NCBI GenBank assembly: GCA_035235625.1
Contig: CP141146.1
Coordinates: 17,230,501-17,294,500, forward strand
DNA length: 64,000 nt
Reading direction: 5' to 3'
Source: Saururus chinensis
Lineage: Eukaryota > Streptophyta > Magnoliopsida > Piperales > Saururaceae
Each line of letters starts with the position of its first letter. Position 1 is the first letter of the stretch. The notes under the pieces were generated by a model. It was given only the letters and a program-made list of their open reading frames with translations. It ran no database searches and was not told where the DNA came from. A program made the position numbers and the translations under genes. This document shows, in pieces, positions 1 to 64,000 of this stretch.

Positions 1-250
1 ATATAGTCCTATGAAGACCTACAAAAAACTCGTGGTAAAGACCTCACTGGCCAATACCCAAACTGTCGTGGTAGTGAACAAAGTGTACAAGTATCACAAT
101 CTCCACCCTCCCAAATCTAAGAGAAATATCATCAAAGACATAAACAATGTAACTCATAGAAGCCTAAGGTCTATATGACCACCACCAACTTCCTCAAACA
201 TTCAAAACTTAGACTCGATTATTTTTATCCAGTCAAGTATTTGTCTAACC
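1..250 (-). repeat. LTR-like fragment shared with 29,150-29,400
   Basis: This stretch closely resembles the DNA near 29,160-29,340: both hold the words gtaaagacct, ccaataccca and aactgtcgtgg in the same order and spacing. At the second site the sequence lies in a larger LTR-like block, so this is probably a piece of the same LTR family cut by the window edge. No ends are visible here. Confidence 0.5.
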
Positions 251-760
251 AATCGGGTCCTCTTCACATTGTGAATAGGCCCAATAAATAGCTTATCCAC
301 TGAGCTAAGACCCAGATAACATCCCAAACCCTATCAGTTTCTTTCAGACTAGGGTAAACTCCTATAACTACACTCGATTTATTAACCTATGCAAGTTTCT
401 ATGTCAGGGCCCTATTCCCTCCATGAACCAGTCCCAAACCCCATTGAGGGTATTTTAGCATTTATCTTGATTCGATGTTCTCCCCCAAATTCAAAGCCAA
501 CTAATCTATTTTGATTAATCTTCATTAATCTCAGTGTAGCAATGCAATAGTAACAAATCAACATCAAAAGCATGTATCATAGTAAGTAAATATAAATAAC
601 ATGGGCTTACACAAGTCTTAATAGACAACACCAACATAATTCAAGCCCATTAGTTATAAACAGAGCCTCATTGCACTCATCTGTAGGGCAAGGGCTAGAC
701 AAATTCAATCTTAAAAATGTAAGCAACTCAAATACATCATGCGAGTTACGTATATACTAC
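251..760. other. AT-rich stretch, nothing recognised
   Basis: There is no convincing reading frame, RNA gene or element end. The text resembles the old LTR-derived DNA around it but gives no signature of its own. Confidence 0.3.
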
Positions 761-1830
761 CCTAGTAAATTGATGCACTGTGTTGCATATATGTGTGATA
801 CACTGCCTTAAACCCTTAGAATTAGGGTTTTTATCCTTTTTTCTCTTGACAGTGTGACATGTGAAGGTCTTCGCATCACCTACGAGTCGCACCCCTTCCA
901 TTTGAAGCCATCTAGCATCATTATAAGGTGCCCTAACTCTTTGTTAGCTAGGTTATCTGTTTTGGTAAAAATAGAATAGACTACCTCTAAGGGCATTAAA
1001 GTAATTCTACCACCTAGGGTATGGTAATCTCCCTTTGTTTATTCTAGTTAATTATCTCACTGCCATTCCATTGATTTTAAGTCATTGACCTCTCCCAAGG
1101 CTCACCTCTCAAATTGACTCATGCTTCCATTCACACGAATGGGGGCGGCCCACTTAAAGGGGTATTTTTGTTAATTTATTTAGGGTTTTTATGAACTCTA
1201 ATGGATTCGTAATTGATCTCAAGGGTACTCCTTCACGTCATGGACCTGAGGTAATTTTCCTGTCATTTAACAAGGTCGTGAACCACTTAAACTGACCTTG
1301 ATGATTTACCCTGAACCCTAGGGCAACATAGTCACTTATCCACTTACTAGTATTTTTCTTAACTATGTGTTTTAGTCTATATTTATGGTACACATTAAAC
1401 TCTCACTGAGACTATTTTTCAATTTCAAATCCACTCTTAGTCCCCTAAATTGGGCCCCTAAGTCAGATAGTGAATATTACACAATAATTTAACTACAAGG
1501 GGTAAAAGGGTTATTTCATAGACTTTGAGATTTTTGTCCAATCTGAAACTTTGTCAAGAAACTCCCACCTTTCTCTAGATGCATTAGTAATTTTCTAAAA
1601 AACATTGGACACTTATACCCTTTTGAACTGGACCCAGTTCATTCTCCTATTTTTTTATAACGAACCTGGGCCAGGTCTTGAACCACATGGTTTGGGTCAT
1701 CCGACCTGAACCTGCTCCCTCGTCCATCCAAAAGTGAGGGAGCCTCTGGAGGAGGTGCATCTTGGCTTCCATGGCAGGGCGAGGGCTGGGCCTCATTAGA
1801 TTGCTGCCTGGCAGCAATTCAGATGGGCCT
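760..1830. repeat. LTR-like repeat, inverted partner of 11,900-12,910
   Basis: Reverse-complemented, this block aligns in order with 12,910-11,900. Anchors include gggcattaaagtaatt at 990 against aattactttaatgccc near 12,656; a tract around 1,440 against tagtttagggacctatgagt near 12,270; and one around 1,510 against gagaagctatgaaatgg near 12,193. The similarity is broken by small gaps, so both are old copies. The position beside GC-rich blocks fits plant Ty3/gypsy-type LTRs, but no ends were found. Confidence 0.5.
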
Positions 1831-2340
1831 TGCCTCGTTGCCGCCCGGTGGCCGACCGGGGCCAAAGATTCCTCCGCGGCCCACCAGAGGCTTAGCCTCT
1901 GGTGGTGCCACCCCTCACCGCGATGGCAAGGAGAGGTCTAGGTCTCACTGGATCACCGCCTGGCACCGATTCTGATGGGCCTAGCCTTGCCGCCTACTGG
2001 TGCCGGGCCGGGGTCGAAAGCTTCGCCCTCTTTTTTGCTCAATGTCTGACCACTGCTAATGCAGCAGCCTGCTGCCACTACCGGGAGATGGACCAGTCCA
2101 AACTGGATCGGCGTCATTAAGCGAATCTGGCAACCTTGGTCTTGTCTCCGACCAATGGCTGCCCTTTCTCCGCATAGTCCCAATTCCTTGTCGTCCGATC
2201 CTCTCGTTGCCGTGGGAGGAAAGAAGAGAATGGTTGCGTCCAATTCCCCAACCTCCATCAGCCTGCCCTAGTACCTAAGGCTTTGACGGAGAATCAACCA
2301 TTGGCCATCCAGCCCACAGGACAGATCCAACTGCCGGCGG
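1831..2340. repeat. GC-rich LTR-like block
   Basis: This GC-rich stretch carries short open frames on both strands that match no family I know. Similar GC-rich blocks sit inside the LTRs at 29.6-30.6 kb and 37.2-39.1 kb, so I read it as LTR body and not as a gene. Confidence 0.35.
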
Positions 2341-3560
2341 CTCAACCCCTTCTCTCTCCAGTAAATAATAATTAAATGGGGGATTTTCTACCCTGAATCT
2401 ACCATTGAGAACTAAATTATGAAAGAAGCTGATTCAGACAGATTGACACAACCTTAGTATTTTGATCATATCGTTTTATGTATAATTTGGATTGATACAA
2501 TTCTGGTGGCATTGGAAAGAAGACTTGTGTGGCTACAAGTGTTATTTCAGGAAGAAGTTCTCAATTCCGAATATATATGGGTCGAATCCGGCATGAAATC
2601 AGACAACTAGTTAACAAACCCGAGGCTAGCACATGGAGAATCTTTTCATTGATTGTGATTGATACACATAAGGAAAGACAATGGGGCTGATTGGATATCT
2701 AAAGGAATATTCAAAGATACTTATTTGCTAAATAAATCATTGATTTATGTGATTGATTTAGAATCTAATCATTGCCAAAGAAGCAATGAATTAAGCAATC
2801 AATCTGGATGCAATCTAGAGATATGATTTTACTTTCCTCTTTGAAGCAACCCCTTCTATTCCTATAAATAGAGGGGTGGAAATAATAGATGGATAATCTT
2901 CTCCTCTTTGGAGCTCTCTTCCCCTATTTTCTTCTCTCATTTTGTATTTTTGTTTTTAGTTTTATTGTAATGGCTTTCTAAGCTCTCAAGCTAAGGCTAG
3001 CGGTGATTTGTAACAATTTAATGGAGTTCAATTCATGCTTCATCAATGATTTCAAGTAAGTATTGTTTATTTGAAGTGATGTTTATTTAATATTATTTTT
3101 CTTCTTGTTTCTTTGTGATTTGGATACATAAAATGCTTGAAGGCTCTCCTTTTTTATCTTTTGTGATTTGGATACATAGAAATCTTTAAGAGACAATTAT
3201 TTTTATCATTCATCTATCCAAAGTATTTTCTATCTTTAAATTCAATTTTAATGTTCATATCTTCCGGTTAGATAGAATCTTCATTCGATTCTAACAGAAA
3301 TAACATGATACATGAAGAACATCATTAGATGTTACAATGATTCTTAATGCCTTAGTGTTTTCTCATCTTGATTTCTTGACTCTATATTGCCTCAATACTC
3401 TTCTACTCTTTCTTTCTTAATTTTTCCTTTCTCTATTTCTTCGTAACTATTTTCTTTGTTGCACAAGGCTTTCCCTGTGAATCAACCTTGTCTACTACAA
3501 TTGGCAAGTAAAACAAATCTGAATTTGACTTCTTCATAGTCTTGGTTCAGACGTAACAAC
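2341..3560 (+). repeat. LTR- or leader-like sequence with TATA box
   Basis: A clear TATA box (ctataaatagagg, near 2,861-2,873) is followed by a pyrimidine-rich leader and a long AT-rich untranslated-type stretch with no gene. This arrangement is usual for the promoter and leader of plant LTR elements. A similar layout recurs at 10.3-11.3 kb. I could not define ends or a family. Confidence 0.35.
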
Positions 3561-4183
3561 ACAGAACAGGTGGGATCTCCCCTCCCACGACCTAGCCCCC
3601 CCGCCTAGTTCCTCCCTCTCGCTTCATCCCGCCTCCGATATGATTTTTTTAGCGACATTTTTGAAAGTGTTGCTAATAAGAGTTAAAATAAAATTTTAAT
3701 TTTTTTGCTTATTAGTGATGCACAAAAAGTGTCCCTAATGAGAGGTTTTTTAATTTTTTAAATAATTTTCAATATTAGTTATGCTTTTGAAAGCGTCACT
3801 ATTAATACATTATTAGCGACAAATGTCGCTAACAACAAGCTTTAGTGACATAAAAAATATCAGTAATAGTATAATGCAAAGAGAAAGCGTCGCTAATAGA
3901 TTACTATTAGAGATGCAAAGAAAAACGTCACCACTATATTACTATTAGTGATACAAAAAGAAAGTGACTAATATATTACTATTAGCGATGTAGAAAAAAA
4001 GCTTCACTAGTAGATTACTATTAGCGACACAAAGAAAAGAGTAGCTAATAATGATATTATTAGCAACATTTTTTCATATACATTGTTATTCGGCAGTTGT
4101 GATTGGATATTTTTCTTAGCTTTTAGTGATGCTTTTTATGCGTCGCTAATAACTATTAGCAATGCTTTTAGTTGTTGTGGATT
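3561..4183 (+). mobile_element. CACTA transposon right-end module, copy 1
   Basis: A short GC-rich lead is followed by about 500 bp of alternating gcgac/gtcgc-type motifs in both orientations spaced by AT-rich DNA, the usual subterminal repeats of plant CACTA elements. The last 100 bp follow the same order as the intact end at 61,470-61,569, including a cagttg word. The terminal bases are decayed (gttgttgtgg in place of tgtagtg). No transposase is present. Confidence 0.6.
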
Positions 4184-4440
4184 CAATTTTACACACACCC
4201 ACCACCCGCATCGATGGGTTGTTGTGTCATCGATGGGATATACAAAAGATTGGGCTCCCATCCACACATTCCCACCACTATTTGGGGTTCAAAACCCCTA
4301 ATGTGCTAGTTGGAGAGACTTTAGTGAAACCCAATGTCTCTCAAAAACTTTGGGTTTCATTGGCAAGTCATGGACGTATTGATGGTTACAGTTGGTGACT
4401 CCGATCACTCATAGGTGAGTTCATTAACATGTCAGTGGCC
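4184..4440. other. Unassigned spacer
   Basis: Two overlapping short open frames lie here, but neither resembles a known protein. I see no element end. Confidence 0.25.
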
Positions 4441-6291
4441 ACCAGTTGTAACCCTGATTGTTCATTGGTGAGTTCACGGACATGTTGCAGGGACACCAAT
4501 AGTGACTCAACCTTCTCAAATTCAAGTGTGATCATATAAAGCTTAGAAATTTTTACAGCTTTAGTTCCCTCATTGTACTTTACAAGTTTATCCTAAAATA
4601 GTTTAGCAGATGTACAATTAGAAATCAATCTATGCTAACATTTTTCTACCGCATTAAACAATGCACTCCAAGCTTTACTATTATGATTAACCAATTTTAA
4701 CTCATTCTTGTCCGAATAACAATCATTTTTTAGAATTTCTTTGCCATCCTTTCCCTTGGTCATTGGAGGACTCTAATCCTTAATCACAACTTTTCATACA
4801 TTTACATCTAAAGCTTGATTAAAGGACCTCAGCCGGTTTTTCCAATAGGAAAAGTTTTGACCATTGAACAATGGTGGTCAATTCATGGGATTACCTAAAT
4901 CTCTGTGCTTAACCATACTAGTGTTTGAATTAGACATTAGCACACAAGCAAGAAAAAAATCAAACAAACTAGCACAAGTCGAAAGGGAAATTTTCTAACC
5001 AAAGAAAATCTAGTGCTAATAAGTAATAATCAATTCTAATCCAATTTTAGAAAAAATAGTATGCAAAATTGATGGCAAGCACAGTAAAAACATCTAATAT
5101 CCTCAGCTACCAATTAAGAGTTTAATATCCATCTACTGTTTAGCACTACCTAAAAAACATGCATGCATCCACCACACACAATAATTTTACATGGAAACCC
5201 AAATGGGAAAAAACCACGGTAACCACTTGCCGCCTCAAATCAATGCAGTAGGAATAAGATCTTACAAGATCAAACTACCACGCTCTACATGATACAAGAA
5301 ACCATTGGCCTTCAAGTCTCTACCTTGATCCTTGAAGCTTTCTCCCTTCGAGCTTGTCTTTGTTTTCTCCAAAGTACTTAGTCAAACCTCCCTTTTTATT
5401 GTTGTTCTTGAGCTTATTTAATTCCCCTTGTAAAGAACTTCTTCAGCCTCCTTGTTGTGTGTGATGTGTGTAAATCACTCTAACCTCAATTCATAAGATA
5501 AATATGAATCAAAGCTATCACCTCTCTCAATTAACTCAAATCATAGGTGATTTAGGGAAAAACTATTATATGGAAGCTCTCAAATTTTCTCTCTAAAAAA
5601 TTGCTTGCCCTTATATTATTTTATCCAATGATAGCCCTTATATAGTCTCCCAAGGAGGCTAGGGTTAAGGTAACCTAGTTAGGAAAGACTATTCCAGATT
5701 GCTTAAAATAAACTATTTCATAGATCAATTGATCATTCCCTGTACTATTCGATTCCATAACCTTTATTGATCAATTATTTACACCAAATAATCTAGCGAT
5801 TAGGGTATTGTAATCTCCATCTAACTCACATAATCAATCCTTTCAACATGTGATTGATATTTCATGTTATTATGCTTGACGAAATTCAAACCGATTGATC
5901 CATTAGAAAAATGTTCCTACGATTTTCCCTCTATTAAAAAATTCAAAATTTATTCAAAGCCAATTGATCCATTGCTCCTTAGCTATCGATCGCTTATGAA
6001 CACTATTTGTTATTTTCTCCAAAACATCCAAAAACGCTTTCTAAGGTTATTTTAATGAAAATCTAAGTGTTTTGTGCATGTGAGTGTAAAATTTTACCTT
6101 GAAGTATACCACATAAAATAGTTTTCAACCTTGTACTTTCAAAACTTGTCAGCTCGTCTGTCAAGTCATTCAATTTAAAATTCAACTCGATCACATCACT
6201 AATCTAATCAAATTTTAAAGACAAAAATACACATGGTATTTTGGCATAGTTTCGATCACCAAAACAACTAATTACAAGACATATTCCAACA
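4441..6291 (-). mobile_element. Ty1/copia LTR retrotransposon fossil (5' LTR plus gag start)
   Basis: On the minus strand the LTR appears to begin at 6,291 (tgttggaatatgtc) and to run to about 5,070. It includes the motif of a paired gggaaa/ccacgg stretch near 5,200 that is common in plant copia LTRs. The gag frame starts near 4,938 (reads MSNSNTSMVKH) and shows the PPLFNGQNFSYWKNRL block, then a UBN2-type gag region to about 4,500. The element is broken in several places and lacks pol and a second LTR. It is an old fossil. Confidence 0.6.
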
Positions 6292-7435
6292 TGTTCTAAC
6301 ATATTGTGCATATTTCCTTTGTGTTCTGCACTCTCAAAGGATTCAGGACACGAGTTTTTATACATTAAATTTGGCAATTTAAGGAAGGCTAATTGACAAT
6401 GAAAAATAGATCCTCATATGTTACGAATTGGGGTGGGTTTAGAATATAGAAAGATTGCACGCTAGGTAGATGGGTTTACCACGTTTAAACATAATAATTA
6501 GAAAATTACCCAATCTAATAGGGTCCTTTTCCAAGACCCTAATCATTACCCTTATATTAATGGGGTTGGGTGTAGGTCTAGTCAACAGCTCGGGTCATGG
6601 TTTGATAGCCTTATGTGAAATAGGTTTGGGGCGCATTGTGATATGCACGTAAAATAACCACTTTTGGATACCCTATTTTATGCATTTTAGAATCAATTTT
6701 ATATTATTGTTGGCTTATTAGATTTTAATTGTGTTCTATAGGTTTAGACGAGCGTAATTCATAAAGAGGCTAATTTAGAGAAAAATGGATGAATTTCTAT
6801 GAAAGTTCTCTCAACCTTGGTCAAGTTAGAAGAGCCCGTATGATGGAGCTGACAAAAGACACGGGTCATGCTAGGGGCAGCCTTCATGTTAAGAGAAGCT
6901 TAGCACAATAACCAATAGAGAGAGGTAGAGAAGAGTCTACACATGGAGCACTTTTATGAAGAGCATCATTCCATTTTCAAGACTAAGCCAACGAGACAAT
7001 AAAAGGAAATTAAAGAGACAACAATAAGGAAAGAGCAGTCAATGCAGTAGAGAGAAATACCCAATAAAAAAAGCAAGGGATATCCAGAATTTAGTTAGGA
7101 AAGTAGCTAAACTGAGCAAGCAACTAGGAGTAGCCTTCTTGTGAAACCAAAGAACGAAGTTAGCAAAATAGAAAAATCAATGCCAATGTGAAGCAAAAAC
7201 TAGACAGAATAGGAAAGTATTTTTCTCTACATGTATTCCCAAGCTTAGAAAAAGAATGAGGGAAGTCCAAAGACCAACAACCATGTTCAATAGTAGCAGG
7301 TTTGCAGTAGCCAAATAAAGATAAAGGAAAGGAAAGTAGAGAAAGGAAAGATTGATTAGCAAGGAAGAAGAAGAAAAATGAATAGAGAATAAATAAAAAG
7401 CATATTTCCAGAAATTTGAAAGAATTTAGTGTCAA
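6292..7435. other. Spacer, nothing recognised
   Basis: The first half is AT-rich with short open frames only. The second half (about 6,880-7,430) is purine-rich and may be leader DNA of the copia fossil that follows. No motif supports a gene. Confidence 0.25.
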
Positions 7436-8935
7436 GATCATTGCTGAGCAAGAATAGGTTCAAATTGGTGTTTGAGTCAGAGAAATTTGTCTTGACTAAC
7501 GGTGGGATGTATGTGGCCAAAGGGTACCTTAATGAGGGGCTTTTCAAGCTCAATGTACTAACTATTGTACATGTTGCTAATATTAAGAATGTGAATGCTT
7601 CTTCCTCTTATATGATTGAATCATGTGATGTGTGACATGGTAGATTAGGACATGTTAATTATGACGCTATGCGAAGATTGATTAAAATGAAATATCTGCC
7701 TAAATTTAATATTGACTCTCATCATAAATTTGAAACTTGTGTAGAATCAAAATTGACAGGGAAATCCTTCCAAAGCATTGAGAAATGTACTGAACCACTT
7801 GAGTTAATTCACAACAATGTCTGTGACTTAAAACTTGTTCAAAGGAGGTAAAAAGTACTTTATTACATTTATTGATGATTGCACTCGATATTGTTATGTG
7901 TACTTGTTGAGAAGTAAGGATGAGTTTATAGACATGCTTGTTTTATACAAAACAGAAATTGAGAATCAACTTGGCAAGAAAATAAAAGTTCTAAGGAGTG
8001 ATAGAGGTGAGGAATATGAATCACCTTTTAATAAATTATGTTCACAACATGGTATTATACACCAAACTACAGTACCCTATTCACCTCAACAAAATGGTGT
8101 TGCTGAACAAAAGAATAGAACTTTAAAAGAGATGATGAATGTCATGTTAATAAGTTTTGGGTTACCTCAGAACATGTGGGGGGAAGCTTTGCTTTCAACA
8201 AATTATATTCTTAACAACATACCTCATAAGAAAACCATGTAGACATCATATGAATTATGGAAAGGTCGAAAGCCTTCCTACAAATTCTTAAAGGTGTGGG
8301 GGTGTTTGGCAAAAGTGGTGGTCCCTAATTCCAAAAGGATTAACATTGGACCAAAGGCCATTGATTGTGTATTCATTGGTTATGCCAATAATAGTAGTGC
8401 ATATCACTTTCTTATTCATAAATCGAATATTCTTGATGTAAATGTCATTATTGTGATTGAATCAAGGAATGCTTCATTTTTTAACATATTTTTCCATGAA
8501 ATTATACACAAGAGGAAAGTTCTCTTCAAAGAACTTTGGATGTTGCACAGGACATTAGTGAAGACCAAGAGGGAGAAGATGATGAACCTAGATGTAGTAA
8601 ACGTGCTAGAACATCAAAATCCTTTGGTCCAGATTTTCTAACTTATTTGTTAAAAAATGAGCCTCAAAGCTTTAAGGAAGCCATGTCCTCTTCTAAAGCA
8701 CAATATTGGATAGAGGCTCTAAATAGTGAAATTGAATCTATTATGCAAAATCATACTTGGGAGTTGGTGGACCTTCCACCAGGGAGTAAAACTCTACAAT
8801 ACAAGTGGATATTCAAGAGGAAGATGTTGAAAAATATAAAGTTAGACTTGTTATCAAAGGATACAAGCAAAAAGAAGGTTAAAATTATTTTGATATATAT
8901 TCACCAGTCACAAGGATAACTTCCATTAGGATGTT
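7436..8935 (+). mobile_element. Ty1/copia retrotransposon fossil (integrase to start of reverse transcriptase)
   Basis: The parts in order are a GAG-pre-integrase region (HGRLGHVNYDAMRRL near 7,640), the integrase core (FITFIDDCTRYCYVYLL, then SDRGEEY and the PYSPQQNGVAEQKNRT block, 7,850-8,240), the segment after the integrase (WGCLAKVVVP), and the start of the reverse transcriptase (WIEALNSEIESI, TWELVDLPPG, to about 8,830). This order, with integrase ahead of reverse transcriptase, defines Ty1/copia. Gag, most of the RT, RNase H and both LTRs are missing. The frame is interrupted a handful of times, so it is a dead copy of moderate age. Confidence 0.9.
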
Positions 8936-9300
8936 AATCGTTAATGGTGCTTTGTTCAAAATTTAGTGATAGCTTGTCAAAATTCAATTTAGTTTTCACT
9001 ATAGGCTTTTTGTGTGTGTTTATTTTATGTGATAAGTGAATTCATTCGTAAACCATTTTCAATATTTTTCTATAAAATTTAATCTGTAAAAAAATAGTCC
9101 CTTTATCCCATTTTAAAAACTCCATTTAGAGATGTAAAAATATACAAGTTATATGTCTAGTTTACTGACAGATTTCTTTGTTAAAATTGTGTAAATAAAC
9201 CTTGTGTATGTAATTAATGAGTCTTATAATCTAATTTGAGGTTCTTGTGGTTGAGTTAGATTTGGAATTAACAGACTTAAAAAATAGTAGTAGATGCGTT
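8936..9300. repeat. Repeat segment A, inverted copy at 58,385-58,690
   Basis: The stretch from about 8,975 (gataagtgaattc) to 9,300 (tagatgcgttcttatc) aligns in order with the reverse complement of 58,690-58,385. At both sites it adjoins the GC-rich segment B described next. It is probably internal DNA of a CACTA family. Confidence 0.6.
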
Positions 9301-9600
9301 CTTATCCACCCTTCTACGACCCAACTTGCCACCATTGCTTTTCCCATCTCCCGATTTTATTGTCGCAGTCCCAAATACCCCCACCATCCTAGCTACTCCC
9401 TTCCACCCTCTCCCCTGTTTTTCACTGCCCTCGCTTCTGCCCCACCCATTGCCCAACTCCATCACTGTCCTGGTTCCTCTGCCGCCACATCCGCCCACCT
9501 TTCCGCCCAACCGGCCTGGCGGATCCCCCCCCCAAAAAAAAACCTAGCTCGACCCTCTCCGCCCCTCCCGATTGTCCTCAGAGGAGACGAGGGGGGAGGA
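9301..9600. repeat. GC-rich segment B, inverted copy at 58,741-58,995
   Basis: This C-rich block reverse-complements onto 58,995-58,741, with shared words such as gagggtggaagggagtagct and gaaccaggacagtgatgga. A related block is at 57,590-57,900. Open frames occur on both strands (9,247-9,705 plus, 9,277-9,510 minus), but their low-complexity Pro/Ser or Gly/Arg make-up suggests they are chance frames. It may be a fragment of host DNA once captured by the CACTA family. I do not recognise it. Confidence 0.5.
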
Positions 9601-10092
9601 GAGATATTTAAAAAAAGAATTCTTCGCGATGATTCAAAAGTGTTGCTAATAATTTTTTTCTTTTTAGCGACGCAAAAAAAAAGATTGTCTAATAATTTTT
9701 ATTAAAAAAATTTATATTAGCGTTGGTTATTATAGTGTCACTAATAATATATATTATTAGCAGCTCTTAGATACGGATAATAATTTTTATTTTATTAAGC
9801 ACGTAATTTCTAAAGCATCACTAAAAAAACTTTTAGCGACGTTTAAAAATGTCTCTAATAATGTTTTTTTATTTCTTTTAAAATATGTTTTCATATTAGC
9901 GATGCTTAATAAGCGTCGCTAATACTATACTATTAGCGACGCTTTGTAGATAGATATCTAATATGCTTTTTAAAGCATCGCAAAAAAATTAATATCAGCG
10001 ATGAAGGAAAAAGTGACACTAATAGCAGTACTATTAGGGACGCTTTTTCATTAGTGTCAATAATGAGCAGTTGCAATGAGACCATTTTTTTT
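9601..10092 (+). mobile_element. CACTA right-end module, copy 2 (truncated)
   Basis: Inverted gcgacgctt/aagcgtcgc motifs recur every 40-60 bp, for example near 9,907, 9,936 and 10,037. The module reaches the word gagcagttgcaatgaga at about 10,063-10,079, which matches gagcagttgcaatggga near 61,458. It then stops without the terminal tgtagtg. The last 100 bp of the element end are therefore missing. Confidence 0.65.
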
Positions 10093-11490
10093 TTTTAAAT
10101 GGAGTTATTACTATAGGATGGAGGGTGTAGGATTTTATACTATTTCTTGTTTCACGCATGTAGTTTTAATTGATTGACTACACATATGCATGGTTCAAAA
10201 CAAGAACATAACCAATTTGTAAGTTTGTCAATTATGTGATCCTTACATCTTTTCCTTCATATGGAAGTACTTAGTTGCATTTGCAAATGCTCAATTGAAT
10301 TCTATCCCCTCAAGGCCAAAAAGCTCCCCCTAGAAACTCTAATTAGCTCTTTATATAATAAGGGGATTAGGGTTCCTAATCCCCAAGAGGTTTTGGCCAA
10401 CTAAACCCCTCTTAGCCAACCTACATAGGCCTCTTAAATTAATTTCTGTCACTTTAATTAACGGGGCCCATAGAGCGACTTAAACGGCCAATTTGCGCGT
10501 CCAATTCGGGTAAATGGTCCTATGCGCTATGTTTAACTACAAATGGTAATATCTCCCTCATCTGAACTCCGATTTGCGCATTCTTGGTGGCATTTTTAAG
10601 ATATTTTAATCTAATTTCAATCCATATAAGTCACATCTACTAATTCCAACCATTGAGTAAGTTATTCTTAAAAGAAATTTAATGGGTCAAATACCCTATT
10701 TTCCATGTGGTCAACTTCAGAAATTTAGAAAATTCCCGGACATTACACTTTTCAATTCTTCCAATAGAAATTTTATTTCTTAGGTTAATGAGTGGGTAAA
10801 GCTCTTTTCTAGTTCTTGGATAAAGCTTTATTAAATCATAGAATTTAATGATTATGAGATTTTATTAATTTTTCTTCATGATAAATTTAATGTTTATTGT
10901 TCTACCTCTTTAATTGATGAGATTGATTTGGAAATGAGTTTAGTCATGCTTCTCTCATGATTTAATGTTTTTATCATTAGTTTCTTGCTTGGTTTTGTCT
11001 TGTTTAATATTGAAATTGGGTATTAGTTGTGATTTGCAAATTGTGGATACAATTAATTACTTGAGTTTAATCCATTGAAGTGAGGAGAAACAATGTTTTT
11101 TTGATTGCGCATGAGGGCTTAATGATGAAATTTTCCATAATAATGAAGATTAAATTCAAGATTATTATGAGATGAATGTGGGAAAATGATTAATGATCAT
11201 ACTTATGAGTTTCTATGATAATGAATGTGGATTCCTATGCCCTAGATTTTCATTTATTTGATATTTCAGTTATTTTGCATTTATTTCTTATTCTTAAATT
11301 AAAGCTTTAGAATTTTGATTTGGATAGTTTAATTGCCTTTAAATTCTTATTTGTTGTTGTCAGTTACTTTAGTTAAGTTATTCTCTTTATATTTTTTAAC
11401 TAGGTTAGGGTTTACTTAAGTTAGATTAAATTTAGTTTTCCGATATGAAGTCTATGTGGGATGGACCTCATTTAGCCACTTTTCTACCTT
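10093..11490. repeat. LTR-derived block with TATA box and AT-rich leader
   Basis: A minus-strand LTR start appears at 10,749 (reverse complement tgtaatgtccgggaattt), like the one at 30,864 (tgtatcatccgggaattt). A TATA-like ctctttatataataagg lies at about 10,346-10,363. From 10,750 to 11,490 the DNA is AT-rich and gene-free and resembles in style the leader at 2.9-3.5 kb. It probably consists of pieces of two old LTR elements. Confidence 0.35.
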
Positions 11491-12049
11491 TAATTTGTGC
11501 GCTTGCGAGTAACGATTAACATTCTACAACACTCTACCCCGAGACTAGCCATGGCAGTCGTTGCACCGCCAGTGGCTTTGCTTTCATATGGAGAAGAGAT
11601 GCAATGCCTTTTTGCCTTGGCACTAGTCAGTGGCAATAGGACTGAAGTAGGGCTTGGTCTATCAGATTCGCTACTTGGCAGAGATCCGACTAGACCCAGC
11701 CTCGTGCCTGGTTGTGGCGGTCACTGGACCCATCAATGGACAGTGAGCATTTCCAGTGGGGAAAGGGAGACCCACGCACAATGGGTCTCGGCCGTGGTAG
11801 GCTGAGGCACTAGGGCTGGAACTTCTACATTGGCCACCTCTTAGTAGAAGACACACCACCGGTGGACGGTGGGTGTGGCTAGCAGCTACTGGACATGAAG
11901 TCCAACGGTTGCATGCTTCTTAGGCATCTCCAGGAAGGAGACGACCTTGCGCGGGTTTAGAATCAAGTCTAGATGCATGTTGGGTTACACTACCCGTTTT
12001 GCCAAGACCCAGTCTGGCTTAATCTGGTTTGGGTCTAGCCGGTTTAGTT

Positions 12050-12084
<35 letters not shown>

Positions 12085-12910
12085 TCGATTAGGTTTAGTA
12101 GGATAAAGACTTGGGAAAATTTTGAAAAAAATACAAAATACCAGGGAAGTATGATGAGTCTTCTGACCAAGTTTCAACATGTGAAAAATCCGAGAAGCTA
12201 TGAAATGGTCATCTTACCATTATAGTTGAACCACTATTTCATATTCAATTACCTAGTTTGTGCTCTAGTTTAGGGACCTATGAGTAGATTTTAAAATTGG
12301 TAAAAATTCCAGTGAGTGGTAAGGGTGTACCCTAAAATGACCAAAGCCACATAGTTGGGAAAAATTCCCAGTTAGTGGGTAATTGACAAACTTACCCCTA
12401 GGTTTAGGGTGTGAACCAATGTATGAACCAAGTTGGTTCGAGCGGTTAATGACCCTGTAAAATGACACAAATATTACCATGGGTCTATGAGATCGATTTT
12501 GGACCTATTAGTGAATAAAATGATATAAATACCATTATAAGCAAACCAGCTCACATTCGCATGAATGGAATATGAGATCAATTTGAGAGTGAAACCCCTT
12601 GAGAGGTCAAGGAATTGAAGACCAATAAAGGAGAGGATCATACCGAATGTGGGAAAATTACTTTAATGCCCTTAGGGGCAGATCAACCAGTTGCATTTTT
12701 GTTTCTAAAATATTGCCCGGCCGAAAAAAGGAATATTTCATATTCCCTAATTTTTCTAAAAATTGCCAATAAACCCGAACTTACATGATATAAGAAAAGT
12801 TTTGGATAAAAATACCCTTGAGTCAAGGTTTTGGGTTTTGTATCGTGTAAACCCTTTACACGGTGACATTTACACATAAACGACTTTACAAACTGGCAAT
12901 TTCGATAGTT
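11491..12910. repeat. LTR-like repeat, inverted partner of 760-1,830
   Basis: Positions 11,900-12,910 match the reverse complement of 760-1,830. The GC-richer lead (11,497-11,960) has short open frames without homology. An (AG) run lies at 12,051-12,081. Confidence 0.45.
12051..12081. repeat. (AG)15 microsatellite
   Basis: This is a pure AG dinucleotide run directly visible in the sequence. Confidence 0.95.
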
Positions 12911-13620
12911 CGATCAGTGAGATGTGAATCTCACTGTGAGTTCCGATTTTCGACCCATCCCACCGGTGATTTTGAAAAAACTACAGTCGATTTCCAACAT
13001 TCAAGCAACGAGACATGAGAAAACTTTGCACTGTTCGATTTTTCTTGTTTTTGAAAGCCGATTTTAAATAATCTACCCCAAAGAGAGTTTCAGCAATGAA
13101 GTGAGGTTCCATCTAAGTGTACATTGACGCAATCCTGATAAAGCAATGAACTTTGGCCAAAAAAACCGGCCGTTCGAGGGGTTAATCCGGTTCAGATTAA
13201 TTTTGTGGTAAGGCCTTTCTCTAACTCTAGATCGTATGTTTGTATACACAATTTTTGATATACCGTGATATGGAACACACAACATAGTTACTACTTTAAT
13301 CTCCTCAGTTGATTGTCGTGTTATCAAGTATACGATATGTAATATATCGTGTTATCAATAATATGATAATCAATATAGATGTCTTCCTATCGTGTATGTG
13401 TAGCATACATAACATGCTATTAATAACACAATATGTGAAAGGCGACATTCAAATGTCGTGCTATCATGTCTGAGAAGGCATCATATCGTGTATCTGATAA
13501 CACTATATATACATTTTGTGTGTATTTGTATGTTAGTTACATAATTTTAATCAACACAACTCATTGATTTTGGTCACGACCCATTGTTGATATACATATG
13601 TATAACATCTTTTACAGACG
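12911..13620. other. Spacer with clustered tatcgtgt-type motifs
   Basis: Between about 13,250 and 13,500 the words cgtgttatc, tatcgtgt and their reverse complements recur many times, including two nearby copies of cgtgttatcaa. Such clusters are typical of the subterminal DNA of non-autonomous DNA transposons. I found no terminal inverted repeat or target-site duplication. Confidence 0.3.
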
Positions 13621-14250
13621 AAGAGCTACAAGAGTATAGTCAAATGGCAGAATCAGTGAAACATCAGAAGAGAAGAAGATATTCTATGGATGAAGGCAGG
13701 GTCTCGGAACAAACAATTTGCCCGCTGATCTTAGACTATCAAAAGACCTCATTGAATTGATGTCGGGATGCAAGGCAATCTTGGAGGAGACTAGGTTCTA
13801 CCTAGTATACAATTGCTAACCAATAATTATCTCTGTGCCATTCTTGTATGTTCTAATATATAAGTGTTGGGACCACGCACAAGAAGTTTTTAACATTCGG
13901 GGCAAACCATATGGAGCTATTAATGTGGGACAAAGGGGGTAGTATTATTGTCTTGAAATTATTGAAAACAAAGAAGAATTGGGAGCAAGAAGGCCTTCAA
14001 TATGTTAAAATTGTTCTAGCGGTTTACCAATATTTCCTTGTGAGTAAGCTTTCCTACGTGATCCAACCAAGAGAAGTGGTATTTCCTTTGAATGTCCGTA
14101 CTATCAATTCTAACAAAGATATATGGATATGGGCGCAAAAGAGAATGACTATGGGATTGTCCACTAGTTTGATGATTACCAACCTGCAGCAGTAAATGAC
14201 ATTCAATTTTAAAGAGCTGCCATTTATTAGATTGTGAATGAATAAAATCA
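13621..14250 (+). pseudogene. Unrecognised gene-like fragment
   Basis: An open frame of 94 codons at 13,911-14,195 starts MELLMWDKGGSIIVLKLL and contains KLLKTKKNWEQEGLQYVK. The stretch around 13,955-14,000 is echoed at 63,300-63,350, where a short frame reads VVLKTKKNLELEGLECV. A repeated piece with conserved reading phase suggests a dispersed gene fragment or element ORF. I do not recognise the family. The upstream part (13,630-13,800) looks partly coding (EELQEYSQMAESVKHQ) but is interrupted. No promoter or splice evidence is clear. Confidence 0.3.
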
Positions 14251-15659
14251 ATGTTTCATTCCGTTTGTTAGCAGTTTCGACAACATGTTGTTTAGTTTTG
14301 CTTCAATTTCACATTATTGCCATTGTGAAAATGGCTTTTGTCTCTAAAAAAAGACTACTTATTGACGTATTGTTTTTTCATTTATTCCTAAAGAAAATAA
14401 ACCCAATATCTTTTCTTCATTCTTTATGACAATATCATTGTCATTTGTTTGCAAACTTGAAGAGCTTGAATGTATATCTTTGTTTTTTTATGCTAGTCTG
14501 TTTAGTTGAGAATTGGAAGTTGATTTTCAAATGATTAACAAATTCATGGCATGAACTATCTTCGACAATAACACAAATCATCTACACTAAACTAAATTAT
14601 ATGCATGACTCATCTAATCTTAGTATAACTCATCCAATTCATTAATCATATGAACAATAAAACTATTGCATGACCATCTCATCTAAATCACAAAAATTAG
14701 AATCGATGTGAATATCAAAACCATATCAATCTATCATCTACAAGACAATAAATCAATATTGAATTGAATAAACATAAAAAACTCTTCCATTAAAAAAGAA
14801 AGCATTATCATACAATTGTCATTATTCATAATTGAGATCTAAATTAAAAAGAAAAAAGAAAGAAAAAGAAACTAAAACTTATCTATAGTTTGATCAATTC
14901 CTAAATAAAAGAAAAATATAGCCTTCCATGGTAAAAGAAAGCTCTTGAATCTCCATTGAAAACTTTGAATAATGTTCCATCTTCTTCTCTTTAGAAAATC
15001 TACTGTCATCCTTCAATTTCGAGATAAATATGGCTTTATAAAGGTATAAGAATCGTAGTATGAAGTCTAATAGGAAAAGAAATCAAAACTAGCTCAAAAT
15101 AGGAAACTTTGCATTGTCCCGTTTGATCACCCCGCATGCTCGTTCGAACAGTTGTACTGTTTCTATTTTTTCTTCAAAATCACGTGTATCCGTTCAAACA
15201 CCAATGTACCCTGTTCGAATGGCAATGAAAAATCTACACAAAAATAATACAAATTAGCCAATTTACTTCAAAATATCATACAATTTTTTTCTTACCTAAT
15301 TAACCTTAATTCTTAATTATTTAAACTATACTAACTCTTAAATAAGACTAGACAATAAAATAATTAATGGTAAAATAACATACAAATTATACTTATCAGA
15401 GCCCCACCTGTGGGCTGGGATTCGGTCTCTGACTCCTAAGTGGAACGAGAGGAGGACGATCTTGCTTCCCTTGAGTTTGAACCTTCCCTTAAATCTGAGG
15501 AATAATCGAAAGGAGCAAGAGAGGAACCGGTGGGAGAGGAAAAATCACTTGCTCTCGTGGTCCTAGACGTTTGTAAGAAAGAGAGAAAAAGAGTCGGAAT
15601 TGAAAATTAGGTGTTTCACTGAAGCTCAAGTTCACTATCGGTGACTTAATGAGGGCGAT
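14251..15659. other. AT-rich spacer, probable LTR remnants
   Basis: There is no convincing gene. The words cgttcgaacagt and cgttcaaacacc around 15,130-15,200 echo text in the LTR-like block near 44,690, so part of this may be LTR body. Positions 15,400-15,660 are purine-rich and unassigned. Confidence 0.25.
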
Positions 15660-16400
15660 TGTTGGAAAGTGGGTTAAACATGGGCTAAACCCGTTTTATG
15701 ATAAGTCTATGTAAATGGGCTTGTTGGGTATTGAAATTTCAAGCCCACTTAGAATCCTAAATGTGAATTGGTTGAAGAGAGAATAAATAATTTCACATCG
15801 TTTGGAATACAAAAATAGAATTGGCATGAAAGGCATAAGTTTTGTCCTCTGAGTTAGGCCTTTGTGCCACCCCACTTTTGTGGGTGAGTTTGCCACTGCC
15901 GCCATTCTGCTGGCTCAGTTGATTTGCACATGTGGCCAGCTAGCCAGGCCAAGATGGGTTGGGTCAACAAGAAATTATTTTTGGGACTAATTCTTTTGGT
16001 TTTCTCTTGATCCAAAATGAGTGTAATTTTCACTTAACCCAAATGTGTCCCTTAACTAGGAGACACGTCTGTTTGAACGGGATTGGGTTTCTTCATTGAG
16101 ATTTCTTATGTGTTCTATAAAACACTAAAAAATTATTTTCTACATTATCTTTAATTAGATTTTTCCTATCGTCTTTGTGAGAGTGATTACACTGTCATAG
16201 TTCACTGCATACTCTGTCTAAAGGTACTCCTACAACATGTAGTACATCGAATTAGCATAGAGACAAATGTCCAAAAGATCCCAAGCACTATTGGGAAGGC
16301 GTAAATTTGTCTTAAGGATAGAGTGTTCACTGCTTGATTTGATCTTTAATTTATGTGACTTTTCCTAATCACTATTACATTAAGGTACATAAATAGCAAT
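15660..16400 (+). mobile_element. Ty1/copia-type LTR fragment (probable)
   Basis: The stretch opens with tgttggaaagtggg, the usual start of many plant copia LTRs. It has a TATA-like ctataaaaca near 16,115 followed by an AT-rich transcribed-type region. No second LTR, primer site or flanking duplication could be matched, so the right border is a guess. Confidence 0.35.
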
Positions 16401-16867
16401 AGTTCCTAAGAATGGAACTCAAATCCGCTAGTGAATCGAATCCGCATTGAAGGAGTTTCATCAGCTATCCCCCTGGATCAATGGGTACAGGAAGAACAAA
16501 ATCTTTATGCATATTTGTGTACTTCTGTGTGCACCATCGATCATAATATGTGAGTGAAACCTCACTAGCAAGATTCGCTCACCAAGGATTTGAATCCCCG
16601 AGAATATGGATTTCTTTAGCGTACCTAGTAATTTCTCAATCATTGTACTACCTTTCAGAACAAAATAAGATGAAAAAACCTATTAAAATGTAGTATTTGT
16701 AACTTTTTCTACTTAACTTCTAATATATGCAAGGTCCAAGGTTGCCATGATCATCCATAGCTTTTATCATCATTTTAAAAATCATTATTCACAAACTAAA
16801 GATTTTTTTGTTAGACCATTGTGATGTATGTATGTATATACATTCAATAAACATTCAAATCTATACA
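16401..16867. other. Spacer next to the CACTA insertion
   Basis: No gene or element end is recognised. The last three bases (aca, 16,865-16,867) are the left target-site duplication of the CACTA element that follows. Confidence 0.35.
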
Positions 16868-17530
16868 CACTACAACAAAAACACCCTTTTGAAACAAAAG
16901 CTTTTGCCACAAACACAATTTTGTCACAAATAGCATAGTTTTTGCGACAATTTTACAATTTGTTGCAAAAACATTTTACATAGGTGAAATGTTAGTTTTT
17001 TTGTGACAACTACGTTCGTTTGTGGCTAAAAATAAAGTCTTTTGTGACAAATTGTTTATGTTGTCGCAAATACTATCCTCTTTTTGCGACAAATAATATG
17101 TCATTCCAAAACATCACATGTTTTTGCAACAAAAATTATATTTGTCGCAAATGATCTATTTTTTATGTTAATAATTTTTTTGTATATGCTTTTGCGACAA
17201 CTATAAGTAGTCATTGCAAAAGCCTTACAACTGAACATTTTGTGACAAATTAATTTTTGTCCCTAAAAGTTATTTTTTGGGACAGATATTAAAATTCATC
17301 CCAAAAGGGTGTACTTTGAAAATAAGACTGATGGCAAATTGTTTAAAACGATTAAGTAGTTTTATGGCAAATTGTATCGGTTTTTGTAGCCAAATTCAAA
17401 ATATATCCTAAATAGAATTTATTTTATTTTATTTAAAAAAACTATATATTTGAGAGAATTTAAGAAATTTCTTACAAAAAATGTACACATTTTGCAACAA
17501 GTTGGCTAGTTTGTGGCAAATAAGAATTTT
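16868..17530. repeat. Left subterminal repeat array of the CACTA element
   Basis: Motifs of the form tttgcgacaa, tgtcgcaaa and close variants occur in both orientations roughly every 40-70 bp. In this superfamily such repeats are the transposase binding sites. The matching right array lies at 23,700-24,190. Confidence 0.8.
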
Positions 17531-18436
17531 TATAACAATTTTTAAAACTCGTCAAAAATAGTATTTAAAATATTTATTATTAAAATAAAAAATAGTTTAA
17601 GTCAAAAATAATTTTTTCAAATGGATTTCCCACTACGTTAACAAACTATAGGGATATTTTGTATGCATATATTTTGATAGACTCTATTATGCTTATTTTT
17701 AATGAGTTTCCAAACACGTCATTGGTGACATTTTTTTTAAATCAAAACTTTTATAGTTTTTTAAAATTAAATAATTTTTATACATGATTAAAGTTCTTTT
17801 TTAAAATAAAAAATTTCATAAATATATATGTTAGTTATGTAGCACCATATATCATATGTAGGATATAATAAATTACATGGATACATATTTTAATATGTAA
17901 AAAAATAGAAATACATAAATTGATTGATTAATATTTTCCAAATAATATGTGATATTTAACAAATGATCATTAATAGGTATGAAATGATAAGTAACAAATG
18001 ATTAATATTTTCCAAATAAAAAATTGTTATTAGTGACGTTTTTAAAAGCGTCGTTGCTATTTAAGAAATGGTAAACCTGAATCTAACCTGGATAGTTATT
18101 TGGGTTAAATTTGGAAACCAAAACCCGACCTATTAGTGTTAGGTCGGGTAGAGTTGGGTTTTATCATAATATAAAGAAAATTATAAAAAAATAATATTTA
18201 TAACCTTATTCATGTCGGGTTTTTTCAAACCCGAACTCGATACCATTTAATAAATGATAATCTTGAATCCGACCCTAATAGCAATTCGGGTTAAATTTAA
18301 AAACTCAAACCTAACCCATTACGGTCAGGTAATGTCGGGTTTTATAGCATACCCAACCCAAGTTGCATCCCTACTCTTGTCTCAGGATAGGTTGGGTCCA
18401 AACATTGAGTTCGTATATTAAGTAGGTCCAATAAAT

Positions 18437-19876
18437 AGGGGTGTTCACGAACAAATACGGACGCGAACAGAGGTATCTCTGCGTCCGTCCGTGTCTGCTA
18501 ATGTTTGTAGCATTTATTATCCAAGTCCGTCTGTCACGGACATGGACAAGTAAGTCAAATCTCAATTTTGTATCAAATAGATCTAACAAACAGTAATTGA
18601 GTAAAAAAATAGTGTAAAATAAAAAGTCTGGCATTCTCAGATTATAAAGCCCACGAACATTTATCTCCAAAATACAAGCGAACAAAGAACAACAATTGCC
18701 CATGAAAACAAAAGACCCATTGCACTTAATTCTCCAAAATCAAATTCCACCCACCAAGCATCATACTTAAAAAAAAAGCACAAATACGAAGTAGCAACTT
18801 TAGATCATGATTTTTAACCCAAAAAACAAAAACAAAAGAAAATAAAACAAAAACCGACAGATCATGATCGCATAATCACATGGGGATGAGTGAGTTCTTC
18901 CTATCAGCAGTGTAGGCCATCGGCCCAGAAGATCAAGGTTAATGCAAACAGCCCCAGGGTTGACAAAGGAGAAATGCTCCCCAACAGAGAAATCCTTGTC
19001 TACATACCCAAATTTGAGTTAAGGCCAAGCTCTTCACTCGTTTCCTTGGGAGACTGTCTGACTAGAGTAAACAGATAGTAGGGTCTCAAGAAGACTGTTA
19101 AATGTAATACAAATTTCTTGACACCCACTTGCCCAATCTCCTTCACGACAACTGTGAGGAAGAGGAGTTAAGAGGTAGGCTTGAGGCTGGAGGTTGTATT
19201 GACAACTCTGCTCTATATGCTCACTGCCAAGCTACAGGAACAACCTCAATCAGCAGACGTGAACAACCTCAGATGGGGAGGAGGAGGCAGAACAACCTCA
19301 ACTGGTGCATCTGAAGGTGGGGGAAGGGGTGCAATTTGGCAGACGGGAGACGGGGCATACCTGGCGGCGATCCTCAGAAGACCTTCAAACATAGTAGCGA
19401 AGTTGAGGTCCTGAGGAAGCGGTGCGGCGATGACTACAAATAGGCAGCGGCTACGATCCAGAGACGAGAGATGGCCACGATCTAGATGACCAAGATCCAG
19501 ACGGGAGATGGGAGACGAAAGACAGCCACGATGCAGACCGAAGATGGCCACGATCTAGACGAAAGACCGGAGATGGCCACGATCCAAAAGGAGATCCGGC
19601 AAGGTTTAAAGGTGGAGACTTTTCTGAGAAGTGGCCATAGGAGAGGCAGAGCGGCGCAACTACTGTAGCACTAGAGACGGGCAGGCGGTGGCGCTTGTGT
19701 TTATTGTAGCAGTAATACCCAAACTAGTAATTTGGAACTTAGGTGATTGAAGTGGACAATGGTTTGTCCGCGTCCGTAGACACCTACAAGGACGGACTGA
19801 TTAAATAGTCCGCGTCTGTGTTCGTCATTACGGAGGCGGACGGTCAAATGACATTGGACGTCCAGGAACACCCCTA
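18437..19876. mobile_element. Non-autonomous hAT element nested in the CACTA
   Basis: The ends are taggggtgttcacgaa and, reverse-complemented, taggggtgttcctgga: an 11-bp perfect terminal inverted repeat. The 8-bp sequence ccaataaa lies directly on both sides (18,429-18,436 and 19,877-19,884), the diagnostic duplication size of hAT elements. Subterminal gtccgt/acggac motifs recur near both ends. The 1.4-kb interior has only short frames with no hAT transposase or dimerisation domain, so the element depended on transposase supplied elsewhere. It inserted after the CACTA had formed. Confidence 0.9.
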
Positions 19877-20080
19877 CCAATAAATTTGGTTCCTACATAA
19901 GGTCGGATCCAAAAAACTTAAACTCCTACCTTAGGTCGGGCCTATAGAACCCGGACTATCCCGAGCCAAAATGCAACCCCATTAAAACCTATTACACAAA
20001 AGGTAAATATTTCACTTGCTTGCACTTGGCCATGAGCAGGATTCCCGCGCAAATGAAATTTCCCTCTTCCGCCAGTAGCC

Positions 20081-20602
20081 CTCTCCCGCCAGTAGCCCAC
20101 TCGGCCACGATGATCTGTTCCATGGTCTCCAAGATTTTGGAAGTCTACTAGTCCATTTTGCCCTATAGCTCTTCCACTGATCTGCCCTGCGTGATCCTGC
20201 TCTGCTTCCAATGGCGTTGATGACATCTTGATTCTAGGTTCATCGTGCTACAATCGGGCTCCCACCACGCACACAACCTTCTTCCCTCCACGGCACTGTA
20301 AGCCCCAACCTTGACAATCCTCCTCTTTATTGACCTCTCCCACCAGTAGCCCACTCGGCCACGATGATCTGTTCAATGGTCTCCAAGATTTCGGAAGTTT
20401 GCTAGTCTATTTTTCCCTAACAGCTCTTCCACTGATCTGCTCTGCGTGATCCTGCTCTACTGCAATAGGGCTTCCAATGGTGTGATGACATCTTGATTCT
20501 GGGTTCATCGGGCTACAATCGGGCTCCCACCTCCACGCCCACAACCTTCTTCCCTCCACGGCACTGCAAGCCCCAACCTTGACAATCCTCCTCTTTATTG
20601 AT
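20081..20602 (+). repeat. Tandem duplication, two units of about 255-268 bp
   Basis: Unit 1 (20,081-20,334) and unit 2 (20,335-20,602) share nearly all of their text, for example ggccacgatgatctgttc, tcttccactgatctgc and acaaccttcttccctcca. Unit 2 has a small insertion (ctgcaataggg). The block lies inside the CACTA, just upstream of the captured exons, and may be captured 5' gene DNA. No protein is recognised. Confidence 0.85.
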
Positions 20603-21810
20603 CATCTTCATCTTCAGTTCGCACTACTGCAATTAGATTTTGGGCTACTAGTTATTTCGTGAAAACCAGGTTATCCTCATCTTCACATCTATGTCTCCCT
20701 CTAAATATTTTCTGGGATATTTTCTTTAACCAAAACATCTTCCTTGCCGTCTCTCTATCAATTTGCAGAGTCGAAGGTGGTATTTTTAATGTTGGATTCA
20801 AACTGAATTTCATACTTTAAAGACCTTCAGTGCACAAGCAGAGGTGAGGAAACTATCTATTTGTAGCCTTGCTTGATTTATTTATTTATGGTTGCGTAAA
20901 TTTCTTTGGGGTACATGTGTGGCTATAGTTTAGTGGTGAGAATTCCACGTTGTGTGAAATCTTCCTATTTTAAAACTTGTGTTTAATCTTCCTATTTTAA
21001 AACTTGTGTCTAAGCTAATTTTGGTAAATGGCCATTTGCACCTGCACCGACATAAGATGGAGAATCTTGTTTAAAACCCTTATTCAGTGAGTTGCATAAC
21101 TGCTATGAGCAGGGAGCTGGTTCACTCGTTCCAATTCTGCCTTATGTTTGTTTCAACTTTGGCATCAAAAAGTTTGTGCTTGACGAGTTCTGCTCATAAT
21201 GAAATGGAATTTTTCATGCATGTTTACATAGGATATGTAGTCTGTAAGATATATGGATTTGTTTAGAAAAGGATAGAATCTAATATTGACTACCAATAGA
21301 AGAATCTATTATTGTTCAGAAAATGATAGAATCTATTATTGATCAGTGTGGGGTTAGTGTTGGCTTCCTATTTATTATTTGCTTGAAGCAAAATAGTGAG
21401 CTTAATTTTTGAGTGTTGAGTTCCATATGATATTTGTCCTTAGGGGATTTCCTGTTTCGTTCTTTTTTGTGTTGGTGATCTTCATTTTTTTACCAAGATT
21501 GTCATTAATCCTTAGCTTTTTTGTGAATGTATGAATCAAGGAGCACAAGGAGGTATGCGCTTGAGTTTTGCACTACAAAGATATTTTATAAAATTTGTAC
21601 TGCAAAACGAAGAAGCATACATCCTTGTGCTCCTGATGGTGTATGCGGAGCTGGAGGAGAAAACTTTGATGGTGAGTCTAGAAAAGCTCGCTCAGGTAAT
21701 GTAATGGTACGACTGAATTCAAGTTAGGATTTATGGATTTGCCACTGCAACAAGGCCTTAGTTGTAAAATCAATTTCAAGCATATGGCTAGAAATGGTTT
21801 TGTCATGCAG

Positions 21811-22097
21811 GGTGGCGGCGTTCATTTCTGTCTCCTGTCCAAAGTGCGATATGATATTGGAGATGCATGTTCATTAGATTACCTCATAGACAATATCTTC
21901 CCATTGTTCAGAAAGCATATTGAGCCTGACCTCCACCATGCTCAGGTTTCTTTTTTTTCTGGAATAGAAATGTCTTTTTTATTTCTTCTTGTTGATTGAC
22001 TTGCTTCTCTTTTGATTTTGCCTCTCAGATCAGGATCAATAACAGATTTGTTTCATCTTTTAGAGAGCCATACTACAAACTTAAATGCAGAAATGAG
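21811..22097 (+). pseudogene. Captured exons of a uridine kinase-family protein
   Basis: Two exons with canonical borders lie here: 21,811-21,945 (after tgtcatgcag, before gtttc) and 22,029-22,097 (after cctctcag, before gtctg). They read without a stop in one phase as 45 and 23 codons. The first contains SLDYLIDNIFPLFRKHIEPD and LHHAQ, the second IRINNRFVSSFREPYYKLKC. The FIEP-type block followed by an I-N-N strand fits the C-terminal side of the uridine kinase/phosphoribulokinase fold in plant P-loop kinases. Only these pieces of the donor gene are present and the P-loop is absent. The 83-bp intron between them is kept, so capture was from genomic DNA and not from cDNA. The family name is recalled from motif similarity and is moderately certain. 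Confidence 0.6.
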
Positions 22098-22691
22098 GTC
22101 TGTTTTTGCCAGGTACTATAGCTATTTGTATTGGATATCAACTTTGATTTTCTGTTGGCTGTCTTCCCTGTTGGTGTTGTAGTTGTTTTATTATAACAGG
22201 AGTTTTTTTGTTTTTTCCCCTTTCAAGATCATTTTAGGCTTGCGAAATGTGAACCTCTAGAACTAGGGCTCAAAGCATGCCACTGATATAACTAAAAGCA
22301 GGTCAATTAAATAGGAAAACACTAATTTTCAGCTAATCGGAAGTAAGATTATGTTCATTTATTGGATAAAGTGGTCAACTATCTGATTGAGTTGAAATTT
22401 TGTGTGCCCAACTTCCACTGTTTTTCTTCCATCTCCCGACCTCAGATTGGTGAGCTAATAATTAGCATATGCATCATACTAAATTGTGGTGGCTTCTCAT
22501 GGGAAAATACTGCTGCAGTAGTTATGCTCATGGATTAAGTTCTGTCATTGTTTTGAAGAGGTCATAGGGAATCATTTAGGTTTTGTGAGAACATGAACTA
22601 CACTTTTATCTTAAATTAAAATGCAAGGAACAAAAAAGCTTCGGCTGATGTTTGTTATGCCATTTGTGATGGCCTTTTTGTTGTATGTTAG

Positions 22692-22922
22692 GTGTTTCGG
22701 AGATGAAGATCTGAGAACAGATCGACAGCCTGAGTTTACTCAGCTTGATATGGAATTGGCTTTCACACCTTTGGAGGACATGCTGAAAATAAATGAAGAT
22801 TTAATCAAACATGTTAGCGAGGTGATCTTATCTTGTTTGCTGTTGGGCCTTGTACGACAGTTAGTAAGACCCTTGACCGGCTCCGGATATTTACAGGTCA
22901 CCAATTGGGATTGATTGACCAT
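22692..22922 (+). pseudogene. Captured exons of an organellar-type aspartyl-tRNA synthetase
   Basis: Exon one (22,692-22,821; acceptor tgttag, donor gaggtgat) reads [20 protein letters not shown], then [20 protein letters not shown]. This is the class II motif 2 block of bacterial and organellar AspRS, normally [16 protein letters not shown]. Exon two (22,861-22,922; donor gtaagt) reads [20 protein letters not shown], the block shortly before the HSILWVTDFP region. In the intact enzyme these blocks are separated by well over a hundred residues, but here by only 39 bp, shorter than a normal plant intron, so the middle exons were lost. The motif 2 arginine that binds ATP is glycine here. The fragment cannot charge tRNA. 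It is cargo of the CACTA element. Confidence 0.85.
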
Positions 22923-23440
22923 GTAAGTTTCATCACACTTTTTCAGAACTAATTATGAATGGTAGTTTTATTAGCTACTTACTTGATTAGCAGATGTGCA
23001 GTAATTCAAAAAAATGTTAATGATCACACTTTGGCTATCTAAATATTTTTGCACACAAGTTGGTCTCAATTGGCTGTCTGTGTGAAGATAGTTGACAGAA
23101 AACTTTAAAGTTTTCATTTGATAAGTTCACTTCTAATAATTACATACTTTGCTGCGTTATAACTAATTTGTGCAGAAGTGGACAATGTGACTTGTGGGGA
23201 AAGTAATGATTTGGCTTACAGTATGCACTAGTCATTTTTGTGGCACATATCATGCATTTTGTAGGCTATTTTTTGAAGTATTAATACTTATTATAATAGA
23301 TGGTTTATTTCATTTTAGAAGGTTAAATTCTCCCATTGGGCGTGAATGCTACTTATTACTGAGATATGAGCTTTAATTTTGACTTCTGCTTATTCTGTGC
23401 GTGAGACATGATTTGTACCTATTTTGCCTTGAATTTGCAG

Positions 23441-23502
23441 CTCTAGTTAAGGATGGAATTGTTTCTATTCTTTTAAAAGAAAACCAAAAGGAAAATGTTC
23501 AT
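23441..23502 (+). pseudogene. Possible third captured exon, unrecognised
   Basis: A 62-bp segment between a good acceptor (gaatttgcag) and donor (atgtaagctt) reads LVKDGIVSILLKENQKENVH without a stop. It lies downstream of the AspRS pieces in the same orientation. I cannot place it in AspRS or in the kinase. It may be a third captured gene or a chance frame. Confidence 0.3.
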
Positions 23503-23649
23503 GTAAGCTTAAATTAATATCCTATGTTATGCCTTAATACATATGTCTTATATCAATGTGAGAATTCCATAAATCTGATATCAATGTTGAGCTTTTTTGT
23601 GGAAGTAACAATATTTATGTTCAAGTTTAACTTGATATTTTATTAATTT

Positions 23650-24214
23650 TTTTAAATGTATTTTTCTACAAGAAAATATTTTTTTTCAAAATTTAAATGC
23701 TTTTACAACGAACTTTTTTTGTCCCAAATAGTCTTGCATATACATTTTGGGACACAAAACTTTGTCGCAAATACTAAAGACAATAAATCAAAAGTAGTTT
23801 TTGGGACAAATATATTTGTGGCAAATATATTTTCTCATTTTGGAATAATTAATTATTGTTACAAATACAACACATTTATAATTTTGAAAAAATTATTTGC
23901 AACAAATTTATTTCGTCGCAAATACAAAATTATTTTTTAATTATTTATTTTTTTGTGACAATTTTTTTTGGATTTTATCCAAATATAATTATAGCAATTT
24001 GCGACGAAAAAACTTATCTTTTGCGACGTATAATATTGTCGCAAATGTGTACTTTTTGGGACAAAATTAAGTTTGTTGCAAAAAATCTTTTGAGACGAGC
24101 CTTTTGCGACAACTATGGGACGAACTTTTTTTTGTCGCAAAAAACCTTTTGCGACAAAATTAGTATCTTTTGTGATAAATTAATTTGTTGTAAAAAGCCA
24201 AATTTGTTGTAGTG
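23650..24214. repeat. Right subterminal repeat array of the CACTA element
   Basis: Dense copies of tttgcgac, gtcgcaaa and gggacaaa variants in both orientations end in tttgttgtagtg, the right terminus. The array mirrors the one at 16,868-17,530. Confidence 0.8.
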
Positions 24215-24257
24215 ACATGACTTGCCCACAATGTATCCACAACGTGCTTTGTAATGG

Positions 24258-24564
24258 GGCAAAAGTTTATAAGAGCATGGGCTCATACGCGACTGCGTGA
24301 GCCTAGGCTAGCACAATTGCATGAGCCTAAGCCCTTAAGGCCGTCGGATTTAGATCTGACGGCCCATATTACTTAGGTAGTAAATGCCCCTTAAGTAACG
24401 TGGGCTATCGGATTTAAATCGTTAGCCCAAGCCCTTAGGACCATCGGATTGAGATCTAATAGTCCACATTACTCAGGGAGTAAATGCCCCTGAGTAACGT
24501 GGTTCGACAGCCCTAAGGGCTTGGGCTCATGCAATCACACGCGAGCCACTTATAAATGGGCCTC
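24258..24564. mobile_element. Mutator-type MITE, 307 bp, 9-bp TSD
   Basis: The 9-bp word ttgtaatgg occurs at 24,249-24,257 and at 24,565-24,573. Between them the ends are inverted: ggcaaaagtttataagagc on the left and, reverse-complemented, gaggcccatttataagtgg on the right. The inside is two diverged units of about 100 bp (each starting gcccttaagg or gcccttagga), each with a short palindrome around agatct. A 9-bp duplication with inverted ends points to the Mutator superfamily. It landed 43 bp from the CACTA end. Confidence 0.75.
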
Positions 24565-24573
24565 TTGTAATGG

Positions 24574-25075
24574 ACATGGTATGTTAGACATCAAGAGAGT
24601 AAATTAATGGCAAACTGAATAGCTTTTGCCTATTCGAATTAGTTTCTGTAGCTGTACCTCCAATCTATCAAAGGTCCTCAAGCAATACTCAGTCCAAAAG
24701 TGTCAAGATTTGTATAAACTTTGTGTCCCATAAAAAGTGTCAAAATTTTCAGTGTGCAAAGGATTGTTCTGAATGGGGCAGACTTCATGGAATAAAACTT
24801 GATACTTTTAACCATGTTTTAGATATAATCCCCACTCTTAAAATTTTACTCTCTCCATCTAGCTCTATTTAATTTTTCAAAATGAACTAAAATTAATTAT
24901 TTTAAAAAATTAAATAGAACTATTAATATGGGACAAAGGTTGTCCTTATTTTTCAATCAAGACACTCTTTCCTAATCTAGGACAAGTATTTCTTTATTCA
25001 TTATCCTAACATTTACGTTAAACAAGAACAGTCCGCGCATGTGGGCTCCCATGTAAATAAGTTGCGTCTAAGTAC
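24574..25075. other. AT-rich spacer
   Basis: No gene, element end or RNA is recognised. The missing next exon of the GDSL fragment would be expected here on the minus strand, but I do not see it. Confidence 0.3.
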
Positions 25076-25344
25076 CTCAATGGTGCCATTCCGGGCCTGG
25101 TTAGCGGTGTAGTCATTGCCAGCAGCACTGACCCTGGCCAAGGACGAATCGATGTCCGATCTTGTGTAGGTTCCTTGGGCAATCATTTCCTGAAAAATGT
25201 CGATCTGGGTTGTCAAGTTTGGTGCCATTGACGAAGTGTCCAACACTCCAGTTCCTCCATAGGCGAAGTTCATCCCCTTGTTTAGCCGTTTCTTACTCTT
25301 CCTCCATTGGTATGGGATGGCGAAGAGTGAAGCTAAAACATACA
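25076..25344 (-). pseudogene. GDSL esterase/lipase exon, isolated fragment
   Basis: On the minus strand this reads PYQWRKSKKRLNKGMNFAYG, GTGVLDT, NLTTQIDIFQEMIAQGTYTR and SAAGNDYTANQARNGTIE. These are the central blocks of plant GDSL esterases/lipases, secreted acyl hydrolases: GMNFAYGGTGV, TTQID, and the V-(S)-x-x-GNDY block that holds the asparagine of the oxyanion hole. The exon ends in a good donor (gag then gtactt at 25,075-25,070) and may begin after an AG at 25,346-25,345. The GDS nucleophile block upstream and the DxxH catalytic pair downstream are both absent, so this is one exon and not a gene. The codons are uninterrupted. Confidence 0.75.
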
Positions 25345-26223
25345 CTTGAAATCAGGGGAAAGAGAGAGAGAACAATTAATTTGTAATATGTAAATAAAAT
25401 TGAATTACATAGGCTGGCTATATGGGAAAAGAGCCTAACTAGATACTTAAGGGAGAGCAGCTTGCAACTTTCAGAGAATATATCAGATCATCAATAAAAA
25501 ATCCCTTCAAGGGACACAAACAAGTAGGAAATGGCAGCACATAGGAGTAAGAGTTCATATACCTGGAATTCAAATACTTGGCTGGCAAGATTTAGACCAA
25601 AGCTTAATTATAAGGTGCTGGAGAGGAAGTGAAGCTAACTCTTGCTTTTTCAACATAACAAATTACAGATAATAAACTTCTACAAAAGCAACTAAGTAAA
25701 AATGTTACTCTTAAGGCTTAATATCCAAAACAGGCCCCTATTACCATTTTCCACACTATATAACTAATTTATTAAAAACCAGAAATGGATACTCGTAATC
25801 AGAACAAATAATACTCATGCCTGAACAGATCTAATGTACACATGCACATGCACCTTGAAAATCTGCAAATCATAATGTTCATTTATGTCCAATGTTTCTT
25901 AATTCATGCAAAACTGATAGCAAGTTATATATAGAATAACTAGCATGTACATGATAGATAGAAAACTCCTGCCCATAAGTAGTTGTGAAATATTTTTGAG
26001 TATAAGAAAAATTCCTTTACTATAAGAAGTAAGCATTCAGGGAAGCAAAAATAATTTTTAACAAACACTACATGACCAACAAATATGTTGTAACACGAAT
26101 GCCAAACACAAAAACACATAATGAGGACATAATATGATGAAATCTAATCACTAAGCACTTAAGTAGCTCAACCTAAACATTTTAAAAAACATATGCTGTA
26201 TTGGTCTAACCAGAAGGAATTAC
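25345..26223. other. Spacer between the GDSL and RRP44 fragments
   Basis: AT-rich DNA without a recognisable exon on either strand. It could be intron-like DNA carried along with the fragments or unrelated spacer. Confidence 0.3.
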
Positions 26224-26373
26224 TTGTGGTGAAAAGACAAAGAATTTCAAGAGGGAGTTAGCACAAAGCGATCGTAGACGGTTCTAAACTATAAGGTTCT
26301 TGTTTTTCACCTCCTCCAACACTACGGACAATACCACCACATTCTCAATCGACGGATTCTCTAGTAAATCAAT
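26224..26373 (-). pseudogene. RRP44/DIS3 exosome nuclease exon fragment
   Basis: The minus strand reads 50 codons between an acceptor (gcttcatag) and a donor (ccacaa then gtaatt): IDLLENPSIENVVVLSVVLE, then EVKNKNLIV, a TAG stop (26,286-26,284), then NRLRSLCANSLLKFFVF. This is part of the N-terminal PIN domain of RRP44 (DIS3), the catalytic subunit of the RNA exosome, in which plant proteins read close to VVVLSVVLEEVKNKN and VYNRIRALC. The stop stands where a tyrosine is expected, one base change away. The rest of the roughly 900-residue protein is absent. It is a relic of a gene copy, possibly moved by a transposon. Confidence 0.75.
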
Positions 26374-26779
26374 CTATGAAGCAAAAACAAAAAATAATTC
26401 CAACATTCCAAAGAATTAAAATAAATTAGGTAAAATTATCCACTTATCTATCTGTCAAATAAACTTAACCATTTCATTTAACTTCTTTAGCGGTATATAT
26501 GGTAGAAATAGCAAAGCATAAAACAGGTACTGTTGGTAGCGCTACTGGCTACTTCCAAGATGCTATCAAGAATGGCCGTTATCGACCCTTCATATAATCT
26601 TTGTAATAGAACATCATGACAAGAGTAACTAGTGTAGGTAGATTCTCAACGAAAGAAACGAGGTTGCTGCATATAGGTTGTTGTTAGAAGACTCTAATGA
26701 TCAACCTCTGGTAGAAGAAATCAACGGCAATATTTCCTGTAGAAATATTTTTTTTTATTCAATTTCTTGCATAGTGATA
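26374..26779. other. Spacer with one weakly coding-like patch
   Basis: Positions 26,527-26,600 read TGTVGSATGYFQDAIKNGRY on the plus strand before a stop. I do not recognise this. Nothing else stands out. Confidence 0.25.
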
Positions 26780-28345
26780 TGTCATACCCCTATTAGAATT
26801 AGATTGAAATTATATTTCAGCTTTTTTAGATTAGATTTCCTTTCTTAGAATAAGTAGGATTTGCTATTTCAATTAAATTATAATTTATAATTAGACTAGG
26901 ATTATTTTTCCATATGCTAGTAAGATTAATTATTAATTCTTCTATAAATTATAGTGCACAACTATGTGCTAATTAATGAATAAAAAATTTAGCAATTAGT
27001 CTCTTAATTAGTTTGCTCTCTCCATCTTTCTACACTTCCCTTTTCATTGTGTAAACTGTAGTCTACATCACTGGTACCGGAGTATTCCCTCCTGCGCCCT
27101 TTGCCCTCACACCCTCCCTTTTGGCACTATGACCAGCCTACAACAGAAGATCCTCAATACGATGGTTGCACACTCCATCGCATTAGACCTGTCTACGCTC
27201 TGAGATGTACCCGTCTTAGAGTACTCTCCCGCCAGCCGACTTCACTCTCGTATTACTCAACTTGAGAAATGTGTTAATGATGAGGGTCTAGAACTTACCG
27301 AGGTTAACCGATTGTTGATGTTGCCCAGCTAACGGTTCGACTGCCACTTTGACCAACTCTTGCTAGCCATCCAACAAGAGCGACTCTTGCCTCCGGCTTT
27401 GGAATCCCCTCTACCACCGACGACCAGCTTCTCCTTGGAGCTACGGTGCCCTGCCAACAGTTCCTATTATGACAGTTTGCGGTTGCAGCTTGCATCCATC
27501 CACCCAGCAGGGATCCTTCTGCTTCCTGTTGCACTGACATGCTTCGGATCACCGTCGACGTGTGAATCAGATTCTGCAGCATCCGCTTTCTCTGCTCCTC
27601 TTCTACCGAACGCCCCTGCCACCTCTGCTCACACGCTCACTTTGGCCTCCAGCTCAGCTGGTCCATCGCCGCGCCTTTTTCTCCAGCCACACCCTTCTTA
27701 CGAAACAAGTTGCCCCAGTCGCTTCGCCGCCCTGATTGCCGTTGTCTAGTGATCTTTGCAGCGCTCTCTAGAATCCCACCGGTACACGGCCGTCAAGGCA
27801 GTTACTTTCTAGTCGGAATCGCTGACGATGGTCTTTGCCAATGAGTCTCTCATTTCGTCCTCCATCGCCGCCACTCAGCCACCATATGTTCCAGCCAATC
27901 TGGTCGTCCTAGCCACTGTCTGGCCTTCCAAACAATCGCTTGCCCCCATCTCCATGGACATCTCAGCCACTGTCGCTTGTGATGCTGCTCCATCGGGGTC
28001 CATCATGGCAGCCACCCTTCTCCTTTCAGCCACCTCAGGTGCACCGCCAGCATTTGGAGTCGGTTTCTTTCCGTCTGCTGTGTCTTCTCTCCTTCTCCAA
28101 GTGCCATTTGGATCCTCTACTTCTGCTGCGAGTGGCCATGATGCAGCACCACTGCTGCTTAAATCTGCCGTCAGGATGCTGCCTCACCTATGCTCGCTGC
28201 TCCCAGATGAGATAGCCCTTCCAACTGGATGATGTCCAGCCACCGGATCATGGCCTTGATCATCTAGTCGCCTGGTCACATCCTCTTCTGCATGACCCTC
28301 AGCCACCCACCATGAATCTCGTTACTCTTGATGTTATGGCTGGGG
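26780..28345 (+). mobile_element. LTR retrotransposon fossil: 5' LTR, primer site, gag-like region
   Basis: A 291-bp LTR runs from tgtcataccccta (26,780) to tctacatca (27,070). Two bases later comes tggtaccggagt, which resembles the initiator-Met tRNA primer site tggtatcagagc. The next 1.2 kb is GC-richer and begins with a gag-like start (MTSLQQKILNTMVAHSIALD at about 27,129). Later open frames at 27,360-27,749 and 27,828-28,232 are low-complexity Ser/Ala/Pro and out of step with each other. There is no pol and no second LTR. The element is broken and truncated. Confidence 0.6.
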
Positions 28346-30864
28346 TTTTTTAAATAATATTTTTGAAGTAAATGCACTGAAAAATTGAGTAATTTTTTTT
28401 ATTTTATTATTTAAATTAAATAATGCAAACCAACGACTAAAATAAGATCCAATATGTGGCTGCCGTTTTCCAACATAATAAAAATATCAAACTATGATTA
28501 ACAATAATAGTCGTTCAAATTTATTAAATAAAGAGCTAGTCTCATCCTTGTGCAAAATCTAATAACCATTTAAGAATAACAAATGAAGTATAAAATTACA
28601 ACTCTCATGCCTTATTATAATCTATTAAAAATAAAGTAAATCCTACTTTGAAGCAGTGAGTCCCCGCTCCACGAATCCAGCTACTCTGCTGCTCCTCCTC
28701 TGAGGTACCTAAATCAGGAGATGCATGCGTATACCTATTTATACTCAATAGGATCAAACAAGTTTATAAAACCCATTGAAGGACTAAGCTTTGGTTTTTA
28801 ATTATTATTCATAAGCCACCAATAATTATTCTATCGTTATCGAATTTTGTCACAACCAAGCCCCTCAACCCACCCTCACGGTGTTAAAGGTCTTAGGACA
28901 TTAAAGTCCCAATATATGAGACTAACACACAAATATAAATTAAACAGATCGAGAGATTAATTTCTGCAAAATCCCTAAACGGCAAACTCCAGCCTTGAAG
29001 TAGACTTCTTAACAGCAGCTTGACCCAAATCCCTATGCTTCTCAATAGCCTGCCACTAATATGGAAAAATGGATCCCAACTGTGCTCATGGAGACAAATT
29101 GGCGAGAAACATAAGCCTTCCATGATGCTCTTACAACTCCGCTTTTCGTATGTACTATATGGTCATAGGAAGACCTGCGGGAAACTCGCGGTAAAGACCT
29201 TTATAGCCAATACCCAAACTGTCGTGGCCATGAAGAAAGCATATTGCAATCTCTACCATTCCCCAACTTTGGTAGAAATAAGACATGGAAGACATTATAA
29301 AGTTAAAACCCTAAGGAACCTAAGACCATATGGCTCAGAGTTCCAAATAGTCAAAACAAAGTCCGTAATAATTTAATTAGGTCACACGTTCATTCAAAGG
29401 AACGAATCCGTTTTCACACCATTTATCAACCTGCAATCAACCCTTGAAGGTAAATTAGTAAGATTACTATATTAGTTTGGGTATTGTTAGACAATGTGAA
29501 CCCCTCTCGTCCCATGGTAAGGTTTTAACTATTTATTTATTATTTTTATTATGATATATATTCAAAATACTAAAATGGGAGGGAAATAGACAAGAACCGG
29601 GCCGGCTCAGATTAATTGATCTGGCCAAACCCACAACTAGTGTGGGTCAGCTCGGGAACACTTCGTCTTTGTCACAGCTTCTCTAAAACTTCCTCCATGA
29701 AGACCAGGGCAAATGATGTATGGTTGGCGAGCTATCGCCGGCCTTCCTGCCCTGGTTTGCAGGAAAACTTCTGCCGCAACTTGAAGGTCCTCCCGAACGA
29801 TTCAGTTCGCTCAAGAAAGTTGAAACCTTCCCCATCCCGTACGCACCCAAGGAGGAGGAGGGTATGTGGCCTGTGAGCTGCTACTCTTCCGGCTGCCTAG
29901 GACCGCAAGGAAACTTCTTTTGTCGACCCTGGTTGGTGTTTGTAGAGGTGTCCATTCGTTCTCCATGACTATATAAAAAAATTTCTTCCAACACAAATGT
30001 CTAATCAAAATTTCTACCGCCAGAAATAGGGCACAAACTGCCCATCATGCGGCAATGACTCGTCCCAATCCACAAGCCCGTTATGGGTCTACCCTAACCG
30101 CTCCGACCGTTCACTGCTCCTCAGGCCCAACGACTGGTTGTTCCATCGCTGGGTTTGAAGCTCAAAGTGCATGGGAAGAAAATGTAAATAATTTGCATTG
30201 GATGTCCAATGCGTGTTCGCTGGCAAAGTCTATACGTTCGCCATTGCATTCGGCCTCCAAGAGATGCATAGACGACGAGCCACTCACCAGCCATCCGGCT
30301 TCCTATTTCTCATAATCGGAATTTTGGCCATGGCTACCATCGGCCAGTGTGCCACCCACTGTGTTGTGCATCCATTAACAGTCTGGTTGTCAAGGCCTCT
30401 CTATCTTAGTTATAATGTCTTCAATACTATTTAATATATTCATAGATTCAAAGTCTCTCATATAGCGATTATAAACAAGGATCCTACCTCTTTCCTGGCG
30501 ATGTCTTTGCGCACATTTCTTCCCCTCGCCTCCATTGCCAGCGACGTACTCCCTTTTCTGGTCACCGGAACCTTCAAGCTCACAACTTTAATGGTTTCTC
30601 CCCAAGGGTTTGAGAAAGAAGATGGGGGCTAGGGTTAGTTTGAGGAGGGTTTAAATAGGTAAGGTAGTGCATGGTATGTAACCTTGGCAACCTCCCCATT
30701 CCTACACCAAGTCACCCTAGGTGATCCCCACTAGGTGGACCCATCTAATTCAATACCCTTATTTACCAAAAACCCTAATCATGTATTTTTCCATCAAATA
30801 AACCCAAAAAAATGGAAAATGACATAAAATTCATAAAAATACCTGGAAATTCCCGGATGATACA
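28346..30864 (-). mobile_element. Ty3/gypsy-type LTR fossil (minus strand, probable)
   Basis: Reverse-complemented, an LTR-like start is seen at 30,864 (tgtatcatccgggaattt). Near 28,725 a gcatgcgtatacctatttatactcaatag stretch parallels the tgcgtgagtatatttatactcagtag stretch of the solo LTR near 32,346. The GC-rich middle (29.6-30.6 kb) has only short chance frames. The left border is uncertain and no flanking duplication was found. About 250 bp near 29,150 recur at the start of the window. Confidence 0.5.
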
Positions 30865-31606
30865 CCCGTTGACCCTCCACCTTGCCGGATGTTGCCCTTG
30901 GCTTCCTCCGTCTCTGTTGGATGTCCTCTTCCTATCACTTTTGGGCAAGACGAAGTGGTCATGTCTCAAGCCAGTCCGAATTGAGTGTAAACAAAATTAC
31001 ATTTTGTAACCGAATCCAACTAATTGATGAAATGGAATAGAATGTTGCATGTACTTGGTGGGAAAAAACCATCCAAATTAAAAGTCATCGAAGGCAATTA
31101 TTTCACAAAATCAACTGTATTTCCTTGCAAAGAGATTCACATATTCGACAAAATCACAGCATTCGGTTGAATGGAATGAAATAATTTTTGTATCCAAACA
31201 CAATTGCAATAGAAACATACACAATCATGTTCAAATCCACAAAATCAAGGGGCTAATTCAGCATTCTAGCCACCAAACATAATTTTGATTCCCTCAATTC
31301 CGCCAGAATAAATTCCATCAATATTTTGATTATGCTCAATTCAATATTCAAATAACCCCTAAATAAGGAACTATAAAACCAATTTAAGCTTCTATTATTT
31401 GGAAACGAAAATAAAATTTAATTCCAAACTAAAGTTACATACTTTAAATAAACTCACCTAAGACAGAAATTCTTAAATAAAATAAAATATAAATAAAATC
31501 AATGTTTTTTCCACATAAAGAGTTTGAGCACGACATTTGGGCAGGTTTAGACCCTAATGGGTCTGATGTCTGCACCATAGATTTAATTGTATCCTTCACA
31601 TTATGC
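30865..31606. other. AT-rich spacer, possible small foldback at 31,252-31,352
   Basis: No gene is seen. A 101-bp stretch begins ggggctaattcagcattc and ends, reverse-complemented, ggggttatttgaatattg, which hints at a tiny MITE, but no target-site duplication flanks it. Confidence 0.3.
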
Positions 31607-31797
31607 TATTTTCAAGGGAAAATTATTTAAATAATAATTTTAAAAAAATTATTTGCCAATTCGGACCACTTTGGGAAATATTTCCTAAAGTGGTGTTGTT
31701 TTTTGCCATGCAGGTGCTAGCCAAGTAGCTAGCGCTTGCGTGGCTTTTTTCGTCCTTAGGAAGGACGAAATCAGTACTCATATACTTCCCTCTATTT

Positions 31798-31968
31798 ACT
31801 CTCTCTCTCTCCTTTTTTTTCTCTCTCTTCACTCTCTCTCTCCTCTCATCTTTCTCTCTCTTCTCTCTCTATTCACTATCTCTCTCTCTCCTATTTCTTT
31901 ACCTTCTCTCTCTATTCACTCTCTCCTCTTTGTCTCCCTTCTCTATCTCTCTCTTCACTATCTCTTCT
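31798..31968. repeat. CT-rich microsatellite arm, left part
   Basis: Imperfect (CT)n with ttcact spacers forms the left arm of the foldback. It ends in cttct (31,964-31,968), the target duplicated by the solo LTR. Confidence 0.9.
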
Positions 31969-33702
31969 TGTAACGCCCGCCCATTATTGGATAATATAAT
32001 ATTAATGGTCCTGTCCGACGTGCGTAATTAGTACACACGAACCGGACTGACGGGCGTTAATCGTAAAACGATCATATGCTCAATGTAAAATACGTCGGAG
32101 TAATTGCACAGCCAAGAATAATAAAAACGCATTTATAAAAAGTTTATAACATAAGCTTAATATACATACCAAAATTTACTGTACATGGAGCTAGTAGTTA
32201 TACAAAAACATGATTATCCTGGCACATCATGTCTTTACATATCGGTCACATATATAATTACATTATGTAGCAAACACACGACTACTTGAAAATATTTTCT
32301 TCCTTCCCTTCTTCCATTGTTGCATCACCTGCATAGTCTGGGGGTGCGTGAGTATATTTATACTCAGTAGGTTTGTTTAAAATCTAAAAGAAATGCTAAG
32401 CAAAACATTTTTAAAATCAAATCAAACAAATTTCACAAATCCAATCAAATCCACAAGCCGCGATACCCAACGGCCTACCTCCGCGCTCATGGGACAACGG
32501 AGGCCACTAAGGGAAGGAGTTTCCCCATGATGCTCCACCCTGTGCGCGCCACTAGCCGATTATTTTTCTCGGCGGGCATCAAAACAGTGTACGAAACCAC
32601 AACACTATGTGGTGCATACGAAATCAATTCACATCGATATACATAGAAAAATTGTCACATAATTCAAAAGAAAATCCATCCATCAGTTAAAACAAGCATT
32701 ATACTCATACTTAAATCAAATACTTAAAGAAAGATTGACTCAAATCAGCAAAGCAGTTATTTAGAGTTTAAAACACCCTACCTTAGCCTTGAGTATAAAA
32801 TTCGTCAATATAAAGACTCCAGAAGATTAAAATAACTCCACCACGGCGTTCAGCACGTTTTCTTTAGTAGAGAATGCCCTTTGAACGGGCAGAATTGGGC
32901 TTGAAATGACTCAGAAACAGTAAAAAGAAGGAATGAAAGGATTAGGGAAGGGGCACGCTTTTCAAGGTCTTAGAGGGGTCGTCTCGAGAAAATAACCCTT
33001 CCGGTGCGTAGAGCACCCTTGATTTGGTAGGAAACGGGTCTTGGAACGTGAAAATCGGACTTAAAACGGGTCTGGAATGGTGAAAACAGTGAAAGGGGTT
33101 GAAAATCGGATGTGGGTGAAAAACTGGCCGGAGAAGGGCTTAAATAGAGGAGGAGGAGGTGTTTTCCGGCGGGCGCCGCTGCCGGAACAGGTGGGCGCCC
33201 ACCGGCGCCGCCACAGAGAACGGCTGGCGCCCACTGGCGCCAGCCGAAACGGAGTGCGCACGTGACGCGCGCGTCCGGCGCGCACCGCGCGGCTGAGCCT
33301 CGCGCCACGCCGCGCCGCGCCGAGCCGAGCCAAACCAAAATTATTTTATTTTAATTTCTATAAAAATTCCAAAAATCGTAACTTCCTATCCCGAACTCGG
33401 TTTTGCGCGTTCTAGGTATCGTTGAGCTCGTATTGACGAGCCCTACGAGACTAGACCACTTATGAACCGTTTTACCCAAATTTTAAAAGTGGGTCCCGCT
33501 GGTTGAACACGTTTCCCGAGGTCGTAACTTTTATTCCCGACCTCTGATTTACGCGTTTTAAGACTTGTTACGCTCGTCTCCACGAGCTCTACCATACTCT
33601 TCTAAAATATTATCTCATAAAAATCTCTAAAAAATATTAAAAACTCCAAAATCATCTTTACTAAAGACAAGAAATTTTACCGAGAAGTTTAGAGTCGTTA
33701 CA
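31969..33702 (-). mobile_element. Solo LTR, 1,734 bp, 5-bp TSD (Ty3/gypsy type)
   Basis: The sequence begins tgtaacgcccgccc and ends agtcgttaca, with cttct on both sides (31,964-31,968 and 33,703-33,707). TG...CA ends with a 5-bp duplication and no internal coding region mark a solo LTR left by recombination between two LTRs. The reverse complement ends cgggcgttaca, like the other LTRs of this window, so minus orientation is likely. Its outer 180 bp resemble the LTR piece ending at 56,465. A GC-rich patch at 33,150-33,330 carries chance frames. Exact matching of the duplications suggests a fairly recent insertion. Confidence 0.85.
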
Positions 33703-34310
33703 CTTCTCTCTCTCCTCTCTCTCTCCTCTCTCTCTCCTCTCTCTCTCTCTCCTCTCTCTTCACTATCTCTTCTCTCTCTCTCTCTCTTCTCTCTCTCCTT
33801 TCTCTCTCCACTCTCTCTCCTCTTTCTCTCTCTATTCACTCTCTCAAAGAGGAGAGAGAGAAAGAGGAGAGAAGAGAGAGAGGAGAGAGTGTGAGAGTGA
33901 AGAGAGAGTGAATAGAGAGAGAAAGAGGAGAGAAGAGAGAGAGTGAAGAGAGAGAAGGGAGAGAGAGATGAGATGAGAGAGAGAGAGAGAGAAGAGAGAG
34001 TGAATAGAGAGAGAAAGAAGAGAGAAGAGAGAGAGAGGGTGAAGAGAGAGAGAGGAGAGAGAGTGAATAGAGAGAGAAGAGAGTGAAAGAGTAGAGAAGA
34101 GAGAGAGGAGGGAGAGTGGAGAGTGTGAAGAGAGAGAGTGAGAGAGAAGAGAGAGTGAGAGAAAGAGGAGAGAAGAGAGAGAGTGGAGAGAGAGAAAGAG
34201 GAGAGAAGAGAGAGTGGAGAGAGAGAAAAAGAGGAGAGAGAGAGAGAGTGGAGAGAGAGTGAAGAGAGATAGAAAAAAAAGAGGAGAGAGAGAGTAAATG
34301 GAGGGATATG
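33703..34310. repeat. CT-to-AG switch microsatellite (palindrome centre)
   Basis: CT-rich repeats run to about 33,846 and then turn abruptly into AG-rich repeats with gagtgaa spacers up to about 34,300. The two halves are inverse in sense, which gives the foldback element its hairpin arms. Long Ser/Leu- or Arg/Glu-rich open frames here are artefacts of the repeat. Confidence 0.9.
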
Positions 34311-34582
34311 AGTAGTGATCTCGACGAAATCAGCACAATGGTATTGATTTCGTCGAAATCAGTACAATGGTAAAGGACAAAATCAGTATACAGTACTTAT
34401 TTCATCCTTTAGAAGGATAAAATCATAATTTTTTTTAAAAAAAAGCCACGCATGCACCAGCTGCTTGGCTGGTGCCTGCATGTCAAAAAATAACACCACT
34501 TTGAAAAATATTTCCCAAAGTGGTCCGAATTGGTAAATATTTTTTTAAAAATTATTATTTAAATAATTTTTCCTATTTTCAA

Positions 34583-35746
34583 TAAGGATAAGGGGGGTTA
34601 GTCAATTTAGATTTTAAAATAAAATATTTGAATTTTAGATTTTTGTGTTAGTCATTGATGATTTAAATTATAGTATTTACAATATAGAGTAAGTGTATCA
34701 AGATTTAGAATAATATATTTAGAATGCAACATTTGCAATCCGGGGTGAGTTAAAAACACAAATCTTATAATATTGGGAATTGAGAACAATGTTTATAATG
34801 TAAGTTTTGGATTTCATCGTACCACCTCTCGAGATGGTCTGAAATCTAATTGAAATGGCTTCTCTTCTCCTTCTCCTTCCTGTATCATGGGGAAATGTTT
34901 TAGGAGAATGAAAGCCAAGGCCAAGAGGGGGAGATCTTTGACGGGATCTTGCATCTTTCCTGGAGAAGCAAGCTCAAGCTCTGTCATCTTCCTCTTCTCC
35001 AGTTCCAGGTACCTCGGATCCCTCTCCTCTCTCATATATTCTCTCTCCCTCCACCATCCTCTACTCGGCTGTCCTAGCCCATCTTCCCTCCACCGTCTCC
35101 CTCTAGGCCATCCTCATTCCTCTATCCTCCATCATCTTCAGGTCAGCTATCCTTGCCACTTTGCCCTCTGTCACCCCTGCTCGGCCCTCCTAGCCCCTCT
35201 ACCCTCCGCCATCCATCCTATCCCTCCCCCTCCTTTCTTCTCTCTCCCTCTCCCTTTTCTTATTTGTTTTACCCTTCGATTCTAATCTTACATTTTTCAT
35301 GTTTTCCTGCTTGGTTGCTCAGCTCATGGCCGATTTCCTCTCCATTTTCTTTCTCCCCTCACAGCGAGTGGATGTTGTTGGTTGTGGGAGCCTGTTTGGT
35401 GACCAATAACACCACCTCCTCTCTTATCTCTATGCTCCCTAATCCTCTCTATTTCCCCCCTTCTCATCTTATCTATGTTTTTTGTTTGTTATTTTCTGAT
35501 TGGATACTCTTGTATTCAGTGAATGTTCATGCCATTTTTACCTTTTTAGTGTAAACAACTATTGAAGTGTGACTTTTGTCTATGGGTATATAGGTTCTAA
35601 TTGTCGTTTAAGATATGGGTGTTCCAATGCAAATTTGTTTTTATCAATCTTCATAGCTTTGCAAGTCCTACAAACTTTTATTTATTATTTATTTTGGGAA
35701 AGAATAATTCCTTATCAGTGAAAAAATGACCTTTGACCGCTTGACT
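34583..35746 (+). other. Possible host region with an exon-like start, unrecognised
   Basis: An open frame from 34,887 reads MGKCFRRMKAKAKRGRSLTG and reaches a splice-donor-like ccaggtacct near 35,007. A second short segment lies after ctcacag near 35,362. CT-rich intron-like DNA lies between. I cannot name a family. This stretch continues across the LTR insertion at 43,284. Confidence 0.25.
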
Positions 35747-36326
35747 TGTAATGCTTGAGATTTTTCAAGACATTTTCTTAAAAAATCAAGATTTTTTTTT
35801 ACAATATAACGGTTGCAAATTGGGAAAAATGACGAATATGAAACCTGTGAAAGTAGTTTTATAATTTAAAATATCACACATCCATTTTTCCCATATAAAT
35901 TTTTTCTTTTTCAATCAAATATCATACGAGCAAACCAAACGTTCTCATGCACTACTGGAAAACAAATGTATGAAATAAATTACTATGATCATAGGCTTTA
36001 AATACAAATCTCTCCAAGGAATCTTTGAATATAGGTCTCATAAACAGTCCACAGTCTAATCCAAATTACAAGTCCAAAAAGTACAAACGTCCCAATTTTC
36101 TTCTCACCCAATACATGAGATCATGACACAAATAATAAAGGCTCACAATGAGTCAAGGGTATACTTGAGCCAATGGAATCAATCCACCCACAAGGTTCCA
36201 AACATAATCCCTCTTACTTACTGAATCCCCAATGTACACTCCAATCCAAACAAAACTCATCTACTCCAATTCTCGGCCGTCAAACTTACATCTCCGTAAT
36301 ATCCATCTCACAGGCATGTAACCATC

Positions 36327-36351
36327 ATATATATATATATATATATATATG
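36327..36351. repeat. (AT)n microsatellite
   Basis: A short pure AT run within the outer LTR. Confidence 0.9.
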
Positions 36352-36874
36352 TCTATCACACATAACATAATTCTATACATAACTTACTAATATACTCGCT
36401 AGCCATCACTAGCATACACATAGTTCACATACATCAAACATATTTTTAGCTCACATGCATGCCATATGCATTTTAAACATATCATCATTTATTGTCTTTC
36501 ACTCTTACATCATGCAATTGGATAATCACATAATACCCAAAGCATTGAAGCCTACAATCCTAGCATGCCACTACATATTCAAATCACACTATCATGAAAT
36601 TATGAGTTCGAAGCTCCCCTAGCTCGCAATCCATGACTTTTGATGGCAAGCACATGATGTTGGCGGCATCGGCAGTGGAGTTGGCGGCCAAAAGAGTCGC
36701 ATAACTAAGAGAGATGATGTCTGGAGTTTTAGTTTGCGCTCTAAGTAATCACAGCAAGACCAAGGAGACAAAAATCAATGCGGAAAAATCCTCGAGAAAG
36801 GTCATGCCAAAGAAATGGAAAGTGCGACAGGAAGTTGAGGGTGGACTAAATAGAAGTCCGTTGGTGGCTAAGAA

Positions 36875-39800
36875 TGTAAGGTCCCTGATTTTTCCACGAT
36901 TTTATGTGATTTTCCTGCAATTTTTTGGTTATTTTCGGCGGGAAAATGTGACGTTTCAGCGTTTTTGTATTTATGTATTTTCTGCTGTATTTTTACCCAT
37001 AGGGCTTAGTCGCGGGCCGCGGGCCTTGCTGCGCACTTTCGGCGCGAGTGTTGGATTTATAACGTGTCAGCAACGAGTTAACGCGTGATGGGGATACGAT
37101 TGGAAAAAAGAAGAAGAAAAAAAAATACAGCAGATTAGATCGGGCTCGGCCCGATCTAGAGAAAAAAAAATGTGTTGGAACAGTGTTTCCCCCACCCCCT
37201 TCTCCGGCGTCTCTCTGTCCCAGCCGCCACCGGCCGCCGGTGGGCCGCATGGCCACCGCACCGGCTCCGCCCCGGTCGTGCGACTGCTGGGGGGCCGCCA
37301 TCCCGGCCCCACGGCCGCTCTGCCCCGTCTCGCCCCTGTTCCACCAGGCGATCTCTCTGCTCTCTCTCTGATTTGTGCTTGGAAGGCGCCGGCAGTGGCC
37401 GGTGGGCTTCGCCCGGCATCCATTCGGCCAGTCTCAGGCCGGCGACGGCAGGGCCGTCGCCCTGGCCAGTTCCGCCGGCTCCCCCACTCGATTTTCTCCG
37501 GTTAGCCCTCTCTCCCTCTCGTACTGTGTTTTAATTGTTGAGCCGCCGCCGTGGGCCGCCCAGGGCCGGCGACGGTGGGAGGCCATCCCTCCCGGCCCAG
37601 TGGGCCTCCATTCCGCCGCCCCGTCCTCATCCCCCTTCACCCCTATTTTTCCGCCGCCTCACTGTTTTGGGTGAAACGGTGGCTACCGGCGGCGAGCCAC
37701 CGCCAATCGGACCTCCGTCCAGCCCCGCCTTGGTCCGGCGAAGTGATTGAGCCACCCCTCCCTAGCCGATTTCGCCTCCGTCCTCCATCTTCCCTTCGAC
37801 CAGATCTTCTGAGCCCTTGTTTCTTTTGGTCCGGGTGTTTGGGACTACCGGCGCTGGGAATTGCCGCCTTTGGCCGAAGACGGCTCCACTCGGTCTCCAT
37901 CCTGCCAGCCGCGGTCCAGTGACTGCAAGGCCGACCACTAGCTAGCTCCGCCGCCCCCTTGGCCGTTCCACCCGGTCCGATTTGCACGCTATTGTGGGTG
38001 GATTCTTCGTTGAGTTGTCGCCACTGTTGTTGGCCAGTGAAGCCAACCCAATCGTTGTGGGCTCTGCCCCGGCCTGGCGATGGCCCAGGGACGGCCCCAT
38101 CCGGACTGGTTCAGCCTCCGTCCCCTCCGCTTTGTCGGAGCCCGATCCGCATCCCTTGCTCGGGTGCTCTCACTCGGAAAAACCGAGCCTTTGCTCCTCA
38201 CTGTGTTGTTTGTCCGGCGTGTTGCCGTTGACTTTGACCGTCAACTCTGGCCGGAGATAGCTCCTCCTGGCCGCTAGAGCCACGACACAGCCGGCCAGAG
38301 CCATTGGTAACCCTTGCTCCTCCCTGTGTCCCCCCGGCCCCTCTATGCTTTTGGCCGTTTTTATGTTTTGGGTTATCAAGCATCGTTGGATGCTGAACAC
38401 CCTTTGGACCACTTAGTGTGGCGGGTTTCAGCCTAGAGATGGCTGGCTGCCTTAGTGCGGCACCGCCCCTCTTCTTCGGCATGAGGCAGGTTCCCCCCTT
38501 GTCAATGATATGTGTTTGACCGCGCCACTTAGAGCGCCACCGTTTTATCTTGTCGTACGCCAATTGGCCTCTAGTCGGCCTGCCTCGGCACGGCAACGGC
38601 AAAGGCCGTATTGTTGGTCTCTGCCCTTGGGCATGGCCCTGCCGCCCTTTCGAGCTTTGGGCCGATACCGTCTAGCCCTCTCCTCTTCCCTTTGGTCGTG
38701 TGTGCAAGTAGCCACGTGTGCTGGTTAGGGTATTGGTGCCGCTTTGGCACCACCCGACAGTCAGATGGCTCCGCCATCATCTGGAGTTGACATCGGAGTC
38801 CTCCATTACCTCTCCTCCATCCTTGAGTGACGCCCACACCCTCCGCCCTTATGTGGGCCCTAGTAAACACAAAATCGACGCCGTTGGGTGCTGTCCACGG
38901 CCAATTTCGATGTCTTGTGACCGGTTGTGTATGGTTCAACCACCGGTCAAATTTTAGTGTACGCCTAGACCTTCAGTCGCACCTGCCACTCGTTGGCACG
39001 ACCTTCCTCCCGGCCGCCCGTAGTGTGCCGCCGTGGATCATGGATTTTTCCGCGTTGATCAGTGTCACCCCTATTTGGCAGTGAGTGCTTCTGGCGTTTC
39101 TTACACCCTCGGGACAGCAGCTCTCTCAGCTAGGCAATGGTTTTGGCCACCAACTCCGCCACTGACGCTGCCACCGTCGTGTGCTCACCATCAAACGTCA
39201 TGATTACGAGGTAGGGGAGCTTGAACTCGTAATTTCATGATAGCATGCTTGAATGAGTAGTAGCATGCCTGGAATTACATGATGTGCATATAAGCATGAT
39301 TATATGGTATGTTTAGATACGTATGGCATGCATATGAGCTGTGAGTATGATTGTTAGGTATGAGTTGCACGTATGCTTTATGTATGTGTATGTGCATGTG
39401 GGCATAGGTATGTACGATGAACGGTAAGAAGTGGTAAGGGTTTGGTACGAAGTTGGACGTGGATTTGGACGTGTAAGCGTACGACGGAAGACAGAGAAAG
39501 TAAGTTTGATGGGCGATGGATGGTAAAAAGTGGTAAGGTTTTTGGTATGGAGTCGGATGGGGACGGGTAAGCGTGTGATGGAAGATGACAAACGTAAGTA
39601 TGACAGACGAAGAATGGAGCGGATTGGATCGGTTTGGTGTGGAACAAAGTCAGGGGTTGGTTTCTGTAAGTAAGAGAACTTAGGCTTGAAGCCTGAGGTG
39701 GGGTTTGTTAGATGACAAGAGTGTGCATAATTGTACAAGCATAACGTACAAATTATAAAGTGAAAAGTAAGCATAATCAGTGAGGTGTAAGTAAGGGGGT

Positions 39801-41719
39801 AACGGGGATCTGCTTTGAGGAGCTCAGTTTGACAATGTAAGTAAGATGTTTGGACTGTAAGGTGGATGGCAGAGGTTGTATGATTACATAAGGATTGTGT
39901 ACAGTGAGGTATGTGTGACTTGGACGGGTAAGTGAAATCTGCTGCCCTGACGAACTAGGGTTTCGATCGGGCTCAGCTTCGGTTTGATCAGTCGAGGACT
40001 AAGTTTGTGTGGCATAATCGTACTGCATAATATACTTAATTCAAACTTAAATTATAAAAAAGCTAATGATAGCGTTGTGAGTTTGAGACCTGAGGGTTCG
40101 ACGGATTAAGTTCCGTGTTTGAGCTAGCCGATAATGAGTCGGCTGAGCACTTCTGTGTCTTGCCATGGTTGTTATCCTGCGGGATTTTTGTCTATGTGCT
40201 ATATAGAGCACCAGACGTCTAATGCTCTGTTGAGAGCAATGTATGCTTTGTTTTGGTCTGTGTGCTGTATTAAGCCCAGACATTTGATGCTTTGTTGAGA
40301 GCGTTGTAAGTTTCCGCCTTTCGTGGGCTCTGTATGTTTCTGCCTTGATGGCTCTGTATGTTCTGCCTAAGAGTGGCATTGTAAGATTCTTGCCCAAGAG
40401 TGGCAATATATGTTTTCTGCCCTTAGTTGGCACTGTATGGCCCTTGTTGGCAATGTATGGCCCCAAAGAGTGGGCATTTGCGCGCTCAGGTAAGCAATAT
40501 CATGGACCTGCTCTTACCTGTTTGATCCTGTGCCCCATGAGCATAGGTGTGCCTTGCCTTCGGAAAAGTCCATGGCGTCTAGTTGCTCCCCGAAGGTTAA
40601 GGTGACGCCCTTGTGGCATTCCCTTCTTTTTCGACGTTGGAGCTTGTTAATTGTAATGAGCTTCAATTGTCGGTAGTATGTGTTCGACAGTGAGAGTATG
40701 TTGTATGCTTCAGATTCTGAGTAAGTTGTACGTGTAAGATCCAGAGTAGGTGTAAGTGTAAGCTCCTAAGGAAGACGTAAGAATACGTTTATGTGTGAGC
40801 ATATGATTGTACGATTAAGGTCGTACAAGTACGTGTAGGTTGTGTGAGTATGAGTACGATTGTAAGATGATGATTTTGAGTAAGAATGTAAGTGAAAGTT
40901 TTTGAGTAAGACCGTAAGTGTACGATTCTGAGCACGATTGTAAGTATATGTTCTGATAAGGACTGTAAGTGTAAGATTGTACGGATAAGGTCGTACAAGT
41001 ATATGTAAGGATTTGAGTATGTGCATGATGGTACAAGAAAGTTGTAAGACCCTAATTCAGGGTGTTTGTGTAAGTTTGCTTTCATTGGTGTGCCATGCAT
41101 TATTATTTGCAGATGTACGATTGATATATGTTGACTACTTCATGTTTGTGTTGCATGACGCATGTTTTTATGAACTTATCGAGTTCACCATTTTTTGGGA
41201 TTTCCCCTACTGGGTATTTTCCTACTAAGTATGAAAATACTCACCCTACTATTTTTTAGCCCCGTGGTTCGGGAGGATTTTGCAGGTTGTGTTGAAGAGC
41301 TCCGGGAGATGGATGCTCGTTTCTGTGGATGATTGTTTTGCCTTTGACTCGGGTGTATTTGACTCAATGAGAGTAATTGGTGCCACGATCTGCTGTATGG
41401 GGTGAGATGAGATTTAAGTATTTGTATATTCTGGACTTTTAATTTGGATCAGATAGTAGACTGTTTATGGGACTTGTACTCGGGGACGCCTGGGAGTTAT
41501 TTGTATTTGAAAATCCATGATCATGGTGATTTAGTCGTACGTTTGTTTTCGAGTGACGCCTGAGAATATTTGATTTAGTGGTACGATGTTTAACCGTATG
41601 ATGTTTTAAATTATAAACTGTTTATACGGGTTTTGATTTCGTCAGTTTTACTCCGATTTAAAAAAATAAAAATTTTTCGTGAATTTTATGGAAAATGTAT
41701 AAAAATCTCGGGCGTTACA
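36875..41719 (+). mobile_element. Nested 4.8-kb solo LTR, 5-bp TSD (Ty3/gypsy type)
   Basis: It starts tgtaaggtccctgattttt and ends ctcgggcgttaca, with aagaa on both sides (36,870-36,874 and 41,720-41,724). No gag or pol is present, so it is a solo LTR or an LTR-only derivative. Near the 3' side (41,205-41,250) is the ctactgggta...aaatactcaccc stretch also seen in the other LTRs here. A GC-rich core (37,160-39,070) and a later gta-rich, degenerate repeat zone (39,200-41,000) fill the rest. Very long LTRs are known in plant Ty3/gypsy groups. The frames in the GC-rich core overlap on both strands and are not genes. Confidence 0.8.
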
Positions 41720-43283
41720 AAGAAGCACTCAACCGGCTGTAAGACATTGACAGTGACAACACCCAACGATGGCAATTTAGGGTCGACAATGGCCCACATA
41801 AAGGCGAAGGGCGTGGGGCGACACTCGGAAATATAGGAGAGGTGGAGCACTATGGTTGTTAACCTAATCAGTGATAGAGCCATTTGATGGTTACACAGCG
41901 CCAAAATGGTGCTTATACCCTGAAATGCATGTCGTGACCACTTGCACACATGGCCAAAAAAGGCCACTCGGGGGAAGATGGGCTGGATAGAAATGGTCCA
42001 AGGCCCAAAAAGGCGACAAAGCTAGGGCCTGAAGGTAGTGATCGACTGAGCGGGAATATTGCCAATTGCCACCCACAACTAAAATAATTGGTAAGGGCGA
42101 CTATGCATCTCACACGACAAAGGGCGAAGGGGTGTCTTGGAGTTGAGCCGAGGCCGAGTGAAGTTCATGGGGCCATTGTTGTGCCAAGGCCAATAGAGGT
42201 AACTCCAACTATCCCGGGTTGAGGCAAACCAAACCAAATTTGGTAGGAGGCCTTTCAATATAAAATGTGTAGAATGGGTCTATGTACAAACAGGTGGAAG
42301 TACCGGTAAGGCAGAACCAAACTAGATAGTGGTAGTGCTATGCTGGGATGGCCTTGCCATCATCACTGGGCCGAGGTGAAACCCCTGGCGGCTGGCCAGC
42401 CCCTACTACCCAGTGGCTGCGCCAGTGAAAAGACCCACATAGATGGGTCGTTTGGTTTGGGCGGAAGGGAAAGGAGTGGTTCGGGGGTTGGAGATGGGGC
42501 CAAATATGGTTAGGGAGGTAGAGGAAGGCATGGGGAGCGAGGTCATGGCCAGATATGGGATGGAGGGGTGGTGTTCGATTGAAAATGGTCACAGAGACGA
42601 CAGAACAGTAGTTTGATGGCCAAACTCAAGCTAACACAATGAAAAAAATTGGGGGAAAATATGAGCAGCTCGAGGAGTAAGGAGAGGTTGGTGGTGACTC
42701 TAGCTAGCGCCTTTGGGGTCCTTACCGTTGGACAAAGCTAAGTCCAATGGGGAGCGGTGGCGAATAGCTCTCTAATGGCCCAAGGCCGATGAAACAAGGT
42801 GAAAACCTGGGGGAAACACTTGTAGCTCATGGAGGAGCGAGGAGAGCAAGGCGGCAGCCATAGCTGGTACCATCAGGCACGTGCCAGCCGGACGGAGTCG
42901 AATCAAGCAACATGTAGTGGAGTCCAGTGACAAGGGAGGTGCACTGGAGGGTCTGTAATTGCTCACTGGTTCCTTCTCAAAGTTTTTTGACTTTCTAGAA
43001 AGAAACTGAATTCGACAAGGCTCTTTTTAGCCATGATCCACTTTTTAATTCTTTTTTTTCCTCGTGCACATTTTACATGTTCTTCTTTCTTATGCATTCT
43101 GTATCCAAAATTTATTCCGAAAATATTTGTGACACATCGAAGCCCAACGGCTGCGACTAAGCCCCACACTCGACTCTATTAATATAAATATCGGAGTAAA
43201 ATACATGAAAACAAATACGCCGAAGCGTCACATTTTCCTGCCAAAAATAAAAGAAAAATCACTAAAAAATTAGGAATGTTACA

Positions 43284-43790
43284 TGACCTATTTGGTGTTT
43301 GGACATATATTCTCCAGCTGATCAAAGCTAATCCTTATTTGTTTCTATTTCAAATCTCTTACAATTTATTTGTTTTTTTTCTTTTCCATTGGATAATTAT
43401 ATCTAAACTCATACTCTCCCATTGATCAAGGCTAATCCGACTTTGCTATTGCTTGAAATTCACATATAGTCTTTTCTCTTACTGGTTGTGATAAGTTATT
43501 GATTTCCATCCTACATTTCAGGCTAAAATGTGTGTCTAAAATTTATATCAAATTTCAGATACAAAGCTTATGAGCAAAAGAATAGTTAATGCCATTAGAA
43601 CACTATTTTCTTACCTGTTGTTAAGCAAGAACAATTACTGAGATATGACTGAATTTTAGATTTTCTCTTGTTAACATAGTTGACATTCTTTTGGTTTGTA
43701 TTCCATCCAATAAGATTGTAGATTTTAAACATGAGCATAAGTTTTAGAGAAGTTGGTCGATATATTTGCGAGTAAGTAATTATACTTAAG
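43284..43790. other. Spacer after the LTR nest
   Basis: This is the continuation of the DNA at 35,746 after removal of the LTRs. Two similar words (ctgatcaaagctaatcc and ttgatcaaggctaatcc) lie about 110 bp apart. No gene is seen. Confidence 0.3.
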
Positions 43791-45739
43791 GGTGTGGACC
43801 CAATCATGGGCCGCACATTCACATTGGATGGTGTGTGACCCACTTGACCCCTAAACTCATATTATTTCATTTTAGTGGGATTTGAAATCGTTAAACTTGC
43901 TTTTAGACCTAAAATAATCCTAATCAGCCACTTAGGGCGTTTTTACCATATTTTATAACCCAATAGTTTTTAAACCCAGCCCAAAACCTTATTATTTAAG
44001 GAAAAACACTAGACACTTGCCTATTTGGGGAAGGGTTGTGCAAGGGAGAAGGAGGTGCTCTACCCCCATTTCCCAAAGAGGAAAAACGGATTAAGGTGTA
44101 TTTTCTTACCCTAATTACCCCTAATCTTTCGATTTTGGTCTTAATATTTCTTATCTTCATTTCCCCAAATTTGATTTTTAATTTCTTCTATTAAAAATCT
44201 TATTTTTAATTTCAGTTTAAAACCTTAAATAAGTAATTTTCGTTTTAAACCAAAGGATATTTAGATATAACTATTTTCAAGTTGATTTAAGCTTATTAGT
44301 TGATTTTTAATTAAGTTTTAACAAAAACCTGAATTTTTGGGTAAGCTTTCTTGAGGATTGAGGCTTCTTAATAAATCCAAGGTCTTCATAGAGGTAAGGG
44401 AATTTCATCTTGTGTGGTTTTATCCATTGGATTGCATGCTTGTAGATTTATGTAGGTTCTTGCTTCATTTTGAGCTTTAATTATGATTTATTAAAAATAT
44501 AATATTTATGGTTATTTTCTTGTGATTAAGCATGAGAATGATTAGATCTACCATATTCTAGGGTTAAATATTGATATTATGATGTTCTATGGTAATTTTG
44601 GAATTTATCTTAAATTTTGGAATGCTTTTGGTTTGAATTTTGGAAGTTCGAAGACCAACTGGGAAATAGGCAAAAAGTGAACTATTAAGGGTGTTTGAAT
44701 AGCCCAACAGGCGTTGAACGGTCAGCCATTTGAACGGCTTATCTGGCTGATCAAATGACCAAGCGTTCGAATAGCATGCTAGGCCGATCAAACGCCACAC
44801 AACATAATTGTGTTTTGGCCTATTCTTGAATATTTTCAACCATTTCTTTTCATCTTCTCATAAATATAATTCTTTATGTTTAAAATGACTTATGATTACT
44901 TATAAATGTTGTTGTGATTGCATGAGGACTATATTTGAATTATGATTTAGCTCAAGAATGTTGTAGGCTATATTTGTTTAATTTTAGTATTATATTCTAC
45001 ATGTTATCAATCTATGTTTGATGACTTCTTTATAATTACTTGATGATTCTAGTAAGTAAGTCTTAGCTATGATCATGTATATATGTTTACACATGTTATA
45101 TTCATTTTAGGTGAATCATGTTTCCAATATTTTAGCTTAAGTATGGTGATGTTTCTACTTGTCTAGGTTTAAGACGATGTTATATTTGTCTTGAACTCAT
45201 ATTTCGATGTTTTCATCATATTTACTCCATGATTCAAGTAGAGTAGGACTATGATAAGATTATGGATGCTTGTATATATAATATTGATTATAGCTTGTTT
45301 ATATTTAACATGTCTCAGCTTAGGTTTGCACACTACCCCGGCCTTATGTACATTCTTGTGTAGATAATTATGACTATTTGACATAAATGGACCACGTTTC
45401 TTGCGCATGTGGACTGATTTGAACATGTTTACTTATACTTAGATTTATTTAGCATTTGTTTACGTATGTAGCATGTGACATTCATCATGAAAATGATTTA
45501 TAAATGACCTTAATCGTGATTGATCGATTGGATAAAATTAAACAATATTGGATGTCGGATTAAATCGTTCAAAGACTTATTGTGTCAGATTTGGGTCCGA
45601 AAAGACATGATTTTGTTTTGTGTTCCTTCAAGAACATGGTGCCTCCCTAGTTTGAGACGAGCTAATTGAGATGTGAGTTTATTTGTTAAGTTATCTGGAC
45701 CCTAAAAATGCAGGATGATATGTCTATGTGCACCGACTC

Positions 45740-46040
45740 ACTACGTGCTCTAGTTTTCCTTTATGGAATTCCGACTCTCCCCACAAGAGATTATCCATAG
45801 CGAGCACACTGCTCTAGTTTTATTTTGTGGAATTCAGACTCTCCCCGCAAGGTTTGTCCTTAGTAAGCAAGTTGGTCTCGATTTCCTTTGTGGAATTCGG
45901 ACCTTCCTTTCTAAGGATTGTCCTTAGCAAGTAGAGGGGGTACCTTCCCAACACGGGAACCTACCCAACACTTTAGTTTTCCTTTTATAGGAATTTAGAC
46001 CTTCCCCACAAGGGATTGTCCTTAGTGAGTGGGTTATTAT
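45740..46040 (+). repeat. Degenerate tandem array, about 70-80 bp unit
   Basis: Four units share the order tagttttcct..tggaatt, cgactctccccacaag and gattatccatagcgag, with variants such as ggattgtccttagcaag. Unit lengths vary. Arrays of this sort often lie inside long LTRs. Confidence 0.7.
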
Positions 46041-46844
46041 TTTATCAATTGTGAGATATTCACCATTAATTTGTTGCATGTGTATGAGAGATAGTGCTGA
46101 TTAACATAAGTTCTGTAGGAACAATGAAGCTTATTTTACACATAGATGATGTGTAGTTGATATACTTAATGTTCCAGAAAGAATATTTTTATTGAGAAAT
46201 GAATATGCATGATATGTTTATGTAGATAAATAATTAATGCAGGATGTGATTATGATAATGAGTTTCATATGTTTGCACATGAGGTGTATATACGTTATCA
46301 GCTATATTTGAACCCATGAAGCACAAGGGTATGATATGTGCTTATGAAATATGTGTTATGGTATAATGGTATGGCTATGTATTGATGAAATATATTATAT
46401 ATATCATGATATGCAAATAATATAAGTATGTGTTGATGAAAGATGTTATATATAGCATGGTATGTAAGTGGCATGACTATATGTTGTGAGATATGTTATA
46501 AATAACATGATATGTAGGTGACATAAGTGGATGCTTATGGAATGTAAATTATGACATGATGCACATGTGCATGAGTTTATATGATTATTCCATGATGAAT
46601 GGGCATAGTGATTGATTATAAATGTTTATTATGTCTGTGTTATTATTATGAATTTACTTTCCGTAATAAAACCCTTATGAGCTTTGGCTCATCCCTCTTT
46701 GTTTTGTGTTTTATTTTGGTGCTTCATGTCGTGCCATGCAGGTTGTTCGGATTGGGCTTTATGTTGAGCATGTAGACCACGTCAATCATTAAGAGGGGAT
46801 TCATAGAGATGTTGGGTTTTATATTAGCTTGTTTATGTTATGTT

Positions 46845-46967
<123 letters not shown>

Positions 46968-47280
46968 TTGGCTCTACTTATTAATTTCTATTTATCCATT
47001 GTTGGCTTAGACTTTAGTTAGCCATTGTTGGCTTAAGACTTATTTTAGTCATATGTAGGTTTGTTTATGACTATTATGTGGGTATGAGTGAACTAATGCT
47101 TTAATTAGTAGTCATTTCTTTGGTTTGTTTGCTTTTGTACAAAGTATACGTGCTCAACTCCGTAGTGTGTTTTACCTAAGGATGAGTTAAGTCTTCTGCA
47201 ATCCAACTCCACCTTATCGTGCTGCGTGTCATTTTCTTCTTGGACTGGGTTTGGCTCGAGGGTGGCGTGCATGTGTCAAG

Positions 47281-48054
47281 GCAATACAAGAGGAGTCACA
47301 AGTGACGAGGGAGATAAAAGAGCTCATGCCGGAGGAGGAAGATTGAGAATAGGGTAATGAAAGAGTAGAAATAAAGCTCAAGGAATAGTAGAGGGTGGGG
47401 GGGGGGGGGTGTATTTAGCAATTTGTTTAATATTTTTAGGGTGTGTAAAGTGTGGGGGGCCTTGAGTATAATGTGTGTGTTGGGGAGGGGGGATAGCCCC
47501 GTTATAGCAATAATTGCACCACTAGTCCCTTTCCACATAAGAAGTAATAGTAAAAGACAATAGATCCACACATGTAAACGTGGACAACAACTATATGTCA
47601 GGCCCATTGGGATCATGGGCCATGCTCTAAGGACTGAAAAGGGTGGGCATGCATGGGTCAACTTGGATCGTCGAAGCCACTCTAGGAAGTGGTGATGGGC
47701 TCACAACTCTTCTCACCTTCACTCTTCCACCGCCCTCTAACGCCTCCTCTTAAAACTGGTGACAACTTTTAATTCTTTAAAGAAAATTGTTATTGTGACA
47801 AAAAAATATGTCGAAAACTTATTTCATCCTTTAAAACACATTGAGTAGTAGATACTATTTTTTTAACCCTATTTATTTAATAAGTTTTTATAAAAAATGA
47901 TATTTATACATGAAATACACACAATAAAAATAAAATTTACACATTAGTAGAGGCTATCTTTTTTAGCCCTACTAATCTAACGATTTCTAAATTAAACCTG
48001 ACACTTTAGCGCTACCCATCTTGAAAAGAGGATCTAATGCCCATGACGTAGGTA
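47281..48054. other. Intergenic DNA downstream of the DnaJ gene
   Basis: This includes a G run at 47,394-47,409 and two weakly similar AT-rich stretches at about 47,820-47,900 and 47,940-48,000. It holds the 3' flank of the J-domain gene. No other gene is recognised. Confidence 0.35.
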
Positions 48055-48498
48055 TCACGTACAAAACTCAACGTCAAAAAAGAAGTTTGCTTCATGAAAT
48101 TCGGGCCGCTGCTCCAAGTCCTCGAAGATTTGTCGAAACTCCTCGATCGATCGGTCGAACTCCTCCTTGATATTGGGCATTTTTTCCGCATTCGTTTCTG
48201 CTTTGCGCTTCTGCATCTCGAACGCTTCGGGGCTCCGGCCGCGCTTCTTCCGGCGGTCGAGCTCTGCGCAGAGGCTGGCGTCGTGGGCTCGGCGCGGGGC
48301 GTCGTCCTTGAGGACCTTGAAGGCCGACTACAGCCTCTGGAACTTGGAGGTGGCCTGGGGGTCGTCCGGGTTCTTGTCCGGGTGGATCTCCCGGGCCTTC
48401 CTCCTGTAGGCCTGCTCGATCTCCCGGGCGGATGACTTGAGGCCCTCCTCTCCGCCTCTAAGCCCGAGCACCTGGTACAGGTCATTGAATGACGCCAT
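48055..48498 (-). pseudogene. Small J-domain (DnaJ/HSP40) protein gene with an internal stop
   Basis: From ATG at 48,498 the minus strand reads MASFNDLYQVLGLRGGEEGL, then a helix II with AYRRKAREIHPDKNPDD. The HPD signature that stimulates Hsp70 ATPase is at residues 39-41. Codon 57 is TAG (48,330-48,328), within the J domain just after KFQRL, where a residue such as glutamine is likely. The same frame then continues sensibly as SAFKVLKDD and a charged tail (RRKKRGRSPEAFEMQKRKAE, NIKEEFDRSIEEF, IFEDLEQRPEFHE) to TGA at 48,057-48,055. The layout resembles the DNAJC17-like type. GC content is much higher than that of the flanks. It could be a recent pseudogene, an allele with a nonsense change, or a sequence error. 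Confidence 0.8.
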
Positions 48499-48574
48499 GG
48501 ATGAACACAGGCTGAGCTTGATGATTGATGAATGGATGCAAACTCTGTCTTGCAACTAAATTAGGGTTACCGTC

Positions 48575-48583
48575 CTTTATATA
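48575..48583 (-). promoter_or_regulatory. TATA box of the J-domain gene
   Basis: The minus strand reads tatataaag about 80 bp upstream of the ATG, a good distance for a plant TATA box with a short leader. Confidence 0.6.
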
Positions 48584-49915
48584 CACTCCTCTTCCAAAGT
48601 CGGTGCTTTCAATTCAGGAAATCGCTCTCTCTACTATTCGGAAGTTTCCTCGATTTAAAATGGGAAACTTCCCTGGTTTTTGTTGGGTCCATATCCAGGA
48701 GACAGAATTTCTTGTACCGGCTCAATAATTTGGGACTTTACGCATTGAGATGATTCTGATCAAGAAAAGGGAAGTTTCCTTACACGGTTCGTTGCTTTTA
48801 CAATTTAATGAAATTGTATTGGAAGAAAGCTTTCCAAATTTTCCCAATCAAAAGGTATCTTAACCAATGAGAGGCGCCTGGCAGCTTCGATCCCCTTGTC
48901 GGACACCCTGCCATCAATGAGAGGTGCTGTTTGATCGTTGTCTTTTTGCCTTTTCACCCATGATACCGTTTTACGTTGGATTGAGATGTCTATGTGAAGA
49001 TACTAGGTAAATGTTTCGCTGCTTATCGCTCGGCTTGGAGCTCCGGTGTGATGTATATGTCTGTGTTTGTGATTGTTTTTTGGGTTTAGTGCTTTGTTTG
49101 TTTAATAGTTTGGAATTCAAGTCAGTACGGTAGGAGTGGATTCCTAGTGTTCTCTTTTCTAGTTTGAAGAGAGCTTTTTATTAGAATTCTGTACACTTGT
49201 TGATAGAATTGTGATGGCTTTTAAGCTTTTGAATGGGGGGATTTAAAAGTTTAGTTGTCCAAAGGAAATCCCCTGCTTTTGGAGAAAGTATCCAGTGGAT
49301 CCGTTCTACTACCTAGCCGTGCATATGTCCCTTCATATTTTAATACATAATTACTCAATTTTAAACACATACAAATTTATCAAACGTGTCACTCATTACA
49401 AACACATATCTACCACGTGTCCCGTATAATAGTTCTACCTGGATAATTTTTCTTGCTTTTGAGTAAGTGATTGAGGAGTTAAAACGAGAAAATGATATGA
49501 TGAAGAAATTTAGATTTCTATATTTCTTTATTCTAAAATGGGTTGTCCGGACTTCAAACTTCGGAAACTCAAAAGAATGGCGAGCAGTGGAAGATGAAGG
49601 GTGTTTTTTTTAATTTGTTGGGGTGCCCCATAGAAAATAAGTGGGCGAGGCTAGGGGTACTAAACAATAAAAAAACCTGTATTGTTTTTCTTTTTGGGGG
49701 GCCCTGGATATAAGTTGGGGGGCAATAGATGTGTTTGTATTTAGATTTTGTTATCCAAAATGTTCTTTTTGATTTGGTTCAAAACCCTGGCTTTGTTATA
49801 GATTAAAGCATATTCAAATTTTTTTTAGAAATAGACCTCACAATCGGCCGAAATACAAATTTAGGCTAGGTAAATCGATTTTGCACAATTAAACTTACGC
49901 ACGTTCGACTTTCCC
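48584..49915. other. Intergenic DNA upstream of the J-domain gene
   Basis: It has normal AT-rich composition, no repeats of the types seen elsewhere in the window, and no clear exon. It is the longest stretch here that looks like ordinary host spacer. Confidence 0.4.
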
Positions 49916-50160
49916 ACACGCATGTTTGAATTGCCGATAATACCCTTAGGCAATATAAAAAGAGATGAAGCCCAAAGCCCTCATGGGAGACGAAAAGACA
50001 CGACGGCGGCTCCCTCTCCGGGAGCCGCCATCCTCCTCTCCTCCTCCCCCATCTCCTCCATCATCTTCTCCTTGGTATCCCTCACTGCCGTCCTCCTCTC
50101 ATCCTCCCCCGTCTCATCCATCGTCTTCTTCTAGATATCTCCACATCCTTTCCGTCTAGT
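49916..50160 (+). other. Short open frame before the MULE region
   Basis: A 70-codon frame (MFELPIIPLGNIKRDEAQSP, then Ser-rich text with SSSPISSI repeated) comes before the tandem array and transposase. It may be a 5' leader or subterminal part of the Mutator-like element. I see no homology. Confidence 0.25.
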
Positions 50161-50754
50161 CGAAGAAGGTCCCTCGTCTACTTAGGTCGTGCACTGTCAC
50201 GATCGAACCCAGTTCGTCTGTTGTCGCAGGGTGACCGGAAAATGGCTGCAAAGTGAAGACGCATGGCGGGTTTGAGGTGTGTACTTTTTGAAATATTGTG
50301 TTGTTAGAGTCCGCATATAGGTTACGGAGATATTTCTTGATATTGAGTATATGTAATATGTAGTACATGATTGTGCAATGTTTAGTTAAAAGTAGGGGGC
50401 TTTGTGTTTGGTTTGATTTTCACTAACATAGGGATGCAGATCTGGGGTCTAGTGACTTGGCTGTGTAATGTTAGTTCGATGACATCTAATGATTTATAGT
50501 AATATAGGTTGTGCTGAAAAATATATGAGAGAAAAGGGATTCAATATCTGTTTTCTTTGTGTCTGGTTTTTTGCTATAATTTCCCATCAAATGGGCGGTC
50601 ATATTGTATCAATTGGGTTTGTAATGTATGGTTGTATTTTGATAGTTTATGATGAATTACGTTCTTTCGGGGTTATATAATAAACAAATTCAGGGTAAAA
50701 GTAATGGATTATGTATTTTGCTTGTATGTTTAGTTTAACTAATGATTTGATATG

Positions 50755-51950
50755 ATATCTAGCGAGGAGGAGACAATTGGACCAAGTTTATATGGGTTGA
50801 CCATAGTTAACTAATACATCCTAACTATTGACTGGTAGATGGTAGGAGGGTATTATTTGGTGAAGTACATTGCGTGGTCATTAGAGTTGAGCAAGATAGG
50901 TTGAAAAGGCAGGTTTTCATGATGTGATTAGATATCTAGCAAGGAGGGGACCATATGACCTAATTTTTATGGATAAAACAAAGTTAACTGATATAGCCTA
51001 GCTGTTGACTGGTAGATAGCAGGATGCTTAACTTTGGCCTAACATATTTTTAGGTAATTAGATTCGAGGAAGATAGGTTTAGAAGGTAGGTTTAAATTGT
51101 GTGATCTGATATCTAGTGAGGAGGAGACCACATGACCTATAATATATGGTTAAAATAAAGTTAACTGATCAAATGAACTGTTGACTAGTAGATGGTAGGA
51201 GGCTTTTTATTTTTTGAAGTACATTGTGTGGTCATTAGATTTGCACAAGATAGGTTTACAATGTATGTTTGAATGATGTGATCTGATGTCTAGCGAGGAG
51301 TATACCATATGACCTAGTAGATGGACGAAAACAAAGTTAACTAATACATCCTGACTATTGACTCGTAGATGGTAGGAGGCTTAAATTTTTTGAAGTACAT
51401 TGGTTGGTCATTAGATTTGTGCAAGTTATGTTTACATATGGGTGGATAAATAAGAGTGTTAGTAAGTAAAAATGTCAACTTTATCTTGTGTGTTTGGTGC
51501 TTAGTTTGTATGCTTGTAATATATTTTAATAGATGGAAAGTAAGTAAATGAATATATATGTTTTGTTGTTAGGCTAAGTAAGAAGAATATATGTAATGAG
51601 TTTTACTCGTGAGTATGGTGTGATCTAATATCTAGTGAGGAGGAGACCATATAACCTAGTTTATATGGTTAAAACAAAGTTAACAGATACATCCTAACTG
51701 TTGACTGGTAGATGGTAGGAAGCTTTTATTTTTTGAAGTACATTAGGTGGTCATTAGATTTACGCAATTTAGGTTTACAACGTAGGTTTCAATGATGTGA
51801 TCTGATATTTAGTGAGGACGATACCGTATGACCTAGTTTATATGGTTAGAAGAAAGTTAACTGATTTCGACTAAATGTTGACTGGTAGATGGTAGATGGC
51901 TTATATTTATCAAATTACATTTTGGCTCATTAATTTTATTATTGATTTCA
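50755..51950 (+). repeat. 178-bp tandem repeat array, six units
   Basis: Units open with variants of gatatctagtgaggaggaga at about 50,755, 50,931, 51,109, 51,287, 51,626 and 51,805. Each also has gacctagtttatatggtta, ttgactggtagatggtagga and ttgaagtacattg. The spacing is 176-179 bp except between units four and five, where about 160 bp of unrelated text is added. Divergence between units is about 10-20 percent by eye. The array lies upstream of the transposase gene. Confidence 0.85.
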
Positions 51951-52117
51951 AGGACGTCATATTGCGTGCAACTTGTTGGAAATATTCAGTGGTTTCTTCA
52001 CTTCACCACAATACACTTATATCTCCACCTCCCCAAGGCATGCGAGGGGCAGTGGAGGAGAAGCCAGAGCAGAGAACAAGTCTGTGGAGGGCAACGTTGA
52101 GGTGCCGGATAGCTTCA

Positions 52118-52418
52118 CAGTGTTTAGAGTGATTATGCTAGATAAAAAGATGGGATGGATTTTGAGAGCAAACATTATGCACATAACAAAATTTCTTCAT
52201 TAGACATTGGTGGTGGCAGGTGGAAGTATAAAACAATCATTACTATCGACTTAGACGATGAAGATGTTAAATCTGAGGTGGCAAGCATAGATTAATAATG
52301 ATTGTTTTATACTTCCTCTTGCCACCACTACATCGTAATGATTAAACTTTGTAATGTGCATGATTGATTGCTCTCCAAATCAATTACATTCTCTAATCCA
52401 AAATAATCACTCTGTATA
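52118..52418. repeat. Long imperfect palindrome (MITE or hairpin RNA-like)
   Basis: The inner arms 52,210-52,245 and 52,293-52,328 pair over 36 bp with three mismatches around a 47-bp loop. The pairing continues outward with more gaps: gagagcaaacattatgcacat near 52,163 faces atgtgcatgattgattgctctc near 52,356, and agagtgattatg near 52,127 faces ataatcactct near 52,404. The whole is about 300 bp. It may be a foldback MITE; the inner stem also has the size range of a small-RNA precursor. Confidence 0.75.
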
Positions 52419-52499
52419 ATTAACAAAAGAAAATGCCATATCATATTGCCAAATGCCGCACATGATAGAGTTAATAATATTTTGTATCTTCAGCATGTA

Positions 52500-52695
52500 T
52501 GGGCATGGTGGTTAATTTATATGGGATTTGTTGTAATGGTTAGAAAATGGCGTCATATATAGTTTTGTTGATAATGTACATGAGATTGTTTGTCATGGTT
52601 AGAACTGCCTTTGTATACAGTTTTCTTGATAATGTACATGGGATTGGTGGAAATAGAAGTTACAGTTTTTAATGCATTCATATACAGTTTTGTGG
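52500..52695 (+). repeat. Short degenerate tandem repeat
   Basis: Three partial units share catatatagttttgttgataa, atgtacatgrgattg and tcatggttagaa-type text. The function is unknown; it may be subterminal DNA of the MULE. Confidence 0.6.
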
Positions 52696-53173
52696 TTATT
52701 ATAATCTTGAAGATATATATCATTTAAAAAATAAAAAAATTACAATCAATGGCTACGGCTTCCCATTGACGTCGTTGAAAACACAAATAGAGTTAAATAA
52801 AGTCAATATCAATGGTTATGATTCACCATGGGAAATAGATATTTAGATGGAATGAAGCCTTCGATGTAAATGCTTCATTGACGGTCAATATACCATTGGT
52901 GAAAGTAACCTACATCACGAGGGAGGAGTATCCGTCGTCGATAACTCTTGCCACGGAAAAATCCGATGATATAAATGTTGAATAGACCGTCAGAATGTCG
53001 TAATGTAAATAGTGACTACCCAGCTTAGGTGTCACCAATCATGATACTAGGACTCTCCATTGTTTTCTACACTATGCTAAGAACAGGGACGATGATCTTC
53101 CATTGATAATAACCAAAGTGCGAAATGTACCTGTGTTCCATAAATGTGACCCGAATTTGATGTATCCGATCAG

Positions 53174-55617
53174 ATGATTAAGCAGTCAATTATGTTGAAT
53201 GATGCCGAAGTCCCTAGTAGTCATGCTGATGAAGTTCACCCGAAGGTGGAAGTGAAGGAAGTAGGAGTGATGGATGCAAAAGAAAGCAATGAGCAATTGT
53301 CAAGTGTTGTAGCAGATGGGGACATTTTGTACAAGAGTACAATGGATTTGAGTGATGACGCAGAAGTAGATGACTTACTACGTGAGGCCATGGAGTTGGA
53401 TGCAAAGAAAGCCCCTCCTATTTACTTATATTTGCAATCTGATTCGGATGAAGAACTAGTAGAGGTCCCCATTGCAAGGAGTTGAAGTTAATGATGTTAA
53501 CATATAAAAAATGGAGGAGATTGTTGCCAAGTCAAATGAGGGTAATGATGAAGAACATGTGCCCAACACACTGAATAACATTGATGAAGACGTTGTCGTT
53601 TATGATGGATAGAAAGAGCATCATGAGGAAGACATTACATGGGATAAATTTGAATTACATGATTATGATGAGGATGTCTACATTATAGGAGGAGATGATG
53701 ACATTTGGTATGGAAGTACAAATGTGACTGTTGTAAGTACGGAATGTGGAAGAGGACCGCATCCGAACTTAACTAAAGTGACGAACATTGAAATGGATGA
53801 AAGAAAATGGTAAGAAAAACTGAAATCGCCATTATATTCTGTGTGTTTGCTAATTTATCAATATGTTGTAACTTTATAGTGGTGTTAAATGCATGGATGA
53901 TGAAGTTCCAACAAGAGCAAATGCCACTATGTCACTCATAAATGACGGAGATGATGGTGGGCGAAGGAAAGCACCTTCATCAAGTAGCATTTTTGGAAAA
54001 AATTCAACACCAAAACATATTCCAAGGTCATATCATATCTTACGATGTCAGTTAACTGATTATACCTAACTTATAACTGTTTGTCTCAATCTAATACCGA
54101 TATAAATATAACCCTTGAACAGATTAGATGTGGGGGTGTGTGTGAATGAAGAGCACAACATGGCTGAGTAGGTTGATTTGTATGACTATGGCAAGGATCC
54201 GAAAGTAGTTCTACTTGGCCAAGAGTTTAGGGATAAGGAATCTTTGAAGCTACATGTACACAAGTATGCTATGCACAACAACTTTGAGTTCAAGGTAAAA
54301 TATTCAAATAAATCTCGATTCACAGTTGTGTGCAATGTGTCTGAATGTCAATGGAAGTTTTACATGCTGCAATAACCAATGGGTGTAGTATCTTTAAAGT
54401 GAAGCCTATGAACAATGTTTAAACATGTGGGAAACTAATCTTTGGAGGAGTCCACAAACAAGCAAAAGCGGGTATTATTGCTGACTCAGAGTTGAAACGA
54501 CTTAGGCAACATGTTGCTTATACTCCAAAGGATATTCAAGTTGATGTCGATTTGGAATATAGAGTGAAGATGAATTATTCGAAGGCATATAAGTCGAAGG
54601 TTGCGGCGTTTAACAAGTTAAGAGGATCATATGAGTCATCATATGCCGAGTTGGCTGCCTACTTATATGAGTTGGAGAAGGCAAATTCGGGCACCTCAAA
54701 TGCTCTCCAGTACGACTCAGTAGATATGACCTTCGAGTGATTCTTTATTTCCTTTGGAGCAGCCATGGAGAACTTCAAGATGTACATGTGAAGGGTTATA
54801 TGTATAGATGTCACATTCTTGAAAGGAAGGTACAATGGGACTTTGTTCGTGATATCTACTTTGGATAGTGAGAACTATATATACCCAATTGTTTGTGCTA
54901 TCGGAGAATGAGAGAATAATGATGCATGGGGCTGGGTACTTGCACATTTGGAAACCCGCCTTGGTTATTTGGAGGGCCTAGTGATACTTTCTGATTGGCA
55001 TAAATCAATCACATCACAAGTAGCTCAAATGTTTCCATATGCCGCACATGGATATTGTGCATTTCACATATCTCAAAACATGTTTTCACATTTGAAAGAT
55101 AGAGGTTGGAACAGTAACTTCTTCAGGGGGACAAAAGTTTTTAGGCTTGAGATATATATGGAAGAAATGGCTATCATAGAGGAAAAAAACCCCGAGGCCT
55201 ACAAATGGTTAACAGAAATTGATAAGACACGGTGGGTTAGTGCTTACTTTCCATTGCCCAGGTATAACATTGTCACATCCAACCCATGCAAAGTCTTCAA
55301 TGGAATGATTAGGGAGCAGCGAGATTTCCTCATTGTCATGAAAATTGAGGCCATCCGTTTGAATGCTCAATAGATGTGGTACAAGAGTGGATTGGAGGTA
55401 TAAAATTGGAAGGGCTACTTAACTAAATGTGCCGAAATCAAGATTCAGAAGTGTAATGAAGCCGCTAAAGGTATGATGTGTTATCCCATAAGTGGCCATG
55501 AGGTGTTAACTAGGTCCGAAAGAGGGGATAATCAGGTTGACCTTATCACAAAGACTTCTACATGTGGAAAGTTTCGAAAAATGGAGTTGCCTTGTAAACA
55601 TGCGTTCGCAGCCTGTG
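53174..55617 (+). pseudogene. Mutator-like (MULE) transposase gene, decayed
   Basis: An acidic N-terminal region (53,174-53,813; Asp/Glu-rich, with stops at 53,504 and 53,608) is followed by a probable intron (gtaagaaaa to actttatag, 53,814-53,878) and another before 54,122. Then come the Mutator DNA-binding region (LGQEFRDKESLKLHVHKYA, with C-x-W), a frameshift near 54,372, the MULE catalytic domain (IDVTFLKGRYNGTLFVISTL, VILSDWHKSITSQVAQMFPY, AAHGYCAFHISQN) and the start of the SWIM finger (CGKFRKMELPCKHAFAAC, 55,564-55,617). Further in-frame stops lie near 54,369, 54,738, 54,789, 54,909, 55,371 and 55,401. Such enzymes cut and paste elements with long inverted ends. This copy is dead and is cut off inside its zinc finger by LTR DNA. 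Confidence 0.85.
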
Positions 55618-56465
55618 GCCAGAGAAGACTAAACAACATAAATTAAATTCAAAAGATAAACACTTAATAAAACAAGAATATGATGCAATCCCAAAACATA
55701 CACGGAAATTAACTAGAATTATCTATATAAACTTTCAAAGACAACCAATGTAAGTATTTATGTCTTAAAAGAGGATAAAAGCCCCTACCTTGCTTCCCGC
55801 GCAAGAAAATAAACGATACGCCAGATACCCCAAAATTAGATGTCGGGTTTCTAGGCTGTAGAGATCTCAAAATAGAAAAATAACCCCGTCACAATGTCCA
55901 GTACGATCGATTTAGGTAGAAACACCTCTTAAACGACTCAAATAGTACTTAAAACGAGGAAGAAACGAATAAAAGAAGTTTTAGAATGTTTTAAATTAGA
56001 AAACAGATGACTATTTATAAGAGAAGAGGAATGACGTGCATCTCACATGTGTCTGACATGCATCACGCATCAAACATGGCATGTCCGATGGACATCAGAT
56101 TTCTGACATGCGCCTCTAATGTGTTAGATTTCTGGCACTGCCACGTGCTGTTTTATTTATAAATACATATTTTTGTTTTTGAAACTTAAAAATTCGATAC
56201 CTTTTTGTCCCGAAGTCAGAATTGCACGTTCTTAGTACCGATGGACTCTTATCGATGAGACCTTTGAAACTATACCCCACATGGGTAGGTTATCTTGTAC
56301 TTTTAAAGTGTGTCCCTCCCATATGATACGTTTTATGAGGTCATAACTTTCGCTTCCGACCTCCGTTTCGTGTGTTCTTACGTTTGTTACGCTCGTTTCA
56401 CCGAGCTCTAATCAACACGCTTCACTTTTACCATAAAAAAATTATTTAAAAACTACGATGTTACA
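55618..56465 (-). mobile_element. LTR fragment inserted in the MULE gene
   Basis: On the minus strand it starts tgtaacatcgtag (56,465). The following 150 bp resemble the solo LTR start at 33,702, including the agctcggtgaaacgagcgtaac-type stretch near 56,390. The other end is not a clean LTR terminus, so only one side of the LTR is kept, about 0.85 kb. It interrupts the transposase at its SWIM finger. Confidence 0.65.
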
Positions 56466-56890
56466 AAAAATAGTGGATTGTTTACAATATATGAGAATTG
56501 CCAATATTCTCACTACGATAAGTGACCAAGGTTTGAAGCTTACTTCGATGGAGACAGGACCAATGAGCCATGTCCTGATACATCTGCATTGTTTGGTCCC
56601 AATGTATTGCACAACAAGTGGCTAGTAAAAGCAACAACAATAACTTCATTGTATATATGGTGAAGCAGTGGCAAACAACATATATCAAATTGTTTGGGTT
56701 TCATGTCCACCTATATGGTAAGAGCAACAACTACAACCTCAGCCCTTGCTTTGTCCCAATCTATTTTCAAGAAATTAATTTTTTGACAAGGTAAAAGGGG
56801 GAGAATACTCCCTTCAATTAAAATGAGAGAAAGAAAAGGTTAAGAATACAAGCTGATAAAATTATAGATGCTATCTTTCAACTATGAAAG
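56466..56890 (+). other. Possible coding remnant after the LTR fragment
   Basis: The plus strand reads SGLFTIYENCQYSHYDK, a stop, then PRFEAYFDGDRTNEPCPDTS and ALFGPNVLHNKWL (56,470-56,630). This looks protein-like, but I cannot link it to the MULE C-terminus or to any family. The rest is AT-rich spacer. Confidence 0.3.
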
Positions 56891-57590
56891 AGAACTCAAA
56901 TTTTTTTAAAAAAATATGATAATTAGCATCTACATATACTCTAACTTGGCTTTCACACTTCAAAAAAAAATATTTCTCTTATGAGTTAATTCATTTATGA
57001 AAATGCCATTATTTCTCTCTCTCCAAATGAAGTAAAGTACTCAGCTCAAGAAATATTTCATATGCAAACCCAAGCCTGGAACAAATGACTGAAAAATTGG
57101 ATATGTTTGAGCGCCTGTTGAGCTTGTTTACGAGAAATATCCACTATAAAGAATATGAAAATATTACTCATTGACAATTTAGAGTAACTACAAGAGAATA
57201 AAATATGATGAGTCAATTCATGTTCAGACTTGGATAGAATACATCGATGGAGTGAGCAATTCCCCAAGCTTAGATCTAGTCTAAAATGAGTAATCAACCA
57301 TGCAACATCAGCCAACTCATGATTGAATGACTTGGAATATGATGTTCGAACCAAACAAGGGATGTCCAATTCAGATTTGGAAGGTGTTTAGAAAGCACCT
57401 TGTATGCTGATTTGGTTGAGAAGTTCCCCAAAGAACTAGGCTTCTATTTTACTTCAACCTTTTCTCAATAAATTATTCGGTGTGCTATAAAGAGAAAATT
57501 ACACTAAAGGCCATTACTTGTTGGACACATGCAATAATTTGTAGGGCCATATAAAAAAAATGTGTGTCCAATAGGTATTGGTAGGACGGC
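56890..57590 (-). mobile_element. LINE 3'-end fragment (zf-RVT), copy 1
   Basis: The minus strand carries CILSKSEHELTHHILFSCSY within 57,058-57,369. It matches the zinc-binding zf-RVT region found after the reverse transcriptase in plant L1-type LINEs, where the pattern is C-x-x-C-x-x-x-x-E-(S/T)-x-x-H-x-(F/L)-x-x-C. One cysteine is a serine here. The whole 700 bp recurs at 61,640-62,310 at roughly 80-85 percent identity by eye. The frame is interrupted and the RT domain is missing. Confidence 0.6.
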
Positions 57591-58380
57591 AGGGGTAGCT
57601 TGGACTGTGGCAACGAAGCCGGGAGGTGGGTAGAGCCATGGTGGAGGGTTGGGCCGTAGCAGGGTGGAGGAGATAAAAAATAGGGGAGAGGGGGAAGCCG
57701 AGGCTACTAGTCGGTGGGGGAAGCTGGGTTGGCGGCGGAGGCTGATCCGTGGCTACAGGCCAGGCCGGAGAAGGGGAACAACATGGGAGAGAATGGGAGG
57801 GGGCGTTGACAGGTTGTAGACCGGCGTGAATAGGCGGCAAAGGACAGTGGAGAAGTTTTAACGATGATGGTAGGAGTTGGGGGGTAGAAGGAGGGATAGG
57901 GGGGTTTAAGTATGGTAGGGAGAAAATTTTCCCTGCCACATGTGAAAAGAAAATGCAAGCAAATTTCACCCGCGTTATTTTTTTGTGACGCTTTCAAATC
58001 ATTCCAAAAATAGTTTTTAGTCATGTTTAGAAATAAATGTCACTAAAAAAAACTACAAAGAGAGAGAAGAGGGAGAGAGAGAGAAAGCAAAGAGTAAAGA
58101 GAGAGAGGAGAGAGCATAGAGGGAGTAGAGATCAGAGGGAGAGAAACAGGGAGAGAGACAAGAGAGAGAAAAGGGGGAGCGAGAGGAGAGATAAGAGAGA
58201 CAAAAAAAGAGGAGAGAGGAGAGAGAGAAGATAGAGAGAGGAGAGAGATAGAGGGAGAGAAACAGGGAGACAGACAAGAGAGAGAAAAGGGGGAGCGAGA
58301 GGAGAGATAAGAGAGACAAAAAAAGAGGAGAGAGGAGAGAGAGAAGATAGAGAGAGGAGAGAGATAGATGAGAGAGAGAT
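57591..58380. repeat. CACTA internal module 1: GC-rich block plus AG tract
   Basis: A G-rich block (57,590-57,930) similar to segment B is followed by gtgacgctttcaaa and tagaaataaatgtcacta (57,985-58,050) and then an AG tract. The same order recurs at 58,900-59,445. Within the AG tract a unit of about 116 bp is repeated (gagcgagaggagagataaga at 58,177 and 58,293). Confidence 0.65.
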
Positions 58381-58384
58381 AAGA

Positions 58385-58690
58385 ACACATCTACTCCTAT
58401 TTTTAAAGTCCGTCAATTCTAAATCTAACTCGAGCACAATAACCTCAAATCAGATTCTAAGACTCATTACATACAGAAGGTTTTTTGACATAATTTTAAC
58501 AAAGAAATTAGCAAATAAACTAGACATAAGACTTGTATGTTTTTACATATCTAAATAGAGCTATTAAAATGGGTTAAAGGAAGTATTTTTTTTTTACAGA
58601 TTAAATTTTATAGAAAAATCATGAAAATGGTTTAGGAATGTATTCACTTATCATAGAAAATAAACGCAGAAAAAAACCCTATAGCCATAA
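58385..58690 (-). repeat. Segment A, inverted relative to 8,975-9,300
   Basis: Reverse-complementing this stretch gives the text of 8,975-9,300 with scattered changes. In the 9-kb copy segment A directly precedes segment B. Here the order relative to B is swapped, which shows a rearrangement. Confidence 0.65.
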
Positions 58691-58740
58691 CTAAAATGAA
58701 GAATGACAAGATCTTACTAAATTTTGAACTATGAATTAGA

Positions 58741-59445
58741 TTGCATAGAGTAAAAACAGACATGGGAGAGGGGGTAGGGGGGTTCCGCTGGGCCAGCTGG
58801 TTAGAGGGGGAGCCGATGTGGCTGCAAAGGAACCAGGACAGTGATGGAGCCAAGCGGGGCAGGAGCAAGGGCAATGAAAAACAGGGGAGAGGGTGGAAGG
58901 GAGTAGCTAGGATGGCGGGGGTAGCCGGGACTACGACAACGAAGTTAGGAGGTGGGAAGAGCCATGGTGGTGGGTTGGGCCATAGTAGGGTGGAGCAGAG
59001 GGAATTTCACCCACATTTATTTTTTTTGCGACGCTTTCAAAGCGTGGCAAAGTTTTTAGTTATGTTTAGAAATAAATGTCACTATAAATAAAACCAGAGA
59101 GAAAGGAGGGAGAGAAAGCAGAGAGTAAGGAGAGAGGAGAGAGAAGATAGAAGAGAGAGAGAAAAGAAAGAGGCAAGAGAGAGGACAAAGAGAGTGTGAA
59201 GAGAGAGGAGAGAGAAAAGAAAGAGGCAAGAGAGAGGATAGAGAGAGAGTGAAGAGAGGATAGAGAAGATAGAAGAGAGAGAAAAGAAAGAGGCAAGAGA
59301 GAGGAGAGAGTGAAGAGAGAGGAGAGAGACAAAAAAGAGAAGAGGGAGAAGATAGAAAGAGAAGAGAGAGTGGAAAGAGAGGGTGAGCGGGCTAGAGTGA
59401 AGAGAGATAGAAAGAGAGGAGAGAGAGAGAAGAGAGGGATTAAAA
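58741..59445. repeat. CACTA internal module 2: segment B plus AG tract
   Basis: Positions 58,741-58,995 match the reverse complement of 9,530-9,300. They are followed by gcgacgctttcaaagcgt (59,028-59,045), tagaaataaatgtcacta and an AG tract to 59,445. The module resembles the one at 57,591-58,380, about 1 kb away. The open frame at 58,741-59,091 has no recognisable domain. Confidence 0.65.
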
Positions 59446-60776
59446 AATAAATTTAGCCTATTTGCGACTCTCATTTAGGAGCATCACAAATAGTATAACA
59501 GTTGCGATGCTTGTTTTCGCAGCTATTATCTCTTCTCTCCTCTCCTCACTCTCTCCTCTCCTCTCCTCTCCTCTCCTCACTCTATCTATACACTCTCTCT
59601 GCTCTCTTCTTTCCTCACTCTCTCTCTTTTATTATAAATTATATTTTAAAATTAATAAAAAAATATATTAATGATGCAATTTCACCAGTGCTAATATATT
59701 TTATTTTAAATTTTTTATTTTTAAAATAAAATCATAAAATAAAAAAATCCCAAAAAATATAAATTAATTTCTCCCCCTCTCTCTACTCTCTCCTCTCTCT
59801 TCTCTCACACTCTTCTCTCTACCCTCCCTCTCCTCTCTCTCCTCTCTCTAGCTCCTCTTCTCTCTCTCCTCTCTCTTCATCTCTATTCTCTCTCTCTCTT
59901 CTGCTTCTCCTCTCTGTCTCTCCTCACTCTCTACCCTCTCTCTCTTCTCTCTCTCCTTCTCACTCTCTCTTTCTATCTCTCACACACTTGCGCTCGTAAA
60001 CGTGAGCCCCAGCTCTTAGGAGGGCGGACACAAAGGAAGGGAAATTTACTTATTATTTTACTTTTTTTATTATATATTTAAATAATAAATAATAAATATA
60101 TTATATTATATTTGAGAAGTCTATTTTAAGTTTTTTTAATATTTATTTATTATATATACAAATGTAAATATTAAATAAGATATATTATATTCGAGAAATT
60201 TATTTTAAATTTTTTTAATATTTATTTATTATATACGTATTTATTATAAAATTAATTAATAAAGTTATTAGCGACGATATTCAAAGTGTCGCTATTAGTT
60301 GTATTATTAGTGCCGCTTTTAACAAAGCATCGCTAATAAGCTTAATTTTTTTAAAAAAATTATTTTATTTGCGATACTTTCTTAAAAGAGGCGAAATAAT
60401 ATAACTATTAGTGACGCTTTTACTAAAGCGTCACTATTATTAATACTATTTACAATTTACGATGATTTTTTAAAATTGTCACTAATAGTTCTAAATTTTG
60501 TATTGTTTATTTTAAATTTACAACTATTAGTAAAACTTTTTGTTAAGCGTTGCTAATAGCGCAACTATTAGCGTTGCTTTTAAAAAAGTGTCGTTAATAA
60601 TTATATTTGTTTCTTTTTTATTTAAAACATATAACTTTTAGTAATGCTTTTATAAAGCGTGACCAATAGTTACTTTTTTGCGACGCTGTTCTAAGTATCG
60701 CAAGTAGTAGTTTTTAGCGATGCTTTTCATTTCTTCGCTAATAAAAGCATCACTAATAGTACATTTTGTTGTAGTG
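59446..60776 (+). mobile_element. CACTA right-end region ending at 60,776
   Basis: After CT-rich tracts (59,530-59,630 and 59,770-59,990) comes an array of gcgacgctt/aagcgtcgc motifs (60,270-60,750), which ends in acattttgttgtagtg at 60,776. Reverse-complemented this is CACTACAACAAAATGT, a proper CACTA terminus. The matching left end was not found with confidence. The next three bases are ctt. No transposase is seen. Confidence 0.7.
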
Positions 60777-61569
60777 CTTCTCTCTCTACTTCTCTCTCTC
60801 TTAGCACTCACTTTTTCTCTCTCTGATTCCGGCACCATCCCCCTTCCTCTCCTGCCCTTCTCTGGCTCCCCGTCCGTCGCTTGGCTCCGCCACTGCCCCT
60901 ATTCCACTGTCGGCCATCCCACTACCCTTACTGCGGGCCACCCCCCACCATCACGATCTCCTCGACCTTGACCTCCATCCCCTCCCAACTGCCAGAAAAT
61001 GAGGAGACAAGGTGGTGGTGGGTAATTTTTTTTTGAAATTTTTTAGTTTTAGCAATGTTTAAACAAACTTTGCAAATGAAGCATCACTAATAATTTTTAA
61101 AAAAAAATTCTATATTAGCTACTATTAGTGTAGCGACGCTTGTTTAAAGTTTGGGTTTTTTATTTTATTAGCGACATCTTTTTCTAAAACATCGCTAAAA
61201 TACTTTTGGCAACAGGTAAAAAACTTCGTTAATAATGTTTTTATATTTTTTTAATATATGTTAATGTATTAGCAATGCTTTAAAAATTGTCCATAATAAT
61301 ATATTATTAGCGACGCTTATCACAAAGCATCGCTAATCACTAATAATGTATTATTAGCGATGATTTTAAAGAGTAGCAAAAAAACTAATATTAGTGACAA
61401 AACAAGAGTGTCGCTAATATTAATATTATTAGAGATGCTTTTATATATGCGTGCTAATGAGCAGTTGCAATGGGATTGTAATCGATGATTTTAGCGACAC
61501 TTTTTACGCGTCACTAATGGTCATTAGCGACGTTTTTCAGCGTCGCAAATAGTCTTTTTTCTTGTAGTG
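60777..61569 (+). mobile_element. CACTA right-end module, copy 3, intact terminus
   Basis: A GC-rich lead (60,830-61,000) is followed by subterminal gcgac/gtcgc motifs and ends agtcttttttcttgtagtg at 61,569, reverse complement CACTACAAGAAAAAAGACT, a common plant CACTA end. The order of its last 550 bp is shared with 3,600-4,183 and 9,600-10,092. Its left part is interrupted by the other CACTA ending at 60,776. Confidence 0.75.
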
Positions 61570-62320
61570 CGAATACAAACTAATAAAACTACATATGCGA
61601 CCTTTTAGCTAAGAAATAGAAAACAACAATTTTAGAAAGATGATAATTAGCAAATACGTAGACTCTAACTTGGCTTTCACACTTCAAATAAAACTTTCAC
61701 TTATGAGTGAATTTATTTATGAAAATGTGGCTATTTCCCTCCCCAAATAAATTAAACTGTGCAGTTCAAGAAATATTTCATAAGCAAACCCAAGTTTGGA
61801 ATGGAGTGACGTAAAAACTGGATGTGCTAGAGGGCCTATGGAGCTTGATTACAAGAAATATCCGCTCAAAAGAATCTAAAAATATTACTCATCAACCATT
61901 TAGAGTAACTGCAAGAGAAGAATATATGATGAGCCGAATCAAGTTCAGACTTGCACAAAATATATCTATTGACATGATGAATTCCCCGAGCTTGGATCTT
62001 GTCTAAAGTGAGTAACAGAGTATGCAACATTAGCCAATTGATGAATGAATGATGTGGAATATTATATTTGAACCAAATAAGGGATGTCCAATTCAGATTT
62101 GGAAGATGTTTAGAAAGCACCTTGTACACTGATTTTGTTGAGAATTCCCTGAAGAACTAGGCTTTCATTTAACTTCATCCTTTTTCTCAAGAAATTATTA
62201 GGTATGCTATAAGAAGGAGAAAAATGTGCACATGACCATTACTTGTTGGACACATGTAGTAATTTGTGGGGCCATATCAAAAACAACACACGCGTGTCCA
62301 ACAGGTATTGTTGTTGAACA
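61570..62320 (-). mobile_element. LINE 3'-end fragment (zf-RVT), copy 2
   Basis: The minus-strand frame 61,866-62,129 reads WTSLIWFKYNIPHHSFINWL and CKSELDSAHHIFFSCSYS, the conserved W...P-H-H-S-F-W block and zf-RVT region of plant LINEs. It matches copy 1 at 56,890-57,590 through the shared end gtgtccaa(c/t)aggtattg. No RT core or poly-A tail is visible. Confidence 0.65.
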
Positions 62321-62440
62321 GGATTTTATTGTACTCTTTATAGGAACTCATAATTTATGCCTAGCCTGGGCCATCCCCCCACCCCGGCCCACCACCTTGC
62401 ATATAGTAGAACATTAACATAAAAGAGAGAAGTAGTACAA
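62321..62440. other. Short spacer
   Basis: Nothing is recognised. Confidence 0.25.
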
Positions 62441-63260
62441 TAGCTTATTATGAAATATCACACTAATATCTCCTTCTTTATCCCTAGAAAGTAGTTTCGT
62501 TTTATTCATACTCATATTCGTAGATTAGTTTTTCATTAGTAAATAGTATGATTTTTATGTAAGACATATTCCGTAAAAAACTTCACAAGTATATGTGGGG
62601 CGCCTACCATCCTATGAATTAGTTTGCTGCCTATGCACCAGCCTCAGGATTCCAACCTCTTCCATACTTCAGTTGGGGAAAGGATACCGACGGCGGTGTA
62701 AAATTATTGGAAACTTTCTTGAGGAAACCCAGTGTTAGATGTGATCATAATTTGGACAGTTTTATACTCCTATGAGATGAGATTAAGAGTTCGTTTACCC
62801 CTTGATTACAGACGCAGATACAACCAGCCAAGCTTAATATGAAATAGGTATCACCCCAATATCTCATTCTTTATCCCTAGAATGTAGTAAATAGTCAAGG
62901 GTGATGAATTTATGCAAGACATTCCATTAAAAACTTCACTCTAATTTAGTGGGGACAAACTTCCCTCGTTATGGCTTGTTACCAAAGGCGGTTTTAAACT
63001 GATGGAAACTTTCCTAGTTGGAGCCATATTGATCAGGAAACTCGGAGACGAGTGCTTGTAATTTTGGACAGTTTTATACTGCTCTCAACCAAGCAGTTGA
63101 TGTTGCAGCCATGTACCCCTAAGAAGAAGATCTTCTTTAGCCCTTGATTACAGTTGTAGTCACGGCTCTTGGATTTCTTGCTCCAACCGCAGATACAACC
63201 AGCAGTAATCACCCTAACTCTTGTCACCTTGATCCTGCATAAGCGTGGAAGGTGAACCAA
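62441..63260. repeat. Diverged tandem duplication, about 400 bp unit
   Basis: Unit 1 (about 62,441-62,845) and unit 2 (about 62,846-63,260) share tatctc.ttctttatccctag, taagacat, aaaacttcac, ggaaactttc, ttggacagttttatact and cccttgattacag, in the same order. Unit 2 has an extra stretch with further cysteine codons on the minus strand. Confidence 0.7.
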
Positions 63261-63290
63261 AAACAGAAGCATGACACCAAACATCCTCAA
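63033..63290 (-). CDS. Small ORF with N-terminal hydrophobic stretch and cysteines, unrecognised
   Basis: The 85-codon minus-strand frame begins MRMFGVMLLFLVHLPRLCRI, which could act as a signal peptide, and then has AGCICGW, CNQG and HGCNINC. The matching minus-strand stretch of the neighbouring duplicate keeps AGCICV, CNQG and SIKLSK without the middle part. Conserved cysteine words in both copies hint at a former small secreted protein or an exon of a larger gene. No family is recognised, and a chance frame is quite possible. Confidence 0.25.
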   Translation of the reverse strand: MRMFGVMLLFLVHLPRLCRIKVTRVRVITAGCICGWSKKSKSRDYNCNQGLKKIFFLGVHGCNINCLVESSIKLSKITSTRLRVS

Positions 63291-63299
63291 CTTGTTAGA

Positions 63300-63416
63300 A
63301 TGAAAGTAGTACTGAAAACAAAGAAGAACTTGGAGCTAGAAGGCCTTGAATGTGTGTTAAACGGGAACTATCATGCGAATGAATTTCCGGTGTTTGTCCA
63401 AGACTCTTGGGGCTGA
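63300..63416 (+). pseudogene. Short gene-like frame related to 13,911-14,195
   Basis: A 38-codon frame reads VVLKTKKNLELEGLECVLNG and ends in FPVFVQDSWG. The first half matches the frame at about 13,955-14,000 (LKTKKNWEQEGLQYV). It is too short to be a complete protein, and the family is unknown. Confidence 0.25.
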
Positions 63417-64000
63417 AGAAGACTCAGAAAGCGTAATGCCACCCCCTCTAGATCGCTTACACTATCAAGAAACTGTTTAACTTCGCATCTAGCTAGTCTG
63501 TGCTAAAATATGATTGTATAAGTGCAATAGGATTGTCTAAATAAATGATCTTTTAATTTACTCGAAAAAACAGAAATCCCATGTTGTTGTATGGCTGGTG
63601 CAAGTGCGACGGATGGGAACACCAGACTCCATTACGAGAGGTTCGAAGGCCACTTTGGAGGTGTAAGAGGGTAATGGAGAGTCACAGGACTTGATTCGGT
63701 CGGGCTAACAGGGATCTGTTAGTTGCCTACGTACCCTTCACAGGGATCAGACCTCACGTAGTTCTTAGCTCTCCAATACACTATTTCTTTATATAGACGC
63801 TCAGTCTTCCTGAGTTGACTTGGGAAAGGCGGTTGTCTCCAATCCGGCTCTTGTAAATTTTCCTAGTTTGTAATCTTGTTTTATTGAGGAAACTCTATTG
63901 TAATTAGAAGTGTTTGTACCAGATGGTTGCCACATCTGTTCATTGAAGAGTGGTTATTACGAGTAAGTGGTCAATAACAGTTTCCTAAACAAGAGGAATT
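63417..64000 (+). repeat. Promoter- or LTR-like sequence at the window end
   Basis: A TATA-like tttctttatatagacg near 63,785 is followed by text resembling a leader. The stretch gttgcctacgtacccttcac...gggatcagacc near 63,722 is of a kind I associate with plant retroelement LTRs, but I cannot name the family. The sequence runs off the window. Confidence 0.35.

Follow-up and report, generated by a model that had tools for sequence, protein, structure and literature searches.

The target site duplications of CACTA transposons are usually 3 bp long. The rice and maize CACTAs studied in PMC8903248 have, according to the accessible part of that paper, duplications of 5 nt. Tgm-Express1, a CACTA element of soybean, is described in the available text as carrying several host-gene fragments, introns included, whose transcripts are spliced into chimeric RNAs (Zabala and Vodkin 2007, PMC1947982), and Pack-CACTAs with fragments from multiple loci have already been published (PMC8903248). 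How DNA transposons gather gene fragments that are unlinked in the genome is a question left open, in its accessible sections, by a 2026 review (PMC13317346). We describe here an element in the genome of Saururus chinensis, found in a window of 64,000 nucleotides (contig CP141146.1, positions 17,230,501 to 17,294,500), that is a Pack-CACTA like Tgm-Express1 and thus represents a known kind of gene capture. Its limits are as follows:

16868..24214, plus strand: the complete element, a non-autonomous Pack-CACTA of 7,347 bp, defined by its ends, its target site duplication and full copies on C10 and C3
16865..16867, unstranded: left target site duplication ACA, a perfect 3-bp duplication
24215..24217, unstranded: right target site duplication ACA, a perfect 3-bp duplication

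The two termini, CACTACAACAAAAA from 16868 and TTTGTTGTAGTG up to 24214, match one another, starting with CACTA and finishing with TAGTG as do those of the CACTA superfamily, so the first-pass annotation was correct in seeing CACTA ends and an aca duplication here. Subterminal repeats of families D1, D3, D4 and D8 are present close to either end. None of the ten open reading frames of the element (at least 80 amino acids) matches any transposase model; such absence of a TNP2-type frame is expected of a non-autonomous derivative. There are 152 TNP2 (PF02992) matches in the genome. The annotation had also suggested a search for further copies sharing these ends and this cargo, and there are two, both full-length copies of the mosaic and about 4% diverged, on C10 (duplication TGG) and C3 (duplication AAA, with a 4-bp deletion and a stop in the copy). 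The duplication is therefore 3 bp long and perfect in all three copies. The ends enclose fragments of host genes of C2 and C9 origin, and three insertions with the same cargo and different target site duplications indicate that cargo and ends have moved as a unit. No paralogous empty site was found among the 40 of 194 candidates that were scored; the left flank matches only itself and the right flank enters another repeat.

Outside the captured genes, the body of the element consists of these parts:

16868..18052, plus strand: left terminal and subterminal region, rich in TTTTGCGACAAA-type repeats and common to many family members
18059..18435, plus strand: interior region common to relatives without cargo (L012-L018)
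18436..19876, unstranded: nested hAT-like insertion of 1,441 bp, with an 11-bp terminal inverted repeat (TAGGGGTGTTC) and an 8-bp target site duplication (CCAATAAA)
19877..21142, plus strand: interior region common to relatives
21140..21595, plus strand: piece of a dispersed repeat whose best match, C3:22714142-22714596, is at 88%
21539..21634, unstranded: hairpin with two arms of 41 nt, 83% complementary
21633..21707, plus strand: 75-bp dispersed-repeat piece, at 5 other places with 87-93% identity
23304..23396, plus strand: short dispersed repeat, full length at 15 other places among those listed in the genome
23406..24214, plus strand: right terminal region of the CACTA family, from the family comparison

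We take the nested insertion to be hAT-like from its terminal inverted repeat and the length of its duplication; an initial interpretation as a MULE with a 9-bp duplication is superseded by this one. It is absent from all six relatives listed and present in all three cargo copies, the C3 copy having a 451-bp gap there. Past 21142 the five aligned relatives all stay collinear and the cargo copies diverge, so that the cargo starts here and the captured pieces occupy a place filled by different sequence in the parent family. The first dispersed-repeat piece overlaps the parent sequence by 3 bp, CCT. The 75-bp piece was considered as a third captured gene and rejected, since it belongs to a dispersed repeat; the reading frames at the loci that hold its other copies are presumably H+-ATPase-like and VPS53-like. 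The short repeat near the right end also adjoins AspRS sequence in a separate fragment, C10:5834126-5837158. Gene capture as a trait of the family as a whole was considered and not accepted. Two relatives, L017 and L018, hold a gene piece that we take to be SPL-like (Pfam names ankyrin repeats only), and 10 other loci with this piece have no CACTA right end in the 1.7 kb beyond it, so the piece is not counted as a CACTA capture.

The cargo comes from two unlinked genes on different chromosomes, C2 and C9:

21778..22110, plus strand: captured uridine-kinase (PRK/TTM)-family fragment, 95% identical to C2:50222668-50223000
21811..21945, plus strand: uridine-kinase-family exon a, 135 nt
22029..22097, plus strand: uridine-kinase-family exon b, 69 nt
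22106..22110, plus strand: 5-bp microhomology TTGCC at the uridine-kinase/AspRS join, from the donor comparison
22106..23299, plus strand: captured AspRS fragment of bacterial/organellar type with introns, 94-95% identical to C9:36094839-36096899
22692..22812, plus strand: AspRS exon A (Pfam tRNA-synt_2, E 9.7e-13)
22816..22922, plus strand: later AspRS exon, of which a 3' remnant is left, joined by a deletion private to the window copy

Much of what had been proposed about this cargo holds. Each donor aligns as a single locus in the same genome, the introns have been kept, as is proper to capture of genomic DNA from two unrelated genes, and the captured pieces share one orientation. The uridine-kinase-family capture of 333 bp consists, as claimed, of two exons and the intron between them; the joined exon peptide matches Arabidopsis TTM1 (PDB 7z66, E 1.2e-6) and no Pfam family. 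Its AG and GT dinucleotides are intact in all three copies, and for these exons the claim stands that the splice sites have been kept. Two clean AspRS exons in the window copy are not supported. Exon A has bacterial-type AspRSs as its best PDB matches, but 22816-22922 is only the 3' remnant of a later exon. A deletion private to the window copy and about 575 bp long has taken out intron sequence, another exon, and the acceptor and 5' part of the later exon, and it fuses the remnant out of frame to the exon A donor site. Microhomology of at least 5 bp occurs in 0.8% of 200,000 random junctions between the C2 and C9 loci. The 94-95% identity of the cargo to single C2 and C9 loci and the recurrence of the same mosaic in three insertions argue that the arrangement is not due to chance.

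The immediate source of the AspRS piece is less simple. At sites before the right break the element agrees with C9 alone 53 times and with the C10 fragment alone 32 times, and at 20 sites the two loci share a state that the element lacks; the repeat after this break is common to the C10 fragment and the elements and is absent at C9. The lineage of the C10 fragment, rather than the C9 gene itself, may have supplied the AspRS piece. C9 is the sole locus spanned end to end by the bacterial-type AspRS model. Two candidates for another working gene of this type were rejected, C4:12041334 having proved to be a cytosolic-type AspRS and C10:17317256 a LysRS, and single weak AspRS exon matches occur on C3, C6 and C8. 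One exon of the resident C9 gene has an in-frame TGA at C9:36096047-36096049, which is common to it and the partial C10 copy; in both transposon copies that retain this exon the codon at that position is open and encodes serine. To judge from the C9 sequence, splicing to an in-frame AG immediately after the TGA would bypass the stop together with seven codons. Judged from these sequences, the transposon copies might preserve, like a fossil, the state of the AspRS gene prior to its decay. The capture would then be older than the loss, and small RNAs from the amplified capture could even have helped to silence and erode the donor, although we regard this as unlikely.

We think it very probable that this is a non-autonomous Pack-CACTA whose lost interior was refilled from unlinked templates and which then moved as a unit. 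A parent CACTA element would have lost its interior, and the gap would have been filled by copying a dispersed repeat, the uridine-kinase-family gene on C2, and the AspRS gene or a close relative (C9, or the C10 fragment), the templates being joined at short identical stretches. The one 5-bp and the one 3-bp overlap suggest template switching in post-excision repair as the most likely joining route. The filled element would then have moved as a unit, presumably driven in trans by a TNP2 transposase, and would have left behind at least three copies, each decaying independently since.

The published mechanism proposed for Pack-CACTAs in Arabidopsis, as given in the accessible parts of PMC13317346 (a review) and PMC8903248, is that two neighbouring elements flank donor DNA and an aberrant excision then creates a hybrid element. 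It is unlikely to explain this mosaic, in which donors from different chromosomes are joined directly at microhomology, and it would have to have occurred at least twice; moreover, the 9.9 kb surrounding the C2 donor contain no CACTACAA or TTGTAGTG word, and the 17 kb surrounding the C9 donor contain three, which do not resemble element ends. Slightly less likely still is that another vehicle, a Helitron or Pack-MULE, assembled the gene pieces and then entered the CACTA. Nested insertions do happen in this element, as the hAT-like one attests, the SPL-like/ankyrin piece occurs both in two CACTA relatives and at 10 loci that lack the CACTA right end, and the separate C10 AspRS fragment has the same right break; yet none of the 25 longest of 129 inverted-repeat pairs flanks the cargo (21140-23405), and the uridine-kinase and AspRS pair was seen nowhere but in the three CACTA copies.

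The element might also be at work, shuffling exons into chimeric RNAs or proteins or giving rise to small RNAs directed at its donors. The common orientation of the captured pieces and the intact splice dinucleotides of the uridine-kinase exons would favour this, as would exact 24-mers shared with the donor exons (depending on the copy, 49-76 of 158 positions in the kinase gene and, in AspRS, 47-146 of 443) and the chimeric RNAs of Tgm-Express1 reported in the available text of PMC1947982. On the other hand, in the three copies the spliced join of the two genes would run into a stop 4, 13 and 17 codons beyond the junction, which makes a fusion protein unlikely, and the copies have decayed independently. 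A chimeric transcript is conceivable, a role as working shuffler or siRNA source improbable; most likely the cargo is carried along as a passenger and yields no protein, and as a source of new proteins the element looks inert. That an ordinary host gene runs across the region, for which exons with introns are the sole point, is refuted: at the C2 and C9 loci the match to the element is confined to the captured stretches, each gene has its flanking exons in place there, and the three copies carry different target site duplications.

This is a well resolved case of multi-gene capture, in which a single genome shows relatives of the parent, both donors, the join and three later copies, and the microhomology at the join of unlinked donors bears on how DNA transposons gather unlinked gene fragments. 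The first-pass annotation held the combination to be undescribed; this may be so for the particular pair of genes, but not for the kind of element, as the accessible text on Tgm-Express1 (PMC1947982) and on multi-locus Pack-CACTAs (PMC8903248) makes clear. Pack-MULEs and gene-capturing Helitrons, in the available sections of PMC13317346, likewise mobilise transduplicated gene fragments as cargo, but they differ in ends and target site duplication from this element with its CACTA ends and 3-bp duplication. The Pack-CACTA and Pack-TYPE elements of PMC8903248 carry other genes, and the word "microhomology" does not occur in the accessible part of that paper, whereas the element described here has 5 bp of it between donors on different chromosomes. 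The likeness to Tgm-Express1 (PMC1947982, in its accessible text) is closest, since in both CACTA ends surround exon and intron fragments of unrelated host genes with canonical splice sites kept. Tgm-Express1 contains five gene fragments, lies in an F3H intron and has proven chimeric transcripts, whereas the window element contains two gene fragments with repeat pieces and is present in three copies.

Both CACTA ends and the aca duplication reported in the first-pass annotation were found as described in our analysis of C7:17230501-17294500, which is part of a 516-Mb assembly of 11 contigs, apparently from a flowering plant, where the TNP2 transposase model has 152 matches. A search for other copies with the same ends and cargo, as that annotation had proposed, returned two more complete ones.

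Features of the element and the loci compared with it (bare coordinates are window positions)
16868-24214: Pack-CACTA element, window copy; first bases CACTACAACAAAAA, last bases TTTGTTGTAGTG, ACA on each side
18436-19876: nested hAT-like element, 1,441 bp; 11-bp inverted ends, 8-bp duplication CCAATAAA
21140-21595: dispersed-repeat piece, first part of the cargo; best match 88%, a C3 locus with an aspartyl-protease-like reading frame
After the 21140-21595 piece, within the cargo: 75-bp repeat piece
Directly before 21778: unassigned stretch of about 70 bases
23304-23396: dispersed repeat, 93 bp, after both gene pieces; the family's right end comes next
C10:20275448-20283367: complete copy, 7,920 bp, TSD TGG
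C3:5075581-5083001: complete copy, 7,421 bp, TSD AAA
C9:36091538-36101706: bacterial-type AspRS locus (L035, L036), TGA at 36096047-36096049
C10:5834126-5837158: partial AspRS duplicate with introns (L034); the 93-bp repeat of the cargo also forms its end

Over the whole element the copies differ pairwise by a K2P of 0.039-0.043, and their divergence is nearly star-like (private sites: C7 112, C10 148, C3 133). Taking 0.65-1.3e-8 substitutions per site per year as an approximate range for plants, we arrive, very roughly, at 1.5-3 million years, an estimate that methylation is likely to have biased upward. The right flank of the window copy (24316-24535) holds an inverted repeat with 31-nt arms (90%) that belongs to a repeat with dozens of genomic copies and is probably a MITE, and at 7832-8916 there are reading frames resembling Ty1/copia integrase and polyprotein pieces.

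Cargo-less relatives share with the element, entirely or partly, three stretches to the left of the captured genes: the left end (16868-18052), 18059-18435 and 19877-21142. The insertion at 18436-19876, presumably a hAT element from its TIR and TSD length, is absent from all six relatives compared (two of them mutated at the site) and present in all three cargo copies, so it probably inserted before these spread; related sequence lies at C1:62898500-62903500 (L020). In all five relatives aligned, the match to the element ends at about 21142 and the same five then continue together into other sequence, so the cargo occupies the place of that sequence; in a separate comparison the match of two further relatives ends at 20792 and that of one at 20962 (near the limit of the stretch fetched for that one). 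Two CACTA relatives, L017 (C7:13488817-13495669, TSD CAA) and L018 (C3:34463983-34472271, TSD TTC), contain an SPL-like/ankyrin gene piece. Ten further loci carry this piece too, and the 1.7 kb retrieved beyond it there includes no CACTA right end. At L015 (C1:28790995-28809148) F-box/FBD-type LRR reading frames (Pfam PF23622) lie on the opposite strand between CACTA-family end matches, possibly a further capture or a nested gene.

The annotated capture of uridine kinase-family exons with their intron is borne out. Positions 21778-22110 are identical to C2:50222668-50223000 at 318 of 333 sites (95%), the only non-element locus that matches (all 11 candidates scored), the captured peptide matches TTM1, and the splice dinucleotides of both exons and the intervening intron are intact in all three copies. 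The C2 donor is bordered on either side by reading frames apparently from the same gene, two with GxxGSGKT motifs, and its downstream stretch (two ORFs joined by hand) matches Pfam PRK/uridine kinase with E 1e-15. The element majority differs from the donor at 7 of 204 exon sites and 7 of 129 intron and flank sites, too few to argue selection.

Alignment to donor genes in the same genome, another check proposed, recovered C9 as well as C2: 22106-23299 matches C9:36094839-36096899 at 94-95% in two blocks. Only at C9 does the bacterial-type AspRS model match from start to end (positions 2 to 584, several exons); none of the model's 24 matches, some of them weak and confined to a single exon, exceeds the curated cut-off, and the next two loci, C4 and C10:17317256, proved to be a cytosolic-type AspRS and a LysRS, respectively. 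About 269 bp are absent relative to C9 from the C10 and C3 copies and about 850 bp from the window copy, and because of this larger loss exon A (22692-22812) there almost abuts what is left of a later exon, its final 107 bases (22816-22922). Thus of the two AspRS exons first claimed, exon A is real, and the second is a remnant, out of frame and with no acceptor.

The kinase and AspRS sequences have TTGCC in common at their junction; at least 5 shared bases occur in 0.8% of 200,000 random position pairs from these two loci. The left cargo border and the parent sequence share CCT, which says little on its own, since 6.7% of draws reach at least 3 bases. The pieces may have been joined by template switching during gap repair, which would fit these shared bases. 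The published Pack-CACTA route, in which cargo is captured via neighbouring insertions, appears unlikely here, as no CACTA end was seen in the 9.9 kb around the C2 donor or the 17 kb around the C9 donor.

The sole surprising part of the analysis concerns a stop codon. C9 has an in-frame TGA in the AspRS reading frame (VTSIF*ETTFK), and the partial copy on C10 carries the same TGA; in the transposon copies on C10 and C3 this position codes for serine, and the window copy has lost the exon. C9 also has RAYRQPEF for the motif RADRQPEF (RADRQPDF in PDB 1efw), the Y being unusual. A search with two joined AspRS exons (all nine candidates scored) gave no loci beyond C9, the C10 fragment and the three copies of the transposon. 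Either C9 is a decaying gene, or splicing bypasses the stop, or the assembly lacks a working copy. An older AspRS state than that of C9 seems to survive in the transposon copies, and therefore the capture probably preceded the TGA mutation. The AspRS-to-repeat junction is common to the elements and the C10 fragment and absent from C9, which points either to a change at this place in C9 or to an origin of the cargo in the C10 lineage.

When the kinase exons are spliced to exon A, a stop follows 4 (window), 13 (C10) or 17 (C3) codons past the junction, early with either of two donor sites. In the C3 copy a 4-bp deletion in the second kinase exon brings the splice by chance into the AspRS frame, yet exon A carries its own TAG. 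Exact 24-mers shared with the kinase donor exons number 76 (C7), 49 (C10) and 49 (C3) of 158, and with the three AspRS donor exons (the first including a few intron bases) 47, 103 and 146 of 443; small RNAs could in principle affect the donor genes.

Within one open literature library, we found no paper on a CACTA element with aspartyl-tRNA synthetase gene fragments or uridine kinase, and for a captured tRNA synthetase only papers with unrelated titles. The element is real and well resolved, and gene capture of this kind is already described. Maize Pack-TYPE elements often contain multi-locus coding DNA, Pack-CACTAs most of all (PMC8903248), and soybean Tgm-Express1 is a CACTA element holding several unrelated gene fragments, introns included (PMC1947982); to that extent it resembles the C7 element, where unrelated gene fragments with introns likewise lie within one CACTA.
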